DNA of 64,000 bases from positions 1,659,001 through 1,723,000 of the forward strand of contig CP054184.1 in the NCBI GenBank assembly GCA_015709715.1. The letters are read 5' to 3'. This document shows positions 1 to 64,000 of the stretch, one piece after another. A program made the translations under genes and the position numbers. How positions within the stretch are numbered: position 1 is the first letter of the stretch; every line of letters begins with the position of its first letter. The notes below the pieces were generated by a model that was not told where the DNA came from, did not search any database, and saw only the letters and a program-made list of their open reading frames with translations. The DNA is from Nitrospira sp. (lineage in GTDB: Bacteria; Nitrospirota; Nitrospiria; Nitrospirales; Nitrospiraceae).

Positions 1-671
1 CGAAGCTTGGCCTGAAAATAGCGTTCCATATCGAGGTGAAAATCAAGGTGATCCTGCGTCAGGTTGGTAAAGACCGCGACATCGAACTCCGCCCCGGTCG
101 TTCGATCCAACGCCAACGCGTGCGAGGACACCTCCATCACGGCGCTATCCAATCCCGTCGCGACCATGCGGGCAAACAGTTTCTGCAACTCCAAGGCTCC
201 CGGCGTGGTGTGCGAGGCGGGAAACGTCTCGTTGCCGATCACATACGCAACCGTGCCGATGAGGCCGACCCGCCGTCCCGCCGCTTCCAGCATGGTTTTT
301 GCGACATAGGTCGTCGTCGTTTTGCCATTGGTTCCCGTCACACCGACCATGCGCAACGTCGCCGACGGGTCTCCGTAAAACCGGCTCCCCAGCAGGCCCA
401 ACGCCGCGCGCGAATCCTTCACCACGACGGCGGGAAGCGTGCCGACTTGGACCGAACGTTGGAGCAGGACTGCGCTCGCGCCTGTTTCCCGAGCCCGGTC
501 TATGAACTCATGCCCATCGACTCGCTCACCTTTCACCGCGACAAACAGCGAACCAGGCTGCACGTTGCGGGAATCATCGGTCAGGCTCTCGATCGGCACT
601 CGTTGATCGCCCAGGCGCTCAACCACTCCAAGACGCCCTGCGATGGGACCAATGAGTTCGTCCAGCGTCAT
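1..671 (-). CDS. murE: UDP-N-acetylmuramoyl-tripeptide synthetase MurE (partial)
   Basis: Mur ligase that adds the third amino acid to UDP-MurNAc-dipeptide in the cytoplasm during peptidoglycan synthesis. Only the N-terminal 223 codons are present; the gene runs off the left edge. The reading frame shows the MurE N-terminal domain followed by the ATP-binding loop GTNGKTTTT at about residues 113-121 (Lys117) and a VMEVSSHAL stretch typical of MurE. The ATG lies one base after the ftsI stop, so the two are probably translationally coupled. The substrate-selecting motif (DAP or Lys) lies outside the window, so specificity cannot be read here. Confidence 0.95.
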   Translation of the reverse strand, partial: MTLDELIGPIAGRLGVVERLGDQRVPIESLTDDSRNVQPGSLFVAVKGERVDGHEFIDRARETGASAVLLQRSVQVGTLPAVVVKDSRAALGLLGSRFYGDPSATLRMVGVTGTNGKTTTTYVAKTMLEAAGRRVGLIGTVAYVIGNETFPASHTTPGALELQKLFARMVATGLDSAVMEVSSHALALDRTTGAEFDVAVFTNLTQDHLDFHLDMERYFQAKL

Positions 672-672
672 G

Positions 673-2391
673 TCAGGATTCGATGCCCGCCATGGCCAAC
701 TTGATGGGCTCGTCCACCGCCACGCCGAGATAATTCAGGACCTGCTCGCCCACCCGTCGAAACACGGGCGCGGCCACGACTCCTCCCCAGCCTTCGCCGC
801 GCGGCTCGTCGATCACCACAATCATGGCGAGCCGTGGATTCTCAGCCGGCACATACCCGACGAACGACCCCACGAGCAGAGTCGACGAATAGGCGCCGGT
901 CCGAGGGTCAACTTTTTGCGCGGTCCCCGTCTTACCGGCCACTCGATAACCGGGAATCGCCGCTTTGGCGCCGGTCCCTTGCGTCACGACCCCCTCCAAG
1001 AGAGTCGTCAATGTCCTGGCCGTTTCCGTCGAGATCACCCGCCGCTTGGCTTGCGGCAGAGTCTGCGCAACAAGCTGCCCTTTCGCATTGCGAATCTCGG
1101 AGACGATGTGTGGCTTCATCAAGACACCGCCGTTGGCGATGGCCGAAATCGCGGTGACCATCTGCAGAGGCGTAACACCGACTTCCTGCCCCATCGAGAT
1201 CGAAGCGACGGATCGCTTACCCCATTGCCGCGGACTGCGCAACAATCCTGATGCCTCGCCCGGCAAATCAATACCACTCTTTTCTCCAAATCCGAACTCT
1301 TTGAGATAATCGAACACCCGCCACTCACCCAGCGCCATCCCGACCTTCGCAGCGCCGATATTGCTCGACTTCTGGATCATTTGCGCAAAGGACATCCAGC
1401 CCATTTTTTCATGGTCGTGAATAACCGTATTGGCGATGGACAGGCGCCCGTTTTCGCCGTTAATCATGCTGTCCGGCGCCATCACCTTTTCTTCAAGCGC
1501 CGCAGCGGCAATTACGGTTTTCATGGTGGAGCCCGGTTCGTACGTATCTGTCAACGCCCGATTGCGCCAGCGGTCCGGAACCAGTGCGCCGACCGCGTTC
1601 GGATCGAACCGGGGACTGACCGCCATGGCCAACACCTCGCCGGTCTTCGGATCCATCACGATGATAGTCCCTGACTTGGCGTTGGATCGGCTCACCGACT
1701 CATCCAGTTCTTTCTCCGCGATATATTGGATGACTTCGTCCACGGTGAGGGTCAGGCTGTGCCCCGCCGCCGCTCCCTCCTCGTTCAATCCTTTCGGAAA
1801 CACGGCGCGCCCCAACGCATCCCGTTGCAGCACGACCGACCGCTTTTCGCCCCGCAGGTATTGCTCGTACCGCAGTTCGACCCCTTCCAACCCACGGTCA
1901 TCCATCCCGGCAAACCCCAACACATGGGACAGCAAAGGCCCCTTGGGATAGAAGCGTCGTCCTTCCATGACAACCCCGACCCCGTCGAGCGAAAGCCGCT
2001 CAAGACGCCGCCCCTGCTCCGGCTCCAACTTTCTCGCCAGCCAGACGAAATGCTTTTCCTGTTTCAGCTTCTTCTCGATCTCGGTCGTTTTCACATGCAG
2101 AATCGGCGACAGGTCCCGTGCGGTCTGCCCAGGATTGCCGAGCGAAGTCGGCACGCCGAACACGGACGGCACATCCATATTCATCGCCAACACCTTGCTG
2201 TTGCGATCGTAAATCGTGCCGCGCGCCCCCTCCAAGACAATATTTTTTTGATGCTGCCGGTCGGCCTTCATCCCCAGCTCGGTAGCCTGCAAGACTTGAA
2301 GATGGACCAGACGCACGATGACCAACACGAATCCCGCGACGAACCCACAGCCCACCACGATGTGGCGCAGTCGACGGGGAGAGACAGCCAC
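673..2391 (-). CDS. ftsI: Peptidoglycan D,D-transpeptidase FtsI (PBP3 / class B PBP)
   Basis: Septal cross-linking enzyme of cell division. The 572 residues begin with one membrane anchor (about residues 10-30), followed by the PBP dimerisation domain and the transpeptidase domain. All three active-site motifs are present: STMK (Ser288, Lys291), SSN (Ser342, Asn344) and KTG (487-489). The start codon is GTG and overlaps the ftsL stop by one base (TAGTG). It sits in the order rsmH-ftsL-ftsI-murE of a standard division and cell-wall cluster. There is no PASTA domain and no sign of damage. Confidence 0.96.
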   Translation of the reverse strand: MAVSPRRLRHIVVGCGFVAGFVLVIVRLVHLQVLQATELGMKADRQHQKNIVLEGARGTIYDRNSKVLAMNMDVPSVFGVPTSLGNPGQTARDLSPILHVKTTEIEKKLKQEKHFVWLARKLEPEQGRRLERLSLDGVGVVMEGRRFYPKGPLLSHVLGFAGMDDRGLEGVELRYEQYLRGEKRSVVLQRDALGRAVFPKGLNEEGAAAGHSLTLTVDEVIQYIAEKELDESVSRSNAKSGTIIVMDPKTGEVLAMAVSPRFDPNAVGALVPDRWRNRALTDTYEPGSTMKTVIAAAALEEKVMAPDSMINGENGRLSIANTVIHDHEKMGWMSFAQMIQKSSNIGAAKVGMALGEWRVFDYLKEFGFGEKSGIDLPGEASGLLRSPRQWGKRSVASISMGQEVGVTPLQMVTAISAIANGGVLMKPHIVSEIRNAKGQLVAQTLPQAKRRVISTETARTLTTLLEGVVTQGTGAKAAIPGYRVAGKTGTAQKVDPRTGAYSSTLLVGSFVGYVPAENPRLAMIVVIDEPRGEGWGGVVAAPVFRRVGEQVLNYLGVAVDEPIKLAMAGIES

Positions 2392-2723
2392 TACCGCCCC
2401 CTCCGAGCCACAAGGTTCTGCGCTACTCGTATCTCCCCCTCTGCGACCATCGGCGCGGCCGGCGCCTCCGGCTCAACATTCACGACCACCACCTGCCCCT
2501 TCTCCGGCTGCACCATTCCCAGCTTGTCGCTGGCCACCCGTGCGAGCCGCTCGGGCGCCGTGTAGGTCGAGAGCTTGACGCGCAGTTCGTCGCGCTCCCG
2601 CTCCAGCAGAACTTTTTGCGCCTTCAATCGCTCGATGTGATACCCGATGCGAACGATGTCTACACGTTCCCAGACAAACAGCAGTATCAACGAGGTGACC
2701 GCCGCAAATGCTACCGCCTTCAT
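2391..2723 (-). CDS. ftsL: Cell division protein FtsL
   Basis: Small bitopic divisome protein of 110 residues. A short cytoplasmic end is followed by a membrane segment at about residues 3-18 and a charged heptad-like coiled coil (about 28-60), ending in a Pro/Ala-rich tail. FtsL is poorly conserved in sequence; the call rests on size, topology and position between rsmH and ftsI. The start overlaps the rsmH stop by four bases (ATGA), and the stop overlaps the ftsI start. Its known role is to form a complex with FtsB and FtsQ that recruits and activates FtsW/FtsI. Confidence 0.88.
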   Translation of the reverse strand: MKAVAFAAVTSLILLFVWERVDIVRIGYHIERLKAQKVLLERERDELRVKLSTYTAPERLARVASDKLGMVQPEKGQVVVVNVEPEAPAAPMVAEGEIRVAQNLVARRGR

Positions 2724-3661
2724 CGAACCCCCTCCTTGGCAAGCCGCTCTCCGACGCGCAATTTGGCGCTGCGAGAGCGCGGGTTACGGCACCTCTCCTG
2801 TTCGGACGCCACAATGGGTTTTTTGGAGACGATCCTGAAGCAGCCCTCCGGCGAAGCCGCCAGAGATCGAAACGTATGCTTCACAATTCTGTCTTCCAGC
2901 GAATGGAACGACACCACGCAGACCCTTCCGCCGGGCATAAGAATGTCGACCGCATCGCGAAGCGCCGGTTCGAGCACATCCAACTCTCCATTGACCGCAA
3001 TTCGGAGCGCTTGAAAGGTGCGGGTTGCACAGTGAATTCGACCGTGGCGATAGGAAACCGGCACAGCTCGTTCGACCACGGAGGCCAAGGCTCGCGTTGT
3101 TCTGATATCGCCCTCGACTCTCGCCTGTACGATGGCCCGCGCAATTCTCCGCGCATACCGCTCCTCTCCAAGCTGATAGATCAGATCCGCCAAGGCCGCT
3201 TCCGAGAGCTCGCGCACGAGATCCGCTGCAGTTCGCCCTTGCCCCTGATCCATGCGCATGTCCAAAGGCCCGTCCTCGCGAAAACTAAATCCACGCTCGG
3301 CTCGATCGATCTGCGGAGACGAGACGCCTAAATCGAACACTATTCCGTGAACCTCATGCACGCCGCTTTCGGCCACACACCGCTTGAGATCGGAGAAGTT
3401 CCCGTGCCACAAACGAACACGAGGCAAAAAATCCCGGAGACGAATTCGTGCACTGGCCAACGCTGCCTCATCCCGATCGATCCCCACGAGAATTCCATCC
3501 GGCACAGTACGCTCAAGAAGGCGCATTGCTAGTCCTGCATAACCAATGGTGCAATCGACAAAGACGCCGTTCGGCCTGCACCCAAGCGCGGCGATAATCT
3601 CGTCCACCAAGACTGGAACGTGCAGGTCACTAGTCGAATAATTAAATCCACTTTCATCCAC
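2720..3661 (-). CDS. rsmH: 16S rRNA (cytosine1402-N4)-methyltransferase RsmH
   Basis: AdoMet-dependent methyltransferase modifying C1402 of 16S rRNA. It contains HVPVLVDEII near the start, a glycine motif DCTIGYAG, the segment VFDLGVSSPQ with RGFSF, and the C-terminal VVSFHSLEDR typical of MraW/RsmH. A longer frame opens at 3691, but that codon lies inside a strong promoter. I chose the GTG at 3661, which has AAGGTGG a few bases upstream and gives 313 residues. It is the first gene of the division cluster. No mraZ precedes it, unlike many bacteria. The glycine-rich loop (YAG) departs from the usual GGGGHS form. Confidence 0.93.
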   Translation of the reverse strand: MDESGFNYSTSDLHVPVLVDEIIAALGCRPNGVFVDCTIGYAGLAMRLLERTVPDGILVGIDRDEAALASARIRLRDFLPRVRLWHGNFSDLKRCVAESGVHEVHGIVFDLGVSSPQIDRAERGFSFREDGPLDMRMDQGQGRTAADLVRELSEAALADLIYQLGEERYARRIARAIVQARVEGDIRTTRALASVVERAVPVSYRHGRIHCATRTFQALRIAVNGELDVLEPALRDAVDILMPGGRVCVVSFHSLEDRIVKHTFRSLAASPEGCFRIVSKKPIVASEQERCRNPRSRSAKLRVGERLAKEGVR

Positions 3662-3682
3662 TTTTACCCACCTTGAGGCTGG

Positions 3683-3710
3683 AGTATACACTCAACGGAA
3701 TGACTGTCAA
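3683..3710 (-). promoter_or_regulatory. Sigma70-type promoter of the rsmH-ftsL-ftsI-murE operon
   Basis: On the minus strand, TTGACA (3710-3705), a 16-base spacer and TATACT (3688-3683). The predicted transcript starts near 3676, between this promoter and the GTG at 3661, which supports the shorter RsmH start. Confidence 0.75.
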
Positions 3711-3950
3711 CAGAATTAACCCCTATTTATCAAGAATTTTGCAGCAAATGAATTCAGAATGAAATGGAATCATATTGTTGCAAAGAATTTATATCCACAG
3801 CTGTTGATTACCCTGTGGGAAACTATCCCACTAAACCCATAAGTCCAGGCCACCACAGGCGACCAAGAGAGTCCTCGCTGCTCCGGGGCATTGAGGAGCA
3901 ACTGGTTTATATGGAGGGGATAACCGGTGCAAAACCTGGCGAGAGGAGCG
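3711..3950. other. Intergenic region between asnS end and rsmH promoter
   Basis: 240 bases with no convincing gene. It is more AT-rich than its surroundings. It contains a 6-bp inverted repeat with a 5-base spacer (GTGGGA at 3815-3820, TCCCAC at 3826-3831) and a TATCCACA stretch at 3792-3799 that resembles part of a DnaA box. Neither can be assigned a function. Confidence 0.5.
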
Positions 3951-5243
3951 TCACGGATAGAGCCGATAGAGCATTCGAGGAAAGGGAATTGTTTCTCTGA
4001 CATGCTCAAGCCCGCAAATCCATGCCACCGCGCGCTCGATCCCCATACCGAAGCCTGCATGCGGCACGGAGCCGAATCGTCGAAGATCGAGGTACCATTG
4101 AAACGCCTCAACGGGCAGGTGGTGTTCCTGTATTCTCGCCAGCAATTTGTCGTATAAATGGATGCGCTGTCCCCCACCGACAATTTCCCCATACCCTTCG
4201 GGGGCCAGCACATCCATACAGAGAGCAAGGTCCGGCCGATCCGGATCCGCTTCCATATAGAACGCCTTGAGGGAGATGGGATATCGATGCACAATCACGG
4301 GACGATCGAATTCATTGGAAAGCAACGTCTCTTCATCACCGCCAAAGTCATCGCCGAGAACGGTTGGATTCCCCCGTTGGTGAAGGAGGTCCACCGCATC
4401 TTCATAGGTGATTCGCGGAAATGGCGTCGTGACACGCTCTAACTTTGCCACATCACGCCCCAGAATCTGCAGTTCAGCCTGACGCGATTTCAGCACAGCC
4501 GCCACAATTTCAGCCAAGAACTGCTCGGCGAGATCCATCGCATCTGACAGCCGTGCAAACGCCACTTCAGGCTCCACCATCCAAAACTCCATCAAATGGC
4601 GCCGCGTCTTCGACTTTTCGGCACGGAACGTCGGCCCAAAGCAATACACCTTCCCAAACGCCGCGGCTGTCGCCTCACTGTACAGTTGTCCGCTCTGCGT
4701 CAAATAGGCGGTTTCATCGAAATATTGCGTCTGGAACAGCGTCGTCGTCCCCTCGCACGCATTGGGAGTAAAAATCGGCGCATCAACCAACGTAAACCCG
4801 CGCGTGTCGAAAAAATTCCGGCAGGCACGAATGATCTCATGGCGAATGCGAAGCACCGCATGCTGCCGGCTCGAGCGAAGCCACAGATGCCGATGCTCCA
4901 TCAGAAATCCCGTGCCATGCTCTTTCGGCTGGATGGGGAATGGCTCGGCCACTTGTAGGACATCCAACCGCGAGACATCAAGCTCATATCCGCCAGGAGC
5001 CCTGACGTCCTGACGAAGGGCTCCCGTCACGACGAGACTCGACTCCTGCGTCAATTCGGCCGAACGCGCAAACTGCTCCTCCCCAACCGTCGCTTTGCTC
5101 ACCACAGCCTGAAGATCACCGGTGCCGTCACGCAGAATGAGAAAGTGCAGCTTGCCCTTATCGCGCCGACTGCGAAGCCACCCGCGAATCGTCACCTCTT
5201 GCCCGACGTGTGCCGAGGCTTCATCGATATAGATCACAGGCAT
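3951..5243 (-). CDS. asnS: Asparaginyl-tRNA synthetase
   Basis: Class IIb aminoacyl-tRNA synthetase that charges tRNA-Asn. An N-terminal OB-fold anticodon-binding domain (about residues 1-110) precedes the class II catalytic core. That core has motif 2 ([15 protein letters not shown]), motif 3 ([12 protein letters not shown]) and the C-terminal IPFPR. The AsnRS/AspRS families are close; the length of 430 residues and the lack of the bacterial AspRS insertion favour AsnRS. The frame is open to 5276, but the ATG at 5243 is preceded by GTGAGGCGACTC, a good ribosome binding site, so I start there. It is the last gene before the division cluster promoter. Confidence 0.9.
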
Positions 5244-5343
5244 GAGTCGCCTCACATGTGGAATACGCTGGTCCATCCAGCCAGGATCGGCAGCCTAGCG
5301 AACCACGGTAGGCATTTCAAGCAGGCCCAAATCGTCCGTTTCG

Positions 5344-5372
5344 TTGACACCCCGTATCCCCGAGCGCATCAT
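5344..5372 (+). promoter_or_regulatory. Candidate promoter of the exported repeat protein
   Basis: TTGACA (5344-5349), 17-base spacer, CATCAT (5367-5372; 4 of 6 matches to the -10 consensus). It would start transcription at or next to the ATG at 5380, implying a leaderless or very short leader. No Shine-Dalgarno is seen before that ATG. Confidence 0.45.
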
Positions 5373-5379
5373 CACTCGC

Positions 5380-6471
5380 ATGATGCACGTCAAATCACTC
5401 TTGCCCACCACAGCATGTGCCATGGCAGCGATGGCCTTCCTGGCGCTGGTCGCGTCGGCCGTCGAAGCAGGTGAATTCCGATCCGACAATCCGCTCAACA
5501 AGCCGGGAAAAATCTATTGGTGCCCGAACCGGACGGCCGACAAACAGATCTCCGCCACGCCTGACCCAGGCTGCACACCCTTGTATGATCCCGATCGCGA
5601 CAGCCCCAAAACCGGGTCAAGCGATACGGCCGATCCGGGTGACACGACTGCCAAAGAACCACTGAAGATTGTCGATATTCAAAATGAAGCTGCCCGGTTC
5701 ACTCGGGAATATCGAGAGTTCCTGGATTGTTGTGCCGGCGAGTTGGATTCCCTCGAACGGGCCGATGAGTTGCTGGAACAGTCCAATCACATCCTCATGT
5801 CGGTGCAACAAAAGGGCATCTACAACAGCGCCGGGTTCGGCATCGGAAGCGGAGCGAGCGGCTTGGGCGGGGGGCCAGGACAGTCACCGAAACTCGGCAC
5901 CTTCGCTCGACAGTGGACTCTCAACGAAATCGTCGGCACGGTCGCCATCGCGCGAGATGACCTCACGAAAATCAAAACCAGGCTCACGGAACTCGTTCAA
6001 CGCTCAGAGCAGCTCGAGAGACTCGATTACGAACAACGTGCAAGGGAAGCACGGCGGATCGAAGAGGACCGTGACGCCATCGCCCGAGAAATTCGGCCGA
6101 AGCGGCCTCCCTCATCGGCCCCCACGGGCATGGAAATTCAGGACACCACGATCCCGACCAGGATCGGCGGAGACATCGAGAACACGAACCTCAATCGCTC
6201 GCTCAACCCAAGCTTCGGCGCGGACATCGGCACGACCGTCTCACCCTATAGCACGGTGCATGAATCCCTTCGTCCGCGCCGGGGCGAAGACCTCAAGGAA
6301 AGCACCCTGAGCGACCGCGTCGGACCTCACACGCAGGACACCACCTTGCCCAATGCCTTCGGCTTTGAGATCAACGGTCCCGAGGACGGAGAGCGCGCGT
6401 CATCTCTGCCGATGCGCGGCGTCGGTCCGGCGATCGGAGACTCCTCCCTCAATAACCAACCACGCCGATAG
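5380..6471 (+). CDS. Exported protein with degenerate C-terminal 13-residue repeats
   Basis: Unrecognised 363-residue protein. The ATG at 5380 gives a signal peptide (hydrophobic core about residues 8-27, ending AVEAG). The mature N terminus has a short Cys-containing segment (IYWCPN, then PGCTPLYDP). The middle (about residues 100-230) is helical and charged. The last 120 residues hold about six degenerate units of the form G-x-x-I-x-D-T-T-L-P-x-x-F, for example GMEIQDTTIPTRI and GPHTQDTTLPNAF. No enzyme motif is visible. It is probably periplasmic or surface-associated. It is convergent with the lipoprotein gene downstream, only 17 bases away. Confidence 0.75.
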   Translation: MMHVKSLLPTTACAMAAMAFLALVASAVEAGEFRSDNPLNKPGKIYWCPNRTADKQISATPDPGCTPLYDPDRDSPKTGSSDTADPGDTTAKEPLKIVDIQNEAARFTREYREFLDCCAGELDSLERADELLEQSNHILMSVQQKGIYNSAGFGIGSGASGLGGGPGQSPKLGTFARQWTLNEIVGTVAIARDDLTKIKTRLTELVQRSEQLERLDYEQRAREARRIEEDRDAIAREIRPKRPPSSAPTGMEIQDTTIPTRIGGDIENTNLNRSLNPSFGADIGTTVSPYSTVHESLRPRRGEDLKESTLSDRVGPHTQDTTLPNAFGFEINGPEDGERASSLPMRGVGPAIGDSSLNNQPRR

Positions 6472-6488
6472 TCTGCGTCTACGTTCTA

Positions 6489-7517
6489 TCACTCTTTCGG
6501 AAAGACCGATGGCATCGGATCCCATCGCATTCCACCGTTCGTACTGCGATAGAGGCCGCTGCCGTTCGTGCCCGCATACCAGATCGTGGGATCGATCGCG
6601 CTCTGCACCAGGGATCGCACATTGGTCGTCGCCAGTCCCTCATTGAGCGCGACCCAGGAGCCTCCTCCGTCTTCAGTACGGTGAATACCGTCCCGTCCTG
6701 CCACATACACGACCCCGGACTTCGCACGATCCAGCACCATCGCCACGATCATCTGATCGGGCAACGCCTCACCGATACGCACCCAGGAGGCTCCGCCGTT
6801 CGTCGTTTTGTACAACCCCGCCAGTGTAGCGGCATACACCGTCTCGGGAGAAAAGGGATCGACCTGCACGGAGGTCACCCCCAACGCCCTCGACGTCTTG
6901 ACCATCTCCGGCGGCACCAAGCCCTGATTCACCTGCATCCAATGCGCGGCTTGATCGACCGTCTTGTAGACACCGCCGCTCGTCCCGGCGTAGAGGACGG
7001 ACGAACGCGTGGGGTCCATCGCAAGGGTGACCACCATCAGCACTTCTTTCATCCCCTCCATGCGTTTGGACCACGTCTCACCGCCGTTCTTGGATTCGAA
7101 AACACCCATGGTCGTGGCCAGGAAGAGATGCGTGTCGTCCGCCGGGTCGAACACGAACTGATTGACGACGGACGAGATGGTGGCATCGTCCAATCCCGCA
7201 CGCAGCGATGTCCACCGCTGGCCGCCGTCATAACTCTTGTAGATCGCATCCCCCTTGGTCCCGGCGAACACCGTCGCGGGATAGGTCGGATCGACCGCCA
7301 TGGAAATGACGCGGGAATGGCTCATCCCCTTCGACAGGTTGGCCCAGGTTTTTCCACCGTCGCGCGTTTTGTAGATGTAGTCGTTCGTCGCGACGTAGAT
7401 GATGTCGGGATTCTTCGGATGCAGCTGAATGACGACGATCGGATCACTCCCCCCGCAACCGGCGAGAGCAAAGACGCACAGCAGGACGGCGCTGAATAAG
7501 TGGACCACACGCCGCAT
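6489..7517 (-). CDS. Lipoprotein with BNR/Asp-box beta-propeller repeats
   Basis: Predicted outer-envelope lipoprotein of 342 residues. The ATG at 7517 is followed by a lipoprotein signal with lipobox LAGC. The mature part is built of repeated YKTRDGG-x-W, YKSYDGG-x-W, YKTTNGG-x-W and HRTEDGG-x-W Asp-box units, spaced about 45-50 residues, as in sialidase-like and Ycf48/photosystem-assembly-like propellers. No catalytic residues of sialidases are evident, so a binding or scaffold role is more likely than hydrolysis. It starts four bases after the yajQ stop and is probably co-transcribed with it. Confidence 0.8.
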   Translation of the reverse strand: MRRVVHLFSAVLLCVFALAGCGGSDPIVVIQLHPKNPDIIYVATNDYIYKTRDGGKTWANLSKGMSHSRVISMAVDPTYPATVFAGTKGDAIYKSYDGGQRWTSLRAGLDDATISSVVNQFVFDPADDTHLFLATTMGVFESKNGGETWSKRMEGMKEVLMVVTLAMDPTRSSVLYAGTSGGVYKTVDQAAHWMQVNQGLVPPEMVKTSRALGVTSVQVDPFSPETVYAATLAGLYKTTNGGASWVRIGEALPDQMIVAMVLDRAKSGVVYVAGRDGIHRTEDGGGSWVALNEGLATTNVRSLVQSAIDPTIWYAGTNGSGLYRSTNGGMRWDPMPSVFPKE

Positions 7518-7521
7518 GAAC

Positions 7522-8019
7522 CTAACGGTAGTTGGTGAACTGCAGATCAATCCCGAAATCTTTCCCCTTCAGCAACGCAATGGCGGCTTGGAGTTCATCC
7601 CGGCTCTTGCCGGTGACGCGAACCTGTTCACCTTGAATTTGTGCTTGCACCTTGAGCTTCGACTCTTTGATCGCCTTCGTAATTTCTTTGGCCTTCTCCG
7701 ATGGAATTCCGCTCTGGATCTTGATGACCTGCCGCACCGTCGCACCCAGCGCCTCTTCGACCTTGCCGTAGTTGAAGGCTTTGAGCGATACGCCTCGCTT
7801 GACGCATTTGCTCTTGATGATCTCGATCACCGCGTTGAGCTTGTACTCGTCGTCGGAGCCCACGACGAGCTCCTTTTCTTTCTCCTTCAGCGTCAGTTCC
7901 GTCTTCGAATCCTTGAAGTCGAATCGCTGCTTGATTTCCTTGGTCGCCTGATCGACCACATTCTTCATTTCCTGCATGTTCACTTCCGATACCACGTCAA
8001 ACGACGATTGATCAGCCAT
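7522..8019 (-). CDS. yajQ: YajQ family cyclic di-GMP-binding protein
   Basis: 165-residue member of the YajQ (UPF0234) family. It starts with [17 protein letters not shown] and ends with [14 protein letters not shown], both hallmarks of the family. Some members bind cyclic di-GMP and act with transcription factors; others bind nucleotides or tRNA. It has a strong ribosome binding site (AGGAGG, five bases before the ATG). The downstream propeller lipoprotein follows after four bases. The presence of a cyclic di-GMP phosphodiesterase-type gene elsewhere in the window (44621-45694) makes a second-messenger role plausible but not shown. Confidence 0.93.
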
Positions 8020-8067
8020 CGGCGCCTCCTCACATGACTCGCATCGTGCTCATCGGTTTCCTGTCGC

Positions 8068-10077
8068 TCAGCAACAACCGCCGCCGTGCGGAAGGCGGAA
8101 TCCCCGCTGCGGCTCCTCCTTCGTGATGGTCGTCTGCATGCCTCCGGGGGCACTTCCTCCGGCAAACACCACGACTTCGCTGCTCGTGAACGGTTTCTTC
8201 AGGAACACGTAGCCGTACCATTGCCTCAGGCTGTCGCTCAGTACGATGACGCCGAGCACCGCCACCACTGCCACTAACATCGCATCCAGGTAGAGAGCAA
8301 AGGCCTGTCCCGACGCCATCGACGCCGCCCGCTGCATGAACATCCCGAACATCTCGTACGAGCCCACCAGCGTGATGCCCCCGACGAACAGCATCGGCAC
8401 CGCAGTCACCCAGAGGTACGGAGACTTCCACATCTTGATCAACACCGTCGTGCCGATGCAGAGCGCGAGCGTCCCCAACAATTGGTTGGCTGCTCCAAAC
8501 ATCGGCCAAATGGTGGAAATACTCCCCGTCCCGATCAAATAGGCCCAGGCCCCTACGACAAATCCGCTGCTCAACAGGACACCCGGCCACCAGTTCATGC
8601 GGCGAAACGGGGCATACACGCGTCCTGCCATTTCCTGGATCAGATAGCGTGCCACCCGCGTCCCAGTGTCGATCGTCGTCAGAATGAACAGCGCCTCGAA
8701 GACCAGCGCGAACTGATACCAATAGGCCATCAGCCCGGCCATGCCCGGTAGCGCCGAAAAGATGGATGCCATCCCGACGGCGAGCGAGACCGCTCCGCCC
8801 GGCCGCCCCGCCACATCTACTTCGACCAAGCGCGACAGCTCTGCAATGCGTTCCGCTGCAAATCCCATGGCCGCCAGCTTCTCGGGCGGCAAGGTCGTAT
8901 TGATCGCCAGATAGTCACCGGGGATCAAAACCGACGCTGCGATCAGTGCCATGACTCCCACGAAACTTTCCAGCAGCATCGCCGCATAGCCGACCGTCGC
9001 CTGCGATTCCTGCTCGATCATTTTCGGAGTCGTCCCCGAAGACACCAGGGCATGGAACCCCGACACCGCCCCGCAGGCAATCGTGATGAACAGAAAAGGA
9101 AACAGGGCGCCGGGGATGATCGGCCCGCCGCCGGCGGCGAAAGTGGTCACACGCGGCATCTCGATCGTCGGGGCCATCAGAATGACACCCAGCCCCAGCA
9201 GCACCACCACCCCCAACTTCATGAAGGTCGAGAGGTAGCCGCGCGGCACCAGCAACATCCAGCCGGGCAATACCGAGGCCAGGAAGCCGTATCCGGCCAA
9301 GAGCCAGACCAGGCTTGTGCGCTCGAATTCAAACCAAGGCGCGAATGACGACTGCGCGACGACGCGCCCGAGCAAGACGGCTGTCAGCAGAAGCGCCACC
9401 CCAAGCAGCGACACCTCCGCAATGTGCTTCGGGCGAAATCGCTGGAGATAGAACCCCATGAGGAGACCGATGGGAATCGTCATCGCAATCGTAAACGTCC
9501 CCCAGGCGTTCCGATGCAGCGCATTCACGACCGCAAAGCCCAATCCCGCGAGCGCCACCACCACGATGAACAGTACCGCCACCGCCGTCGCCGTACCGGT
9601 GATCGATCCGAGTTCATCATGGGCGATCTCCGGCAAGGACCTCCCGTTCCGCCGCATCGAGGCGACGAGGATGATGAAGTCCTGAACCGCCCCCGCCAGC
9701 ACCGCGCCGATCACGAGCCAGAGGAATCCAGGCAGGAAACCAAATTGCGCCGCCAACACCGGCCCCAGCAGAGGCCCGGCTCCCGCAATCGCGGCAAAGT
9801 GATGCCCGAACAGCACGACTCGATTCGTGGGGTGAAAGTTCACCCCGTCGTTGAGGCGCACCGCCGGCGTGACCCGTTGATTGTTGAGTTCGACGACGCG
9901 GCGAGCGATCCAGCGGCCGTAGAACCGGTAGGCCAACACGTAGCAGCAGGCGGCTGCCACCACCAGCCAGAGACCGTTCACTTTTTCGGTCGGATGGACG
10001 AATCCGGTCACGAATGCAAGGGCGGTTGCCCCGAGCAGGGCGAGCGACACCCAGAGGAAATGCGCCAAGGCTGACAT
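8068..10077 (-). CDS. cstA: Carbon starvation protein A (CstA family transporter)
   Basis: Inner-membrane transporter of about 669 residues with more than 14 hydrophobic segments. Family signatures include YRFYGRWI, FGHHFAAIAGAGP LLGPVLAA near the N terminus, and the conserved AVQDFIILVASMRRNGRSL loop. CstA homologues take up peptides or pyruvate. The frame is open to 10119; the ATG at 10077 has TTAGGA eight bases upstream and is preferred over the ATG at 10086. The protein ends in an unusual GGGCC tail. No small YbdD-type partner gene is adjacent, although cstA often has one. Confidence 0.93.
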   Translation of the reverse strand: MSALAHFLWVSLALLGATALAFVTGFVHPTEKVNGLWLVVAAACCYVLAYRFYGRWIARRVVELNNQRVTPAVRLNDGVNFHPTNRVVLFGHHFAAIAGAGPLLGPVLAAQFGFLPGFLWLVIGAVLAGAVQDFIILVASMRRNGRSLPEIAHDELGSITGTATAVAVLFIVVVALAGLGFAVVNALHRNAWGTFTIAMTIPIGLLMGFYLQRFRPKHIAEVSLLGVALLLTAVLLGRVVAQSSFAPWFEFERTSLVWLLAGYGFLASVLPGWMLLVPRGYLSTFMKLGVVVLLGLGVILMAPTIEMPRVTTFAAGGGPIIPGALFPFLFITIACGAVSGFHALVSSGTTPKMIEQESQATVGYAAMLLESFVGVMALIAASVLIPGDYLAINTTLPPEKLAAMGFAAERIAELSRLVEVDVAGRPGGAVSLAVGMASIFSALPGMAGLMAYWYQFALVFEALFILTTIDTGTRVARYLIQEMAGRVYAPFRRMNWWPGVLLSSGFVVGAWAYLIGTGSISTIWPMFGAANQLLGTLALCIGTTVLIKMWKSPYLWVTAVPMLFVGGITLVGSYEMFGMFMQRAASMASGQAFALYLDAMLVAVVAVLGVIVLSDSLRQWYGYVFLKKPFTSSEVVVFAGGSAPGGMQTTITKEEPQRGFRLPHGGGCC

Positions 10078-10143
10078 GCGCGGCATCCTAACACAAAACA
10101 GCGGCAGGTAATCCCTCACACCACCGTCAAGGAGGCCGCCGCG

Positions 10144-11136
10144 TCACTGGGCGGGAACCGCACGGTCGTCGCCCTTTGTCATCGTCGCCAAACAGGCGAG
10201 TCCTAGAGCGATCCAAACAAATTCCCGAAACCGCCGCAGCAGCGCAAACGTGATTCCAGTCACATCCCCATACCCGAACGCCGTCAGGAGCAATAAATTC
10301 CCCGCGTCTTGCGCCCCCAAGCTGCCCGGAATAAAGAAGGTCCCGCCCTTGATGAATACCGAAAGCGCGCCGATCGCCAACGCCGACAAGACCGTCACCG
10401 GCTGGCCGAGGCACAGGATCATGACGAACACTTCCAACGCTTCCGCGAGCCAGCCGAGTAGGAAGAACAGGGTGGAGACAAGAAAGGCCGAGCGCTCCGT
10501 CGAATAAAAGCGGGCGATGGTGCGATCCAGGTCCAGCAGCTGCTGCTCCCGCGATTCCAAATACCCGATCCGCACCCCCACTCGCCGCAAGATCTTCAGC
10601 ATCCAGCCGAACATGCCTTGCCGCTGCACCAGCACGAACGCTCCGACACCGAACCCCAACAGCCCTACGGAGACCAGGCCGGCCATCGCGGTGTTGCCCG
10701 CCGACCCTCCCGCTCCGAGCAGCCCAAAAGCCAAGCCGATACCGGCCAGAATGAACAGAATTTGGGCGATCGTCATCGTAGTTTTGGCCGTCACCACCGA
10801 AGCCAGCCCTTCCACAATGGGGATACCATGGCGCTTGAGCAGGAACGCCTTGAGCGGTTCACCGCCCACGTAGGCAGGGGTCGTCATGTTGACCACCTCG
10901 CCGGCTGTGCGGATAGCCAGGATTCTCCAGAACGGCACGTCCTTCGCCCAGGTGCCGAGCGTCACTCGCCAGCCATAGGCCTCCAGGATGTACATGAGCA
11001 ATGACGGGAGCAAAATCACCAGCATGGCGGCAGGACCGAGCTGCGTCACCGCTTGGTAGATCCGTCCGATGCCGATGTGCCAGACCAATACCGAGAGGGT
11101 CAGAGCCCCGAGGAGAAGGAGAACGGCCTTAAGCAC
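10144..11136 (-). CDS. Flippase-like membrane protein (LPG synthase transmembrane / UPF0104 family)
   Basis: 330-residue integral membrane protein with about eight hydrophobic segments, related to YbhN/AglD and the transmembrane part of MprF. The EAYGWRVTLG and TPAYVGGEPLKAFLLKRHG segments are typical of the family. Relatives are thought to bind or translocate lipid-linked substrates. It starts with GTG, and its start overlaps the end of the phosphatidyltransferase fusion gene by eight bases. It is the last gene of the operon. A role in flipping the lipid made by the upstream genes is inferred from context only. Confidence 0.82.
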   Translation of the reverse strand: MLKAVLLLLGALTLSVLVWHIGIGRIYQAVTQLGPAAMLVILLPSLLMYILEAYGWRVTLGTWAKDVPFWRILAIRTAGEVVNMTTPAYVGGEPLKAFLLKRHGIPIVEGLASVVTAKTTMTIAQILFILAGIGLAFGLLGAGGSAGNTAMAGLVSVGLLGFGVGAFVLVQRQGMFGWMLKILRRVGVRIGYLESREQQLLDLDRTIARFYSTERSAFLVSTLFFLLGWLAEALEVFVMILCLGQPVTVLSALAIGALSVFIKGGTFFIPGSLGAQDAGNLLLLTAFGYGDVTGITFALLRRFREFVWIALGLACLATMTKGDDRAVPAQ

Positions 11137-12580
11137 GGGCCTGCGCCGAAGGTCGGATGACCCACACCATCAACAGCCAAAATACCGTCGATCCGATAGC
11201 GGCCATCCAGAGAAACCAGTCGAGTCGATCCAATAGGGCAAACAGGAACACCACCACGGAAAAATCCCGGCTTGCAACATTCTTCAGAATGAAGTCCGAC
11301 CAAGCAGCCCGACTGGGTGTACTCCACCCCTTGGTGGCACCGATCTTTTGCGCTTTGGTCACCAGCCAGAACGACATGGCATTGCCGAACACGGCAGCCG
11401 CGCCGAGCGCGAGTGGTATCCAGGCATGCTCCGATCCGGCCTGGCGCACATAGGCTCCGCAGGCGATCCCGGCAAAGATCGCCATGTGCACCACGTTGTC
11501 CATGGCGATATCCAACCAGGCGCCGAACGGCGACTCGGTAAAGGTCAACCGCGCGACTTCGCCGTCGCAACAATCGATGACCGCCGCGAACTGAAAGAGA
11601 AGCGCGGCAATGATCCCAGCTTGATAGGTTCCCAACCCAAATCCGACGGCCGACAGCAGCCCCACGGCAGTCGCAATCAGAGTAATCGCATTGGGCGAAC
11701 ATTTCATGAGCAGGAAGATGCGGGTCAATAGGCGGGAAACCGTGCGGTTGAAATATCGATCGACGAATCCTTCGGCCTCGCCCTTCAACGACCGGAAGAG
11801 CGTCTTCTCCGCCACCGCCGCACTCGCCTGGCCCCACACGTCGCGATACCACAGGCTCGGGGCCACGGCCGGCACGATGCGCACGCGCCCTTCCGCCGCC
11901 GCCCGCTCCAACCAACGGCGCACCGGAACCGCTCCCGACGGCTCGTGCGTGTCCGGCCGCTCCGCGTTTTCCGTTCCGTTGGGCGGACTCAGAATGTTCG
12001 CCGGCAACACCACGAGATCGGCCGCCACCTGATAGCCTTCCGCCGTCGTCTGGTTATGAAAGGACACCAACCGTCCTTGCTGCAAGGCGACCGCAGGATT
12101 CCGCCTAGCGATGGCCGGCTCGACCGGCACCAGTTCGCGGGTGACCACCAACGCTTCGCCGTCGCGCACGGTCTGCCGCAAATGTTCGATGAGCCCCTTC
12201 GAAAAGACCGACTGGACTCCGGCGATCAAACAAAAGCCGCGCACCTCCGTCGCCAACGCCTCCCAGGTTCGCAAATCGTCCAGCGGGAATTCGCGCACCG
12301 GCATCCACCGGACCGGGATCGTGACCCTGGTTCCCCGCGCCAGCGCATGCTTCAGCAGCTCCTCATCGGCGCCCGCCAACACAATCACCTGGCGAATGCC
12401 GGCCCGCTGCAAGGTCAACACGGTACGCTGGAAGAGGCTCAGCCCACCGATGGTCGTCAGCGGTCCCACGTCCGTCAGGCCACGGCCCACCCGTTCACCG
12501 AAGAGGCCGGTGCCCGTCAGTAAGATTGCCGTACTCAGCCCCTGCAGCTCGGCACCGCGTTCCAAAATCCGTTCACTCAT
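11129..12580 (-). CDS. Nucleotidyltransferase-like / CDP-alcohol phosphatidyltransferase fusion
   Basis: 483-residue, two-domain protein. Residues about 15-255 have a nucleotidyltransferase fold (FQRTVLTLQRAGIRQVIVLAGAD) but a weak signature: the N-terminal loop reads LLTGTGLFGER and lacks the usual PK lysine. Residues about 290-480 are a membrane-embedded CDP-alcohol phosphatidyltransferase with the complete motif D336-x2-D339-G340-x2-A343-R344-x8-G353-x3-D357-x3-D361. That domain transfers a head group from a CDP-alcohol to a lipid or polyol. The architecture resembles inositol-phosphate cytidylyltransferase/DIPP synthase fusions. Here the operon suggests CDP-aminoethylphosphonate as donor, which is inference. 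Confidence 0.85.
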   Translation of the reverse strand: MSERILERGAELQGLSTAILLTGTGLFGERVGRGLTDVGPLTTIGGLSLFQRTVLTLQRAGIRQVIVLAGADEELLKHALARGTRVTIPVRWMPVREFPLDDLRTWEALATEVRGFCLIAGVQSVFSKGLIEHLRQTVRDGEALVVTRELVPVEPAIARRNPAVALQQGRLVSFHNQTTAEGYQVAADLVVLPANILSPPNGTENAERPDTHEPSGAVPVRRWLERAAAEGRVRIVPAVAPSLWYRDVWGQASAAVAEKTLFRSLKGEAEGFVDRYFNRTVSRLLTRIFLLMKCSPNAITLIATAVGLLSAVGFGLGTYQAGIIAALLFQFAAVIDCCDGEVARLTFTESPFGAWLDIAMDNVVHMAIFAGIACGAYVRQAGSEHAWIPLALGAAAVFGNAMSFWLVTKAQKIGATKGWSTPSRAAWSDFILKNVASRDFSVVVFLFALLDRLDWFLWMAAIGSTVFWLLMVWVIRPSAQARA

Positions 12581-12599
12581 GCATCCGAATCCTTGCCGG

Positions 12600-13319
12600 C
12601 TAGAGCTGCGGGAGAATCTCTCGCTCCGCCTTGGTCACGTCCTCGGGAAAATCGATTTCCGTCCAGGGCAACCCGCCGATTTTTTCGTGCCCCACCTTCA
12701 CCTGCTGAAAATAGGGCAGCAGAGCGTCCTCATACTCCATATCCCACCGGCCCTGCTCGATGAACCCCCGGAGAGATTCGACGACATGCCCCGTATCGGC
12801 ACGCCGCACTTTCAGAAACCCCACGCCTTCTCCCGCGACATCGTACCGCTCGGGCATCTGCTTGCTCAAGGCAATGACGCGGCCGCCCTGGACCACGACC
12901 ATACATTCCTCCCCGGTCTGCTTGACTGTATCGTCCATCAGCAGACAATTCGGAAAGGGCGAGGCGACCAAGCGACGGAGGATTTCTCGGTGAAAGAGCA
13001 CATCCGCATCCATGATGATCACATCGTCGTTCAACGACGTACGTGCGATCCACAAAGAGGAAATGCTGCCGCGATGAAACTCCTCGTTCACGAGATAGGA
13101 GATTTCCACTCCGCGACACTCGCCGCCCACGGCGGCCCTGATCATCTCCTGCTTGTACCCCACCACGATGGTGGCCTGTCGAATGTGGACGCCGGCCAGC
13201 GCTTCGAGATAGCGTGACAACAGGGTCCGCCCCCCGATTTCGATCAGGCACTTCGGTTGGTGTTGTGTAATCGGCCAGAGGCGCTTCCCCACCCCGGCGG
13301 CGAGAATCACGGCTTTCAT
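12600..13319 (-). CDS. Sugar/alkyl-phosph(on)ate nucleotidyltransferase, LicC/PntC-like
   Basis: 239-residue nucleotidyltransferase with an intact signature: AVILAAGVGKRL (residues 3-14), QPKCL (Lys23) and metal-binding DAD at 104-106. The HRGSISSLW segment resembles the choline-phosphate and 2-aminoethylphosphonate cytidylyltransferase group (LicC, PntC) more than hexose-phosphate enzymes. The start overlaps the stop of the transaminase gene by four bases (ATGA). The likely reaction, by context, is CTP plus 2-aminoethylphosphonate to CMP-aminoethylphosphonate. Sugar-phosphate specificity cannot be excluded from sequence alone. Confidence 0.8.
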   Translation of the reverse strand: MKAVILAAGVGKRLWPITQHQPKCLIEIGGRTLLSRYLEALAGVHIRQATIVVGYKQEMIRAAVGGECRGVEISYLVNEEFHRGSISSLWIARTSLNDDVIIMDADVLFHREILRRLVASPFPNCLLMDDTVKQTGEECMVVVQGGRVIALSKQMPERYDVAGEGVGFLKVRRADTGHVVESLRGFIEQGRWDMEYEDALLPYFQQVKVGHEKIGGLPWTEIDFPEDVTKAEREILPQL

Positions 13320-14428
13320 GAGCGACCGGCGGCGCCTGCCAGCACCTGCTCGAAGGCCGATAAAAAGCCTTCGATCTGTGACTCGTTCAAGGCCCCCATA
13401 TTGGCGATGCGGAAGGCTTTCGATTCCAATTGGCCTTGACCGGCATAAATCACGTAGCCGCGAGCCTTCAATTGATCATGCAAGATCTGGTAGCCGACGC
13501 CGTCCGGCAGGTGGAAGGCCGTGATCGTGTTCGACTGGAACTCCGGCGGCAAGATCGCCTTGACACCGAGCCGGCCCATGCGTTCGCGAATCTGCGTGGC
13601 GACCTGACGATACCGCCGCGCCCGATTGGCCACCCCTTCCTCTAATAGCTCATCCAACGCGGCCTCAAAGGCATAATAGACTTGGACCGCCGGAGTGAAC
13701 GGGATAGTCCCCCTCCCCTGATCATCCACATAATGGGTCAGGTGCAGATACCACGAACGCTTGGGGTAGGCTCGCATCCGGTCCAAGAATCCCTTACGCA
13801 GCAAGACGAACGACACCCCGGGGAATCCTTGGATACATTTCCCTGCGGTACCGGCCACCATATAGATGTGCGAGCCGGCGATGTCGATCGCTTCGCCGCC
13901 CAATCCGCTCACGGAGTCCACGACAAATACGCGGTTTTGGCTGTCGACGACCTCGGCGATTTGCTTGACGGGGTTGAGGAGCCCCGTGGTGGTTTCATGG
14001 TGGACCATCGCCACCGCATGGACTTCGGGATGTTGCCGGAGCGCCAGCCGCAGCCGCTCCGGGTCTGGACGCGTCGTCCAATCCATTTTCAATTCGGACA
14101 CACCGAGCCGATGCAGACCGATCATGTTCGAGATGCGCTCGCCGTAGACGCCGTTATTGAGCACCAGCATGCGCTTCCCGATCGGCAGGCATGACATGAC
14201 GGCGGATTCCACGGCAGCGGTGCCGGAACCCGTCAAGATCACGGCGACGTACTCGCCCTCGGCGCCGGGCACGAAGGCCGTCAGCAGCTTCTGTTGGATG
14301 CGACCGAGCAGCTCAGAGAATTCCGACTCACGGTGGCAGATATCAGGGCGCAACAGCGCTTGCCGCACCCGTTCGGACACATTGACGGGACCGGGATTGA
14401 GTAAGATCACCTGCGAACTCCATTCCAC
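13316..14428 (-). CDS. 2-aminoethylphosphonate--pyruvate transaminase family protein
   Basis: Fold-type I, class V PLP enzyme of 370 residues. It has LLNPGPVNVSERVRQAL at the N terminus, VHHETTTGLLNP, the PLP-pairing Asp171 in VVDSVSGLGGE, and the Schiff-base Lys197 in AGTAGKCIQG. This matches the AEP transaminase (PhnW/AepW) branch. In the biosynthetic direction it would aminate phosphonoacetaldehyde to 2-aminoethylphosphonate, the product expected after the decarboxylase encoded just upstream. The start is GTG. It begins 25 bases after the decarboxylase subunit and overlaps the next gene. A serine-glyoxylate-type aminotransferase is the main alternative. Confidence 0.85.
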   Translation of the reverse strand: MEWSSQVILLNPGPVNVSERVRQALLRPDICHRESEFSELLGRIQQKLLTAFVPGAEGEYVAVILTGSGTAAVESAVMSCLPIGKRMLVLNNGVYGERISNMIGLHRLGVSELKMDWTTRPDPERLRLALRQHPEVHAVAMVHHETTTGLLNPVKQIAEVVDSQNRVFVVDSVSGLGGEAIDIAGSHIYMVAGTAGKCIQGFPGVSFVLLRKGFLDRMRAYPKRSWYLHLTHYVDDQGRGTIPFTPAVQVYYAFEAALDELLEEGVANRARRYRQVATQIRERMGRLGVKAILPPEFQSNTITAFHLPDGVGYQILHDQLKARGYVIYAGQGQLESKAFRIANMGALNESQIEGFLSAFEQVLAGAAGRS

Positions 14429-14453
14429 ATGCGAGATGGGACTGACGCCGTTA

Positions 14454-15032
14454 TTATTCGATGGCTTTCATGAACCGAGCGGTGATGGCCGGAGGATCGA
14501 GCGCGATGCGGCCCGCGTCTTCCACGAACTCGTTGACCTTGACCAACAGCATGCTCGGCCCGTCCTTTTTCAGCAGATCCTTGAACTCGTAGACTAGATC
14601 GTCACGATCGAGCACGCGCTCGACATGGACGTAACCGGCTGCCTTGGCCACCTTTTCCAACGGCACCACGTTGGAAATCGTCGGCTGATTTCCCGTCGTC
14701 CCGTAGACTTCATTGTCGAACACCACATGAATGAAATTCTTCGGCTTCAGGGCTCCGACCGTCGCCAACGTGCCCATGCCCATCAACACGTTGCCGTCGC
14801 CGTCGAACACCACCACCTGCTTGTTGGGCTTGGCCAATGCGACGCCCAGGCCGATCGCCGGCGCGTTGCCCATGGAGCCGATCATGTAAAAATGCGTCGG
14901 GCGATCCGCGATCTTCTGTGCTTCACGCGAAGGAAATCCGTTGCAGACGATCACCGGCTGGTCGGTCAGGAGTTCCAAGATCGCCGCCATGGCCTGCGCC
15001 CGGCTTTGCATGGTGCCTTCTTCTGGTCTCAT
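14454..15032 (-). CDS. Phosphonopyruvate decarboxylase, TPP-binding (beta) subunit
   Basis: 192-residue C-terminal half of a thiamine-diphosphate decarboxylase. It carries the TPP motif GDG (78-80), then 26 residues, ending in N107 within FDNEVYGTTGNQ. The frame is open far upstream, but the ATG at 15032 overlaps the alpha-subunit stop by four bases (ATGA) and has AGGGGG upstream, so it is the natural start. Together with the preceding gene it would decarboxylate phosphonopyruvate to phosphonoacetaldehyde. Sulfopyruvate decarboxylase (ComE) is a close relative. The adjacent AEP transaminase gene favours phosphonopyruvate. Confidence 0.85.
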   Translation of the reverse strand: MRPEEGTMQSRAQAMAAILELLTDQPVIVCNGFPSREAQKIADRPTHFYMIGSMGNAPAIGLGVALAKPNKQVVVFDGDGNVLMGMGTLATVGALKPKNFIHVVFDNEVYGTTGNQPTISNVVPLEKVAKAAGYVHVERVLDRDDLVYEFKDLLKKDGPSMLLVKVNEFVEDAGRIALDPPAITARFMKAIE

Positions 15033-15526
15033 GGATGCAACCCCCTGACGACGCCTTTCTTGATGACCAAGGCCACGGGAATCCGTTGTTTCATAAAGGT
15101 CTGGCCGATCCAGCGCAAATCCTCCACCATCGTGGCTTCCGAGAGCACACGGTAGGGGATCTTCACCGTATCGAGCAGCTGTAACATGGTTTCCCCCATG
15201 ACCAAATGTTCCGGCGCATCTTTTCCCTGAAAACCTCGCCAGGAGACGATCAGGATGCACGGCTGCTGATAGATCATGTTCAGGGAAATGAGCGCATTGA
15301 GGGAGGTGCCGAGCCCGGAGTTTTGCATCAACACCGCCGGGACTTTTCCAGCCATGTAAGCGCCGGCCGCCATGGCCACCGCTTCATCTTCCCGCACGGC
15401 GGGTGTGTACAGTTTTCTCGTCAGAAGCTCTTCGATGATGCCGCCCAGAATGGAATCGGGCACACCTGTAAAAAAATCGGCTCCCATGTCCTGGAGCGCT
15501 TGGACGAATACGTCGCTATCGATCAT
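15029..15526 (-). CDS. Phosphonopyruvate decarboxylase, pyrimidine-binding (alpha) subunit
   Basis: 165-residue N-terminal half of a TPP decarboxylase. It has FFTGVPDSIL near the start, a REDEAVAMAAG segment that holds the cofactor-activating glutamate (about residue 48), and MQNSGLGTSLNALISL. That last motif is characteristic of phosphonopyruvate and sulfopyruvate decarboxylases. The ATG at 15526 has GAGG eight bases upstream; the longer frame to 15559 lacks this. It is the first gene of the operon. Most bacterial phosphonopyruvate decarboxylases are single chains; here the two halves are separate genes, as in ComD/ComE. Confidence 0.85.
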   Translation of the reverse strand: MIDSDVFVQALQDMGADFFTGVPDSILGGIIEELLTRKLYTPAVREDEAVAMAAGAYMAGKVPAVLMQNSGLGTSLNALISLNMIYQQPCILIVSWRGFQGKDAPEHLVMGETMLQLLDTVKIPYRVLSEATMVEDLRWIGQTFMKQRIPVALVIKKGVVRGLHP

Positions 15527-15562
15527 AACCACGGCCTCGCTGAACGCCATCGCGCCCACAGG

Positions 15563-15579
15563 GCGCGCACAAAGCGCGC
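15563..15579. promoter_or_regulatory. Inverted repeat at the predicted start of transcription
   Basis: GCGCGC (15563-15568), five-base spacer, GCGCGC (15574-15579). It covers the predicted transcription start of the phosphonolipid operon, so it could be an operator or a 5' mRNA hairpin. Its simple composition makes chance possible. Confidence 0.35.
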
Positions 15580-15608
15580 ATTATAGCCAAGGGAGGCTGC
15601 ATTCTCAA
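15580..15608 (-). promoter_or_regulatory. Promoter of the putative phosphonolipid operon
   Basis: On the minus strand, TTGAGA (15608-15603), a 17-base spacer and a perfect TATAAT (15585-15580). Transcription would start near 15573, about 45 bases before the first ATG. Confidence 0.75.
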
Positions 15609-15678
15609 GAACGCAGGACCATGGTTGCCGTCCTATCGGGAACCGTGATAGCGTGCCGGCTGGACTGCGTGATTGACC

Positions 15679-16221
15679 ATGTGCGATGCGCCTGCCAAAC
15701 GGTCCTTCCGTCCGGCGCTCAGCCGCCTGCTTCTCCTCTGCGCCCTCACCATAGGCTGGCCGTCGGGAACCTTCGCCGTCACGATGACCGACGACCCGCG
15801 CGGTTTTCAAAACATCCCCTGGGGGGCGCCGCTGACGGATCGGCCGGATCTGATCGTCGTGAGGGCGGACACCCACACCACAGACTACGCATTTCGGGAT
15901 CAGCCTCCGGTCTATGCCGACATCACGGTCGACAACATTCAACTTTCGACCGTCGATGCGCAGTTTGCGCGCGTCACCATCCGCTATCGCGGCTCCCAAA
16001 CCCACGCGCAGATGATTCGGTTCCTCGAGCGCACCTACGGAGCCATCGAACGGATTCCCGGCCAGATGATGCGGGGACTCAACCAACAATATACGTGGCG
16101 GGGACCGGATACGGAGATCAGTTTGACCTATGAAGGGGCGCGCGATCGCGGGTTCGTCTTCATCGAAAGCCGCACCTTGGCCCCGCGCTTCCAGGATCTC
16201 ATGTCGGATACGGCAGAATGA
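15679..16221 (+). CDS. Small exported protein, tandem paralog 1
   Basis: Unrecognised 180-residue protein. A signal peptide (hydrophobic core about residues 15-33) precedes a mature domain with MTDDPRGFQNIPWG, DAQFARVTIRYRG and FIESRTL. The next gene encodes a clear paralog with the same blocks in the same order, so the pair arose by tandem duplication. The listed frame can begin at a TTG at 15673, but the ATG at 15679 is the natural start. It is divergent from the phosphonolipid operon. Function unknown; a periplasmic location is likely. Confidence 0.75.
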   Translation: MCDAPAKRSFRPALSRLLLLCALTIGWPSGTFAVTMTDDPRGFQNIPWGAPLTDRPDLIVVRADTHTTDYAFRDQPPVYADITVDNIQLSTVDAQFARVTIRYRGSQTHAQMIRFLERTYGAIERIPGQMMRGLNQQYTWRGPDTEISLTYEGARDRGFVFIESRTLAPRFQDLMSDTAE

Positions 16222-16232
16222 TGGAGGACACG

Positions 16233-16766
16233 ATGCAACGACCATCACCCATCACTCGATCTCGGTCCCTCTTCGCAACCCTGGTGCTCGGCGCGGTCCT
16301 GTGGCCGCTCACGCTTGCCTTCGCCGTGATGATGCAGGACGACCCGAACGGCTTTGAGGGCATTCCCTGGGGGGCCGAACTTGCGGGCAGGGACAGGCTG
16401 ACCAAGGTGGAAGATGCGGGCCGTGTACAGACCTACGAGCTGAAAGGGGGCCCGGCGCTGCGAGAGATTCCCGTCGATGTCCTGCGCTTCAGCGCGGTTG
16501 ATGGCCAATTCGCACGGGTGATGATCCGATACAGCGGGAAGGATACCCATGACAAGATTCTCGACCTGCTCCAACAACAGTACGGCCGGCTGGAGCGCAC
16601 GCCCGGCCTGACGACCGGCGGCATGGTGAAGTTCTTCAATTGGCTCGGGACCGACAGCGACATCACTCTGCGCTATGACGCCCGCACCGGCCAAGGGGTC
16701 ATTTTCTTCGAGAGTCAGGTCTTCCGTGCCAAGTTTTCGGAGGGCAACGCACCTTCCGCGTTTTGA
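16233..16766 (+). CDS. Small exported protein, tandem paralog 2
   Basis: 177-residue paralog of the preceding gene. Shared blocks are M-x-D-D-P-x-G-F-x-x-I-P-W-G, D-x-Q-F-A-R-V-x-I-R-Y and F-F/I-E-S near the end. A signal peptide spans about residues 1-33. An ATG at 16218 overlaps the upstream stop, but GGAGG at 16223-16227 lies five bases before the ATG at 16233, so I start there. It is almost certainly co-transcribed with paralog 1. Function unknown. Confidence 0.75.
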   Translation: MQRPSPITRSRSLFATLVLGAVLWPLTLAFAVMMQDDPNGFEGIPWGAELAGRDRLTKVEDAGRVQTYELKGGPALREIPVDVLRFSAVDGQFARVMIRYSGKDTHDKILDLLQQQYGRLERTPGLTTGGMVKFFNWLGTDSDITLRYDARTGQGVIFFESQVFRAKFSEGNAPSAF

Positions 16767-16810
16767 CCTCGATCAGGCCACTTTACGATCGGTATAAACC
16801 AGGCCTCTCC

Positions 16811-16840
16811 TTGTGGAGCCCCGGCGGCGCGTGATAGCCT
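16811..16840 (+). promoter_or_regulatory. Candidate promoter of the RND efflux operon
   Basis: TTGTGG (16811-16816), 18-base spacer, TAGCCT (16835-16840). The hexamers are imperfect. Support comes mainly from the position directly before the 24-bp palindrome that would cover the transcription start. Confidence 0.4.
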
Positions 16841-16842
16841 AG

Positions 16843-16866
16843 GTGAGTGCGTGATCACGCACTCAC
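16843..16866. promoter_or_regulatory. Perfect 24-bp palindrome, likely repressor operator
   Basis: GTGAGTGCGTGA is followed without spacer by its exact reverse complement. It lies 115 bases upstream of the efflux adaptor start. Long perfect palindromes at this position are typical of TetR/AcrR-type operators controlling efflux pumps. No regulator gene is encoded next to it. Confidence 0.65.
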
Positions 16867-16980
16867 CGCCCGAGGTTCCCTTGCCTGCTTCCCACGACGA
16901 CGACGTCGCCAGAGATATCCTTCTGATCTTGAGCAGACTCAGCCACCCCGCCGGTGCCGGCAGGAAACGAGGTCCCGCGC

Positions 16981-18153
16981 GTGTCGGCTAATCCCATCAC
17001 TCGGCATCCGATCGTCACATTGGGCGTCATTCTGTTTTTTGCCGTGGCGGCGTTGGTAGTGTTTCGACTCAGCAGCGGTGCCAAGACCGATCCGAAGAAA
17101 GTCCGCGTCCTCACGGTCGGAACGAAGATCCCTCTCAAGCAGGATCTCGATATTCACCTCTCCTACACGGCCGATCTGATCCCGAACCAACTCGTGAACG
17201 TCTTCTCGCGCGTGGACGGCTATATCGCCAAGATCCATGTGGACAAGGGCGACTTCGTGAAGGCCAATCAGTTGCTCGTCGAAATCGACCATACGGATTA
17301 CATCCACGCGGTCAACCAGGCCAAGGCCAACCTGGCCTCGGCCAAGGCGAAGGTCGTCCAGCAAGAGGCGGCCGTGAGGAACGCCGCGCTCACGTTCGAC
17401 CGCATGCAGGCCTTGATCAAAGACCAGTTCGTCTCGCAACAAGACCTCGACAATGCCCAAGTGAACCGCGACGCCGCCGTCGCCATGCAGGATTCCCTGC
17501 GGGCCCAAGTGCAGCAAATGGAGGTGGCGCTCGCCCAGGCCGACACCAATCTGGCCTATTCGTACATCCGCGCGCCCTTCGCTGGGTATATCGCGGAGCG
17601 TAATCTCGATCCCGGCTCCTATGTGAGCGGCACTACCGCCAGCACCTCCACCATGTCGCGCGGCATCTTGAGCATTCACGACGTGGACACGGTCCGCACC
17701 CTGATCGAGGTCGTGGAAAAAGACGTGCCGCTGGTGAAGGTGGGGCAACGGGCGGAGGTTCGCGCGGAAGCCTATCCCCATGAAACGTTCGAGGGCAGGG
17801 TCACTCGCGTGGTGCAAGCCTTGAATCGCGCCACCCGAACCATGACGGTGGAAGTCGACCTCCCCAACAGGGATCATCGACTGAAGGGCGGGATGTTCGC
17901 CCGGGTCGAAGTCCTGGTCGGTACCCACGCAGGGGCGGTGCAAATCCCGCTGGATGCCGTCAGCCGATTGGAAGACTTCCAGTATGTCTATGTCGTCAAG
18001 GAGGGCAAGGCTCACCAGGTTCCGGTGGAGTTGGGCGTCCGGGTCGAGAACCGCGTCGAAGTCCTGAAGGGGCTACAGGGCGATGAACCGGTGATCGTGT
18101 CCGGCAAAGACCTGGTCAGCGAAGGAACGACCGTCCAGGCTCAACCGCTCTAA
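16981..18153 (+). CDS. RND efflux periplasmic adaptor (HlyD/MexA family)
   Basis: Membrane-fusion protein of about 390 residues. It has an N-terminal membrane anchor (about residues 13-32), a lipoyl-like half motif (VDGYIAKIHVDKGDFVKANQ), a long coiled-coil hairpin, the second lipoyl half (YIRAPFAGYIAERNLDPGSY), then beta-barrel and membrane-proximal domains. It links the inner-membrane RND pump encoded downstream to an outer-membrane channel. I start at the GTG at 16981, which has GAGG eight bases upstream; the frame extends to 16954 without a better site. No TolC-like gene is present in the operon. Confidence 0.92.
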   Translation: MSANPITRHPIVTLGVILFFAVAALVVFRLSSGAKTDPKKVRVLTVGTKIPLKQDLDIHLSYTADLIPNQLVNVFSRVDGYIAKIHVDKGDFVKANQLLVEIDHTDYIHAVNQAKANLASAKAKVVQQEAAVRNAALTFDRMQALIKDQFVSQQDLDNAQVNRDAAVAMQDSLRAQVQQMEVALAQADTNLAYSYIRAPFAGYIAERNLDPGSYVSGTTASTSTMSRGILSIHDVDTVRTLIEVVEKDVPLVKVGQRAEVRAEAYPHETFEGRVTRVVQALNRATRTMTVEVDLPNRDHRLKGGMFARVEVLVGTHAGAVQIPLDAVSRLEDFQYVYVVKEGKAHQVPVELGVRVENRVEVLKGLQGDEPVIVSGKDLVSEGTTVQAQPL

Positions 18154-18195
18154 GCCGCGCTCCCGCGTCGCATTGAGCCGTTTCAATTCGTCACT

Positions 18196-21100
18196 ATGTG
18201 GCTGACACTCCTCGCGCTGCGTAACCGCATCGGCATCCTGATGTTGTCCCTGGCCATGGTCATTCTGGGGGCGACCTCGCTCGAGCGGCTTCCGGTCGAC
18301 CTCTTTCCGAACATCCAAGTGCCGGTGGCCTTCGTCGGGGTCATCTATAAGGGCGCACCGCCGCTGGACATCGAACAGAGCGTCATTTACCCGATCGAAA
18401 AAGCCGTCAGCTCGGCCTCCAACGTCGAGCACGTCGAATCGTTCGCCAAACAGGGCATCGGCGCCGTGCAGGTCTGGTTCAACTGGGGCGCCGACATCAA
18501 CGTGGGGCAGATGGAGGTGATGCAACGCATCACCCAGATCCTCAACAGTCTCCCGCCCGGCATCCTGCAACCCTTCATCGTCAAGTTCGATGTCTCGAAC
18601 ATCCCCGTCGCCTTCGTCACCGTGTCGGGCGGCAACCTCGATGAACGGGCGCTCTACGATGTGGCCTACAACACCATCGCGCCGCAGATCGAGCAGATTT
18701 CCAACGTCGCCGCCGCGACGGTCGAGGGCGGAAAAATCCGCCAAATCAACATCAATCTGGATCCGTCGCTCCTCGAGGCGCGGGGCCTCTCCATCCTCGA
18801 TGTAGTGAAGGCCGTGAAGGCCTCCAACCTGATTCTGCCGTCGGGCGACATCAAGGCCGGCAACCTCGACTACAACGTCTTCACCAACACCCAGTTCAAG
18901 ACGGTCGAACCCATTGCCGATGTCGTGGTCAAAATCGACCCACGCGGCAACCCCGTGCGGGTGCGGGACGTAGGCACCCTGGCCGATTCCTCCGACATTC
19001 AAACGAATGTCGTTCGCACGGACGGCAAACGGTCCGTCTACCTCCGGGTCAACAAACAGCCGATCGCCAACACCGTGGAAGTGGTCGATGCCCTCCGCAA
19101 GGCCATCCCGAACATGATCGGCATTCCGCCGGGCGTGCAATTGGGCATTTCTTTCGACCAATCGGTCTATATCCGGCAGTCGATCCGGAACCTCATCGAG
19201 CAAGCCTTCCACGGGTCGCTTCTCGCGGCAGCTGTCATCCTGGTGTTCTTGCGCAACGTGACCAGCACCCTGATCATTTCCGTGGCGATCCCGCTCTCGA
19301 TCCTCGTGACCTTCATCGTGCTCTACTTCACCAATCAAACGCTCAACGTCTTTACCATGGGCGGCCTGGCCCTCGGCATCGGCCGGTTGGTGGACGACTC
19401 GATCGTCGAGTTGGAGAACATCCAGCGGCACCTGAACGTGGACCGCAACCGCTGGGACGCGATCGTCAACGCCGCCCGCGAGGTCGCCATGCCGATCTTC
19501 GCCTCGACGGTCACGACGGTGGTCGTCTTCCTGCCCATGTTCTTCGTCGTGGGCATCGCGCGGTTGCTGCTGATCCCGTTGACCCTGACCATCGCCATCG
19601 CGCTGTTCACCTCGTTTTTCGTCTCCCGCACCGTCACCCCGGCCCTCTGTTATCGTTTCCTGAAATCCGAAGAAGAGGCCCATCGCAACCTGCCGAGGTG
19701 GTTCGTGAAGATCATGCAATGGAGCGAGCGGCGTTACGCCGCCCTCGACGAAGGGTATGAACGCAGCCTCCGCTGGGTGCTCGGCCATCGACGCGCCCTC
19801 CTCGTCACGGTGGTGACCATCTTCGTGGGGACGCTCGGGCTGCTCCCGTTCATCGGCACCGAGTTTTTGCCCGTGTCCGACGAAAGCCAATTCCGCATTG
19901 TCTTGCGCGCTCCAGTGGGCCAGCGGGTGGAGAGAACCGTGGAGCAGGTCGCCGAAGTGGAACGGGTGCTGCGCGAACAGATTCCTCCGAACGAACTCGA
20001 AGCGATTGCCTCCAGCACCGGCGTCCTGGCGCAGGGACGATCGTCGCTGTTCAACCCTAACACGGGTCCGCACACCTCGGTCATCTCCGTCTATCTGGCC
20101 TCACCGGACAAACGCCGCCGCAGCCAAGTCGAGATCATGAACCAGGTCCGTCCGCTGGTGGTGAAGTTGTTTCCCGGCGTCGCCATGTTCTTCGACCCGG
20201 GCGGCCTGGTGAAACGCGTGACGAGTTTCGGCTCGCAAAAGGCCATCGACGTCGAAATCTACGGGTACGACTTCGAAAAGGCCCGCACCCTGATCCGCCA
20301 GGTACAGGACAGCATGCAGAAGATTCCAGGCATGGCCGACATCGAAGTCAGTCGGGAAGAGAACTATCCGGAAGTCAACGTGGTGGTGGACCGGGAAAAG
20401 GCCGCGTTGCTGGGCGTGAGTGAGACCGATGTCGCCAATGCCGTGCTGTACTCCCTCAACGGGAACGGCCAGACGGACCCGATCATTTTCACCGATCCTC
20501 AGAACGGCAACGAATACTACATCAGCGCCTGGCTGGCCGAAGAACATCGCAAGGATCTGGCGGACATCGAACGGGTCCTGCTGACGACGAAGACCGGCGA
20601 ACCGGTGCTGCTCAAAAATCTCGCAGCCCTGAAGCTGAATGCCGGGCCGGTGAAGATCGAGCGCAAATACTTCCAACGGGTCGTGCACATCACCGCCAAC
20701 CCCGTGGGCCGCGATCTCGGCACCATCGCTGAGGATCTCGAAGCAGCCTTCGCCGGCCTGCAGGTCCCGCCGGGCTTCAGCATACGCTTGGCAGGCCAAA
20801 TCCAACAACAGCGGGAAACCTTTCAGGGACTCCTGTTCGCGAGCCTGCTGGCACTGGTCCTCGTGTATATGGTCATGGCCGCGCAATTCAAATCGCTGAT
20901 CGACCCCTTCATCATCATGTTTTCAGTGCCGATGGGCGTTCCGGGCGTCATCATCATGCTCTACCTGACCAACACTACGATCTCGACTTCATCCATGATG
21001 GGCATCATCATGATGCTCGGCATCGTGGTCTCGAACGGCGTGCTCCTGGTGGATTACACCAATGTGTTGCGGCGTCGCGGGCAGCCCCTCGCCGCCGCCG

Positions 21101-21375
21101 TCCTCACCGCGTCGCGTACCAGGCTCCGTCCCATCCTGATGACCTCGCTCGCCACAGTGGTCGGATTGATTCCCATGGCCCTCGGCCTCGGGACAGGAAG
21201 CGAGACCAACGCGCCGCTAGCCCGCGCCGTCGTGGGCGGCCTGACGGTCTCGACGATCCTCACGCTGTTTTTGGTACCGACCGTCTACACCATGCTGGAG
21301 GAACGCTTTCCTCGACAAGCGGAAGAATTAGCCGAGGCAGACCCGTCCCCTGAAGGGTCCTGCGTGCAGCAGTGA
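18196..21375 (+). CDS. RND family efflux transporter, inner-membrane pump (AcrB/HAE1-like)
   Basis: 1059-residue proton-driven pump with the twofold repeat of RND transporters: 12 membrane segments and two large periplasmic loops. The proton-relay motif reads GLALGIGRLVDDSIVELEN with Asp400 and Asp401. The N terminus (RLPVDLFPNIQVP) is typical of the hydrophobe/amphiphile efflux group rather than heavy-metal (CusA) pumps. It is co-transcribed with the adaptor 42 bases upstream. The substrate cannot be read from sequence. Confidence 0.94.
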   Translation: MWLTLLALRNRIGILMLSLAMVILGATSLERLPVDLFPNIQVPVAFVGVIYKGAPPLDIEQSVIYPIEKAVSSASNVEHVESFAKQGIGAVQVWFNWGADINVGQMEVMQRITQILNSLPPGILQPFIVKFDVSNIPVAFVTVSGGNLDERALYDVAYNTIAPQIEQISNVAAATVEGGKIRQININLDPSLLEARGLSILDVVKAVKASNLILPSGDIKAGNLDYNVFTNTQFKTVEPIADVVVKIDPRGNPVRVRDVGTLADSSDIQTNVVRTDGKRSVYLRVNKQPIANTVEVVDALRKAIPNMIGIPPGVQLGISFDQSVYIRQSIRNLIEQAFHGSLLAAAVILVFLRNVTSTLIISVAIPLSILVTFIVLYFTNQTLNVFTMGGLALGIGRLVDDSIVELENIQRHLNVDRNRWDAIVNAAREVAMPIFASTVTTVVVFLPMFFVVGIARLLLIPLTLTIAIALFTSFFVSRTVTPALCYRFLKSEEEAHRNLPRWFVKIMQWSERRYAALDEGYERSLRWVLGHRRALLVTVVTIFVGTLGLLPFIGTEFLPVSDESQFRIVLRAPVGQRVERTVEQVAEVERVLREQIPPNELEAIASSTGVLAQGRSSLFNPNTGPHTSVISVYLASPDKRRRSQVEIMNQVRPLVVKLFPGVAMFFDPGGLVKRVTSFGSQKAIDVEIYGYDFEKARTLIRQVQDSMQKIPGMADIEVSREENYPEVNVVVDREKAALLGVSETDVANAVLYSLNGNGQTDPIIFTDPQNGNEYYISAWLAEEHRKDLADIERVLLTTKTGEPVLLKNLAALKLNAGPVKIERKYFQRVVHITANPVGRDLGTIAEDLEAAFAGLQVPPGFSIRLAGQIQQQRETFQGLLFASLLALVLVYMVMAAQFKSLIDPFIIMFSVPMGVPGVIIMLYLTNTTISTSSMMGIIMMLGIVVSNGVLLVDYTNVLRRRGQPLAAAVLTASRTRLRPILMTSLATVVGLIPMALGLGTGSETNAPLARAVVGGLTVSTILTLFLVPTVYTMLEERFPRQAEELAEADPSPEGSCVQQ

Positions 21376-21429
21376 GGGGGAAAGGGGAAGCCGAAGGGGA
21401 AGGAAACGACGCGGGGCGTCTGGCGAGGG

Positions 21430-21774
21430 CTACGGCCTCAGGCTGGGAAACAACGAGGCCAGCTGCAACGCCAACCCCATATCGCCGGTGATACGGAGCC
21501 GCCCGGACATGGCCACGGCGGCTCCGCTCACTTGACCGTTCAAGACCCGCAAACAGTCCTCCCCCGACATGGCGAGGGTGACCTGGGGATCCGGGTGGAC
21601 ACCTTCCGACACGCGGCAGGCCCCATCCCGAATCAGCAGTTGATACTGGCCTCCGTCGGTACCGTTCAGATCGAACTGGTACACGGCATCCAATCCTTCC
21701 GCCGCCTCCGGATCCAACTTTCCGGCAAGGGTCGCAAAGAAGGCCCGCACCGTTTTGGGGGAGTCCTGTGTCAT
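21430..21774 (-). CDS. SCP2 sterol-binding domain protein
   Basis: 114-residue stand-alone SCP2-like domain. The pattern YQFDLNGTDGGQYQLLIRDG, then VTLAMSGEDCLRVLNGQVSGAAVAMSGRLRITGD, is typical of the family. Such domains bind lipids or hydrophobic ligands in a small tunnel. It follows the AdoMet decarboxylase-like gene after 21 bases and should be co-transcribed with it. Genes for hopanoid and carotenoid synthesis occur at 33.6-36.4 kb, so a lipid ligand is conceivable, but there is no direct link. Confidence 0.85.
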   Translation of the reverse strand: MTQDSPKTVRAFFATLAGKLDPEAAEGLDAVYQFDLNGTDGGQYQLLIRDGACRVSEGVHPDPQVTLAMSGEDCLRVLNGQVSGAAVAMSGRLRITGDMGLALQLASLFPSLRP

Positions 21775-21795
21775 GGCTGTCGCCCGAATCCTCTT

Positions 21796-22239
21796 CTAGT
21801 ACCGCAACATCGCCCGGTGGCTGGACCGGCGGGCGCCGAAAAAGGCTTTGGAAAACTCTTCGACCACAGCGGGATCATACCCCTTGCAACTGAAGATATC
21901 GAGATAGGCGTTGTTGGTATCGTTCGCAAAGTGCCCGCTGATCAGCGAGGTTTCGATCAACTGCACCATGCTGTAGCCCGCCACGCGGCCTTCGCCGAAG
22001 TGGACGATCTGACAGGCGCCGTAACGCTTCATCTGGATCAATTCACAGAGCTGAACGACGTAGGCTTCGATCTGCTTCGCATCGCGGATACGGTCGGGGA
22101 TGCAATCGTGGAGGTCGACGGAAGTGCAAATACCCCAGGCTTTGCCGGGCCCGACGGAGTCGGGGTGGATGGGTGAGTCAGCAAGCCTGGCTGAAGATGA
22201 TGAGATGTCGTCGGAGGTGGCACCTTCGGCGTTCTGCAT
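21796..22239 (-). CDS. S-adenosylmethionine decarboxylase-like protein
   Basis: 147-residue protein resembling the short bacterial/archaeal AdoMet decarboxylases (SpeD class 1B). It contains VQLIETSLISGHFANDTNNAY. Ser98, His103 and Cys118 match the spacing of the pyruvoyl-forming Ser63, catalytic His68 and Cys83 of the Thermotoga enzyme. The usual Glu-Ser-His around the cleavage site is Thr-Ser-Leu here. If active it would self-cleave before Ser98 and supply decarboxylated AdoMet for spermidine-type polyamines. The altered cleavage site makes another function possible. Confidence 0.7.
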   Translation of the reverse strand: MQNAEGATSDDISSSSARLADSPIHPDSVGPGKAWGICTSVDLHDCIPDRIRDAKQIEAYVVQLCELIQMKRYGACQIVHFGEGRVAGYSMVQLIETSLISGHFANDTNNAYLDIFSCKGYDPAVVEEFSKAFFGARRSSHRAMLRY

Positions 22240-22293
22240 AAACGATACGACCTTTCTGTTGGGGTTGGATGGAGTGGAGCGACATACATTTGC

Positions 22294-22322
22294 AATATAC
22301 TGAACGTTCAGAACCCTGTAAA
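22294..22322 (-). promoter_or_regulatory. Promoter of the AdoMet decarboxylase-like/SCP2 operon
   Basis: On the minus strand, TTTACA (22322-22317), 17-base spacer, TATATT (22299-22294). The leader to the ATG at 22239 is about 48 bases. Confidence 0.7.
22300..22311. promoter_or_regulatory. Perfect 12-bp palindrome inside the promoter spacer
   Basis: CTGAACGTTCAG lies between the -35 and -10 elements and abuts the -10. This is a classic repressor position. The cognate regulator is unknown. Confidence 0.5.
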
Positions 22323-22393
22323 TGTTTATCTCCGAAAATTCTGGTCACGACGTGCATTGACAAACTCTCAAGCCCTTCGCCAGAATGCCGCCC

Positions 22394-22579
22394 ATGACCG
22401 ACAGCCCCGCCTCACCCTCTCCCAGCCCGACCCACCTGGCGGAATTGCCCGACCGGCTCTGCACCTGGTGTAAGGTCCCCATGGCCAAACGGCTGGTTGC
22501 AGGCGGGCAGTTCATCCATTACACCTGTCCCAAGTGCGTCTTCCAACACACCACCAGGCGCACCCCGAAGATCGAGTAA
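22394..22579 (+). CDS. Small zinc-ribbon protein
   Basis: Unrecognised 61-residue protein with two Cys pairs, CTWC (about residues 22-25) and CPKC (about 44-47), spaced as in a zinc ribbon. The N terminus is Pro/Ser-rich and probably disordered. I use the ATG at 22394; a TTG/ATG option exists at 22385. It is divergent from the AdoMet decarboxylase-like gene and convergent, five bases apart, with the oxidoreductase gene. Function unknown. Confidence 0.6.
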   Translation: MTDSPASPSPSPTHLAELPDRLCTWCKVPMAKRLVAGGQFIHYTCPKCVFQHTTRRTPKIE

Positions 22580-22584
22580 GCCTG

Positions 22585-23295
22585 TTACTCGTCGTAATAC
22601 TTTTCCCGATAGATCGGACAGAGTCCTTTGGCATGAAGCCTGGCCGTCACATCCGTGATCATGCCGCTCCCCCCGCAGAGATAGACGGCGAGGTTTGTCA
22701 CAGATTGGACCTGCCGGTCGATCAGATCGGTCACGCGCCCGCTGGTGCCTTCCCACCCTGGGCACGGCCTGGAAAGAGTGGTCACGAAAGAAAAGTTGGG
22801 GTGGGCCAGAGCCAGTGACCTCAGTTCATCCTGCAGGTAGAGGTCCCGCTGGCTGCGGAGTCCCCAGAACAGGGTGACCGACTGCGAAGAAGCGCGCTCC
22901 AGCTGAGCCAGGATCATGCTGCGGAGCGGAGCAATCCCGGTTCCGGTGGCGACGAAGAGCAGGCCTCTTTCCTGGTCATCCCGCAGATAAAAGGCGCCGG
23001 CCGGTCCCTTAAACTCCGTTCGCGATCCTTCCCGCATGCTGAAGAGATAATTCGAGCCTGGTCCGTCCTTGACCAGATTGAGGATCAGGAGGAGCCGGTC
23101 CCGCTGACTCGGCGGGGATGCGATGCTATAGGGTCTGGTGACGGGGCGAGGGTGCCCTTCCTTCGGCACCTCGAACGACACGAACTGCCCGGCCTTGAAT
23201 GTGATGGGACCAGGCTCCAGAAGTCGCAATTCGATCGCGCGCACGTCGTGCGTGAATGTTTGGATGCGGCTCACTTCAGCCGTGAACTGCTGCAC
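22585..23295 (-). CDS. FAD/NAD(P)-binding ferredoxin-reductase-type oxidoreductase
   Basis: 236-residue FNR-family flavoprotein. It has the FAD motif RPYSIAS (about residues 75-81), the NAD(P)-binding GTGIAPLRSM (about 117-126) and the C-terminal CGGSGM. No iron-sulfur or globin domain is fused, so an external electron partner is needed. Relatives include the reductase parts of oxygenases and flavohaemoproteins. The start is GTG with GGAGGT just upstream. Substrate and partner are unknown. Confidence 0.88.
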   Translation of the reverse strand: MQQFTAEVSRIQTFTHDVRAIELRLLEPGPITFKAGQFVSFEVPKEGHPRPVTRPYSIASPPSQRDRLLLILNLVKDGPGSNYLFSMREGSRTEFKGPAGAFYLRDDQERGLLFVATGTGIAPLRSMILAQLERASSQSVTLFWGLRSQRDLYLQDELRSLALAHPNFSFVTTLSRPCPGWEGTSGRVTDLIDRQVQSVTNLAVYLCGGSGMITDVTARLHAKGLCPIYREKYYDE

Positions 23296-23398
23296 GGCAC
23301 CTCCCGGACAAAAGATGGTACAAACCGCCCCGCTCTGCGCTCGACAGCCGTGAGGCGCGATGCAGCTTTCGCCCCCTCGCCTCGGTTGTCCGATTGAG

Positions 23399-24112
23399 TC
23401 AGCCTTGGGCGGCAGGCAACAACAGGTGCGTCTCGTAACTCATGATACCAAGAAACGCCGCGAGGCCAAGGTAGTACAGGCCATAACTCACCCTGGTCCC
23501 CATCGGCACCTCGTAATAGCGTTCCGGCAGACCAGAAGGCCCTCCCCTGAAGGTAGCCATCACATGCGGGATGGCCATGATCGCGACCAACAACAACATG
23601 GGGCTGTGATTCACAATGAACAGGCCGATCAGGATCGGCACGCCCAGCCACCAGACCTTGGGCGAAATGATGGCGGTGATACGCCCGCCGTCCAACGGGG
23701 ACAGCGGTATCAGGTTGAACAGATTGATCATGAACCCGGCGTAGGCCAAGGCCAGCAACAGCGGACTGTCGGTGTATTCGGCGGCATAATAACAGGCGAC
23801 AGCGGCGACCGTGCCGGCCACCGGCCCGGCGATGCCGACATAGGCCTCGGTTTCCACATCCATCGGTTGCTCCTTGAGCTGAATCCAGGCGCCGACGAAG
23901 GGAATGAAGGTCGGGGCCCCGACGTCCAGATTGCGCTGCTTGGCGGCGGCGTAATGTCCCAGTTCGTGGAACAGGATCAGCAGCACGAAGCCCACCGCGT
24001 ACCACCAGCCGAACACAAAGCTGTAGGCCACCATCGACAGGAGCATCGTCCCGCCGGTGAGCGCCACCTTCCCCAGCTTGAGCCCCGAGAGGAGCAGCAG
24101 GAGGACCTTCAC
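23399..24112 (-). CDS. Site-2-protease-family (M50) membrane metalloprotease
   Basis: 237-residue polytopic protein with the zinc motif HELGH in LILFHELGHYAAAKQ (about residue 49) and the second metal-ligand motif NLIPLSPLDGGR. Both catalytic elements of intramembrane M50 proteases are intact. It lacks the PDZ domain of RseP. The GTG start overlaps the DUF2167 gene stop by four bases (GTGA), so the two are coupled. M50 proteases of this short type often cleave membrane-anchored regulators; the substrate is unknown. Confidence 0.88.
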   Translation of the reverse strand: MKVLLLLLSGLKLGKVALTGGTMLLSMVAYSFVFGWWYAVGFVLLILFHELGHYAAAKQRNLDVGAPTFIPFVGAWIQLKEQPMDVETEAYVGIAGPVAGTVAAVACYYAAEYTDSPLLLALAYAGFMINLFNLIPLSPLDGGRITAIISPKVWWLGVPILIGLFIVNHSPMLLLVAIMAIPHVMATFRGGPSGLPERYYEVPMGTRVSYGLYYLGLAAFLGIMSYETHLLLPAAQG

Positions 24113-25008
24113 GACGGAAGCCCTCCGTCACCCCGCATCGACTCCACCTGCGGCTTTTTCTTGAAGTACTTCGCCGCCAGGCCCCCCAGCGCGATCACCA
24201 ACAGCATCAGGAATTTCTTGCCCACCATCAGCAGGGGCACCACGAACGCCCATAACTTCGCCAACAGCCCCGACTTGATCGCCGCCCCTGCAATGAGCGC
24301 CGACAACCCGACGGCCGCCACCTTGTCGGTCGTGCTGTTGAAATCGCGGTACCGTTTCCCCTCGACGAACTCCACATTCCCGAGCAGCTGTCCCACATGC
24401 GGCTTCAAGGTCGGCAGGGCTTCCAAGGGCCCCACCATGTTCATGCTGAGGTAGCCATGCCGTCCGAGAGCCAAAGTGTTGTAGTTGACCCCCACCGTCT
24501 CCTGCTCCTGCGCTGAGATGGCCCACACCACCTTGTGCGCCGCCCTGTCGTAATGCGGCTTTTCCTCCCACCCACGGATGATCAAGGGCGGTACTCCCTG
24601 TGCGTGCCTGGCCTTATTGTCTTCCTCCGTGCCTTCCTTGATCGCAGCCATGAGGGCATCGGCGTCCCATTCGGCGGCCTCGTCGTCCTTGACGTAGCCG
24701 GCATCGACATAACGTGCGACCAAGAACCAGCCTTCGCCTTCCTTCGTGGAGGTGATCAGCGCCAACTCCTGACCGGACGGAAAGTTGCCCATTCGCTTGA
24801 GCAACTGTTGCGTCGCCTCCGGCCCCAGAAACCGATAGCCGGAAGGCAACTTCAAGATGGCCTGGTCACCCAGCGGCACGTCCGTCGGCCCCACCTGCCA
24901 GTCTAGAGCCGGACGAGCAGCCTCCTGAGCCCTAGCCGGCACTAGCACGCTGTACAGGCCGAGGGCCAGGACGACCATACCGACCATGAGCCTCAACGCC
25001 CACCCCAT
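24109..25008 (-). CDS. DUF2167 family membrane protein
   Basis: 299-residue protein with a signal-like N terminus (about residues 6-27), a periplasmic domain with LPSGYRFLGPEATQQLL and ALGRHGYLSMNMV (both DUF2167 marks), and a C-terminal hydrophobic region of two segments (about 240-285) ending in a basic tail. Biochemical function is unknown. Translational coupling to the M50 protease downstream suggests a functional pair. Confidence 0.85.
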   Translation of the reverse strand: MGWALRLMVGMVVLALGLYSVLVPARAQEAARPALDWQVGPTDVPLGDQAILKLPSGYRFLGPEATQQLLKRMGNFPSGQELALITSTKEGEGWFLVARYVDAGYVKDDEAAEWDADALMAAIKEGTEEDNKARHAQGVPPLIIRGWEEKPHYDRAAHKVVWAISAQEQETVGVNYNTLALGRHGYLSMNMVGPLEALPTLKPHVGQLLGNVEFVEGKRYRDFNSTTDKVAAVGLSALIAGAAIKSGLLAKLWAFVVPLLMVGKKFLMLLVIALGGLAAKYFKKKPQVESMRGDGGLPS

Positions 25009-25120
25009 AACACCGACCTCCTCCCCCTGTATCTACCGATTTCCATGCAGAACCTCATGAGCCTGTCCTGTCATCATACAGGTTTTCGGACGCTTGCAGG
25101 GTCCTGCCAGCCGTTCCCGG

Positions 25121-26230
25121 TCAATAGACGATGGTCGTGACCGACCGCGGACTTTCTTGATCGGCAGTCACCTGTACGCCCACGCGGCCGATGACGCGGC
25201 CGTCTTCGGTTTCTACATCGATCCGCCACTCTCCCGGATCGAGCCCCTGTTTGAAGGTGTAGGCTCGATACCCTCCCTCTCGCCCCCCGACAATCTTCAA
25301 GGCGATGCGATCGGCGGACACGAAGGGCCGGCCGGACTCCGGCCGGAAGTACCAATGGTGGTAGACCGTCGTTCGGAGCGCGACCGGGGCAAAGACGGCG
25401 GTGAAACAATACAACGGTTCGTCCGCCGCGATGGTCGAGGCGGAGTGTTTCCAAGGTTCGTACCATTGTCGCTCGAACGACAGTTCGAAGTGGTCCCCGG
25501 CTCGTTTGACTTCGTGGTACATCCCGCCGAACTTCAGCGACAGCGGTACCGGCGGGATCCAGTTGAGAATGTAGAACCCCACCAGCAAGGCAATGACCGC
25601 CATGGCCGGCGCCGTCGTCAAGGTCGCTTCACGCCGGGTTCGGTCCTCGTTGCCGCGGTAGATCAGTTCCACGACCCGCAAAGTCACCAGCACACTCAGC
25701 ACCGCGCCCGCCAGAAACATCGCCTGGTTCATCCAACCGGTCATGACCGGCAGAAAGAAGGTGAAGAAGGCGAAACAGACCAAGGCATAGAGCCCCACCA
25801 GGAGCTGTAGATTGGAGAGACGATCGCGCAAGAACTCATTGCCGACCAGCAGCCCCACCAACAGCACGAAGAACACGGCCGAGCCGGTCCAGGTCGCACT
25901 TTTCCAATAGAAGATCGTATAGGCGCTGAAGAGGCTCCCGAATAGAAACTGGATGGCCATCGGCGCATAGGGTCCGGCCTGCAGGGCCCACCGAATGGCC
26001 TTGGGGGTTTCCGGCGGCAAGTCCTCCGGCGCCATCCGGCTCGTCCCCAGGCGGCCGGTCAGGACGATCAGAAAACCCAGGAGCAGCAAATAGAGCAGGA
26101 GCAGCAGATTGCCTTGCAGGCGATCAATCCGGCTGAGGGTGAGGGTGTCATAGGTCACCCCCGAGAGGAAAAAGAGCGGCGGCAAGTAGGGTTTGCCCAA
26201 GACCGCCTGCACCCGTTGCATCGACACCAT
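25121..26230 (-). CDS. Multi-spanning membrane protein with C-terminal DUF2914 domain
   Basis: 369 residues. The first 240 hold about seven hydrophobic segments. The C-terminal 125 residues form a DUF2914 domain, seen in YHHWYFRPESG, then IVGGREGGYRAYT, then PGEWRIDVETEDGRVIGR. The domain is predicted to be extracytoplasmic and beta-rich. Function is unknown. The start has no clear ribosome binding site; ATG at 26230 or 26221 are both possible. It lies in a minus-strand run of poorly known genes from 29797 to 23399. Confidence 0.78.
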   Translation of the reverse strand: MVSMQRVQAVLGKPYLPPLFFLSGVTYDTLTLSRIDRLQGNLLLLLYLLLLGFLIVLTGRLGTSRMAPEDLPPETPKAIRWALQAGPYAPMAIQFLFGSLFSAYTIFYWKSATWTGSAVFFVLLVGLLVGNEFLRDRLSNLQLLVGLYALVCFAFFTFFLPVMTGWMNQAMFLAGAVLSVLVTLRVVELIYRGNEDRTRREATLTTAPAMAVIALLVGFYILNWIPPVPLSLKFGGMYHEVKRAGDHFELSFERQWYEPWKHSASTIAADEPLYCFTAVFAPVALRTTVYHHWYFRPESGRPFVSADRIALKIVGGREGGYRAYTFKQGLDPGEWRIDVETEDGRVIGRVGVQVTADQESPRSVTTIVY

Positions 26231-26278
26231 GGAGGCTAGAGTTCAAGATCGCCTCGTGATTGTCAAACGAAGAGTCGA

Positions 26279-27340
26279 TTACACGAAGGGAGGTAACGGG
26301 GCGTACTTCACCGACATGCCGATCACGCGCTCCAGCCAGGGGGCCATGGCCTCCTCCTTGAGCGGCGCGCGATTCAACCGGGCTTCGATCTGAAACCCGC
26401 CGACAGTCCCGACCAGGCCGATGATGGCCGAGGCCTCTTCCGCTTCCGGCAGCAGCTCCTGCGTCTGAAACTCGCAGAGGGTGCTGTACAGCCGCCCTTG
26501 CGGCTCGATGATACGCAGCACCTCCGGCAGTTCGCTCAAACGGCAATGGACGGAGCAGCGGTAGACCGAGCGCGCCCCGGTCTGGACGGCGGCGAATTGT
26601 TCCAATGCAGATTCGGAAAATCCCGTCAGATAGGCCCGCACCGACGCGGCTTGCGGGACAAAGGTGGCGGCCAGTCGGCTTGCCGGCACCAGAAACTCAA
26701 AGGCATCCGAGGAATTGTATTCGAACTGACAGGGGCCGAAGGCATCCGGCCAGGAACAGAAAAAAGGCGTAACAGGGTCCGCCGGCGTCAACACCAGCCC
26801 GCCCTTCTCCACGGAGGTTTCGACCGGCAAGTCCAGAGTCGTGATGGCGTCGAGGAAGATGGCCCGCCGCTCATCGACCCAGTCGTTGCGTCTGGCCTCT
26901 TCCCGCGTTTCTCCCGGCGTCACCACGTCGAGGGTCTGGAGCCGGACGCGGATGAACGCGTGGCTGTGCCGGAAGCCAAGCCACAGCATATTGACGGGGT
27001 GATGAAACCGGAGGGGGCCTCTGGTTCGCCAGGGATGGCTGATGGAGCAGTAGGTGCCGACGCTCTGATGTTGTTGATAGACCGTATGGTACCCGCCTGC
27101 CAGGAGGAAAAAATCTCCCTGCCACCCCTCGCGTGCATGGATCAGCGTGACGTCTTCAGTCGCCCACTGATCGAGCCGGTCGAACTCCGCCGGGGAGTCG
27201 ACCGCCCAATCCTCTACGTAACAGATCACGTCTTTGACAGGCTGCGCCGATTTGAGCCCCAAGGCGGCCAACCGTTCCCCGACCGCCAGCGCATCACGGA
27301 AGGTCAGACGTCCCGCTGTTTCCCACCGCCGCTCACGCAT
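26279..27340 (-). CDS. Uncharacterised 353-residue protein
   Basis: I do not recognise this gene. It has no signal peptide and no membrane segment. His and Trp clusters occur mid-protein (SISHPWRTRG, HHPVNMLWLGFRHSHAF) and the last third looks alpha/beta (EASAIIGLVGTVGGFQIEARL). It is probably a cytoplasmic soluble protein. It lies between a lipoprotein gene and a DUF2914 membrane gene on the same strand. No catalytic motif can be named. Confidence 0.65.
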   Translation of the reverse strand: MRERRWETAGRLTFRDALAVGERLAALGLKSAQPVKDVICYVEDWAVDSPAEFDRLDQWATEDVTLIHAREGWQGDFFLLAGGYHTVYQQHQSVGTYCSISHPWRTRGPLRFHHPVNMLWLGFRHSHAFIRVRLQTLDVVTPGETREEARRNDWVDERRAIFLDAITTLDLPVETSVEKGGLVLTPADPVTPFFCSWPDAFGPCQFEYNSSDAFEFLVPASRLAATFVPQAASVRAYLTGFSESALEQFAAVQTGARSVYRCSVHCRLSELPEVLRIIEPQGRLYSTLCEFQTQELLPEAEEASAIIGLVGTVGGFQIEARLNRAPLKEEAMAPWLERVIGMSVKYAPLPPFV

Positions 27341-27385
27341 GACGCTGCTCCCAAGACGCTCTGCAGCTCTGGTCGGCGGCCTGGC

Positions 27386-28036
27386 TCACTTGATGGACTT
27401 CAACACGCGGCCCTCGATCTTCGTGTCGCTGATGAAGCGGTCGATCGCATCCTGCATCAGCCCGGACATCATGCTTTCGATATCCTCGCTGGTGAACCAA
27501 AAGACGGGCTTCGATTCTTGCCCCTGCGTGTTGCGCTGCGTCGTGCTCTCGTCCGTCAGGTTCTTCACCTTGAAGGCCAGTCGGCTTTCGCCGGTCAACT
27601 TGGTGTTGAACACTCGGCTCTTGGCGGTCGCAAAAAAGTCGCGGATTTCCCCGCTGATCACGATGTCGGCCCCGGCGACCGCCACGCCCGACTGCACGAC
27701 TCGCGCATCCCAGCCGCGACGATTCCAGGCGCGCTGCCGCAGCGTTTCCGCCAAGGCTTCCGCAATCGTCACCCCCGGCGACCCGCCGGGCACGTTGAAA
27801 TAGGTCACCCCGCCGCCCAGATGCGACCGCTGGCCGATCTTCGATTTGTCCGCGCGCAGATCCTCGAACGGTTCGATGACGATCTTCACCGGCTCCGGCT
27901 GCCCACCCTGCGCCATCAGCTGTTGCGACTGCAGATTGACCGACACCATCTCACCGGTACCGGCGCAGCCCCACAGCAGGGCCAGGCCCACCGCGACACA
28001 GACCTGACTCAGAATTCGACATCCCTGTGCAATCAC
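27386..28036 (-). CDS. Lipoprotein of unknown function
   Basis: 216-residue predicted lipoprotein: signal with lipobox LWGC at about residues 21-24. The mature part contains VKIVIEPFEDLRADKSKIG and GADIVISGEIRDFFATAK, a layout like YajG-type or LPS-assembly-like lipoproteins. The start is GTG with GGGAGGAG immediately upstream. It lies 120 bases after the 209-residue gene. Function is unknown; outer-membrane attachment is likely because no Asp follows the lipidated Cys. Confidence 0.7.
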   Translation of the reverse strand: MIAQGCRILSQVCVAVGLALLWGCAGTGEMVSVNLQSQQLMAQGGQPEPVKIVIEPFEDLRADKSKIGQRSHLGGGVTYFNVPGGSPGVTIAEALAETLRQRAWNRRGWDARVVQSGVAVAGADIVISGEIRDFFATAKSRVFNTKLTGESRLAFKVKNLTDESTTQRNTQGQESKPVFWFTSEDIESMMSGLMQDAIDRFISDTKIEGRVLKSIK

Positions 28037-28156
28037 ACGCTCCTCCCTATCGGTAAGTGGGTCCTCGACAAGACGGGCCCCAGTCTACCCAATCTGCGAG
28101 CCGGATGACAAACGGGAATGGCCCGGCGAAGTACCGGCCTGGCCTGGAGGAAACGG

Positions 28157-28786
28157 TTAGGGCGTGAGCAACGGAAACAGGCGGCGAAAGGTGTCCCGTC
28201 CAAGGTCGGGCAAGCCCCCTGCTTGCACGGCGGGCGCATCCAGTGGAACGAATCGCGCGATCTTGAACCAGGCCCGCCCCGAGAGCACCGCCGCTACTTG
28301 GGCTTTCCGATCGTGGGTGATGGGCAGCGTGTACCCTTCGCCTCGCTTCCATTCCCAAAGGGTCGGGGCAAGCGAGAGTTCTAAATCATGACCGGCCAGT
28401 CGATGGAAGCGGTCGACCAGGTTCTTCCGATACTGTTTGACCAGCCCGCCCTCCACGATCAACGCGAAGACCAGATGGTGCCCCCACCAGCAGAGGGAAC
28501 GGAAGGTCAACTTCTCGTCGCCGCGAAAATGTTTGGGGTAGTCGAGGTATTGGTACGGGCAATGCTCCAGATGTTCCCCTTTGACCATCTGTGCCTTGGT
28601 AGGATCGAACTCAGCGGGAAGCAGCAACCTGACCTGGGCCAACTCCGACTGGAGGCCCTGATGCAACCGGACGAGTTGCTCGCGCACCTTCACCACAATC
28701 CGCTCCTTCGCCCGGAACAGGTCGCGATCGGTCAACAGCTTCACTTCGTCGGGAGCAAACAGGGGCGTCTCGGCAAGTGGGTCCAC
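28157..28786 (-). CDS. Uncharacterised 209-residue protein
   Basis: Not recognised. It is a soluble protein with Trp/His-rich middle (GEHLEHCPYQYLDYPKHF, SLCWWGHHLVFALIVEGG) and no membrane segment or signal peptide. The GTG start lies four bases from the stop of the preceding gene, so it belongs to the operon beginning with the C4HC3 zinc protein at 29797. No function can be assigned. Confidence 0.6.
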   Translation of the reverse strand: MDPLAETPLFAPDEVKLLTDRDLFRAKERIVVKVREQLVRLHQGLQSELAQVRLLLPAEFDPTKAQMVKGEHLEHCPYQYLDYPKHFRGDEKLTFRSLCWWGHHLVFALIVEGGLVKQYRKNLVDRFHRLAGHDLELSLAPTLWEWKRGEGYTLPITHDRKAQVAAVLSGRAWFKIARFVPLDAPAVQAGGLPDLGRDTFRRLFPLLTP

Positions 28787-28790
28787 GTGG

Positions 28791-29165
28791 TTAGGATTTC
28801 TGATGGGATTCGAAGGCGGACACCCGGAGGTCGAAGAGACGGCGGCATTCGGCGCAACGCAGACCCGCGCTGTCGCGAATCACGTCCAACTCCCGGATCG
28901 TGACCGCCAAGGCATGGGCCTGCAGGCAAGCCACGAGCCGGTCTTTCGGGGTCGTGACGGCCGCCGCCGGGATCAGGTCCCCGTCAAGCGGCACTGCGGC
29001 CACGCGCGCGATGACCTCGTCGAGCGAGAGGGAATGCACCATCCGGCAGGAGGTGCAGGCGACGAGCAGCCGCCCTTCGTCATCGATACGTTTCAGAGAG
29101 AGGCACAGGGGATGGACGGCAAAACATTGCTGGACGAAGGCCCCACTGTAGAACCGTTGCCCCAT
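28791..29165 (-). CDS. Uncharacterised zinc-binding-type protein
   Basis: 124-residue protein with two Cys pairs, CTSC (about residues 37-40) and CAEC (about 103-106), likely forming a zinc site. No fold can be named. It lies 12 bases after the small membrane protein gene and four bases before the next gene, within an operon of unknown purpose. Confidence 0.6.
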   Translation of the reverse strand: MGQRFYSGAFVQQCFAVHPLCLSLKRIDDEGRLLVACTSCRMVHSLSLDEVIARVAAVPLDGDLIPAAAVTTPKDRLVACLQAHALAVTIRELDVIRDSAGLRCAECRRLFDLRVSAFESHQKS

Positions 29166-29177
29166 AGGCGCACCAGA

Positions 29178-29510
29178 TTACAGCTTGGCCAGCGCCAACA
29201 TCAGGAGCGCGCCGACCGCATAGGGAATTGCGCAGGAATACAACACGGCCGCCAACGCCCGATCCGGCGAAGTCGCCCGCACCGTCTGGTCCTTGTAGAT
29301 GAACTCAAATCCCAGGATGAGCAGGGTCAAGGTCAGCACGAACACGCGGCTGGTCCTGGGCCAGCTGTAATGGCCGCTCACGATAAAATTCGCCGTGAAG
29401 AAGCCGCTGGAGAGGAACAGGAGCGGCGCCAGCACATACCGCAACGCGTGAGACAGGAAGACATGCCAGGAGGGCCTGGCCGACCGTTGTTGCGGATCGA
29501 CGAGCGTCAT
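29178..29510 (-). CDS. Small membrane protein with three predicted segments
   Basis: 110-residue hydrophobic protein. The frame is open to 29639, but the ATG at 29510 overlaps the stop of the zinc-finger gene by four bases (ATGA) and removes a non-hydrophobic, low-quality extension, so it is the likely start. Three hydrophobic segments are visible (about residues 20-40, 48-66, 84-108). Function unknown. Confidence 0.65.
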   Translation of the reverse strand: MTLVDPQQRSARPSWHVFLSHALRYVLAPLLFLSSGFFTANFIVSGHYSWPRTSRVFVLTLTLLILGFEFIYKDQTVRATSPDRALAAVLYSCAIPYAVGALLMLALAKL

Positions 29511-29797
29511 GACCCGACGGCAGCGGGTTGGTTCGAAGAGGAAAGCGTCCGTTGTTTGGCCTGCTCCTCGACCGTCCGGCAGGTCTTGCAGATGCGGGGA
29601 CGCGCCTTGAGGAAGCTGACCTTGCCGCTCGCGAGACAACTGTAATGCACGAACTCATCGCAGACCGTGCAACGCGACCAGCCGCCGCGCAACATCGTCT
29701 TATCGCGGTAGAGGCCCTGCTGACAGACCTTGCAGAGGCGGGGTTCGATCCCCAGCAGCATGGGCTCCCATTCACCCGCAGCTTTCCGAATACTCAT
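29507..29797 (-). CDS. Small protein with PHD/RING-like C4HC3 zinc-binding pattern
   Basis: 96-residue soluble protein. Its Cys/His spacing is C22-x2-C25-x17-C43-x2-C46-x4-H51-x2-C54-x15-C70-x2-C73, which satisfies the Cys4-His-Cys3 pattern of PHD-type cross-brace fingers, including the CDEFVHYSC core. Such patterns are common in eukaryotes and uncommon in bacteria; a treble-clef or rubredoxin-like fold is an alternative. It heads a coupled operon with a membrane protein and a second Cys-pair protein. Function unknown. Confidence 0.65.
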   Translation of the reverse strand: MSIRKAAGEWEPMLLGIEPRLCKVCQQGLYRDKTMLRGGWSRCTVCDEFVHYSCLASGKVSFLKARPRICKTCRTVEEQAKQRTLSSSNQPAAVGS

Positions 29798-29848
29798 AGC
29801 GCGTGAGTATAACGAAGGGGTCGAAGGAAAAACAAGGAGTCCCCGGGC

Positions 29849-30110
29849 TCACTGAATCTTTCGGGAGACCCAGTAACCTGGTTTACGCCTCAAATGCATG
29901 ACCGCAGCCACATAAATAGTCTGCCCTTCTAAGGCATAGATCACTCCATAAGGGAAACTGCTGAACGAGGTACCGTCGGAATCTTCCCGTGAGGGTGCGC
30001 GAAAGGGTCGGATGTTGCGGATATTGGTTAAAAGCGGCCTCAACAGCAACGAGAAATTCTTCGCCGAGACCTTCGCGGCAATCCTCATAAAAGAGGGCGG
30101 CTTGACTTAA
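29849..30110 (-). pseudogene. ParE/RelE-type toxin, 3' part, frameshifted and IS-interrupted
   Basis: Reading from 30110, the frame gives LSQAALFYEDCREGLGEEF, typical of ParE/RelE toxins, up to VQQF. There an extra T in a TTT run (plus-strand AAA at 29955-29957) shifts the frame. The shifted frame continues as PYGVIYALEGQTIYVAAVMH and RRKPGYW, the conserved C terminus. The 5' end lies across the IS5-family element at 31288-31327. The gene therefore carries two independent lesions: an insertion and a one-base frameshift. Confidence 0.85.
30107..30110. repeat. TTAA target-site duplication (left copy; right copy 31288-31291)
   Basis: Direct TTAA repeats directly outside the IS5-family inverted repeats. 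The size fits IS5-group insertion. Confidence 0.9.
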
Positions 30111-31287
30111 GGAACGTCTGATTAATTCGCGTTTCCACGAAGCAATCTGTTTCTCGGTGGATCAAGACGGGCCATCAGCTGGGAACCCGCTGGTCCGAGA
30201 GCGCCTTTCTCGGATTCCTCCGCCGTCAGGCGGCCCGCGCCCCGTTCGCACCCCCGTCCGCTAGGCTGCCGCCAGCAAGTGCCGGCGTGCTACATACAGA
30301 TTCGCCAAGCCGCAACTGATAGACAACCAGTGCGCATTCTTCGCGAGCCCCCGGTACCGCACTTTGGCCCACCCGAAGATCCGCTTGATCACCAAGAACA
30401 CATGCTCGACTTTGGCACGAACCTTCGACTTCGTCCGATTGCGGGCCCGCTCCGTCTCGCTCAAGGGCCGATGGCGATGGGCTTTCGTCTGGACGAAGCT
30501 CTTGGCATGGGGAGCATGGTGCTGAATCATGTCGCGTTGCCCGCTATAGGCGGCATCGCCCCATACTCGTGTCTCCTGTCCATGCAGCAACTCCGGCAAC
30601 ACCTGGCTGTCATGGACATTCGCCGCCGTGGCCGCCACTGAGTGAACCAGCTTCGTCCGGCTGTCCACTCCAATATGCGCCTTCATGCCGAAATACCACT
30701 GGTTCCCCTTCTTGGTCTGATGCATCTCCGGATCTCGCTCTTTCTGGCGATTCTTCGTCGAACTGGGCGCATTGATGATCGTGGCATCCACGATCGTGCC
30801 CCGGCTGACCTTCAGCCCGTGGGCAGCCAGATACGCGCCGATCCGCGCAAAGAGCTGTGCGCCCAAGTGGTGGGCTTCCAGCAGATGCCGAAACTTACAG
30901 ATGGTGGTTTCATCCGGTACGGGCTCGCGGCCCAGATCAATCCCCACGAACTGCCGCATGGCGTGTGAGTCGTACAGCGCTTCCTCCACCGCCGGGTCCG
31001 ACAGGTTAAACCACTGTTGCAGACAATGGAGGCGCAACATGCGTTCGACACCCACGGGCGGACGCCCTGGGCCCTCGGCCTTGGGGTAGACCGGCTCGAT
31101 CGCCGCTACCAATTCCGCCCATGGAACAACCTGGTTCATCTCGTTGAGAAACTGCTCCCGGCGGGTGGGCTTGCGATACTGTTCAAACGAGACTTCGGCA
31201 AACGTCTGTTGCTGCATGGGGCACGCCTCCAGTTCAGTGCTGCGCTACCCTTAGCACATCATGCAAAGAGAATAAATCAGACCTTCC
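30111..31287 (-). mobile_element. IS5-family insertion sequence
   Basis: 1177-bp element. The left end starts GGAACGTCTGATTAATTC (30111 on) and the right end, read inward on the minus strand from 31287, starts GGAAGGTCTGATTTATTC; 19 of the first 24 bases match. It is flanked by 4-bp TTAA duplications at 30107-30110 and 31288-31291. It contains one transposase gene in the minus orientation. Removing it and one TTAA restores the toxin reading frame, so insertion followed toxin acquisition. Confidence 0.92.
30261..31217 (-). CDS. IS5-family DDE transposase
   Basis: 318-residue transposase that catalyses movement of the surrounding element. It has an N-terminal DUF772-type domain (ML RLHCLQQWFNLSDP region) and the DDE residues in TIVDATIINAP, WGDAAYSG and KVEHVFLVIKRIFG. 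The frame is intact, so the element may still be active. The start ATG is at 31217. Confidence 0.93.
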   Translation of the reverse strand: MQQQTFAEVSFEQYRKPTRREQFLNEMNQVVPWAELVAAIEPVYPKAEGPGRPPVGVERMLRLHCLQQWFNLSDPAVEEALYDSHAMRQFVGIDLGREPVPDETTICKFRHLLEAHHLGAQLFARIGAYLAAHGLKVSRGTIVDATIINAPSSTKNRQKERDPEMHQTKKGNQWYFGMKAHIGVDSRTKLVHSVAATAANVHDSQVLPELLHGQETRVWGDAAYSGQRDMIQHHAPHAKSFVQTKAHRHRPLSETERARNRTKSKVRAKVEHVFLVIKRIFGWAKVRYRGLAKNAHWLSISCGLANLYVARRHLLAAA

Positions 31288-31327
31288 TTAATTCGGCTTT
31301 CGCTGCCGGATCAAGAAGCAACCTCAA
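31288..31327 (-). pseudogene. ParE/RelE-type toxin, 5' end, cut off by IS5-family element
   Basis: TTG start at 31327, reading MRLLLDPAAKAEL, the usual ParE N terminus. The frame joins LSQAALFYED at 30110 when the IS and one TTAA are removed. The TTG overlaps the antitoxin stop by four bases (TTGA), the normal coupling of such pairs. Confidence 0.8.
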
Positions 31328-31541
31328 CGACGGAGATCCTTCCGGATGTCGCGTAATGCCTTGACGGCTGAAACCGGCTTCGTGAGCTTCCGCTTCCAGG
31401 CAGAAAGTCGTCGTTCTGCCTCGGCGCCCCACGCTTCATCCACCGAAGTCAAACGTTCGCTGTTCATCTCAGCGATAAGTCGCTCGACCAACCGTTCACG
31501 CTCCGTCGGCGAGAGCTTCCAAGCTTGTTTTTCTATCGCTA
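31324..31541 (-). pseudogene. Addiction-module antitoxin remnant, interrupted by IS630-family element
   Basis: The frame ends with TGA at 31324 and encodes AIEKQAWKLSPTERERLV and then EAWGAEAERRLSAWKRKL, resembling the putative addiction-module component family that pairs with ParE/RelE toxins. Upstream it runs into the IS630-family left end. Removal of that element and one TA joins it in frame to a type III restriction fragment (32679-32834), so it has no start codon of its own visible. Confidence 0.7.
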
Positions 31542-32678
31542 GTGTTGTGTCTCACAAATAGATTGACAATATGATCGCAGTGGCGTACATGGTCGAACAT
31601 GTGGGACTCCGCTCCAAGATTGACCATAAGCCTGGAGCAAGCCGGCACGTTGCGGAGGTGGGTTCGAGCCCACCACACTCCGCAGCACGTCGTGATGCGG
31701 TGTCGCATCATTCTGATGGCGGCCGAAGGCCTGTCCAACAACCAGATCGCCAAGCACTTGGGAGTGAGTCGGCCCACCGTCATTCTGTGGCGTGAACGCT
31801 TCGCACAAGCCGGCCCACCAGGATTGACGGAAGTGCGCAAGGGCCGCGGACGCCGGCCCTCGATTTCGCCGAAGAAGGTGCAGCAGATTGTCGAAGCGAC
31901 GCTGCACACCAAACCGAAAGGGGCGACTCATTGGAGTTGCCGCACCATGGCCCAGCAGCACGGCGTCAGCGCCGCCACGGTCCAGCGCATCTGGGAGGCA
32001 CACGGACTGCAACCTCATCGAGTCCGGCGCTTTAAGCTGTCGCGTGATCCGCAGTTTCTCCAAAAGCTGACGGACGTGGTGGGCTTGTATATGAATCCGC
32101 CGGATAAGGCCTTGGTCGTCTGCGTGGATGAGAAGAGTCAAATCCAGGCACTGGACCGAAGCCAGCCGGGCTTGCCCATGAAGCCAGGGCGGTGCGGCAC
32201 GATGACGCATGACTACAAGCGGCATGGAACAACCCCGTTGTTTGCCGCGCTGAATGTCCTGGAAGGCACGGTCGTGGCCGATTGTATGCCACGTCATCGC
32301 CACCAAGAGTTCGTGAGATTTCTCCGGAAGCTGGATCGAGAATTCCCCCCGTCCCAGGACCTGCACCTCATCCTGGACAACTATGGCACCCATAAACATC
32401 CCACCGTCCAGCAATGGTTGGCCAACCGGCGGCGCTTCCACCTGCACTTCATTCCGACCAGTTCATCGTGGTTGAACCTGATCGAACGGTGGTTCGCCAA
32501 CCTCACCGACAAGCAGATCCGTCGGGGCACCTTTCACCGCGTCCCCGCACTGATTCAGGCCATCAAAGAATTCGTGGCGGTCCATAACAAAACCCCACGG
32601 CCCTTTGTCTGGACAGCCTCGGTAGAATCCATCATGGATAAAATCAATCGTTGTAAGTCCATTTATGAGACACAACAC
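31542..32678 (+). mobile_element. IS630-family insertion sequence
   Basis: 1137-bp element with terminal inverted repeats GTGTTGTGTCTCA (left, from 31542) and TGAGACACAACAC (right, ending 32678). It is flanked by TA dinucleotides (31540-31541 and 32679-32680), as expected for IS630/Tc1-type insertion. One transposase gene fills the element. Confidence 0.9.
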
Positions 32679-32681
32679 TAG
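31599..32681 (+). CDS. IS630-family DDE transposase
   Basis: 360-residue transposase. The N-terminal HTH reads LSNNQIAKHLGVSRPTVILW. The catalytic residues are in VVCVDEKSQ (Asp), LILDNYGTHK (Asp) and SSSWLNLIERWF (Glu). The reading frame is intact. The stop codon TAG at 32679-32681 is made of the TA target duplication plus the first flanking base, so the element does not carry its own stop. Insertions next to a TA followed by A or G would terminate the protein correctly. Confidence 0.93.
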   Translation: MWDSAPRLTISLEQAGTLRRWVRAHHTPQHVVMRCRIILMAAEGLSNNQIAKHLGVSRPTVILWRERFAQAGPPGLTEVRKGRGRRPSISPKKVQQIVEATLHTKPKGATHWSCRTMAQQHGVSAATVQRIWEAHGLQPHRVRRFKLSRDPQFLQKLTDVVGLYMNPPDKALVVCVDEKSQIQALDRSQPGLPMKPGRCGTMTHDYKRHGTTPLFAALNVLEGTVVADCMPRHRHQEFVRFLRKLDREFPPSQDLHLILDNYGTHKHPTVQQWLANRRRFHLHFIPTSSSWLNLIERWFANLTDKQIRRGTFHRVPALIQAIKEFVAVHNKTPRPFVWTASVESIMDKINRCKSIYETQH

Positions 32682-32834
32682 GGCAGCTGCGACCGGAACA
32701 TACGGCACGGCTTCACCAAAGCGACGCGTGACCTCCCGGAAGGCGGCATCCAGCTTCTTGGTCTGGGCGGCCAGACGAAAGAAATCCCGCAGCGAATCCA
32801 ACACCCGCTCCTGATAGTCTGTGAGCGTGATCAC
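32679..32834 (-). pseudogene. Type III restriction enzyme (Res subunit) N-terminal fragment
   Basis: 52 codons from a GTG at 32834: TLTDYQERVLDSLRDFFR and RRFGEAVPYVPVAAA, as at the N terminus of type III restriction helicases. The expected next part with the Walker A motif is absent; the frame instead joins the antitoxin remnant across the IS630 site. The GTG overlaps the ORF6N remnant stop by four bases, indicating former operon coupling. Confidence 0.65.
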
Positions 32835-33298
32835 GCCTCGCCTTTCGAATAGAAGCCAATTCGGCGTTTGGGAGCATCCGGAGGCGGCTGCAACAGCGGT
32901 AGCAGCTTCTCGTATACATCCAGCAAGGCCGAGCCGTGCTCGAGCAACGTCCGGTCAATTTCGGCCAAACGTTTCAGAATGGCGTGATTCGCGGCAACAT
33001 GCTCGCGCAGGCGGACAAAAGCCCGCACCACAAAGACACTCATCTGGACCGCCCGCTCGCTGCGGAGAATGTTCGCAGCCATCCCGGCACCGTGTTCGGT
33101 AAAAGCCCAGGGGCGATAGGTCGCACCTCGATGACGGCTGGAACTGGTCACAAATTGTGACCAGTTCAGAGCGTTGCTCTTTTGGGGTGAACTCATCGAA
33201 ATTTGCGATGAGTTGCCCGTACCAGTTGAAGCGTCAATGCCTTCTACCTGTGAAGCCACAATATGTGACTTCACATCGGCAAATTCCTTGTCGGTCAA
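32831..33298 (-). pseudogene. ORF6N-domain protein, N-terminally truncated
   Basis: 155 codons containing NWSQFVTSSSRHRG, YRPWAFTEHGAGMAANIL and RSERAVQMSVFVVRAFVRL, then a helical tail ending PKRRIGF, typical of ORF6N/KilA-N-type DNA-binding proteins. The conserved front half of the domain is missing, and the first residues (TTG at 33298) are preceded by a stop. A DFL-like remnant lies in another frame just upstream. I treat it as a degraded gene; a short functional form cannot be excluded. Confidence 0.6.
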
Positions 33299-33375
33299 TC
33301 AGGAAATCAATCGACAGCCTCTCAAGTATCTTTAGCCATGCTTCTTCCAAGCTTGCTGGTCCCCTTCCCCTCAAA

Positions 33376-33467
33376 GGCTGACCTCCGGCGATCCTCAACT
33401 GCGCGCGTCGAACGAGGGCATTCCGAGGCCGCGCGTTCCGCGAGCAAGAGGATGCGGGAGGTCAGCC
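33376..33467. repeat. 11-bp inverted repeat enclosing a GC-rich loop
   Basis: GGCTGACCTCC (33376-33386) and GGAGGTCAGCC (33457-33467), with 70 bases between that also contain GCGCGCG/CGCGCG pairing. It lies at the edge of the decayed island, just before the promoter of the polyprenyl synthase gene. It could be a terminator-like RNA or a small mobile-element remnant. Confidence 0.45.
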
Positions 33468-33483
33468 CTCTTCCCTTCTTCGT

Positions 33484-33513
33484 TTGACACTCCCTGAACC
33501 CCTTTGCTACTCT
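33484..33513 (+). promoter_or_regulatory. Promoter of the polyprenyl synthase-hpnA-cruF genes
   Basis: TTGACA (33484-33489), 18-base spacer and TACTCT (33508-33513) preceded by an extended TGC. Confidence 0.5.
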
Positions 33514-33587
33514 CACGCGCACATGAAGACCCACGGCTTCCCAGTCGCCTCCGCATGAGCCCCACGAGCCAACTCTCTCCCACAGGC

Positions 33588-34478
33588 ATGGACATCCGCG
33601 AATACCTCGAACGCAAGCGCGAGGAGGTCGACCGCTATCTGCAATCGGTGATTCCGAGCGCGGAGACGATGCCGACCACCCTGCACGAGAGCATGCGCTA
33701 TAGCCTCTTCGCAGGCGGGAAGCGGGTACGGCCCATTCTGGCCATCGCCGCCGCTGAAGCGGTCGGCACGGCAGGCCAAGCCGTCTTGCCGGTGGCGTCT
33801 TCTCTGGAATTGATCCATACCTATTCACTGATTCACGACGACCTCCCGGCGATGGACAACGACGACTTTCGCCGCGGGAAGCCGACCAACCACAAGGTGT
33901 ACGGCGAGGCCATGGCCATTTTGGCGGGAGATGCGCTCCTGACCATGGCGTTCGAGCTGTGCGCGCGAGCCCACGGGGAATCTGGCCTCGACGCGGCCCG
34001 GCAAGTCCGGCTGATCCAGGAACTGGCGGTCGGGTCCGGCAACGTCGGCATGGTCGGCGGACAGGTCCTCGACATCCAGGCGGAGAACAAGGACATCGAC
34101 CTCGCCACGCTGCAAACGATCCACAAACACAAGACCGGCATGCTGATTCGCGCCGCCGTCCGCATGGGTGCCATCACTGCCGGCGCAACGTCGAGTCAGC
34201 TCGACGACCTCACGGTCTACGCCGAAAACATCGGCTTGGCCTTCCAGATCGCCGACGACGTGTTGAACGTAACCGGCACCCGCGAGGAATTGGGCAAGAA
34301 CCCGAATACCGACGCGCAGCGGGGCAAGAAAACCTACCCGACCTTCTACGGCGTCGACGGCGCCAAACAATTGGCCGAAGACTGTGTCACTCGGGCCAAC
34401 GATCGCCTGGCCTCGTTCGGAGCCAAGGCCGACCCGCTCCGCGAACTGGCGCGCTACATCACCTGGCGGAAAAACTAA
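33588..34478 (+). CDS. Polyprenyl (farnesyl/geranylgeranyl) diphosphate synthase
   Basis: Trans-prenyltransferase of about 296 residues that chains isopentenyl diphosphate onto allylic diphosphates. The first Asp-rich motif is DDLPAMDND (Asp84-Asp85) with the two-residue insertion of bacterial type II FPP synthases; the second is QIADDVLN. GGKRVRP near the N terminus binds substrate. The frame is open to 33504; I start at the ATG at 33588 (MDIREYLERK), with 33555 as an alternative. Position before hpnA and a carotenoid gene suggests it feeds C30 or C40 terpenoids. Product length cannot be set from sequence. Confidence 0.9.
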   Translation: MDIREYLERKREEVDRYLQSVIPSAETMPTTLHESMRYSLFAGGKRVRPILAIAAAEAVGTAGQAVLPVASSLELIHTYSLIHDDLPAMDNDDFRRGKPTNHKVYGEAMAILAGDALLTMAFELCARAHGESGLDAARQVRLIQELAVGSGNVGMVGGQVLDIQAENKDIDLATLQTIHKHKTGMLIRAAVRMGAITAGATSSQLDDLTVYAENIGLAFQIADDVLNVTGTREELGKNPNTDAQRGKKTYPTFYGVDGAKQLAEDCVTRANDRLASFGAKADPLRELARYITWRKN

Positions 34479-34582
34479 CCGTCCTTCGTGAACGGCCCCG
34501 TGACTCCACTCGCTCACCGTCCCCATCGCTTGCCTCGCAGGCGCATGATGCGGCATCCTGCCCCCATGAAGGACTGCTTCCA

Positions 34583-35566
34583 GTGAAAGCCCTCGTCACC
34601 GGCGCAACCGGATTCGTCGGCGGAGCCGTGGCCCGCGCCTTGGTCAAGGCCGGAGTCGAGGTGCGCGTCCTCACCCGCAAGGGGGCCGACCTCCGCAACC
34701 TGGCCGGTCTGACGGTCGAGCAGGTCCATGGCGACTTGCGTGATCGCGCATCGCTCCGTACGGCCTTGGCCGGCTGCCGACATCTGTACCACGTGGCGGC
34801 GCATTACGCCCTCTGGGCGAAGGACCCGTCCATCTTCTACGATATCAACGTGACCGGCACGAAGACCCTGCTGGAAACGGCCCGCGAGGTCGGCATCGAG
34901 CGCACGGTCTACTGCAGCACCATCGGGGCCATCGGCTTGCCGCCGGAGGGAGGGCCGGGTACGGAGGAGACGCCGGTCTCGTTGGAGCAAATGGCCGGCC
35001 ATTACAAACGGTCGAAGTATCTGGCCGAGCAGGAAGTGCTCAAACTCGCGCGGGAAGGCTTGCCGGTCGTCATCGTCAATCCCAGCGCACCGGTCGGCGA
35101 GGCCGACGTGAAACCGACTCCCACCGGCCAGATCATCGTGGATTTCATGCTGGGCCGGATGCCCGCCTACATCGAAACCGGCATGAATCTCATCGACGTG
35201 GACGACGTGGCCCAGGGGCATCTGCTCGCGATGGAGCGGGGCCGCCAGGGGGAGCGGTACATCCTGGGAAACCGGAATCTGTTGCTGAACGAAGTGTTCC
35301 ACATCCTCAGCCGCCTCACGGGGGTGAAGGCGCCCACTATCAAGCTGCCGCGCGCGGCCATCTTGCCCTTGGCCTATGCCAACCAGTGGTTCGCCAATGT
35401 CACCGGCGTCCCGCCGCGCATCCCGCTCGAAGGCGTGAAGATGGCCAAGTACAAGATGCATTACGACTGCAGCAAGGCGATCCGAGAACTGGGCCTGCCA
35501 CAGACACCGGTGGACGTGGCGCTGGAAAAGGCCGTGCAGTGGTTTCGGCGTCACGGCTACGTCTAA
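34583..35566 (+). CDS. hpnA: Hopanoid-associated sugar epimerase HpnA
   Basis: NAD-dependent epimerase/dehydratase of 327 residues. It has the Rossmann motif TGATGFVGG (about residues 6-14) and the catalytic Y-x3-K in HYKRSKYLAEQ. It also has HVAAHYALWAKDP and NPSAPVGEADVKPTPTGQ, both typical of HpnA. The start is a GTG at 34583 with GAAGGA nine bases upstream; the longer overlapping frame from 33959 is not real. HpnA-type genes occur with hopanoid biosynthesis, where the role in side-chain formation is not settled. It follows the polyprenyl synthase and precedes the CruF-like gene. Confidence 0.88.
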   Translation: MKALVTGATGFVGGAVARALVKAGVEVRVLTRKGADLRNLAGLTVEQVHGDLRDRASLRTALAGCRHLYHVAAHYALWAKDPSIFYDINVTGTKTLLETAREVGIERTVYCSTIGAIGLPPEGGPGTEETPVSLEQMAGHYKRSKYLAEQEVLKLAREGLPVVIVNPSAPVGEADVKPTPTGQIIVDFMLGRMPAYIETGMNLIDVDDVAQGHLLAMERGRQGERYILGNRNLLLNEVFHILSRLTGVKAPTIKLPRAAILPLAYANQWFANVTGVPPRIPLEGVKMAKYKMHYDCSKAIRELGLPQTPVDVALEKAVQWFRRHGYV

Positions 35567-35586
35567 TCGAATGCTCAACTCGCCCG

Positions 35587-36396
35587 ATGGAATTCGCCCT
35601 CCTCTTCTTTAAGACCATCGCCTTCCGCCCCTACGTGTTCGCCTTCCTGGCCGCATTTCTGGTTGCCGCCGTCGCGCTGATCGGCTGGCCCCGCACCTGG
35701 CGCTTCTGGCTCATCAGCTGGGCCACGGCCTTCGTCTGCGAATATTCGTCCACCCGCACGGGTATCCCCTTCGGTTGGTACCATTACAACGGTTCCACCG
35801 TCGGGCAGGAGCTGTACTTCTCGAATATCCCCTTCATGGACTCGATCTCGTTTTCCTTCCTCCTCTACGCCAGCTATTGCCTGGCGCTTCTGCTGCTCTT
35901 GCCGATCCGGTCGGATAGTCGGGGTGCGCGATGGCGACTTCCCGACATGCAGTTCGACCTTTCCCTGCGCACATCCTGGTCGGTTTTTGCGCTGGCCGTG
36001 CTCCTGTTCGCCTTCATCGATATGGTGATCGATCCGGTCGCGCTAAGGGGGGACCGCTGGTTCCTGGGCAAGATCTATTATTATCCCGACCCGGGCGTGC
36101 ATTACGGCGTCCCCATGGCCAACTATGTCGGCTGGGCCGTCGTCGGTGCGATGTCCCTCTGGGCCTATTTCCCGCTCGACCGCCGACTCGACGCATCGCT
36201 TCCCCCCCATACTCCTTCGACGACCCACCGCCTGCTCCTGGGTGTCGGACTCTACTACGGCGTGCTGGCCTTCAATTTGGCCGTCACCTTCTGGATCGGT
36301 GAAGCGTTGCAGGGCACCACCGGGCTCCTGATGTACGTGCCCGTCACTGCGCTCCTGCTCCTGCGCCTGTTCATGCCTGCGACACACTCTGTCTAA
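35587..36396 (+). CDS. Carotenoid biosynthesis membrane protein (CruF-like, DUF422)
   Basis: 269-residue protein with seven or eight hydrophobic segments. GIPFGWYHYNG and HYGVPMANYVGWAVVG match the DUF422 family, which includes the CruF 1',2'-hydratase acting on carotene end groups. The ATG at 35587 starts 20 bases after the hpnA stop. Genes for phytoene synthase or desaturases are not in the window, so the carotenoid route is only partly visible. Confidence 0.82.
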   Translation: MEFALLFFKTIAFRPYVFAFLAAFLVAAVALIGWPRTWRFWLISWATAFVCEYSSTRTGIPFGWYHYNGSTVGQELYFSNIPFMDSISFSFLLYASYCLALLLLLPIRSDSRGARWRLPDMQFDLSLRTSWSVFALAVLLFAFIDMVIDPVALRGDRWFLGKIYYYPDPGVHYGVPMANYVGWAVVGAMSLWAYFPLDRRLDASLPPHTPSTTHRLLLGVGLYYGVLAFNLAVTFWIGEALQGTTGLLMYVPVTALLLLRLFMPATHSV

Positions 36397-36431
36397 ACGC
36401 ACCCCGAGCCCGCCGCTACGCGGCGCTGCGA

Positions 36432-36461
36432 TTGGCATTCATTCGGCCAAGACGGTATAGT
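36432..36461 (+). promoter_or_regulatory. Promoter of the cytochrome c gene
   Basis: TTGGCA (36432-36437), 18-base spacer, TATAGT (36456-36461). Confidence 0.55.
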
Positions 36462-36501
36462 GTGGAAAGGCGTGACGCCCGGGGTGGAAGGTTCGTCTCT
36501 G

Positions 36502-37119
36502 ATGAAGAAACTGTGCGGACTATTGATGATTGGATTCTTCGCCATGCTGGGAATCTTCGGATGGTTCGGCTACCAATCCTACTCGACCGGTTTCAGCGCC
36601 AAGGCGGAACCGAATGAGCTGGAAGTGCTGATCGCCAGACAACTCCGCCATCTGGCCATTCCCTACGAGAATCGGCAGTTGCGAAACCCGTTGCCCGTCA
36701 CGCAGGAGCTGATGAAAGAAGCGCGCGCCCACTTCGCGGACCACTGCGCCAGTTGCCACGCCAACAACGGCAGCGGGGAGACCGTGATCGGCAAGAACGT
36801 CTATCCGAAAGCGCCGGACCTTCGGCTGCCGGACACGCAGACGATGTCGGACGGTGAATTGTTTTTCATCATCCAGAACGGCATTCGATTCACCGCCATG
36901 CCCGGCTGGGGCACCGGCGATCCGACGAAGGACAGCGGCAGTTGGCAGCTGGTGCACTTCATTCGTCACCTCCCCAGCCTGACCGAAGAAGAGCTGGAAG
37001 AAATGCGCAGCCTGAATCCCAAGACCAAGAAGGAACTGGAAGAGGAAGCCCTCATCGACCAATTCCTCGGCGGAGATGACTCCGCTGCCCAAAAGGCCAC
37101 CGACTCCCACCACCATTGA
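36502..37119 (+). CDS. Membrane-anchored mono-haem cytochrome c
   Basis: 205-residue protein with an N-terminal anchor or uncleaved signal (about residues 4-26). A single haem site CASCH (82-86) and a methionine ligand in FTAMPGWG (Met133) mark a class I cytochrome c. The tail is acidic and ends in SHHH. It would act as a periplasmic electron carrier. The ATG at 36502 has GGAAGG upstream. The redox partner is unknown. Confidence 0.88.
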   Translation: MKKLCGLLMIGFFAMLGIFGWFGYQSYSTGFSAKAEPNELEVLIARQLRHLAIPYENRQLRNPLPVTQELMKEARAHFADHCASCHANNGSGETVIGKNVYPKAPDLRLPDTQTMSDGELFFIIQNGIRFTAMPGWGTGDPTKDSGSWQLVHFIRHLPSLTEEELEEMRSLNPKTKKELEEEALIDQFLGGDDSAAQKATDSHHH

Positions 37120-37139
37120 ATTCAACGAAAGGACGACCC

Positions 37140-37457
37140 GTGACTGCTCTGCGACTCCTCATTGCCGCCCTGTTCCTGATCGCCACCCCGGTGCTGGTCT
37201 TGGCCCACGGCAGCGGCCAGCATGTGCTGGGCGTCATTTCCGCCATCGATGCTACCCATATCGAGGTGAAAACCCCGAAGGGTCAACTGGTGTCGGTGCG
37301 CCTGACCGATAAGACCGAGTACAAGGTCAAGAATCTCAGCCGGCCCAAGAGCCCGCCGCAAGTGGGGGACCGCGTGGTGGTGGAAGCCGAAAAGAGCACG
37401 GACGGCTTGGTCGCCACCGAAGTGCATTATTCCGATTCCGCCAAGGCCAAACACTGA
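37140..37457 (+). CDS. Small exported protein with DUF5666-like domain
   Basis: 105-residue protein with signal peptide (cleavage after about VLAHG). The mature part VISAIDATHIEVKTPKGQ, then KTEYKV and VGDRVVVEAE resembles small beta-barrel DUF5666-type domains. I start at the GTG at 37140, with AAAGGA seven bases upstream. It is likely periplasmic and co-transcribed with the cytochrome gene 20 bases upstream. Function unknown. Confidence 0.7.
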   Translation: MTALRLLIAALFLIATPVLVLAHGSGQHVLGVISAIDATHIEVKTPKGQLVSVRLTDKTEYKVKNLSRPKSPPQVGDRVVVEAEKSTDGLVATEVHYSDSAKAKH

Positions 37458-37463
37458 GAAGGG

Positions 37464-37916
37464 ATGCGCGTGTTTCACCTCCAACACGTCCACCAGACCG
37501 GCGGCGACGGCCTGCGCCCTGTCGTCATGCGGGTGCTGGTGACCGGGATCGCGGTATTCTTGGCCGTGACGGTGGTGCCCGGCATCGAGTCGAACAGTCT
37601 CGGCGCCGGGCTCGCGGCGGTATTGGTGCTCACCCTGCTGAACGCGATCATCCGTCCGCTGCTGTATTTTCTGTCCCTGCCCCTGATCGTGGTCAGCCTC
37701 GGGTTCTTCATGCTGGTGATCAACGCCCTGCTCTTACAGCTGACCGCCGCCCTGGTAAAGGGCTTCAATGTGGCCGGCTTCTGGGCCTCGTTCTGGGGCG
37801 CCTTGGTCATCAGCGTGGTCAGCGCCGTTCTGAACATCGTGCTGGCCATCGAGCAGACCAAAGCCCATACGATCGACCCTCCTCGCCGCCCCCCCACGAT
37901 CATCAATCCCGATTGA
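37464..37916 (+). CDS. Phage-holin-family / YvlD-type membrane protein
   Basis: 150-residue protein with four hydrophobic segments. NAIIRPLLYFLSLPLIVVSLG is typical of the 4-TMS holin superfamily IV (YvlD) proteins, which are chromosomal and not obviously phage-related. The start is uncertain: ATG 37464, GTG 37470 (AAGGG five bases upstream) or ATG 37527 are all in frame. Function unknown. Confidence 0.75.
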   Translation: MRVFHLQHVHQTGGDGLRPVVMRVLVTGIAVFLAVTVVPGIESNSLGAGLAAVLVLTLLNAIIRPLLYFLSLPLIVVSLGFFMLVINALLLQLTAALVKGFNVAGFWASFWGALVISVVSAVLNIVLAIEQTKAHTIDPPRRPPTIINPD

Positions 37917-37927
37917 CGACGCTTTCC

Positions 37928-37956
37928 TTGAGTTACCCCGGTGGCACTGCTACAAT
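37928..37956 (+). promoter_or_regulatory. Promoter of the GAF histidine-kinase-like gene
   Basis: TTGAGT (37928-37933), 17-base spacer, TACAAT (37951-37956) with extended TGC. The leader before the ATG at 38084 is about 120 bases. Confidence 0.7.
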
Positions 37957-38083
37957 GCGCCCCGACGCTCGACCGGACCGTCGAGAGCGTACGAGCTTTG
38001 AATTCTAACCAGCGCGTGTTTCGATCGGGCGCGAGGCCCCGCCGAGGTTTCCTGCCGGTGCGAAGTATGCTGCAAAGAGGTCG

Positions 38084-39901
38084 ATGAGCCCTTCACCTGA
38101 ACAAGCCAAAGCCGCCGCGGAAACCCATCTTCAACGGACCCTGACTTCGGTACTGAACGGATTACCCGCCGACGCGGCCTTGGCCGCCGTATTTCATCAG
38201 GAGCAGGGCCCCCTCACAGCACAGGTTCACCGTGGATTTACGCCCCGCGACGTGCAGGCCATCGTGCGGACCCTCTCGTCCCAAAAGGTGCTGACCGCCG
38301 TGCCCGCCGATGCGGAGGCTTCGCGCACCGTCCGTCTCCGCCTGGTCACGCCAGGGGCCAAGTCGCTCCTGGGTATGCCGCTTCGCCACCGCCAGCGCAC
38401 CTACGGCTTCCTCGTCATCGGACGGAAAGACAACGCCACCTTCGCCAAGAAAGACAAGGCGATGTTGGAACAGGCCGGGGACGACATCACCAAAGCCCTC
38501 GAACGGGACAGCCTCTTCGACCTGAACATGCTCCTGAGCCGTCCCTTAGTCTCGAAGGAACCTCTCCCCTCACCCGCAACCGTCGAGGCCTTCACCGCCC
38601 CGACCTCCCATGCCACGCCCGAATTGCAGGAAAAGGTCGTGGCGCTTCTGAACGAGCTAGGCCAGACCTTGCCCTTCGATCGCGCCTGGATCGGCGCCTA
38701 TGATCCGTTGGCGGGAAACGTCGAGGTCCTTGGTATCGCTGGCGAACACAAGACCGATCCGAAGGACCAAAAGAAAGACCTCAAGGCAGGCCAGCGCCTG
38801 GCCTTGGACGCGTCCGCCGCGGGGTGGGCCGTGCGGCACCGCAAACCGCGCGTCGACCACGACCTGGCCTCGACCCAAGGGCGGTTTCTCGATCACAAGT
38901 ATCTGTACAAAGACCGGTTCCAATCCTCGCTGGTCTTGCCCTTTTTTCTGCGCGGCCAGGTCGGCGGGATCATCACGTTAGCCTCGAAAGAGGCGGATCG
39001 CTTCACCGTGAGTGATACGCGGCTGCTGGAGCCGATCAACCTCAAGCTATTGGACCTTTTGCAGGCCGCGCCCCCCGCGCCGTCCACCGCAGTCAAAGCC
39101 GAGGGAGCCCCGGAGGCCGAGGCCGGCGCAGTTCCGCAAGCCCCGGCGGAACCGGTCATCCGTAAACAAGAGCGGCAGGCAGCCATCGGCGAGTTCAGCG
39201 CCTTCCTGGCGACAGAGATTCGCGAACCCCTCGCCTCCATTCGGGCTCAGCTGGAAGAGGTGACTGCGGAAGGCATTCTCGACTTCGACCCGCAAACGCG
39301 CGTCGAAAATGCCATGCGCGACCTGATCCGCATCGAAGCCATCCTCAACGAGATCTTGGACTTCGCGAAACCGTTGGATCTCAACCGCCGGCTCTGTCGG
39401 GTGCCTGAAATGGTAGAAAACGCCTTGACCGTCGTTGCGACCGAGCTGGAAGCGACCAGGATCCAGGTCATCAAGGATTACGCCTCCGTCCTCGCCCCCG
39501 TGCGGGCCGACGAGGCCAAGATGCAGCAGGTGTTCTTGAGCATCTTCAAGAACGCCATCGAGGCCATGACGCCAGGCGGCATCCTGACGATTTCCATCAG
39601 CAACCAGCGGGCCGGACGACACTTGGAAGTACAGACCCTCATCAAAAACAACGGCACGCCCATTCCTCCCGAACATGTGGACAAGGTCTTCGAGCCGTTC
39701 TTCACGACTAAACGGTCCGGCACGGGATTGGGCTTGGCTACGGTGAAGAAAATTGTAGAGGAGCACCAGGGCACCATCGCCATCGCCGGCATTCCCGGCG
39801 AAGGCACCACTGTCACCATGCGGATGCCCGGCGTGAGCCGCGGACCGGCCCATCGTTATCGCGGACGAGGCCGCCGCCCTCCCCGCCGCCCGACGGCCTG
39901 A
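38084..39901 (+). CDS. GAF-domain histidine-kinase-like protein with degenerate kinase motifs
   Basis: 605-residue soluble protein. Residues about 10-150 and 180-330 are two GAF-type sensor domains, then a HisKA-like dimerisation helix and a HATPase fold. In the H-box, FLATEIREPLASI has Thr377 (codon ACA) where the phosphorylated His belongs. The N-box (FKNAIEAM) and the G2-box (GTGLGL) are normal, but the G1-box reads NNGTP instead of DxGxG. The protein may therefore bind nucleotide poorly and cannot autophosphorylate at the usual site. A role as a pseudokinase or scaffold sensor is possible. No response regulator is adjacent. Confidence 0.85.
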   Translation: MSPSPEQAKAAAETHLQRTLTSVLNGLPADAALAAVFHQEQGPLTAQVHRGFTPRDVQAIVRTLSSQKVLTAVPADAEASRTVRLRLVTPGAKSLLGMPLRHRQRTYGFLVIGRKDNATFAKKDKAMLEQAGDDITKALERDSLFDLNMLLSRPLVSKEPLPSPATVEAFTAPTSHATPELQEKVVALLNELGQTLPFDRAWIGAYDPLAGNVEVLGIAGEHKTDPKDQKKDLKAGQRLALDASAAGWAVRHRKPRVDHDLASTQGRFLDHKYLYKDRFQSSLVLPFFLRGQVGGIITLASKEADRFTVSDTRLLEPINLKLLDLLQAAPPAPSTAVKAEGAPEAEAGAVPQAPAEPVIRKQERQAAIGEFSAFLATEIREPLASIRAQLEEVTAEGILDFDPQTRVENAMRDLIRIEAILNEILDFAKPLDLNRRLCRVPEMVENALTVVATELEATRIQVIKDYASVLAPVRADEAKMQQVFLSIFKNAIEAMTPGGILTISISNQRAGRHLEVQTLIKNNGTPIPPEHVDKVFEPFFTTKRSGTGLGLATVKKIVEEHQGTIAIAGIPGEGTTVTMRMPGVSRGPAHRYRGRGRRPPRRPTA

Positions 39902-39927
39902 CCCAAGCCCCGCCTCCCCCTTTGTTC

Positions 39928-39956
39928 TTGACAGGGCTTGTCCGGGCAGCTAAGAT
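39928..39956 (+). promoter_or_regulatory. Strong promoter of the small exported protein gene
   Basis: Consensus TTGACA (39928-39933), 17-base spacer, TAAGAT (39951-39956). Confidence 0.8.
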
Positions 39957-40030
39957 TCGCGCACTCTTTGGGCTTTTAACGACTTATCATCGACCACCAT
40001 ACATTCACATTCTTTCAAAGGAGTAGGGGT

Positions 40031-40399
40031 ATGAAACTCGCGATCGGCACCGTAGCGACCCTTGCAGGCGTGTTGTTTGTATTCTCTATGGCCTCAGCAA
40101 ATCCGGCGCTCCTGCCGAAGCACGAAGGCTATCCCATGAAGAACGACGGCAGCCCGGTCAACGGACAGCCGACGGCCAATGACCCCGGGCAGAAGGATGC
40201 CCGCGGGGAATCCACCCTACTCAAGTCTGCCGAGTCGTCCTCCAAGCACTCGGAGCAGAAGCTGATCAAGACCGACAATGCCCGCATCACGGAAGGCCAG
40301 GGCGCTGGCCGCTTGCCGAACGTGCAGGGCCCGCAGATCAAGATTGAGCCGCCTGTGACCTCGGCCACCAAGATCACCGGCGAGCGTAAGATCGACTAA
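40031..40399 (+). CDS. Small exported protein of unknown function
   Basis: 122-residue protein with a clear signal peptide (about residues 1-23, SMASA cleavage) and a polar, probably disordered mature part rich in Lys, Ser, Pro and Gly. It has its own near-consensus promoter, a strong ribosome binding site (AAAGGAG) and a strong terminator, so it is an independent and probably well-expressed single-gene transcript. No domain is recognised. Confidence 0.75.
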   Translation: MKLAIGTVATLAGVLFVFSMASANPALLPKHEGYPMKNDGSPVNGQPTANDPGQKDARGESTLLKSAESSSKHSEQKLIKTDNARITEGQGAGRLPNVQGPQIKIEPPVTSATKITGERKID

Positions 40400-40422
40400 G
40401 TCTGCAGCGAGAGATCGAGCGA

Positions 40423-40460
40423 GGGGGTCACCGTCCCAAGGCGGTGACCCCCTTCTCATT
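40423..40460 (+). terminator. Rho-independent terminator
   Basis: Perfect 11-bp stem GGGGGTCACCG (40423-40433) / CGGTGACCCCC (40442-40452), eight-base loop, then TTCTCATTTTT. The T-tract overlaps the end of the convergent glycosylase gene. Confidence 0.9.
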
Positions 40461-41049
40461 TTTGGCGGGCCGAGCGACGTGGAGGACGATCGGACGCGGC
40501 CGGTACCGACCGAAACCGCCAGGGCTTCTTCGCCCAGAGCCCCGCATACTCGACGCCGATTCGCGGAAGGGCCTGAACGGACCCCTCTGGCAAGCCCGCA
40601 CCGCGATCCTCGAACCATAGGCCTTGGCCGCTGGTCAGGTCCAGTCGGTTCAACGTTCGGTCGATGTTGAACTCCCGGCAGAGGCGCCCGGGCCCATCGA
40701 TCAGACGTCCGTCGATCTCGATGGCGCGAATCAGCACCGCCGCCGGGAAGTCCTCCGCTTCCGTCACCACGTTCAAGCAATGGTACATACCGTAAATCAG
40801 ATACACGTAGGCCACTCCAGCCGGACCGAACATCACATCGGTGCGCGCCGTTCTTCCCTTGGACGCGTGGCAGGCCTTGTCTTCCGGTCCGACATAGGCC
40901 TCCACTTCCACAATACGGCCCGAGACCACCCCTCGCTCGCTCTCGCGAACCAGATATTTCCCGATCAGCGACTGTGCGACTTGCACGGTGGGGCGGACGA
41001 AGAAGGCTCGTGGCAACGGCCTCTCGATGGACTTACCAGCCGAGGACAT
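40456..41049 (-). CDS. 3-methyladenine DNA glycosylase (AAG/Mpg family)
   Basis: 197-residue alkylbase DNA glycosylase that removes alkylated purines. RIVEVEAYVGPEDKACHA holds the catalytic Glu of the family, and AYVYLIYGMYHCLNVVT and VLIRAIE are also diagnostic. The start overlaps the end of the deoxyhypusine synthase-like gene by 17 bases, so the two are likely co-transcribed. The frame ends within the terminator of the convergent gene. Confidence 0.92.
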   Translation of the reverse strand: MSSAGKSIERPLPRAFFVRPTVQVAQSLIGKYLVRESERGVVSGRIVEVEAYVGPEDKACHASKGRTARTDVMFGPAGVAYVYLIYGMYHCLNVVTEAEDFPAAVLIRAIEIDGRLIDGPGRLCREFNIDRTLNRLDLTSGQGLWFEDRGAGLPEGSVQALPRIGVEYAGLWAKKPWRFRSVPAASDRPPRRSARQK

Positions 41050-42010
41050 GGGCGAAGATCAGCGGAGCGACGATCGTCGCGTCCGATTCGATGATGAATT
41101 TCGGCGTATCGACACCCAGCTTCCCCCAGGTAATCTTTTCGTTCGGCACGGCCCCGGAATAGGACCCGTAACTGGTCGTCGAATCGCTGATCTGGCAAAA
41201 ATAGCCCCACAGCGGCGTATCGGTCTTACGCAGGTCTTGCCGCAGCATCGGGACTACGCAGATGGGAAAATCCCCGGCGATGCCGCCGCCGATCTGGAAG
41301 AACCCCACGGAGCACGCCTTCGTCACCTCCTGGTACCAGTCGGCCAACTGCATCATATATTCGATGCCGCTTCGCACCGTGTGCACCTGTTTGACGGCGC
41401 CGACCATGCACTGCGCCGCATACATATTGCCGAGCGTGGAATCCTCCCACCCTGGCACGTAGAGCGGCAGGTTGCGCTCCGCCGCCGCGCACATCCAGCT
41501 GTCGACCGGATCAATCTGATAAAACTCTTTCAGCGCACCGCTCCGCAGGAGTCGATACAGAAATTCATGCGGGAACATCCGCAAGCCGGCCTGGTCGGCG
41601 GACAGCCACTCTTTGGCAACCGCGGCTTCGATGCGACGCATCGCTTCAGCCTCCGGGATACAGGTATCCGTCACCCGATTCAAATGCCGCTCCAGCAAGC
41701 GTTGTTCGTCTTGCGCCGTCAGCTCACGGTACCGAGGGATCCGCTCATAATGCTTCTGCGCCACGAGGTTGAAGAGGTCTTCTTCGAGATTGGCGCCGGT
41801 GCAGCAGATCCCATGGACCTTGTCCCGGCGAATCATCTCCGCCAACGACAGCCCCAGTTCTGCCGTACTCATCGCCCCGGCCAGCGTCACCAGCATCTTG
41901 CCGCCCCGCTCCAGGTGCGACCGATAGGCCTGTGCCGCATCCTTCAGCGTCGCGGCGTTGAAATGCCGAAAGTGACGATCGATGAATTGGGAAATAGTTG
42001 GGGAGTTCAT
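41033..42010 (-). CDS. Deoxyhypusine synthase-like protein
   Basis: 325-residue NAD-dependent enzyme of the deoxyhypusine synthase family. It has TLAGAMSTAELGLSLAEMI, ICCTGANLEEDLFN and the active-site lysine in ITWGKLGVDTP (Lys297). Bacteria lack eIF5A, and bacterial homologues are proposed to act in polyamine metabolism such as homospermidine formation. An AdoMet decarboxylase-like gene occurs 20 kb away. The exact reaction cannot be assigned from sequence. Confidence 0.88.
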   Translation of the reverse strand: MNSPTISQFIDRHFRHFNAATLKDAAQAYRSHLERGGKMLVTLAGAMSTAELGLSLAEMIRRDKVHGICCTGANLEEDLFNLVAQKHYERIPRYRELTAQDEQRLLERHLNRVTDTCIPEAEAMRRIEAAVAKEWLSADQAGLRMFPHEFLYRLLRSGALKEFYQIDPVDSWMCAAAERNLPLYVPGWEDSTLGNMYAAQCMVGAVKQVHTVRSGIEYMMQLADWYQEVTKACSVGFFQIGGGIAGDFPICVVPMLRQDLRKTDTPLWGYFCQISDSTTSYGSYSGAVPNEKITWGKLGVDTPKFIIESDATIVAPLIFAHVLGW

Positions 42011-42034
42011 TCCTGTGTAGCCTCCGGCAAAATA

Positions 42035-44095
42035 CTAGAAATACCATGCGAGCCCGCCCATGACCAACCGTGGATTGCCCGGTACGAAGTGACTGTCGTT
42101 CACCCCGGAGACCTCGGCCCGCAGGCGTGATTCGAACGCGAAGGTCGCCTGCTCCCACTTCGTGTCGAGCAGGTTTTGGATGAAGAGAAACGCTTCGAGC
42201 CGCCCATGTGTGAGTGTGATCGGCAACTCATATCGCTCAGACAGATCCACCGCGATCCAGGACGGTGCGCGAATGCTGCGATCCTCCGTCAGGGGCCGGA
42301 CTCCCAGATAGGTGGCCTGCAACTGGGACGTCACTCCCTGTGGCCACCTGAGCAACAAGGCCCCATAGGCGGTGACTTCCGGAGCTAAGGGAATGGCATC
42401 ACCGTTCCGGAATTCCGCCTTGGTCCAGGTGATGCTGCCGTTGAAGAACCACGGTCCCCAGACCTGCCCACGGGCCGCAACCTCCACGCCCTGACGGCGG
42501 GAGGCTCCGCGGATCTCGGTTGTGCCTTCGTCTCCGACGAACACCAACTCCTGCTTCAAGTCCAACATCCAGAGTGTGGCGATCAACTCCACGCCCTCCG
42601 CTCCCCACGGTTTGGACCTTAGGCCGACTTCGTAACTCTTGGCCCGTGCGAGCGGGGAGGCCGCCAGCGCCACTGCCGACCGTGCGTCGTTGCTGTGAAA
42701 TCCTTCCCCGTAGTTAGCAAAAAATTCCGTCCGGTGCCAAGGCCCCAGAGTCACATTCGCTTTCGGCAGCACGAGTCCTGAGCGGCTGCTGCCGGACGGT
42801 TGTACGGCGCAGGTCGCGCAACGGTTCCGGACATCGAAGGTGAAGACCTCACTGCGAACGCCGCCCGCCAGTCGCACCCAGGGCAGCGGCTGCACCTCAA
42901 GCTTCACGAAGGGCGCGTAGGAGGCCTCGACAATTTCACTGTCGGTCGTGGTACCCAGCGGGTTCCGCATAACCTGCGGACCAAGACGCGCATGAATCCG
43001 GTCGACCCGCGTTTGCACCCCCACCGTTGCCGCGCCGTCGAGATCGAATAACCGCCCCGCCTGTCGATAACCCACGGCCCCGCCGTACATCACGCGACGA
43101 TCAGCCTGCTGGAATCCGTCTCCATTGACCGGGTCGGTCAGAAAAAAGGTGAAATTCGTGAAGAGATCGAACCGATAGTACTGAGCATAGACGTCGGTAA
43201 AAAAGCGGCCGCCCGAGATCGTGTCGTAGTGGTAATTCAATCGCCCCGTGCTTCGGAGGGTCCGACCGCCTTCAGACGGATCGACGGCGCCGAACCGATC
43301 CAATGAGCCGGCCTGCACCGCTCGCAAAGGCAGTTCCCCTGAGCCGTTCCATTGAGACTTGTGAAAGGTCCCGGTGATCGCCAATTCAGACCGAGGCGTC
43401 GGATTCATCGTCGCCTTGCCGAGCAGGTTGCCCCGAAAATACCGGTTGTCGTGTTGAAAGGGCCCGTCGGTGTAGTACCCCTCGGCGGCAACGAGGGTCC
43501 GCACCTTCTCCTTAGTGGGCGAGAACATGAGCAGATGCCGCTGGGTATTGAACTGCCCACCGGCCGATTGCACGACATGCTCCCGTACCACCTCGCGCGT
43601 TTTGAAATGCACCGCCCCGGCCGTAGCAAAGTCTCCATACTCGGGCAGATAGCTGCCCTTGTGGACGTCGAGCCCTGCGACCGTTTCAGGGATGATGAAA
43701 TTCAGGTCGGTATAACCCTGGCCGTGAGCATGGGAACGCAGATTGATCGGCATCCCGTCGGCGAAAAAGGCCACATCGGTGCCGTGGTCCGCATCGAACC
43801 CGCGAAGGAAATACTGATCGGCCTTGCCGGCGCCTCCCGAATGCTCCACGGCGATGAAGCCGGGGATCAGGCGCAGGACCTGGGCCGGGCGGCCTTGCGG
43901 CTGCAGAAGGTATTCCTTGTCGAGGATGAACTGCTGCGATGACGCCGCCACCGGGCGGTCCGCATGCACCGCCACATCGGGCACATCGATTTCAGGAATA
44001 TCAGGATCGTGGGCCGAGGCGATGCCATAGGCTGCAAGCGTGATCCCGATCGTGCACAGCCATCGTCCCCACGTTCCGTTCCGCACCCTCCGCAA
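42035..44095 (-). CDS. TonB-dependent outer-membrane receptor, probably nickel-related
   Basis: 686-residue receptor. Signal peptide (to about residue 28), a plug domain with LRLIPGFIAVEHSGGAGKADQ and FLRGFDADHGTDVAFFADGMP, and a beta-barrel ending in an aromatic YF. It lies six bases after the nikR gene and shares its promoter, so nickel-controlled expression is likely and a nickel or nickelophore substrate is inferred. The start is uncertain: TTG at 44095 or GTG at 44086, both next to AGGGA/GGAGG. No TonB box is clearly visible. Confidence 0.88.
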   Translation of the reverse strand: MRRVRNGTWGRWLCTIGITLAAYGIASAHDPDIPEIDVPDVAVHADRPVAASSQQFILDKEYLLQPQGRPAQVLRLIPGFIAVEHSGGAGKADQYFLRGFDADHGTDVAFFADGMPINLRSHAHGQGYTDLNFIIPETVAGLDVHKGSYLPEYGDFATAGAVHFKTREVVREHVVQSAGGQFNTQRHLLMFSPTKEKVRTLVAAEGYYTDGPFQHDNRYFRGNLLGKATMNPTPRSELAITGTFHKSQWNGSGELPLRAVQAGSLDRFGAVDPSEGGRTLRSTGRLNYHYDTISGGRFFTDVYAQYYRFDLFTNFTFFLTDPVNGDGFQQADRRVMYGGAVGYRQAGRLFDLDGAATVGVQTRVDRIHARLGPQVMRNPLGTTTDSEIVEASYAPFVKLEVQPLPWVRLAGGVRSEVFTFDVRNRCATCAVQPSGSSRSGLVLPKANVTLGPWHRTEFFANYGEGFHSNDARSAVALAASPLARAKSYEVGLRSKPWGAEGVELIATLWMLDLKQELVFVGDEGTTEIRGASRRQGVEVAARGQVWGPWFFNGSITWTKAEFRNGDAIPLAPEVTAYGALLLRWPQGVTSQLQATYLGVRPLTEDRSIRAPSWIAVDLSERYELPITLTHGRLEAFLFIQNLLDTKWEQATFAFESRLRAEVSGVNDSHFVPGNPRLVMGGLAWYF

Positions 44096-44101
44096 TCCCT
44101 A

Positions 44102-44533
44102 TCAGAGACTCAGTCCCTTGCCGGTCGTGGTCATGGTCAACTTTCCATGCTTCACGCCCTTCACGCTCAACAGGGCATCGGCGATGTGACGGATATCGGC
44201 TCCCTTCCCCTTGGCGACCAGAACTTCAAGACAATGGTCATGGTCGAGGTGTACATGCAGGCCGGCCAGAATTCGTCCCTGAAAGTCATGTTGAATCGCC
44301 GTCAGTTTCCTGGTGAGATCGCGCACATGGTGGTCGTACACGAACGTGATCGTTGCGACCGTTTCCTTATTCTGATCCCATTCCTGCTCCACCAGGTTGT
44401 CGCGAATCAGATCGCGGATCGCTTCCGAACGAGTCGCATACTTGCGCCGCTGGATCAGCCGGTCGAATTCCCCGAGCAAGCGCCCGTCGAGCGACACGCC
44501 GAACCGGACGAGTTGTTTGGCTTGCTTCTTCAT
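44102..44533 (-). CDS. nikR: Nickel-responsive regulator NikR
   Basis: 143-residue transcription factor. An N-terminal ribbon-helix-helix domain ([28 protein letters not shown]) precedes an ACT-like nickel-binding domain. His82, His93, His95 and Cys101 match the E. coli NikR ligands His76, His87, His89 and Cys95 with constant offset. It represses nickel-uptake genes when nickel is bound. It is followed directly by a TonB receptor, and a NikR-type operator abuts its own start codon, so the pair is probably autoregulated. Confidence 0.95.
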
Positions 44534-44562
44534 CGTGGCACGAATATGAAATTCGTATCACG
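44534..44562. promoter_or_regulatory. Putative NikR operator
   Basis: Inverted repeat CGTG-GC-ACGAAT (44534-44545), ATGAA, ATTCGT-AT-CACG (44551-44562). It contains GTGGCAC and GTATCAC separated by 13 bases, close to the GTGTTAC-N13/14-GTAACAC pattern described for Geobacter NikR. It spans from just after the -10 to the nikR start codon. Confidence 0.75.
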
Positions 44563-44563
44563 G

Positions 44564-44593
44564 ATACTACGCGGCGGCCTCATTCGGCGTCAA
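44564..44593 (-). promoter_or_regulatory. Promoter of nikR and TonB receptor genes
   Basis: On the minus strand TTGACG (44593-44588), 18-base spacer, TAGTAT (44569-44564), directly followed by the operator. Confidence 0.65.
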
Positions 44594-44620
44594 CCCGGAA
44601 TGCGGCGATGCATGCAAGCG

Positions 44621-45694
44621 CTAGGCAACCAGCCTGACGGGACTCGCTTCGGAGAGCAGCCGATCACCTTCGCGGTCGATCAGCTGCAGAAAGACATTCA
44701 CCAGGGTGGGATCGAATTGTGCGCCGGCCTGCCGTTCAATTTCAGCCTTGGCTTCCTTCAGTGGCATGGCCGGTTTATAGGAAGACGGGTGCGTCATGAC
44801 GTCGAAGGCATCCACGAGAGCGACGATCCTGGCAGAAATCGGGATCTGCGCTCCCTTGACGCCATGATAGCCGGTGCCGTCCCACCGCTCGTGGTGCATC
44901 AACGCGATTTCGCGCGCCATGACGAACAACGGCGCCGTGCTACCCGACAGCAGCTTTGATCCGATCTTCGTATGTTGCTTGATTGCATCGCGATCCTGGG
45001 CATCATAGGGAGTGGTTTTCATGAGGGTCCGGTCGGGAATGCCGACTTTGCCGAGGTCATGCAGAGGCGCCGTCCTCTTGATCAACTCGACCTGCGCTTG
45101 TGATTGTCCGCTGAGTTCCGCCAACCTGGCTGCCAGATTGCCCACCCGCCAGGCATGGGACCCGCTGGTATCCTCTCGATAACACGAGGCCAGGGTCAAT
45201 CGGTACAACAGATCCAGCTGCGTCTGCTCCACGACCTTCGTGCGAAGCAACACCTGCGCCTCCAAGTGCTCGTTGTGGAGGCGCAATTGCTGATGCAACA
45301 CCCTGGTCATCAACTGATTCTTGATCCGCAGCACCACCTCGATGGGGTCCACAGGCTTGTTGAGGAAGTCCTTCGCGCCCTCCGCCAAGGCCCGATGCTT
45401 CGTGGCCGCGTCCAACTCTCCGGTAATCATGATGATGGGAAGGTAGTCGTCGGGGTCGATCATCGGCAGCAACTGCCGCATCACCTCGATCCCGTCCATC
45501 ACCGGCATCTTCATATCCAGCGCCACCAGGTCCGGCTTCACCTCCTCATAGAGACGGATGGCCTCGCGAGAGTCGTTCGCCATCGTCACCTGTTCAAATC
45601 CGGCTTGCCGAAGGATCGCCTCCATCAATTTGGTGCAGCGGAGTTCGTCGTCGATGAGGAGAATACGGAAAGAGGTGTGGTTGAGGCTCTGCAT
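44621..45694 (-). CDS. Response regulator with HD-GYP domain (cyclic di-GMP phosphodiesterase type)
   Basis: 357-residue two-domain protein. The receiver domain (1-125) has DD at 15-16, phosphoacceptor Asp60 and Lys113. A helical linker leads to an HD-GYP domain with HD at 212-213 (LHDLGKVGIPD) and HHERWDGTGYHG. The GYP triplet reads GYH (275-277), a substitution near the active site. HD-GYP proteins hydrolyse cyclic di-GMP; activity with GYH is uncertain. It is the last gene of the operon with the hybrid kinase, 63 bases upstream, which is its likely phosphodonor. Confidence 0.9.
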   Translation of the reverse strand: MQSLNHTSFRILLIDDELRCTKLMEAILRQAGFEQVTMANDSREAIRLYEEVKPDLVALDMKMPVMDGIEVMRQLLPMIDPDDYLPIIMITGELDAATKHRALAEGAKDFLNKPVDPIEVVLRIKNQLMTRVLHQQLRLHNEHLEAQVLLRTKVVEQTQLDLLYRLTLASCYREDTSGSHAWRVGNLAARLAELSGQSQAQVELIKRTAPLHDLGKVGIPDRTLMKTTPYDAQDRDAIKQHTKIGSKLLSGSTAPLFVMAREIALMHHERWDGTGYHGVKGAQIPISARIVALVDAFDVMTHPSSYKPAMPLKEAKAEIERQAGAQFDPTLVNVFLQLIDREGDRLLSEASPVRLVA

Positions 45695-45757
45695 TGCCTG
45701 ATCCTAGTAGTGGAATGATGCGTGGGTTACCTGAAGCTCGCCATTACGATATCACCG

Positions 45758-48526
45758 TCAGGCAGCCTCACCAATTTCTTTCCGGCTCCCATCGGACGAC
45801 GCCGACGGAATCACCATCCTGGAAAGGGCTTTCCGGAGCGACGCCATTGTCACCGGCTTGGTGAGAGCGGCATCCACGGCATCGGACGGGTGATCCTCTC
45901 CCTCGGTTTCGTCTCCGCCGGTCAACAACAGGACCGGGGTCTGGGGAGAGACCTTCTTGATCACCTTCGCCAACTGCCGCCCTGTCATGTGCGGCATACC
46001 ATGGTCGGTCACGACCAGATGCACCCGATCGGGATGAAACTGCGTGATCGCCTCGGCGGCGCTCCCCACCAGCTGCGCGTCATGGCCGGCCACACGAAGG
46101 TATTCGCTGGTCACGCGTCCCACCAACGGGTCGTCATCCACCACCAACACCTGAAGCTTCCGACCATCCAGACTCTGGCCCTCGGACTGCCGAGCGGCCG
46201 ACAGGTCCGATTGAATCGGCAACCGGAGACTGAAGGTGGTGCCTTGCCCGACCGAGCTGGTGATGTCGATCGTGCCGCGAAGGCGTCGGATGATGCCGTA
46301 CACCATCGCAAGACCCAGCCCCGATCCCTTTTCGCCCTTGGTTGAGAAAAACGGTTCGAGGCATCGTCGGCGCACCTCGTTGGTCATACCGGTCCCGGTG
46401 TCGGTAACCTCGACGCGCACGTGGTCGCCGTCGACCTTGGTGCGGATGGTGATCGACCCGCTCTTCGGCATCGCGTCGACCGCGTTGAACACCAAATTGG
46501 TCAAGACCTCGCGCAACTCCGATTCATGGCCGGCCACCGGCGGCACGGCATCCACCTCCACATGCATCTCGATTGCGATTCCATTCGCCAGAGCTTGATC
46601 CTTCCACTTCGGCTGACTCAGCTTGACGGTTTGCTCCACCAAACGATTCAGGTCGACGATGCCGGCCAAATCCGCATCCACGCGAGGCCGGTAGAAATCT
46701 CGCAGACGGCTCACGACCTTGGCTGCATCCTTGGCCGCAAGATTGATCGTCTGCAGATACTCCTTCAACTGAGCGTCGTTTTTGGACAGGTTGGGGTCGA
46801 TCAGTAACAGTTCGCTGAAACCGACGATAGGCGAGAGCGTATTGTTGAAATCGTGCGCGATGCCGCTGGCCATCTGCCCCAGCGCCCGCAACCGTTCCTG
46901 CTGCACCATCTGTTGCTGCGCCGCCTGCAACTCGTTCAGCGCCGCTTCGAGCTTCACATTGCTCTCACGAAGGGAGGTTTCCGCCCGCTTGCGCTCCCCC
47001 AAGTCCGACGCATTGCTCAAGGCCACGGCGACCAGATCGGCCAGCTGACGCAGTTGCAAACGGCGCTCCTCATGCAACACCGGCGTCCGCAGATAGGCGA
47101 GGGCGATTGCCCCGAGCCGTTCATTCGCACGACGCAACGGGAGCAGCACGAGGGCGCCGGCTTCCGGCACGGCCAACTTGGCCAGAACACCCGACACGGC
47201 CGACGACGGAATGACCCATGGCTCCTCCAGGTCCTTCAAGAACGGCCCATCTTCGTCGCCGAGCGTGACAGCCTCCATGGCGGTATCCGTACAGTCCTTC
47301 CCCAGCCTCGTATAAAACCAACCCTGGGTCGCAGCAGACGGATCGAGCAGCAGCACCGCGATGGCCTCGCACGGGAATACCTCGCGCACACGGGCCAACA
47401 CCGTATCGACGATGCGGCTGGGATCGAGGACGGAGAGGACGGACCGGTCGATTTCATGGATAGTGGCCAGTTGCGAAAATTGCCGATTCAACCGTACGGC
47501 CATGGCGTTGAACGATTTGGCCAACTCCTCGAACTCATCGCCGCTGTGCACTCGGACGGGAGTCGAGAAATCACGGCGCGCGATCCGCCTGGTACCCTCG
47601 CCCAACCGTTCCAACGGCACCATGGTTTTGCGAATCTGGCCCACGCTCAACAGGGTGACACAGAGGACCGCCACCAAGACGATCAGGCTGAATCGCGTCT
47701 TAAAGGTTGCCAGAGGCGCCAACACTGCGGCACGCGGCTCGCTGAGCACAACGGTCCAAGGCGGAACCGAAAATTCATACCGCAGCGGAATCGACCAATA
47801 GCCGGCGATGTACGAATCCTGGCCATCGTGCCATTCAAACACCGACGGGCGATCCACCTGTTTCTGCTTGACCCACTGTCCCATTAATCGGCCCGTCGGA
47901 GACTCCGTGCAGAATAGGATTTCCGCCGCGTCTCCGAACACGCACATCGCTAAATCCGTCGGAAGCGCAACCTCCCTGACTGTCCCCCACAGATAGTCGC
48001 CGTTGATTTCTGCAAAGACTGCCTGTTCCTCCGACAGGCGGGAGCCCAACAGCCGCGCCAGAAACAGCCGCCTGGGTCCCCCTGTCTGCGCCGCCGTAAC
48101 CAAGAGGGTCTTTTTGTCGTGGAGCAGTGCCCACTGGGCAGGCGTCAGGGAAGGTAGCTCCCCTCGCCCACCGAACGGCTCTTGCGCCACTCCTCCCTTC
48201 GGCACCTGAGCCAAGGTCAGAAACAGCGGTATGTTGGGCATCGCTTCTTGTAGGGAACCAAACGACCCGGAACTCGCCGACTGGCGCTCGTGAGTCGTCA
48301 GAGACAGGAACTCTGATTCGAGAAAGAGCAGTCGTTGATAGACAGCCATACCGACGACCTTGCTTTCCTGGCGCACGCGCTTCTCGACTTGTTGCGTGAG
48401 TTGGTCCGTGACGTCGGTAAAGGCAACGAGGCTCAAGGCCCCGACGGGCAGTAAGGCGCAGAGGATGAAGAGGGCGAACACCCGGCGGGCGACACGGCTA
48501 CTGAGCGGCGAGTAGTCGATTTGCAC
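45758..48526 (-). CDS. Membrane hybrid sensor histidine kinase (Cache-like, HAMP, GAF, HisKA, HATPase, REC)
   Basis: 922 residues. Two membrane segments (about 14-38 and 275-300) flank a large periplasmic sensor domain. HAMP, GAF (about 355-510) and a coiled coil follow. The kinase has the H-box SGIAHDFNNTLSP with His558 and intact G boxes (DTGTGM, GSGLGLAM). A C-terminal receiver has Asp841 in VVTDHGMPHMTG. The start is GTG at 48526. It lies between a GspG-like pseudopilin gene (15 bases upstream) and the HD-GYP regulator, which suggests a surface- or secretion-linked cyclic di-GMP pathway. Confidence 0.92.
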   Translation of the reverse strand: MQIDYSPLSSRVARRVFALFILCALLPVGALSLVAFTDVTDQLTQQVEKRVRQESKVVGMAVYQRLLFLESEFLSLTTHERQSASSGSFGSLQEAMPNIPLFLTLAQVPKGGVAQEPFGGRGELPSLTPAQWALLHDKKTLLVTAAQTGGPRRLFLARLLGSRLSEEQAVFAEINGDYLWGTVREVALPTDLAMCVFGDAAEILFCTESPTGRLMGQWVKQKQVDRPSVFEWHDGQDSYIAGYWSIPLRYEFSVPPWTVVLSEPRAAVLAPLATFKTRFSLIVLVAVLCVTLLSVGQIRKTMVPLERLGEGTRRIARRDFSTPVRVHSGDEFEELAKSFNAMAVRLNRQFSQLATIHEIDRSVLSVLDPSRIVDTVLARVREVFPCEAIAVLLLDPSAATQGWFYTRLGKDCTDTAMEAVTLGDEDGPFLKDLEEPWVIPSSAVSGVLAKLAVPEAGALVLLPLRRANERLGAIALAYLRTPVLHEERRLQLRQLADLVAVALSNASDLGERKRAETSLRESNVKLEAALNELQAAQQQMVQQERLRALGQMASGIAHDFNNTLSPIVGFSELLLIDPNLSKNDAQLKEYLQTINLAAKDAAKVVSRLRDFYRPRVDADLAGIVDLNRLVEQTVKLSQPKWKDQALANGIAIEMHVEVDAVPPVAGHESELREVLTNLVFNAVDAMPKSGSITIRTKVDGDHVRVEVTDTGTGMTNEVRRRCLEPFFSTKGEKGSGLGLAMVYGIIRRLRGTIDITSSVGQGTTFSLRLPIQSDLSAARQSEGQSLDGRKLQVLVVDDDPLVGRVTSEYLRVAGHDAQLVGSAAEAITQFHPDRVHLVVTDHGMPHMTGRQLAKVIKKVSPQTPVLLLTGGDETEGEDHPSDAVDAALTKPVTMASLRKALSRMVIPSASSDGSRKEIGEAA

Positions 48527-48541
48527 GGTACGTTGGTCTCG

Positions 48542-49129
48542 CTAAAAATCCGCCGCCAAGCCGACAAAACTCCCATCGTTGGCCCGGATGACATCGTCAT
48601 AACTTTTTTTGGCTGTCAGCGGCTCGACACTTTCTCCGTCTTTGCCTTTGCTATACAGGTCGTAGTCGGAATTGATCGGATGGAGGAACCGGTCCTTCCT
48701 CGGCTTCCCCTTGTCCGAATTTCCATTACCGGCTGCATGAGCCTCGTCGGGTAAGAGCCAGCCCCAGGCCCCGGATTTGTTTCCACCACCGTTCGCATGA
48801 CCGCCACCACCCACATTCCCGTTGTTGCCCGGCAGGGAGAACGCCGCGATGTTGAGGTATTCGTACGGGTTCCCCCAGGGATCGACCATCTCGCCCGCCC
48901 CCGCTTCACCCAAATTGTTGGGGTAGGCTCCGTTGACCTTCTCATAGGCGTTCACCACTCGCTCGATCGAACGAATCTCGACAATACAGCGGGCGATCCG
49001 AGCCTTATCCAGGTATCCCAAATACGCCGGCATCGCCAATCCTGCCAAAGCCCCCAGAATGGCCATGACGATCAGCAGTTCGATGACCGTGAAACCGGCC
49101 TGACGTGAGGTACCAGATGGTTGCGACAT
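48542..49129 (-). CDS. GspG-like type II secretion/type IV pilin family pseudopilin
   Basis: 195-residue prepilin. A short leader ends in G before FTVIELLIVMAILGALAG, the prepilin peptidase site and hydrophobic helix. The C-terminal part has DPWGNPYEY, DLYSKGKDG and the Asp pair SYDDVI, marks of GspG-type major pseudopilins with a calcium site. An unusual Gly/Asn-rich insertion (about residues 93-140) interrupts the usual fold. The ATG at 49129 is preferred over 49153, which overlaps the upstream gene. It stands in a signalling operon without other secretion genes. Confidence 0.85.
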   Translation of the reverse strand: MSQPSGTSRQAGFTVIELLIVMAILGALAGLAMPAYLGYLDKARIARCIVEIRSIERVVNAYEKVNGAYPNNLGEAGAGEMVDPWGNPYEYLNIAAFSLPGNNGNVGGGGHANGGGNKSGAWGWLLPDEAHAAGNGNSDKGKPRKDRFLHPINSDYDLYSKGKDGESVEPLTAKKSYDDVIRANDGSFVGLAADF

Positions 49130-49136
49130 ATCGAGC

Positions 49137-49772
49137 CTAGAAGCCTGAGACACGAGGTAATGCGGTAGGCTGATCAGCAGGGACCTGTGCCTGGGTCCGG
49201 AACGATTCCATCGAGTGAGAGAGTTGCTCTACAGCCTGGCGCAACCGTTCTGTTTCCTGCTCGACCTCGCGGCAGGCCCCTCGGCCAGCCGCCTGCTGCA
49301 GGCGGTCGAGATGCGGCAGGATCGCCGCGCGTTGAGTCTCAATGAGAGCCAGGCGCTCGCGCAGCGCATTTACCATCAACCCCAGACATTCCGCCTCCGC
49401 CTGAAGGTAATCCCCCTTTCGGATCGTCGTCCGCACCGTCAGGTCACCCGCGGCAACATCCTGGAAGATCCGTCGGAATCGGTATAGGGGTCCCGCAATC
49501 CGATGAGAGAAGAATATGCCGTGAATGACCAGGAGGATACAGACCGCTACCACGGCAGGCCAGAAGCGGTTGTGCAGCAGGAGGAATTGATCGGCCACCG
49601 TCAGCGTCTCTTCCGAAGATAGTGGGAGACTGTCCAACTTCAACATGATCGGCAAAAACAGCGCCGCGGCAACCGCGCCGATCACGACGCCCACGTAGCA
49701 CATGTTCATCGTGAGGAATCGGGGCTGCAGGCTGTCCCACAGAAAATAGCGGCGCACACGCGGTCGGCTCAC
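49137..49772 (-). CDS. Membrane protein with HAMP domain and coiled coil
   Basis: 211 residues. Two hydrophobic segments (about 20-43 and 70-92) flank a short periplasmic loop. A HAMP domain (RIAGPLYRFRRIFQDVAAGD) and a coiled-coil helix follow, without a methyl-accepting, kinase or cyclase domain. It may relay or modulate signals to the hybrid kinase in the same operon. The start overlaps the upstream lipoprotein stop by four bases (ATGA). Confidence 0.78.
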   Translation of the reverse strand: MSRPRVRRYFLWDSLQPRFLTMNMCYVGVVIGAVAAALFLPIMLKLDSLPLSSEETLTVADQFLLLHNRFWPAVVAVCILLVIHGIFFSHRIAGPLYRFRRIFQDVAAGDLTVRTTIRKGDYLQAEAECLGLMVNALRERLALIETQRAAILPHLDRLQQAAGRGACREVEQETERLRQAVEQLSHSMESFRTQAQVPADQPTALPRVSGF

Positions 49773-50146
49773 GACACCGGCTCCTTCCTGGTCCAGGTCA
49801 GGTGGTTCTGATTCTTGAAGGTGATCCGCCCACCGTGCGCCGGGTCGTAATAGAAGGCCAGCTGCGATCGACCGTCGTCCTCACCGCGATACGAGATGAC
49901 GTACAACATCCGTGTGCCGACCGGCTCCTGCGTGACCCGCTCGATGACGTATCCGGTTGCAGTGGTCACGTTGGTGCCGAACCCGATCCGATGCCGGTCG
50001 ATGAAGATGCGTTGGTCGGCATAGCCTTCGTTGTGAGTTTCCCAGACCCCAAGGAGCGAGGCAGGAGCCGTATCCGGCTTCACTTCACAGGCCACACAGA
50101 GAAGTGCCATCAGGCCGAGCGTCAATTTCGGAAGCCAGGGTCTCAT
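49769..50146 (-). CDS. Small lipoprotein of unknown function
   Basis: 125-residue predicted lipoprotein with lipobox LCVAC (about residues 16-20). The mature part (LLGVWETHNEGYADQRIF, then GGRITFKNQNHLTWTR) looks like a small beta-barrel of a lipocalin-like type. It is the first gene of the operon that also encodes the HAMP protein, pseudopilin, hybrid kinase and HD-GYP regulator. Function unknown. Confidence 0.68.
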   Translation of the reverse strand: MRPWLPKLTLGLMALLCVACEVKPDTAPASLLGVWETHNEGYADQRIFIDRHRIGFGTNVTTATGYVIERVTQEPVGTRMLYVISYRGEDDGRSQLAFYYDPAHGGRITFKNQNHLTWTRKEPVS

Positions 50147-50311
50147 GCGGACCTCAAGAGAAGGCAGATCGACCCATCACAAATGTGACGGGATCAGTAT
50201 GCCCGAGATCGTCGTGAACGCAATGCTTTCGCTTGTTTTGGCGAGCCGGGGAAGGGTCTCTAGGGCTGACGATCTAGTCCATCAAGGAGGCACATCATCG
50301 CTGCAGAAACG

Positions 50312-51751
50312 CTACTCGGCTTGGATGGGAATGTAGATGACGTTGCCTTGGCGATTGACCAGCAAGAGCGCCAAGTCGGTGGGGCGAAGGGGTTCGGCCA
50401 CACGTTGAAAGGTGGCGAAATTGGGAATCGGCTGACGGTTCAATTCCAGAATCAGATCGCCGGGCTGCAACCCGGAGACTTCCGCCAAGCTCCCCTCTTC
50501 GATATCCGTGACGACGAGACCGCTGTTGACCGGCAGATCCATCTGTCGAGCCAACGCCGGGGTGACTTCATCGACGATGACCCCCGTCAGAGGATGGGCG
50601 GAACTACCGGTCGCCTCGGAGGGCTGCGCCTTCTTCACCCGTTCCCGCGGCGCTTCTTGCACCGTGAGTTCGGTCTGCAGGACCCGGCCTTCACGGACCA
50701 GCTCCAGCCGATGTTTGCTGCCGATGGCCGAGGCGGCCATCAGGTTCCGTAGGTGTCCGCTGTCCATGACATCGCGCCCGTCGAATCGTACGACGACATC
50801 GCCGCGTTTCAATCCGGCCCGCTCCGCCGACCCCTTGGCCTGGAGATCGGTCACGATGGAGCCCTTCACGTCGGGCAGACGGAAAATCTTGGCCAGCAGC
50901 GGGGTGACATCCTGCGTCGACGCGCCCAGGAACCCGCGTACGACGCGGCCGGTTTTGATGAGGCTCTGCATGGCCGTTCTGGCCATATTGCTCGGAATGG
51001 CAAACCCGACCCCCACACTGCCGCCGGTCGGGCTGGCGATAGCCGTATTGATGCCCACCAATTCGCCGTTGATGTTCACGAGCGCGCCGCCCGAGTTTCC
51101 GGGATTGATCGGCGCATCGGTCTGAATAAAATCCTCCACGTCGGCCACTCCCACATCGGCCCGTCCGACCGCGCTGACGATGCCGAACGTCACCGTGCGG
51201 CTGAGTCCCAAGGGATTGCCGATGGCCAACACGAAATCCCCGACGGCCAAGGCGCTGGAATCTCCCCAGGCCACGCTCGGCAGGCCGCTCGATTGGATCT
51301 TCACCACGGCCACATCGGTTTTCGGATCGGTTGCGACGACGCGGCCCTTGAACTGGCGGCGATCGGCCAGAATCACCTCGACGTCCACCGCGTCCGCCAC
51401 GACGTGATTATTGGTAATGATGTAGCCGTCGGGAGACACGATGACCCCCGAGCCCTGCCCATACTGGCGGCGAGGCGGCCCATCCTTGAACATGCCGAAC
51501 GGCAAGCCTTCATCGCTGAACACCTGGTCGTGTACGACCACAGTCGAAGCGATGCTGACGACAGCGGGAATGACCTTGGCGGCGGTGGTCCGGACCTGGG
51601 TCTGCAGATCGACGATCGCGCTGACCGGCAATGGCCTGGCTGAGCCCGAGCCCGCAACCGCCTCCGCAGAGCAAAGTGCGACCACCAAGCCGAGCAGCCA
51701 GCAGAGCAGGATTGATGGGGGTCGTGAGGACGCAGCGATCACGGTATCCAT
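50312..51751 (-). CDS. DegP/HtrA-type periplasmic serine protease
   Basis: About 479 residues: signal peptide (to about residue 36), trypsin-like domain with catalytic His116 (NNHVV), Asp146 (PKTDVAVV) and Ser220 (NPGNSGGAL), and two PDZ domains. It degrades or refolds damaged envelope proteins. The frame is open to 51838 across the upstream stop, so I use the ATG at 51751. It follows the copper ATPase gene after 55 bases, in an operon with a DsbA-like gene, which fits envelope or metal stress. Confidence 0.92.
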   Translation of the reverse strand: MDTVIAASSRPPSILLCWLLGLVVALCSAEAVAGSGSARPLPVSAIVDLQTQVRTTAAKVIPAVVSIASTVVVHDQVFSDEGLPFGMFKDGPPRRQYGQGSGVIVSPDGYIITNNHVVADAVDVEVILADRRQFKGRVVATDPKTDVAVVKIQSSGLPSVAWGDSSALAVGDFVLAIGNPLGLSRTVTFGIVSAVGRADVGVADVEDFIQTDAPINPGNSGGALVNINGELVGINTAIASPTGGSVGVGFAIPSNMARTAMQSLIKTGRVVRGFLGASTQDVTPLLAKIFRLPDVKGSIVTDLQAKGSAERAGLKRGDVVVRFDGRDVMDSGHLRNLMAASAIGSKHRLELVREGRVLQTELTVQEAPRERVKKAQPSEATGSSAHPLTGVIVDEVTPALARQMDLPVNSGLVVTDIEEGSLAEVSGLQPGDLILELNRQPIPNFATFQRVAEPLRPTDLALLLVNRQGNVIYIPIQAE

Positions 51752-51806
51752 CCTACGCCAAGGTGGCGCCAGGATGCTACGCAGGACGCGATGCCAGGCC
51801 ACGGAT

Positions 51807-54455
<2,649 letters not shown>

Positions 54456-54489
54456 GGCCATCCTCAGAATCGCTGCCTGATCGCGCCGA

Positions 54490-55134
54490 TTATTTCTTCC
54501 CGTCACCGCTCAAAATGCTGTGGATGATGACCTTCAGGTTTTCCGGGTCGATCTGTTCGACCTTGATGTTGCCGTCCAGCAACACCGTGGGCGTTTGCTG
54601 AATCTTGATGCGATCGCCCCATTTCCGACCGTCCTCAAAGGCCTTGGCCGGTTTGGCGCTCGCCAGGCCCGCCTCGAACGTGGCCGGGTCCAACCCCACC
54701 TCACGGATCAGCAACTCGCGAATCGACCGATCGATGATGCTGATCTTGTCCTGATGGATCGTACGGAAGAGGGCTCGCTTCATCTCATTCCCCTTGCCCA
54801 TGGTCTTGGCCTGCTCATACATATCGAACGCGGTGGGCAGTTTGCCTGGAATGACGGGATACCCCACCATGACCACGTCCAGCTTGTTGCCGAATTCCTT
54901 TTCCAAGATCGCCAACCCTTCGCCATCGAAACGGTGACAATGCGGGCAATAGAAGTCGGCAAACTCCACCAGTTGCACCTTGCCGGGCTTGTGCGTGGAC
55001 GCCTCATCCTTCAGCACTTCAAAATTGCCCTTGAGTTCCGCCTTGGCGGCCCAAGCCGCGCAGACCCCCACGACCCCCATCACCATTGTCATGATCGCCA
55101 CGACATTCCATCGCCACCCTCGACTCCTGACCAT
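54490..55134 (-). CDS. DsbA-family thiol:disulfide oxidoreductase
   Basis: 214-residue exported thioredoxin-fold protein. Signal segment (about residues 8-29), active-site CPHC in [12 protein letters not shown], and the cis-Pro in [10 protein letters not shown]. The helical insertion typical of DsbA is present. It should introduce disulfides into periplasmic proteins. I use the ATG at 55134, which has AAAGGAG eight bases upstream; several in-frame ATGs lie further upstream. It precedes the copper ATPase and DegP-like genes. Confidence 0.9.
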
Positions 55135-55180
55135 ACGCTGCGCTCCTTTCATCGCTCCATTCATGCCTGCACCCGCATCG

Positions 55181-55224
55181 GCATTATAAACAATGCTCGT
55201 CACTTTCCCTGTCTGTTATAATGC
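55181..55224. promoter_or_regulatory. Symmetric divergent promoter region
   Basis: GCATTATAAAC (55181-55191) and GTTATAATGC (55215-55224) form an interrupted inverted repeat. Each arm carries a TATAAT: plus strand 55217-55222, minus strand 55188-55183. They are placed to drive slp and the DsbA operon in opposite directions. The -35 regions are weak. Confidence 0.55.
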
Positions 55225-55229
55225 CAACG

Positions 55230-55778
55230 ATGAGGGGCAAACTTCCACCAATCTTCGGCGCCCTCTTCCTGGGCACGTTCCTCGCGGCCTGCGCGACTTC
55301 CGAACATCAACCTTCATCCTCCCCCACAGTCCCGTCCGGCCCAGCGTTTTCCGAGATCAAGACCACGCCCGATTCGTTCCGAGGCCAGACGCTCGTCCTG
55401 GGGGGACAGGTGCTGCACGCCCGTCGCTTGCAAGACGGAACCAGGATCGAAATTTTACAGTTACCCCTCACCGAGAGCCAGCAACCCACGCCGGACCTCA
55501 CGAAGTCTCAGGGGCGCTTCATGGCCGTTCAGCGAGAGTTTCTCGATCCGGCGACCATTCCGCACGGCACCTTCGTGACGGTGACCGGCGAGCTCACCGG
55601 CAGCATGACCCTGCCCTTGGACGAGACCGAGTACACCTACCCCGTTCTGGACATCAAAGACCTGCGGACCTGGGTGCCGGATTACTCCTTCCCACGCATC
55701 CGGCTGACACCCTACTACAGCCCCTTTTGGCATCCCTACTGGGGCCCCTACGGACGCGGCTATCCCTACTTCTGGTAA
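55230..55778 (+). CDS. Slp-family outer-membrane lipoprotein
   Basis: 182-residue lipoprotein with lipobox LAAC and the Slp-type core FRGQTLVLGGQVLHAR and VTVTGELTGS, ending in a Tyr/Pro/Trp-rich tail. An ATG at 55221 lies inside the TATAAT, so the ATG at 55230 is more likely and the mRNA may be leaderless. Slp proteins are induced by starvation or stress in enterobacteria; the role here is unknown. Confidence 0.85.
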   Translation: MRGKLPPIFGALFLGTFLAACATSEHQPSSSPTVPSGPAFSEIKTTPDSFRGQTLVLGGQVLHARRLQDGTRIEILQLPLTESQQPTPDLTKSQGRFMAVQREFLDPATIPHGTFVTVTGELTGSMTLPLDETEYTYPVLDIKDLRTWVPDYSFPRIRLTPYYSPFWHPYWGPYGRGYPYFW

Positions 55779-55800
55779 ACCGAGCCCTGAAAACAGCACA

Positions 55801-55826
55801 CCCCGTCCATCCTGAGATGAACGGGG
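55801..55826. terminator. Hairpin between convergent slp and exported-protein genes
   Basis: CCCCGTCCAT / ATGAACGGGG with a six-base loop and one mismatch. There is no T-tract, so it is a possible bidirectional terminator only. Confidence 0.45.
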
Positions 55827-55857
55827 CGTGGGGTATCACCGCTGAAACTCGTGCGGC

Positions 55858-56337
55858 TTACTTCACCATGATCAGTTTGCCGCCGGGCTGTTTCGGATTG
55901 AGGTGATCGTGATACTTAATCGTGTTGCCCTGCGTCGCATAGAACAGGTCGCTGGTCGGCACACCGATGTACTTCGTCTCGCCCGGCTTCAAGACCACCT
56001 CGGCCTTGAGCACGAACGGCGAGCCCGCATTGACCCGATCGGTCATTTGGAAACCGCGCTCGCCCGACGACATGTTCGTCACCTTGAACAGCAAGGGGCG
56101 GCCGGGCCGCACTTTGAAGTCGATGACCGTCGTCGGCGGATACCAGGTCTTCAAGGGACCCAACTCCACCGCGAACAATTGCACGTCCACTTCCAATTCC
56201 TTGAACGGTTGTCCCGCAACCGACCCGCTCTCCAAATCACCGACTTCCACACCGCCGGCCTGCAGCGCCCAGGCCGAGGCTCCGAACGACAAGGCACCCC
56301 ACAAAGCAAATGAAAGGGCCGCAATCCTACTCCGCAT
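55858..56337 (-). CDS. Exported cupredoxin-like protein
   Basis: 159-residue protein with signal peptide (about residues 1-25). The mature part is beta-rich with PPTTVIDFKVRPGRPLLFKV and VLKPGETKYIG, resembling cupredoxin-fold proteins such as plastocyanin-like or sulfocyanin-like domains, but a full Cu site (His, Cys, His, Met) is not evident. The ATG at 56337 has GGAGG six bases upstream. It lies in a region with copper-related genes. Function uncertain. Confidence 0.6.
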   Translation of the reverse strand: MRSRIAALSFALWGALSFGASAWALQAGGVEVGDLESGSVAGQPFKELEVDVQLFAVELGPLKTWYPPTTVIDFKVRPGRPLLFKVTNMSSGERGFQMTDRVNAGSPFVLKAEVVLKPGETKYIGVPTSDLFYATQGNTIKYHDHLNPKQPGGKLIMVK

Positions 56338-56355
56338 ACACAACCTCCTGTCGGG

Positions 56356-56700
56356 TTAAAGGGATGATGACGGACGATGCTCCTGGGCCAGGCAAGGCGG
56401 AAGGCCGGTGCCCTCCAAAATCTGGCCGCCGATGATGCGATTGTCGACGATCAAAAACAGGACCTTCAGGCGCTTGATATTATTGGAAAACTTTCCGCTG
56501 GCAATAGCCAACACTTCGTGCGAACCGTCGACTTGCTCCTGATCGGCTTCAATGACGACATAGTAAGACTCGAACCCTTCGAACTCGCGATTGAACGCCT
56601 GCGCGCGCAGCAACCGTTCGAGCGACTCATCGCCCGCAGAGGCACGGGCGCCGCCGGTCAACAGCAGGATCTGAACGATGGCGACCAGCAGGATAGGCAT
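56356..56700 (-). CDS. Small exported protein of unknown function
   Basis: 114-residue protein with a signal peptide (about residues 1-21, ARASA) and a short alpha/beta domain (GFESYYVVIEADQEQV, KVLFLIVDNRIIGGQ). A strong ribosome binding site precedes the ATG. It precedes the cupredoxin-like gene by 18 bases and is probably in the same transcript. Not recognised. Confidence 0.6.
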   Translation of the reverse strand: MPILLVAIVQILLLTGGARASAGDESLERLLRAQAFNREFEGFESYYVVIEADQEQVDGSHEVLAIASGKFSNNIKRLKVLFLIVDNRIIGGQILEGTGLPPCLAQEHRPSSSL

Positions 56701-56941
56701 GGACCCCTCCCCTCAGGCCAGGTGTTATAGTCCCGGCCGATCACGCCGTCTACAGACGGACGCTCACCAATACCAACGCGTGCTACAAGATGTTCCGCCG
56801 ACCGGAAGGGGCGCCGACGCCCCCTTGGGAGCCTCTGACTGGGAGATTCACGGACTGGATCAAAGCGGGTGGACGGGAAATAGGCAGGGGAGGCACCCCA
56901 GGGGGAGCCTCTGTCGGCACTCCCCCTGGCATAACCATCGA
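56701..56941. other. Intergenic region with a hairpin after smbP
   Basis: No gene seen. A perfect 10-bp hairpin CCAGGGGGAG (56898-56907) / CTCCCCCTGG (56920-56929) lies just after the smbP stop (minus strand) and may end its transcript, though no T-tract follows. Confidence 0.5.
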
Positions 56942-57250
56942 CTACTCCTTCTTGCCCTTCCCCTTGCCCTTGGCTTGGGAGGCCTGCTCCGCATGCGCCA
57001 GCGACTCCTCCGCATGCTTGACCGCTTCCTTCGCATGCTCCAAGGCTTCCTTGGCGTGGGGATCGTTGCTGGCCTTCACCGACTCTTCCAAGTGCTTGAT
57101 CGCTTCCTTCTCGTGTTCGACCCCCTCCTTGGCATGTTTGATGGTTTCCTTCACATGCCCGCCGCCGTCGGCCAAGACGGTTCCCACCGGCCCCACCGCC
57201 AACAGCCCTACTGCAGCCACCGCAACAATGCCCGCGCGTACCGATGTCAT
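56942..57250 (-). CDS. Small metal-binding protein (SmbP-like)
   Basis: 102-residue exported protein. After a signal peptide (to about residue 28) the chain is a run of His-containing heptads such as HAKEGVEHEKEAIKHLEES and HAKEALEHAKEAVKHAEES, and ends in a Lys/Gly tail. This is the pattern of SmbP, a periplasmic copper/nickel/zinc-binding four-helix protein first described in Nitrosomonas. GGAGG precedes the ATG. It likely buffers metals in the periplasm, consistent with the nearby copper ATPase. Confidence 0.85.
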   Translation of the reverse strand: MTSVRAGIVAVAAVGLLAVGPVGTVLADGGGHVKETIKHAKEGVEHEKEAIKHLEESVKASNDPHAKEALEHAKEAVKHAEESLAHAEQASQAKGKGKGKKE

Positions 57251-57452
57251 GACAGAGCCTCCTTGATAAAAAGTGAGTGGTGCACGAGATCGGAAGAATT
57301 GTACCGCACTCCCGCCTGCTTGTTGAGAGGGAAGATCGGCCTGGATAGAGGCGGGGAAAAAGGTGGGAGAGGGAAGCGTATGGACGTACGCTCCCCTCCT
57401 CGGGACTCACTGCGTGGTCAGCGCAGTCCAACCGTCGAGTCCCGTCCACCGC

Positions 57453-57983
57453 TCACATCACTTCAGCGGATACCGTCAGCGGCAGGCGGCAGACTCCGCA
57501 AGCACCAGGCTCGTCCTCCGTCGAGCGACCATGCGCATCATATCGGGCATAGATCCACGACTCCCCGCTGCCGACTCCCGGTTCGCCGGAGCAGACCCCC
57601 ACGCACTTTTCCATGACGAACAAGGAACCGCCACGCCGCTCGGCGCTGTCATCCGACACCCAAGGGGACGACTCCACGATGAAGACCGTCCCGACGGGAA
57701 ACGAGTCCTGATCGCGTGTAAACAACCCCTTGCCCCCGACGTAAAATCTCAAGCGAAAGACCTTCCGGCCCGACTTCACCACGGTGGTCACACAAGGCCA
57801 CTGTCGATACCCGACGGGAATCGGCGGAGCCGATCCGGATGGTACGGACGCGCTGCCCTTGCTGATCGTGAGGGCCACGGCCAACAGTCGCACCACCGTC
57901 ACGTTCAACCCCGGCTGAGCCGGAGTAACCGAGTCTCTTGTCGAAAGCCTCTTCGAGGCCGCCGTTGCCATTGTTCCCAACAT
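57453..57983 (-). CDS. Cytochrome P460-like protein lacking the haem-binding histidine
   Basis: 176-residue protein. The sequence VGYRQWPCVTTVVKSG, FPVGTVFIVESSPW, ESWIYARYDAHG and a C-terminal CGVC pair follow the layout of cytochrome P460-family proteins. The haem motif reads CGVCR where CxxCH is expected (codon CGC), so covalent haem attachment would lack its axial His. The ATG at 57983 has GGAGG six bases upstream. A signal peptide is weak or absent. It could be a P460 relative with another cofactor or a non-haem member of the fold. Confidence 0.55.
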   Translation of the reverse strand: MLGTMATAASKRLSTRDSVTPAQPGLNVTVVRLLAVALTISKGSASVPSGSAPPIPVGYRQWPCVTTVVKSGRKVFRLRFYVGGKGLFTRDQDSFPVGTVFIVESSPWVSDDSAERRGGSLFVMEKCVGVCSGEPGVGSGESWIYARYDAHGRSTEDEPGACGVCRLPLTVSAEVM

Positions 57984-58054
57984 CGGTCACCTCCTTACCC
58001 TGTTACCCGCCGGCGCAGAGCGCCGCTTGCATCGTCGGCGCACCTATCCGAACC

Positions 58055-59173
58055 CTATCGCGGAGCAACCGACTCTTCCTGCAATCGAATCGATGCCGCA
58101 CGAGCCGCAAAGAGCCCGGCTTCGACCGGACGCCCCGCATAGTCGAGCACCCGCGCGTAGCGATCGAGCAAGAGCCCCACCATCGGATGCCGCAAACCCA
58201 ATTGCTGCTGTTGAATCACCAGCGCCCGTTGATACAGCAGCTGCGCGTGGGTCACGAGTCCCTGCTGGTCCGCCAGAAACGCCAAATTTCCCAAGATGGT
58301 GCCCGTCAGCGCGGCCTGCGAACCCACGGCCCGTTCCGCAACGGCGAGGGCCTCGTCCAATGCCCGCTGCGCGGCGGCGTAGAGCCCCTGAGCTTGATAG
58401 AGACAGCCAAGGTTGTTCAGGCTCATGGCCACCGCGGGATGGTCGTTGCCGAACCGCAGGCGCCGCACCTTCAGGGTGCGCTGATAAAACGACTCCGCCC
58501 AGGTGTACAATCCGCGCCCCTTATAGAGGACCGCCAAATTGTTCAACACCGGCCCCAGATCCTGATGGTCGGTGCCCTGCGCCTGCTCCAACACGGTAAG
58601 GGCCAGACGGTAAGACGATTCCGCCGCACTCTCCCGCCCCTGCTTCCGATAGAGTTCAGCGAGGTTGTTGAGGGTGATGCCGACATCGGGATGCCCGCCC
58701 CCCAAAACCCGCCGTTCGATGGCGAGGACACGCCCATACAGCGGTTCGGCCTGATCCCACGCCCCTTCGGCCTGAGCAAGTTCAGCCAAATTGTTCAGCA
58801 CGGCCGCAACCGCTTCACTCTCCTCCTCCGACTGGCCCTGCCGGATGGCCAAGGCCCGTTCGTAGAGCGCGCGTGCCGCTCCGAGCCGCCCTTGGTCGTG
58901 ATACAGGAGTCCAAGGTTGTTGGCGGCTTCCGCTACCCGTCCGCCGTTCGGTTGGTCATGCTCAGCCTCTTGGAGCGCCTGCGAGAGGAGCCGCTCCGCC
59001 ACATCATACCGAGCCTCCTCCCTGGCTTTTCCGCCTTCATCCACCAGAAGGACCCAAGGATCGGGACTCGACTCCGCGACAGCCTGGCCCAGGGCACAGA
59101 CGAGGACCACACACAGGGTCAGGCCGACAGCCGACCATCTGATGATGACGTTTCTGGTACACAGCCTGGTCAT
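58055..59173 (-). CDS. Exported tetratricopeptide-repeat protein
   Basis: 372-residue protein with a signal peptide (about residues 10-33) and about seven TPR units of 42 residues with the kinesin-light-chain-type spacing, for example NNLGLLYHDQGRLGAARALY and NNLAELYRKQGRESAAESSY. TPR arrays bind proteins. The ATG at 59173 is preceded by GAGGAG; the longer frame includes low-quality sequence overlapping the structured repeat. Binding partner unknown. Confidence 0.8.
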   Translation of the reverse strand: MTRLCTRNVIIRWSAVGLTLCVVLVCALGQAVAESSPDPWVLLVDEGGKAREEARYDVAERLLSQALQEAEHDQPNGGRVAEAANNLGLLYHDQGRLGAARALYERALAIRQGQSEEESEAVAAVLNNLAELAQAEGAWDQAEPLYGRVLAIERRVLGGGHPDVGITLNNLAELYRKQGRESAAESSYRLALTVLEQAQGTDHQDLGPVLNNLAVLYKGRGLYTWAESFYQRTLKVRRLRFGNDHPAVAMSLNNLGCLYQAQGLYAAAQRALDEALAVAERAVGSQAALTGTILGNLAFLADQQGLVTHAQLLYQRALVIQQQQLGLRHPMVGLLLDRYARVLDYAGRPVEAGLFAARAASIRLQEESVAPR

Positions 59174-59209
59174 CCTCTCCTCATCGATCGGGCCTCTCCC
59201 ACCAAAAGG

Positions 59210-59287
59210 GCCGGGGTGAGGGGGGAGGCCGCCCCTCTCGCCCCGGGAGGCAGGTCCTGAAGAAGGGTGCACAACTTCGGGACCCGG
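59210..59287 (-). repeat. 77-bp structured direct repeat, copy 1 (before the TPR gene)
   Basis: Nearly the same sequence as copy 2 at 59539-59615: both share GGAGGCAGGTCCTGAAGAAG and end GACCCG. Read on the minus strand, each can form a GC-rich hairpin (CCGGGG...GAGAGG paired with CCCCCTC...CCCGG). Copy 1 lies 37 bases before the TPR start codon, so it would be in the mRNA leader. Confidence 0.65.
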
Positions 59288-59538
59288 TCTACATCATGTC
59301 GCCAACGCATCGCCGCCAAGAGCCTATGGGTGGGGAGCGGCCAACCACCGCTCCCCGATGGGTATCCTGCGAGGAGGTAGGTCAAGACCCACACACAGGC
59401 CCCATATGGCTTCCGTTTCCGTTGCGTCCAGCTACCGGCTAATGGGCCTGGTGGCTTATGGGCTTCGTCATCGATCTCCACTCCTTGATGGAGCCATCAG
59501 ATCGTTTCCGATACCGACTCCCTCAATCACCCCGAGGG
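59288..59538. other. Intergenic spacer between the two structured repeats
   Basis: No gene seen. It contains a perfect 9-bp hairpin GGGGAGCGG (59332-59340) / CCGCTCCCC (59348-59356) with a 7-base loop. Confidence 0.5.
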
Positions 59539-59615
59539 GCCGGGACGAGGGGGGAGGCCATCCCTCTCGCCCCGGAGGCAGGTCCTGAAGAAGGGTGACT
59601 CACTCCAGGGACCCG
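59539..59615 (-). repeat. 77-bp structured direct repeat, copy 2 (after the HTH gene)
   Basis: Second copy of the element at 59210-59287. It begins about 30 bases after the HTH gene stop on the minus strand. Confidence 0.65.
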
Positions 59616-59647
59616 ATTGCATCTCTACCCGCCGCAGCAACGGACGT

Positions 59648-59893
59648 TTACCGCTGCAGCGACCGTCTGTCGCTCAACCGCGCAACCTTCGCCGACATGA
59701 AGGGATCGCCGGACCTGCCATCGGTGCGATTGGCATCCACCAACGCCATAACCGAGAGCCGAAAGATCCGCAGACTCCCGCCGCCGATCTTGGTCGCCTC
59801 CAAACGTCCTTCGTCGATCCAACGATAGATCGTCCACTTGCTGACCTTGAGTAACTGCGCGGCCTCTTTGACCCGTAGGAGCGGCTGATCCAT
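59648..59893 (-). CDS. Excisionase-family helix-turn-helix DNA-binding protein
   Basis: 81-residue protein with a MerR/excisionase-type HTH: LLRVKEAAQLLKVSKWTIYR then WIDEGRLEATKIGGGSLRIF. AAAGGAGGT lies six bases before the ATG. Such proteins act as recombination directionality factors or as simple regulators. No integrase, att site or phage gene is nearby, so a regulatory role is more likely. The C-terminal 30 residues are basic and polar. Confidence 0.82.
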   Translation of the reverse strand: MDQPLLRVKEAAQLLKVSKWTIYRWIDEGRLEATKIGGGSLRIFRLSVMALVDANRTDGRSGDPFMSAKVARLSDRRSLQR

Positions 59894-60138
59894 AGCCGCA
59901 CCTCCTTTACGCTCCTTAAGGCTCGGCAGCGGAGGTCACAGGATACGCGCCTGCACTGCCGAGCTGTCCGAGCTGGGGGGCATACCGAACCCGGACAAGA
60001 CCAATTAGTGAGTGAAATAGCTCAGGCCGAGCGCCGATGATGTGGAGCTTCGTAGCCGACGGAGTTCCGCGGAAGAAAAATTTTCCGCGACAAGATTTCC
60101 ATCGGCTGGCTGAATGGGCGACCTGCGCCCCGCCCGAA
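59894..60138. other. Intergenic region, no gene found
   Basis: 245 bases upstream of the HTH gene. Coding-like frames here are short and lack start signals. Confidence 0.4.
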
Positions 60139-60474
60139 CTATCCCCTCGCAGGGATCGGCGGCGCGCGACCGTAACGGGACGAGTGGTCCCAGGTGGCAA
60201 GAAGGGGTGGAACAGGAAGCGGCGTGTGAGCCTGAGCGACCCAGACCATGCCGTGATCACCGTGAGAAGCGGGACCGACATCAGAGGTTGCTTGGCAGGC
60301 CCAGAAGCAGAGAGTGGAGTGCGATTCCGTGCCGGAGTGTTGATGGTGTCCGGTCGACGGCGTCGCGTGAGCGAAGGAACAACCAGGAGCGACGAGCGCC
60401 AAGGCCAGATAGAGCCACGCAATCCCCAGTGCGACGACGGTGACGGCTGTCTTCTTGGTGGATGATCGCATCAT
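60139..60474 (-). CDS. Small exported Cys/His-containing protein
   Basis: 111-residue protein with a signal-like N terminus (about residues 9-36). A His-rich stretch (STGHHQHSGTESH) follows, with CFWAC and later SHGDHG. The composition is like DUF2946-type proteins found near metal transporters, but the match is weak. It follows the TonB receptor gene by 114 bases on the same strand. Function unknown. Confidence 0.5.
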   Translation of the reverse strand: MMRSSTKKTAVTVVALGIAWLYLALALVAPGCSFAHATPSTGHHQHSGTESHSTLCFWACQATSDVGPASHGDHGMVWVAQAHTPLPVPPLLATWDHSSRYGRAPPIPARG

Positions 60475-60588
60475 GGGTGAGAGTCTTCGCTGCTCAACCG
60501 TCTACGCCCTTTGACGAAACTTGTCTACCGACGGATGCTCACGGATGCTACAGATTCCTTTTACCGCCTCTTTCAGTTCCGTCATGGC

Positions 60589-62820
60589 CTAGTCGAACAC
60601 ATAGCGGATCGACAGGCCGCCGAAGACGTTGCGGCCGATGAACGGTCCGAACGCCGGCGCATTGGCGGGGTTCAACGTGGCGAATGCATAGTTCTCGTCG
60701 AAGATGTTGTCGAGGCGGGCAAAGGCTTCGATCCCCCAATGTTTGCTCACCATCGTCTTGTAGCCGCCCTTCAGATTCGTGACGGTGTAGCTGGGGTTCT
60801 TCTGCCCGTTGAGCGGGGAGGTCGATTCAAGATTGGTATCATTGAGGAAGTATGCGGTCTGGTACTGCCATTCCACACCGGCAAAAGCGCCGGCCAGCAC
60901 ACCCTCCAGCTGTTCATACGTCAGGTCGACGACCAATCGATGGGTAGGGACACCGGGCAGGGTGCGCCCGGACAATTGCGTGCCATTGACGACGTGGTCT
61001 CGAAATCGATAGTCGGCATAGGTGTAGGCCACCTGCATGGTCACCGGTCGGATCGGCTTGTAGGCTAAGCCGACTTCCAGTCCGTCATGATCGCTCTTGC
61101 CTGCGTTTCGAAAGCAAGGCGCGAAAACATTGCAAGGACCGGCGAGGCCCGTACTGAATCGCAGCAACTCATCCGTGAAGTGCTGCCGATACAGCGCTAC
61201 GTCATAGTAAAAAGACTCACCCACGGTACCCTTGACGCCGATTTCATAATTCGTGGACTTCTGCGGTTGAACAGCGGGGTTCAACCCGGCGCCGTTGGCA
61301 GTGAGCGGGTTGCGGAACTCCGACCCAGTCGGGGTTTCGAACGACTGTCCGACGGTGACGTACAGATTGGCCCAGGGCACGGGACTGTACCGGATGCCCC
61401 CGAGGCCGGTCGTTTGAGCGAAATTGCGGCGGCTGGACGCATCGATGCCGCCGGAGCGAAGGTGGTCCGACACCTTGAACCGAACCTGACTGTACCGCAC
61501 GCCGCCGACCAGCTCGATGTGGTCGGTGAGCTTGAACTCGTTTTGAAGATAGACGCCGTCCTGGTTGATCCGCTCTTGCGTATAGGACTGGAGCGGCCCC
61601 GGCGAGCCGAGGACATTCGCAAAGTTCTTATTCACCGAATTCTGATCCTGCCAGTCGTACCCGATGATCAACCGGTTCTCATGGCCGAAGATCGGCACGG
61701 TATTCGTGTATTTGGCGAAGGCCGCGTTCTCGATGCGGGTGAGCGTGATGAAGCTGCTGTTGAAACAGCAGAGCGGATGATGCAGGTCGCGGGTCGCGAA
61801 GAAGCCGGTGAGGGTAAGCTCTTGATGCTCGCTGATCTGATTCCGATAGGTGAGAGCGGGGCGAAACCGCTCATCCTTCCGGAACGGCTTAAACGCCGCA
61901 TAGGGCGTATTCGCCGGGAACGTGGCGGGCGGAACCGCGTGTAGCGTCTGCTGCTGGAGCCGGGGGGTGTTCTCAAACTCCGACCGGAAGAGGCTGCCCG
62001 GAATGTCGCCGTCCATCTGGCCATAGGTCATCACCAGCGACAAGTCTGAATGCTCGTTGAAGGTATATTTGAACTTGCCTAGAAATCGCTGATTCCTCGT
62101 GACGGATTGGTCGCGATAACCGCCGTAATCCAAGAACGAATAGTTCGCCATCCAGCTGAACGTGTCGTTCGCCCCGGCGGCCTTCAGACGGTACTTCGAG
62201 AAGTCATAGGACCTGAAGACGAGCCGGGGCTCCACATAGCGGTTGTCCTTGCTCCCCTCCTCCAACACATAGTTGATGACGCCTGCCGAGGCGTTGCCGT
62301 ACAGGGTCGAGTTAGGTCCGCGCAGCACTTCCACGCGGGCGACGGCGTCCAGATCGATCGGCTCCAACCTGGTCTGCCCGTCGACTTCGGTGAGGGGAAT
62401 GCCGTCGATCAGGATGCGCACGCTTCGCACCCCGAATGTGGAGCGGACGCCGCTGCCGCGGATCGAGATGCGCACATCATCAGGCCCGAACCGCCGCTCC
62501 GTTTGCACGCCCGGCACGATCCGCAAGGTTTCATCCACCCCGACGGCGGGCCGCCCCTGCAGAATTTGTTTTTGATCGATGACCGACACCGCGCCGGGAA
62601 CTTGCGTCAGTTGTTTCGGCGCGCGCGTGGCCGTCACGACCACGGGGTCCATATAGACCAGCGGCGCATCGCGGTCGGCGCTCCGGCGAATTTCCTTATC
62701 GTATTCCTCCTGCAAATTCTGACGGGCCGAGCCGGTCGAATCGTCGGCCCACGCGATCCCGACCACCCACGCGAACAGCAGAGCAACCCCGCTGCAGACT
62801 CCGATTGAGCGCCTCCGCAT
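60589..62820 (-). CDS. TonB-dependent outer-membrane receptor (FecA-like)
   Basis: 743-residue receptor. Signal peptide (to about residue 25), a TonB-box-like segment (DPVVVTATRAPK), a plug domain with VDETLRIVPGVQTERRFG and VRILIDGIPLTEVDGQTR, VEVLRGPNSTLYGN, and a long barrel ending in YVFD with a terminal-strand aromatic. The overall layout is that of Fe(III)-citrate/siderophore-type receptors. GAGGAG lies just before the ATG. The substrate is unknown; iron is the usual case, copper is possible given neighbours. Confidence 0.9.
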   Translation of the reverse strand: MRRRSIGVCSGVALLFAWVVGIAWADDSTGSARQNLQEEYDKEIRRSADRDAPLVYMDPVVVTATRAPKQLTQVPGAVSVIDQKQILQGRPAVGVDETLRIVPGVQTERRFGPDDVRISIRGSGVRSTFGVRSVRILIDGIPLTEVDGQTRLEPIDLDAVARVEVLRGPNSTLYGNASAGVINYVLEEGSKDNRYVEPRLVFRSYDFSKYRLKAAGANDTFSWMANYSFLDYGGYRDQSVTRNQRFLGKFKYTFNEHSDLSLVMTYGQMDGDIPGSLFRSEFENTPRLQQQTLHAVPPATFPANTPYAAFKPFRKDERFRPALTYRNQISEHQELTLTGFFATRDLHHPLCCFNSSFITLTRIENAAFAKYTNTVPIFGHENRLIIGYDWQDQNSVNKNFANVLGSPGPLQSYTQERINQDGVYLQNEFKLTDHIELVGGVRYSQVRFKVSDHLRSGGIDASSRRNFAQTTGLGGIRYSPVPWANLYVTVGQSFETPTGSEFRNPLTANGAGLNPAVQPQKSTNYEIGVKGTVGESFYYDVALYRQHFTDELLRFSTGLAGPCNVFAPCFRNAGKSDHDGLEVGLAYKPIRPVTMQVAYTYADYRFRDHVVNGTQLSGRTLPGVPTHRLVVDLTYEQLEGVLAGAFAGVEWQYQTAYFLNDTNLESTSPLNGQKNPSYTVTNLKGGYKTMVSKHWGIEAFARLDNIFDENYAFATLNPANAPAFGPFIGRNVFGGLSIRYVFD

Positions 62821-62929
62821 CCCTCTCCTCGACTCGAAACGCCGGTTGATGGAAACGGCGCGGAGCGTAGCAAAGCCCGGCGCGGCGCTCTACCGATGGT
62901 CGCTCACCGCTGCTACAGATGTGACAGAA

Positions 62930-64000
62930 TCAATTGAGCTGGGAGGATAGAAAGGATTCGAGTTCGGAGAAGACCTGCAGGCGGTCTTCTTCCCGACTCA
63001 GGTCGTGGTCGGCGAACGGCAGTTCGACGTACCGAGAGGTGGTGACGTGGGCAGCCTTGAGGGATTCGGCCAGCTCGCGACTGTGCTCGACAGGTACGGC
63101 ACGATCCATCGCTCCATGGATCAGCAAAAGGGGTCGGCGCAAGGCCTCGGGATGGGTGATGGGCGAGAGGTCATGCAGGCGATCCCGATCGTGCCACCAA
63201 GATCCGATCCGCGCTTCCACCATCGGTTTCTGGTTCAGGTACCAGCGGCTGTCCGCTGAGAGCTTCCGCAAGTCCGTGATGCCGCCCAGGCTGACCGCGC
63301 AACGGTAGAGATCCGGCGTCTTCACCAGTCCCATCAACGCCGCATAGCCGCCGTAGTCGGAGCCGAGCAGGCAGATCCTATCGGTATCGGCCAGGCCGGC
63401 GTGAATCGCCCACTGGGCCGCATCGCTCAAATCATCCTGCAGTTCCAAGTTCCAGCGCTGGAATCCGGCCCGGAGAAACTGCTCCCCATACCCCTCCGCC
63501 CCACGAAAGCTGACCTGCAACACGGCCCATCCCCGGCTCGCCAGCCATTGGGTCCAATAGTTGAAGGCATCTCGCTCGCGCGAGGCCGAACCTCCATGGG
63601 GGAACAGAATCAGCGGAAGGTGATCGGGCTCCCGGTGCAACGGGATCGTCAGGAGGCCGTGTAATTCTTTCCCGTCACGCGCCGTGAAGGTGACCGGCCG
63701 TGACGCCGGCAGGTCGACCCCTTCCAGGTCCGGATAGGCCTTGCCGAGCAACAGCATCCGTCCGTCCTGTTCGTCATAGATAAAATATTGCGGGGGATGC
63801 GACAGGCCCGCCGACTTCACGATGTGCAGCCGACCGTCGTCGCTGCTGCTATGGATGACGTTGGCCCGGCCGAGAATCGCGCGATCGATCCGCGCCTGCA
63901 GCCGCTGCGCGTCAAAGTCCCAGAACAGGACGCGCAGATCCTCGGCGCTGTACCGCACCCCGATGACCTTGCGACGGCCCGGCGCATAGACGAGTTCGCC
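62930..64000 (-). CDS. S9-family alpha/beta hydrolase (partial) with Asp at the nucleophile position
   Basis: Prolyl-oligopeptidase-type protein; the N terminus lies beyond the right edge and the frame is open through base 64000. A beta-propeller remnant (YFIYDEQDGRMLLLGKAYPD) leads into the hydrolase domain: FPHGGSASRERDAFNY, then FRGAEGYGEQF. The nucleophile elbow reads LLGSDYGGYAAL, with Asp (codon at 63358-63356) where S9 enzymes have Ser. The acid Asp (IHGAMDRAVP) and the His (FADHDLSR) are present. Peptidase activity is therefore doubtful. Confidence 0.85.
   Translation of the reverse strand, partial: GELVYAPGRRKVIGVRYSAEDLRVLFWDFDAQRLQARIDRAILGRANVIHSSSDDGRLHIVKSAGLSHPPQYFIYDEQDGRMLLLGKAYPDLEGVDLPASRPVTFTARDGKELHGLLTIPLHREPDHLPLILFPHGGSASRERDAFNYWTQWLASRGWAVLQVSFRGAEGYGEQFLRAGFQRWNLELQDDLSDAAQWAIHAGLADTDRICLLGSDYGGYAALMGLVKTPDLYRCAVSLGGITDLRKLSADSRWYLNQKPMVEARIGSWWHDRDRLHDLSPITHPEALRRPLLLIHGAMDRAVPVEHSRELAESLKAAHVTTSRYVELPFADHDLSREEDRLQVFSELESFLSSQLN

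Follow-up and report, generated by a model that had tools for sequence, protein, structure and literature searches.

A putative pseudo-histidine kinase family conserved across the order Nitrospirales

The locus and the domain architecture of its product

The window analysed here is a 64,000-nucleotide stretch of a 4.16-Mb genome of Nitrospira, a bacterium that oxidizes nitrite. On its forward strand, which carries all features described below unless stated otherwise, an open reading frame at 38084–39901 encodes a candidate pseudo-histidine kinase (hereafter the pseudokinase) of 605 residues with the domain order GAF-GAF-HisKA-HATPase_c. Pfam finds GAF in two stretches and places both HisKA (31.1 bits, cut-off 26.9) and HATPase_c (82.8 bits, cut-off 26.4) above threshold; no PAS domain is detected by Pfam at E values up to 0.1, GAF being found instead. 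GAF1 (residues about 14–141; 38123–38506) is delimited by its best Pfam stretch (GAF_3, residues 52–141) and the secondary structure of the model, and GAF2 (residues 184–317; 38633–39034) by a match to PF01590 and a GAF fold recognized by Foldseek. The HisKA or DHp domain (residues 369–429; 39188–39370) has Thr377 (codon ACA, 39212–39214) at the phospho-acceptor position. The N, G1, F and G2 boxes are all present in the HATPase_c or CA domain (residues 476–582; 39509–39829), including the N-box Asn490 (39551–39553) and a G1 box that reads NNGTP (residues 522–526; 39647–39661). The protein ends in an Arg-rich tail (residues 584–605; 39833–39898), the last 20 residues of which have a net charge of +8. 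The original prediction of a two-GAF sensor kinase with Thr377 in place of the H-box His can be read directly in the sequence, and the Pfam domains agree with it. It overlooked a second substitution, as the Thr or Asn of the H+4 position is likewise absent and is replaced by Glu381 (39224–39226).

The full-length structure model is modest (pLDDT 71.8, pTM 0.35). Its core matches ZraS, DivL, HK853, ThkA and CusS, with DivL (4q20) among the top matches. For the GAF fold of the GAF2 model, Foldseek returns many GAF domains with differing ligands, and a sequence search of GAF2 against solved structures gives only a weak GAF match (3o5y, E 0.0046). The pLDDT of the GAF2 model falls below 50 exactly over a conserved motif, residues 244–270 (38813–38893; SAAGWAVRHRKPRVDHDLASTQGRFLD).

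The gene was also predicted to have a good promoter of its own, and a promoter scan finds TTGAGT-17-TACAAT at 37928–37956, with a TG before the −10 element, ending 127 bases ahead of the ATG. Two such sites occur over the 2.8 kb scanned versus 0.5 expected, and the promoter is kept in 13 of 13 aligned genus-level loci, some of them near-identical; four more distant loci carry a related TTGC..TTGCTAnAATG form. The long 5′ leader that separates the promoter from the start codon (37957–38083) is well conserved in other members of the genus and partly missing in the species of the window, and it is possibly a regulatory RNA.

The gene upstream encodes a membrane protein (Phage_holin_4_2; 37464–37916) and is found at this position in 34 of 44 orthologous loci. 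The next gene downstream (40031–40399) encodes a small, probably exported protein with a hydrophobic N-terminus, a ANPALLPKHEGYP motif and no assigned family, which is present in 38 of the 44 loci. These include all six loci examined from family f2, where the upstream neighbours differ yet the downstream small protein stays. At one locus of family f4 (L226, 7415–8188) the gene directly upstream encodes a VTT-domain membrane protein that replaces the holin-like one. Further upstream lies a conserved isoprenoid/hopanoid/carotenoid block (33504–37916) with cruF, a cytochrome c and two genes that we take to be ispA and hpnA from reading their proteins; this block is shared by most f1 loci with enough flanking sequence.

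No kinase or regulator gene adjoins the pseudokinase in the window, and no partner kinase appears among the neighbours tabulated for synteny. On the reverse strand at 44621–48526, a hybrid GAF/HAMP histidine kinase lies beside a REC-HD-GYP regulator (domains read by eye). Matches to REC-HD-GYP occur near the pseudokinase in nine genus-level loci, the flanks of the other loci ending too early to judge.

Distribution, acceptor site and selection

The pseudokinase was found in all 29 genomes of the genus that were searched, nearly whole in 28 of them (residues 1–3 to 604–605) and as a fragment in one. A named collection adds 52 loci labelled Nitrospira, Nitrosospira (one), Nitrospiraceae, Nitrospirales or Nitrospirae/Nitrospirota bacterium; 26 loci of other groups that matched in the kinase core alone, at 28–33%, were excluded before counting. 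Across the order, 187 of 196 sampled genomes match at E ≤ 1e-60, as do 146 of the 150 good-quality genomes and 34 of the 35 genera, normally with one copy per genome. A looser search adds one genome (G039, 5e-37), and the remaining eight yield core-type kinase matches only; most of these are incomplete, but one (G073) has a completeness rating of 98%. Outside the order, the full profile matches none of about 252 genomes at E ≤ 1e-60. A search with GAF2 only matches 140 genomes of the order, the weakest at 4e-26, and outside it the best eight genomes lie between 1e-12 and 1e-14 (top 1.3e-14). The gene is kept even in genomes with just 5–11 HATPase_c matches, versus 68 in the genome of the window. 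By these sequence searches, the protein represents what appears to be a new, order-specific family of pseudo-histidine kinases.

The substitution also sets the protein apart from the other kinases of its own genome. The 68 HATPase_c places of that genome, 60 of which were fetched, gave 55 core alignment rows; 39 of these cover the acceptor site, and the pseudokinase is the sole row without His. Two rows in which the aligner printed Thr are alignment artefacts, their true reading being FLATMSHEIRTP and FLATITHELRTP. Among the 55 rows, the N..P form of G1 occurs in the pseudokinase only, and its tail charge is the highest, the next being +3. Alignment of two of these kinases had suggested that the His was lost through a three-residue deletion (FLAT-MSH-EIRTP to FLAT-EIREP); this possibility was rejected because a gapless alignment to ZraS keeps the register.

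The addition of further genomes gave 119 distinct core rows. Two that belonged to another kinase and one that was a second fragment were removed to leave 116, and 114 of these cover the acceptor site. Thr occupies it in 97 sequences, followed by Gln (7), Ala (4), Gly (2), Ser (2), Met (1) and His (1), with Tyr in none of the 114. Gln and the single His belong to family f2, and Gly and Ser to family f4. In a set of 61 distinct proteins more than 45% identical, 56 have Thr and three have Ala, the site being uncovered in two. The replacement is therefore shared by orthologues rather than being specific to one strain, and the outcome that the original prediction named as its refutation, His in the orthologues, is not what is seen. 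The lone His carrier (L208; 1–1113 of G052:C280, from a 71%-complete genome) is an f2 member with the codon CAC and an Arg at H+4. Seven f2 relatives have Gln (CAG) at this position, and its His is presumably a secondary change. The searches outside the order, with the full profile and with GAF2, returned no His-bearing ancestor or sister group.

The H+1 residue (Glu378 in the window) is Glu in 109 sequences and Asp in five, and is thus acidic in all 114. The H+4 residue is Glu in 101, Arg in nine, Pro in two and Asp and Gln in one each; it is never Thr or Asn, one of which canonical HisKA proteins carry there. In CrdS, PMC3510030 describes an H+1 acid required only for kinase activity and an H+4 residue required only for phosphatase activity, the latter being abolished in the N375A, N375Q and N375D variants. 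Judged by these roles, the absence of both the acceptor His and the H+4 Thr or Asn suggests that the pseudokinase has neither kinase nor phosphatase activity. On the assumption that this is so, Glu378 would have a purely structural role.

Selection on the acceptor site was assessed from codons and substitution rates. Thr is found in 104 of 121 distinct DNA rows and is written with all four codons (ACG 48, ACC 23, ACT 18, ACA 15); the codon drifts and the residue stays. Among 28 genus-level sequences, the median pairwise dN/dS is 0.011 for DHp, 0.016 for the tail, 0.027 for GAF2, 0.029 for CA, 0.052 for GAF1 and 0.10–0.12 for the linkers. In both f1 sets, no domain is more constrained than DHp. 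For comparison, an intact NtrY-like kinase sampled from 28 genomes of this genus has values of 0.011 for DHp and 0.031 for CA; dS is near 1, making the absolute values rough, and the comparison between the two proteins is on an equal footing. The acceptor site and the entire DHp domain are under purifying selection equal to that on an intact kinase. Loss of the His in all but one of the family sequences, the use of four Thr codons and intact-kinase-like constraint together bear out the earlier view that this is a selected pseudokinase rather than a decaying gene.

The G1 box and the ATP-binding site of family f4

The NNGTP form of G1 had been put forward alongside Thr377 as a mark of a pseudokinase. 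Its presence at residue 522 is confirmed, and the family keeps it, with N522 retained in 112 and P526 in 111 of the 113 rows that cover them. As a sign of inactivity it fails, because the NxGxP form is found in kinases that retain the His: E. coli CusS combines the G1 box ENPGTPI with the H box HEIRTPI, and ThkA combines NSGPPIP (by alignment) with AHEIRNP. The catalytic domain of ThkA was crystallized with ADP-Mg, according to the title of entry 3a0t. Loss of the H+4 Thr or Asn, together with erosion of the ATP site in one family, is stronger evidence than G1.

That family is f4, which corresponds to genus g23 and of which four members were seen. In the one member run through Pfam, HisKA is not found and HATPase_c scores 21.8 against a cut-off of 26.4. 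The N-box Asn is replaced by Cys in four of four members, and the G1 and G2 motifs are missing as well, whereas these boxes are kept in families f1–f3. In an alignment of 25 sequences, 37 residues are invariant across f1–f4; 19 of them fall within GAF2, and 17 of these lie in the motif at residues 244–270. A further 39 residues are invariant in f1–f3 and missing from every f4 member. None of these is in GAF2 and 25 are in CA, including N522, G524, P526, F536 and G548. Arg-rich tails are present in the three f4 members with a complete C-terminus, and a basic tail is also kept in the f2 members whose tails are correctly printed. The pseudokinase as a whole offers a natural series in which the acceptor is lost nearly everywhere and the ATP site in one family, with the sensor motif and the tail retained, and this series lets one test which part of the kinase fold a pseudokinase needs.

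Interpretation and comparison with known systems

The pseudokinase is probably a maintained regulator that acts through protein contacts. With a probability of roughly 0.6, we favour a conserved cytosolic allosteric pseudo-histidine kinase, similar in kind to DivL and RocA, that regulates a partner without phosphorylation of its own. This reading draws on the loss of both the His and the H+4 residue, the constraint, the persistence across the order, the loss of CA motifs in f4 with GAF2 kept, the structural match and the published precedents. What has been kept is a helical DHp dimerization domain, the GAF2 motif, the Arg-rich tail and, in most families, the ATP-binding domain. The GAF pair would sense a cytosolic ligand or state, and this signal would alter the DHp-CA conformation. 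The pseudokinase, itself phosphorylating nothing, would then bind a partner, be it a receiver domain, a second kinase or the two together, and so change the phosphorylation state of that partner. ATP is probably a structural or allosteric ligand in most families and seems dispensable in f4, and the basic tail may provide an extra anchor or contact.

Several observations count against the allosteric reading, namely the lack of a partner next door, the acidic H+1 residue in every sequence, the His of L208, the frequency of Thr at the acceptor site and the ambiguity of co-persistence. The last concerns the search for partner kinases recommended in the original prediction, which gave no adjacent kinase in the window and one weak lead. 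In seven reduced genomes (5–11 HATPase_c matches each), an NtrY-like kinase is a reciprocal best hit in seven of seven, and the pseudokinase is a reciprocal best hit in five and a profile match in the other two. The NtrY-like kinase scores above the Pfam cut-off for NtrY_N and adjoins an NtrX-like regulator (508 bits, cut-off 600). NtrY-NtrX is consequently a tentative partner candidate; co-persistence may just mean that both are core genes, because NtrY has a core bearing its own His and an adjacent NtrX-like regulator.

The protein could instead be one half of a heterodimer, using its intact ATP-binding domain to phosphorylate in trans the His that a partner kinase provides; it would then be an acceptor-less kinase and no true pseudokinase. 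The intact N, F and G2 boxes of f1–f3, a G1 form compatible with nucleotide binding as in ThkA, a CA domain under the same constraint as in an intact kinase and the retention of Glu378 would all be expected of such an enzyme. Family f4, however, has lost the N-box Asn and the G1 and G2 motifs and so has no need of the catalytic part, and no partner kinase was found adjacent in the window or among the neighbours tracked for synteny. We regard a half-kinase as unlikely.

It is improbable, in our estimate, that this histidine kinase fold has abandoned phosphotransfer and turned into a core ligand switch specific to the order, with GAF2 reading a cytosolic signal, the kinase core serving as a dimer scaffold and the Arg-rich tail providing the output by binding either nucleic acid or acidic lipids of the membrane, no response regulator being involved. 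If true, the DHp-CA scaffold would be ATP-gated in most families and ATP-free in f4. The concentration of family-wide invariant residues in GAF2 (19 of 37), a tail whose charge is unmatched among the 55 rows, whose dN/dS is 0.016 and which is kept wherever f2 and f4 tails are correctly printed, and the absence of an adjacent regulator gene are consistent with such an exit. Against it, constraint in both f1 sets is strongest in DHp, as expected if a face that binds receivers or kinases is in use.

The prevalence of Thr in 97 of 114 sequences also fits a phospho-acceptor Thr, and in a Thr/Ser autokinase the phosphate would go to Thr377 with Glu378 as the general base. A Thr fixed by selection while its codons turn over freely, beside an invariably acidic neighbour, fits this scheme. 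The 16 of 114 sequences in which Ala, Met, Gln, Gly or Ser stands at the position and the eroded ATP site of f4 do not, and we know of no precedent for a Thr being phosphorylated within a HisKA helix; an autokinase is highly unlikely. Lastly, decay or a sequencing artefact, suggested by the lost His and the eroded appearance of f4, is refuted by open reading frames, by presence in 187 of the 196 genomes sampled from the order, by His in just one of 114 sequences, by the spread of Thr codons and by domain dN/dS values of 0.01–0.05 in the genus set, with DHp and CA as constrained as in an intact kinase.

The allosteric reading can be set against systems already described; PMC12471899 is a review of two-component systems. 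By sequence, the nearest kinase cores are those of AtoS (189 bits) and ZraS (149 bits; structure 9jfj). The pseudokinase reaches neither full-length cut-off (646 bits for AtoS, 479 bits for ZraS), and the His is present in the core of ZraS. ThkA and CusS share its NxGxP form of G1 but retain the His in the H box. DivL of Caulobacter and other alphaproteobacteria is similar in having a HisKA-type core in which the acceptor His has given way to another residue and the other boxes are kept; PMC4211667 reports replacement across orthologues, by Tyr and, in Magnetospirillum, by Ala. DivL combines PAS domains with Tyr, whereas the pseudokinase has two GAF domains and mostly Thr; having neither the Tyr acceptor nor the PAS sensors, it lies outside the DivL family proper. 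Unlike DivL, it has also lost the H+4 residue, carries a basic tail and includes one family with an eroded ATP site. DivL has the partners DivK and CckA, for which no counterpart has been identified here.

RocA of group A Streptococcus, as described in PMC7028121, is a histidine kinase homologue that acts without phosphorylation of its own, through a partner kinase. It spans the membrane and has a dispensable His, whereas the pseudokinase is probably cytosolic and lacks one; its CA domain is without several kinase residues, and among the pseudokinase families only f4 is alike in this respect. A ChrS variant (PMC9491836) provides a further precedent. A search of open-licence literature found no paper on a pseudo-histidine kinase of Nitrospira. 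Only a small number of pseudo-histidine kinases are known from bacteria, and the published examples found are those of alphaproteobacteria, of a streptococcus and of an evolved strain of Corynebacterium; here a whole order of nitrogen-cycle bacteria keeps one, even in genomes that are poor in kinases.
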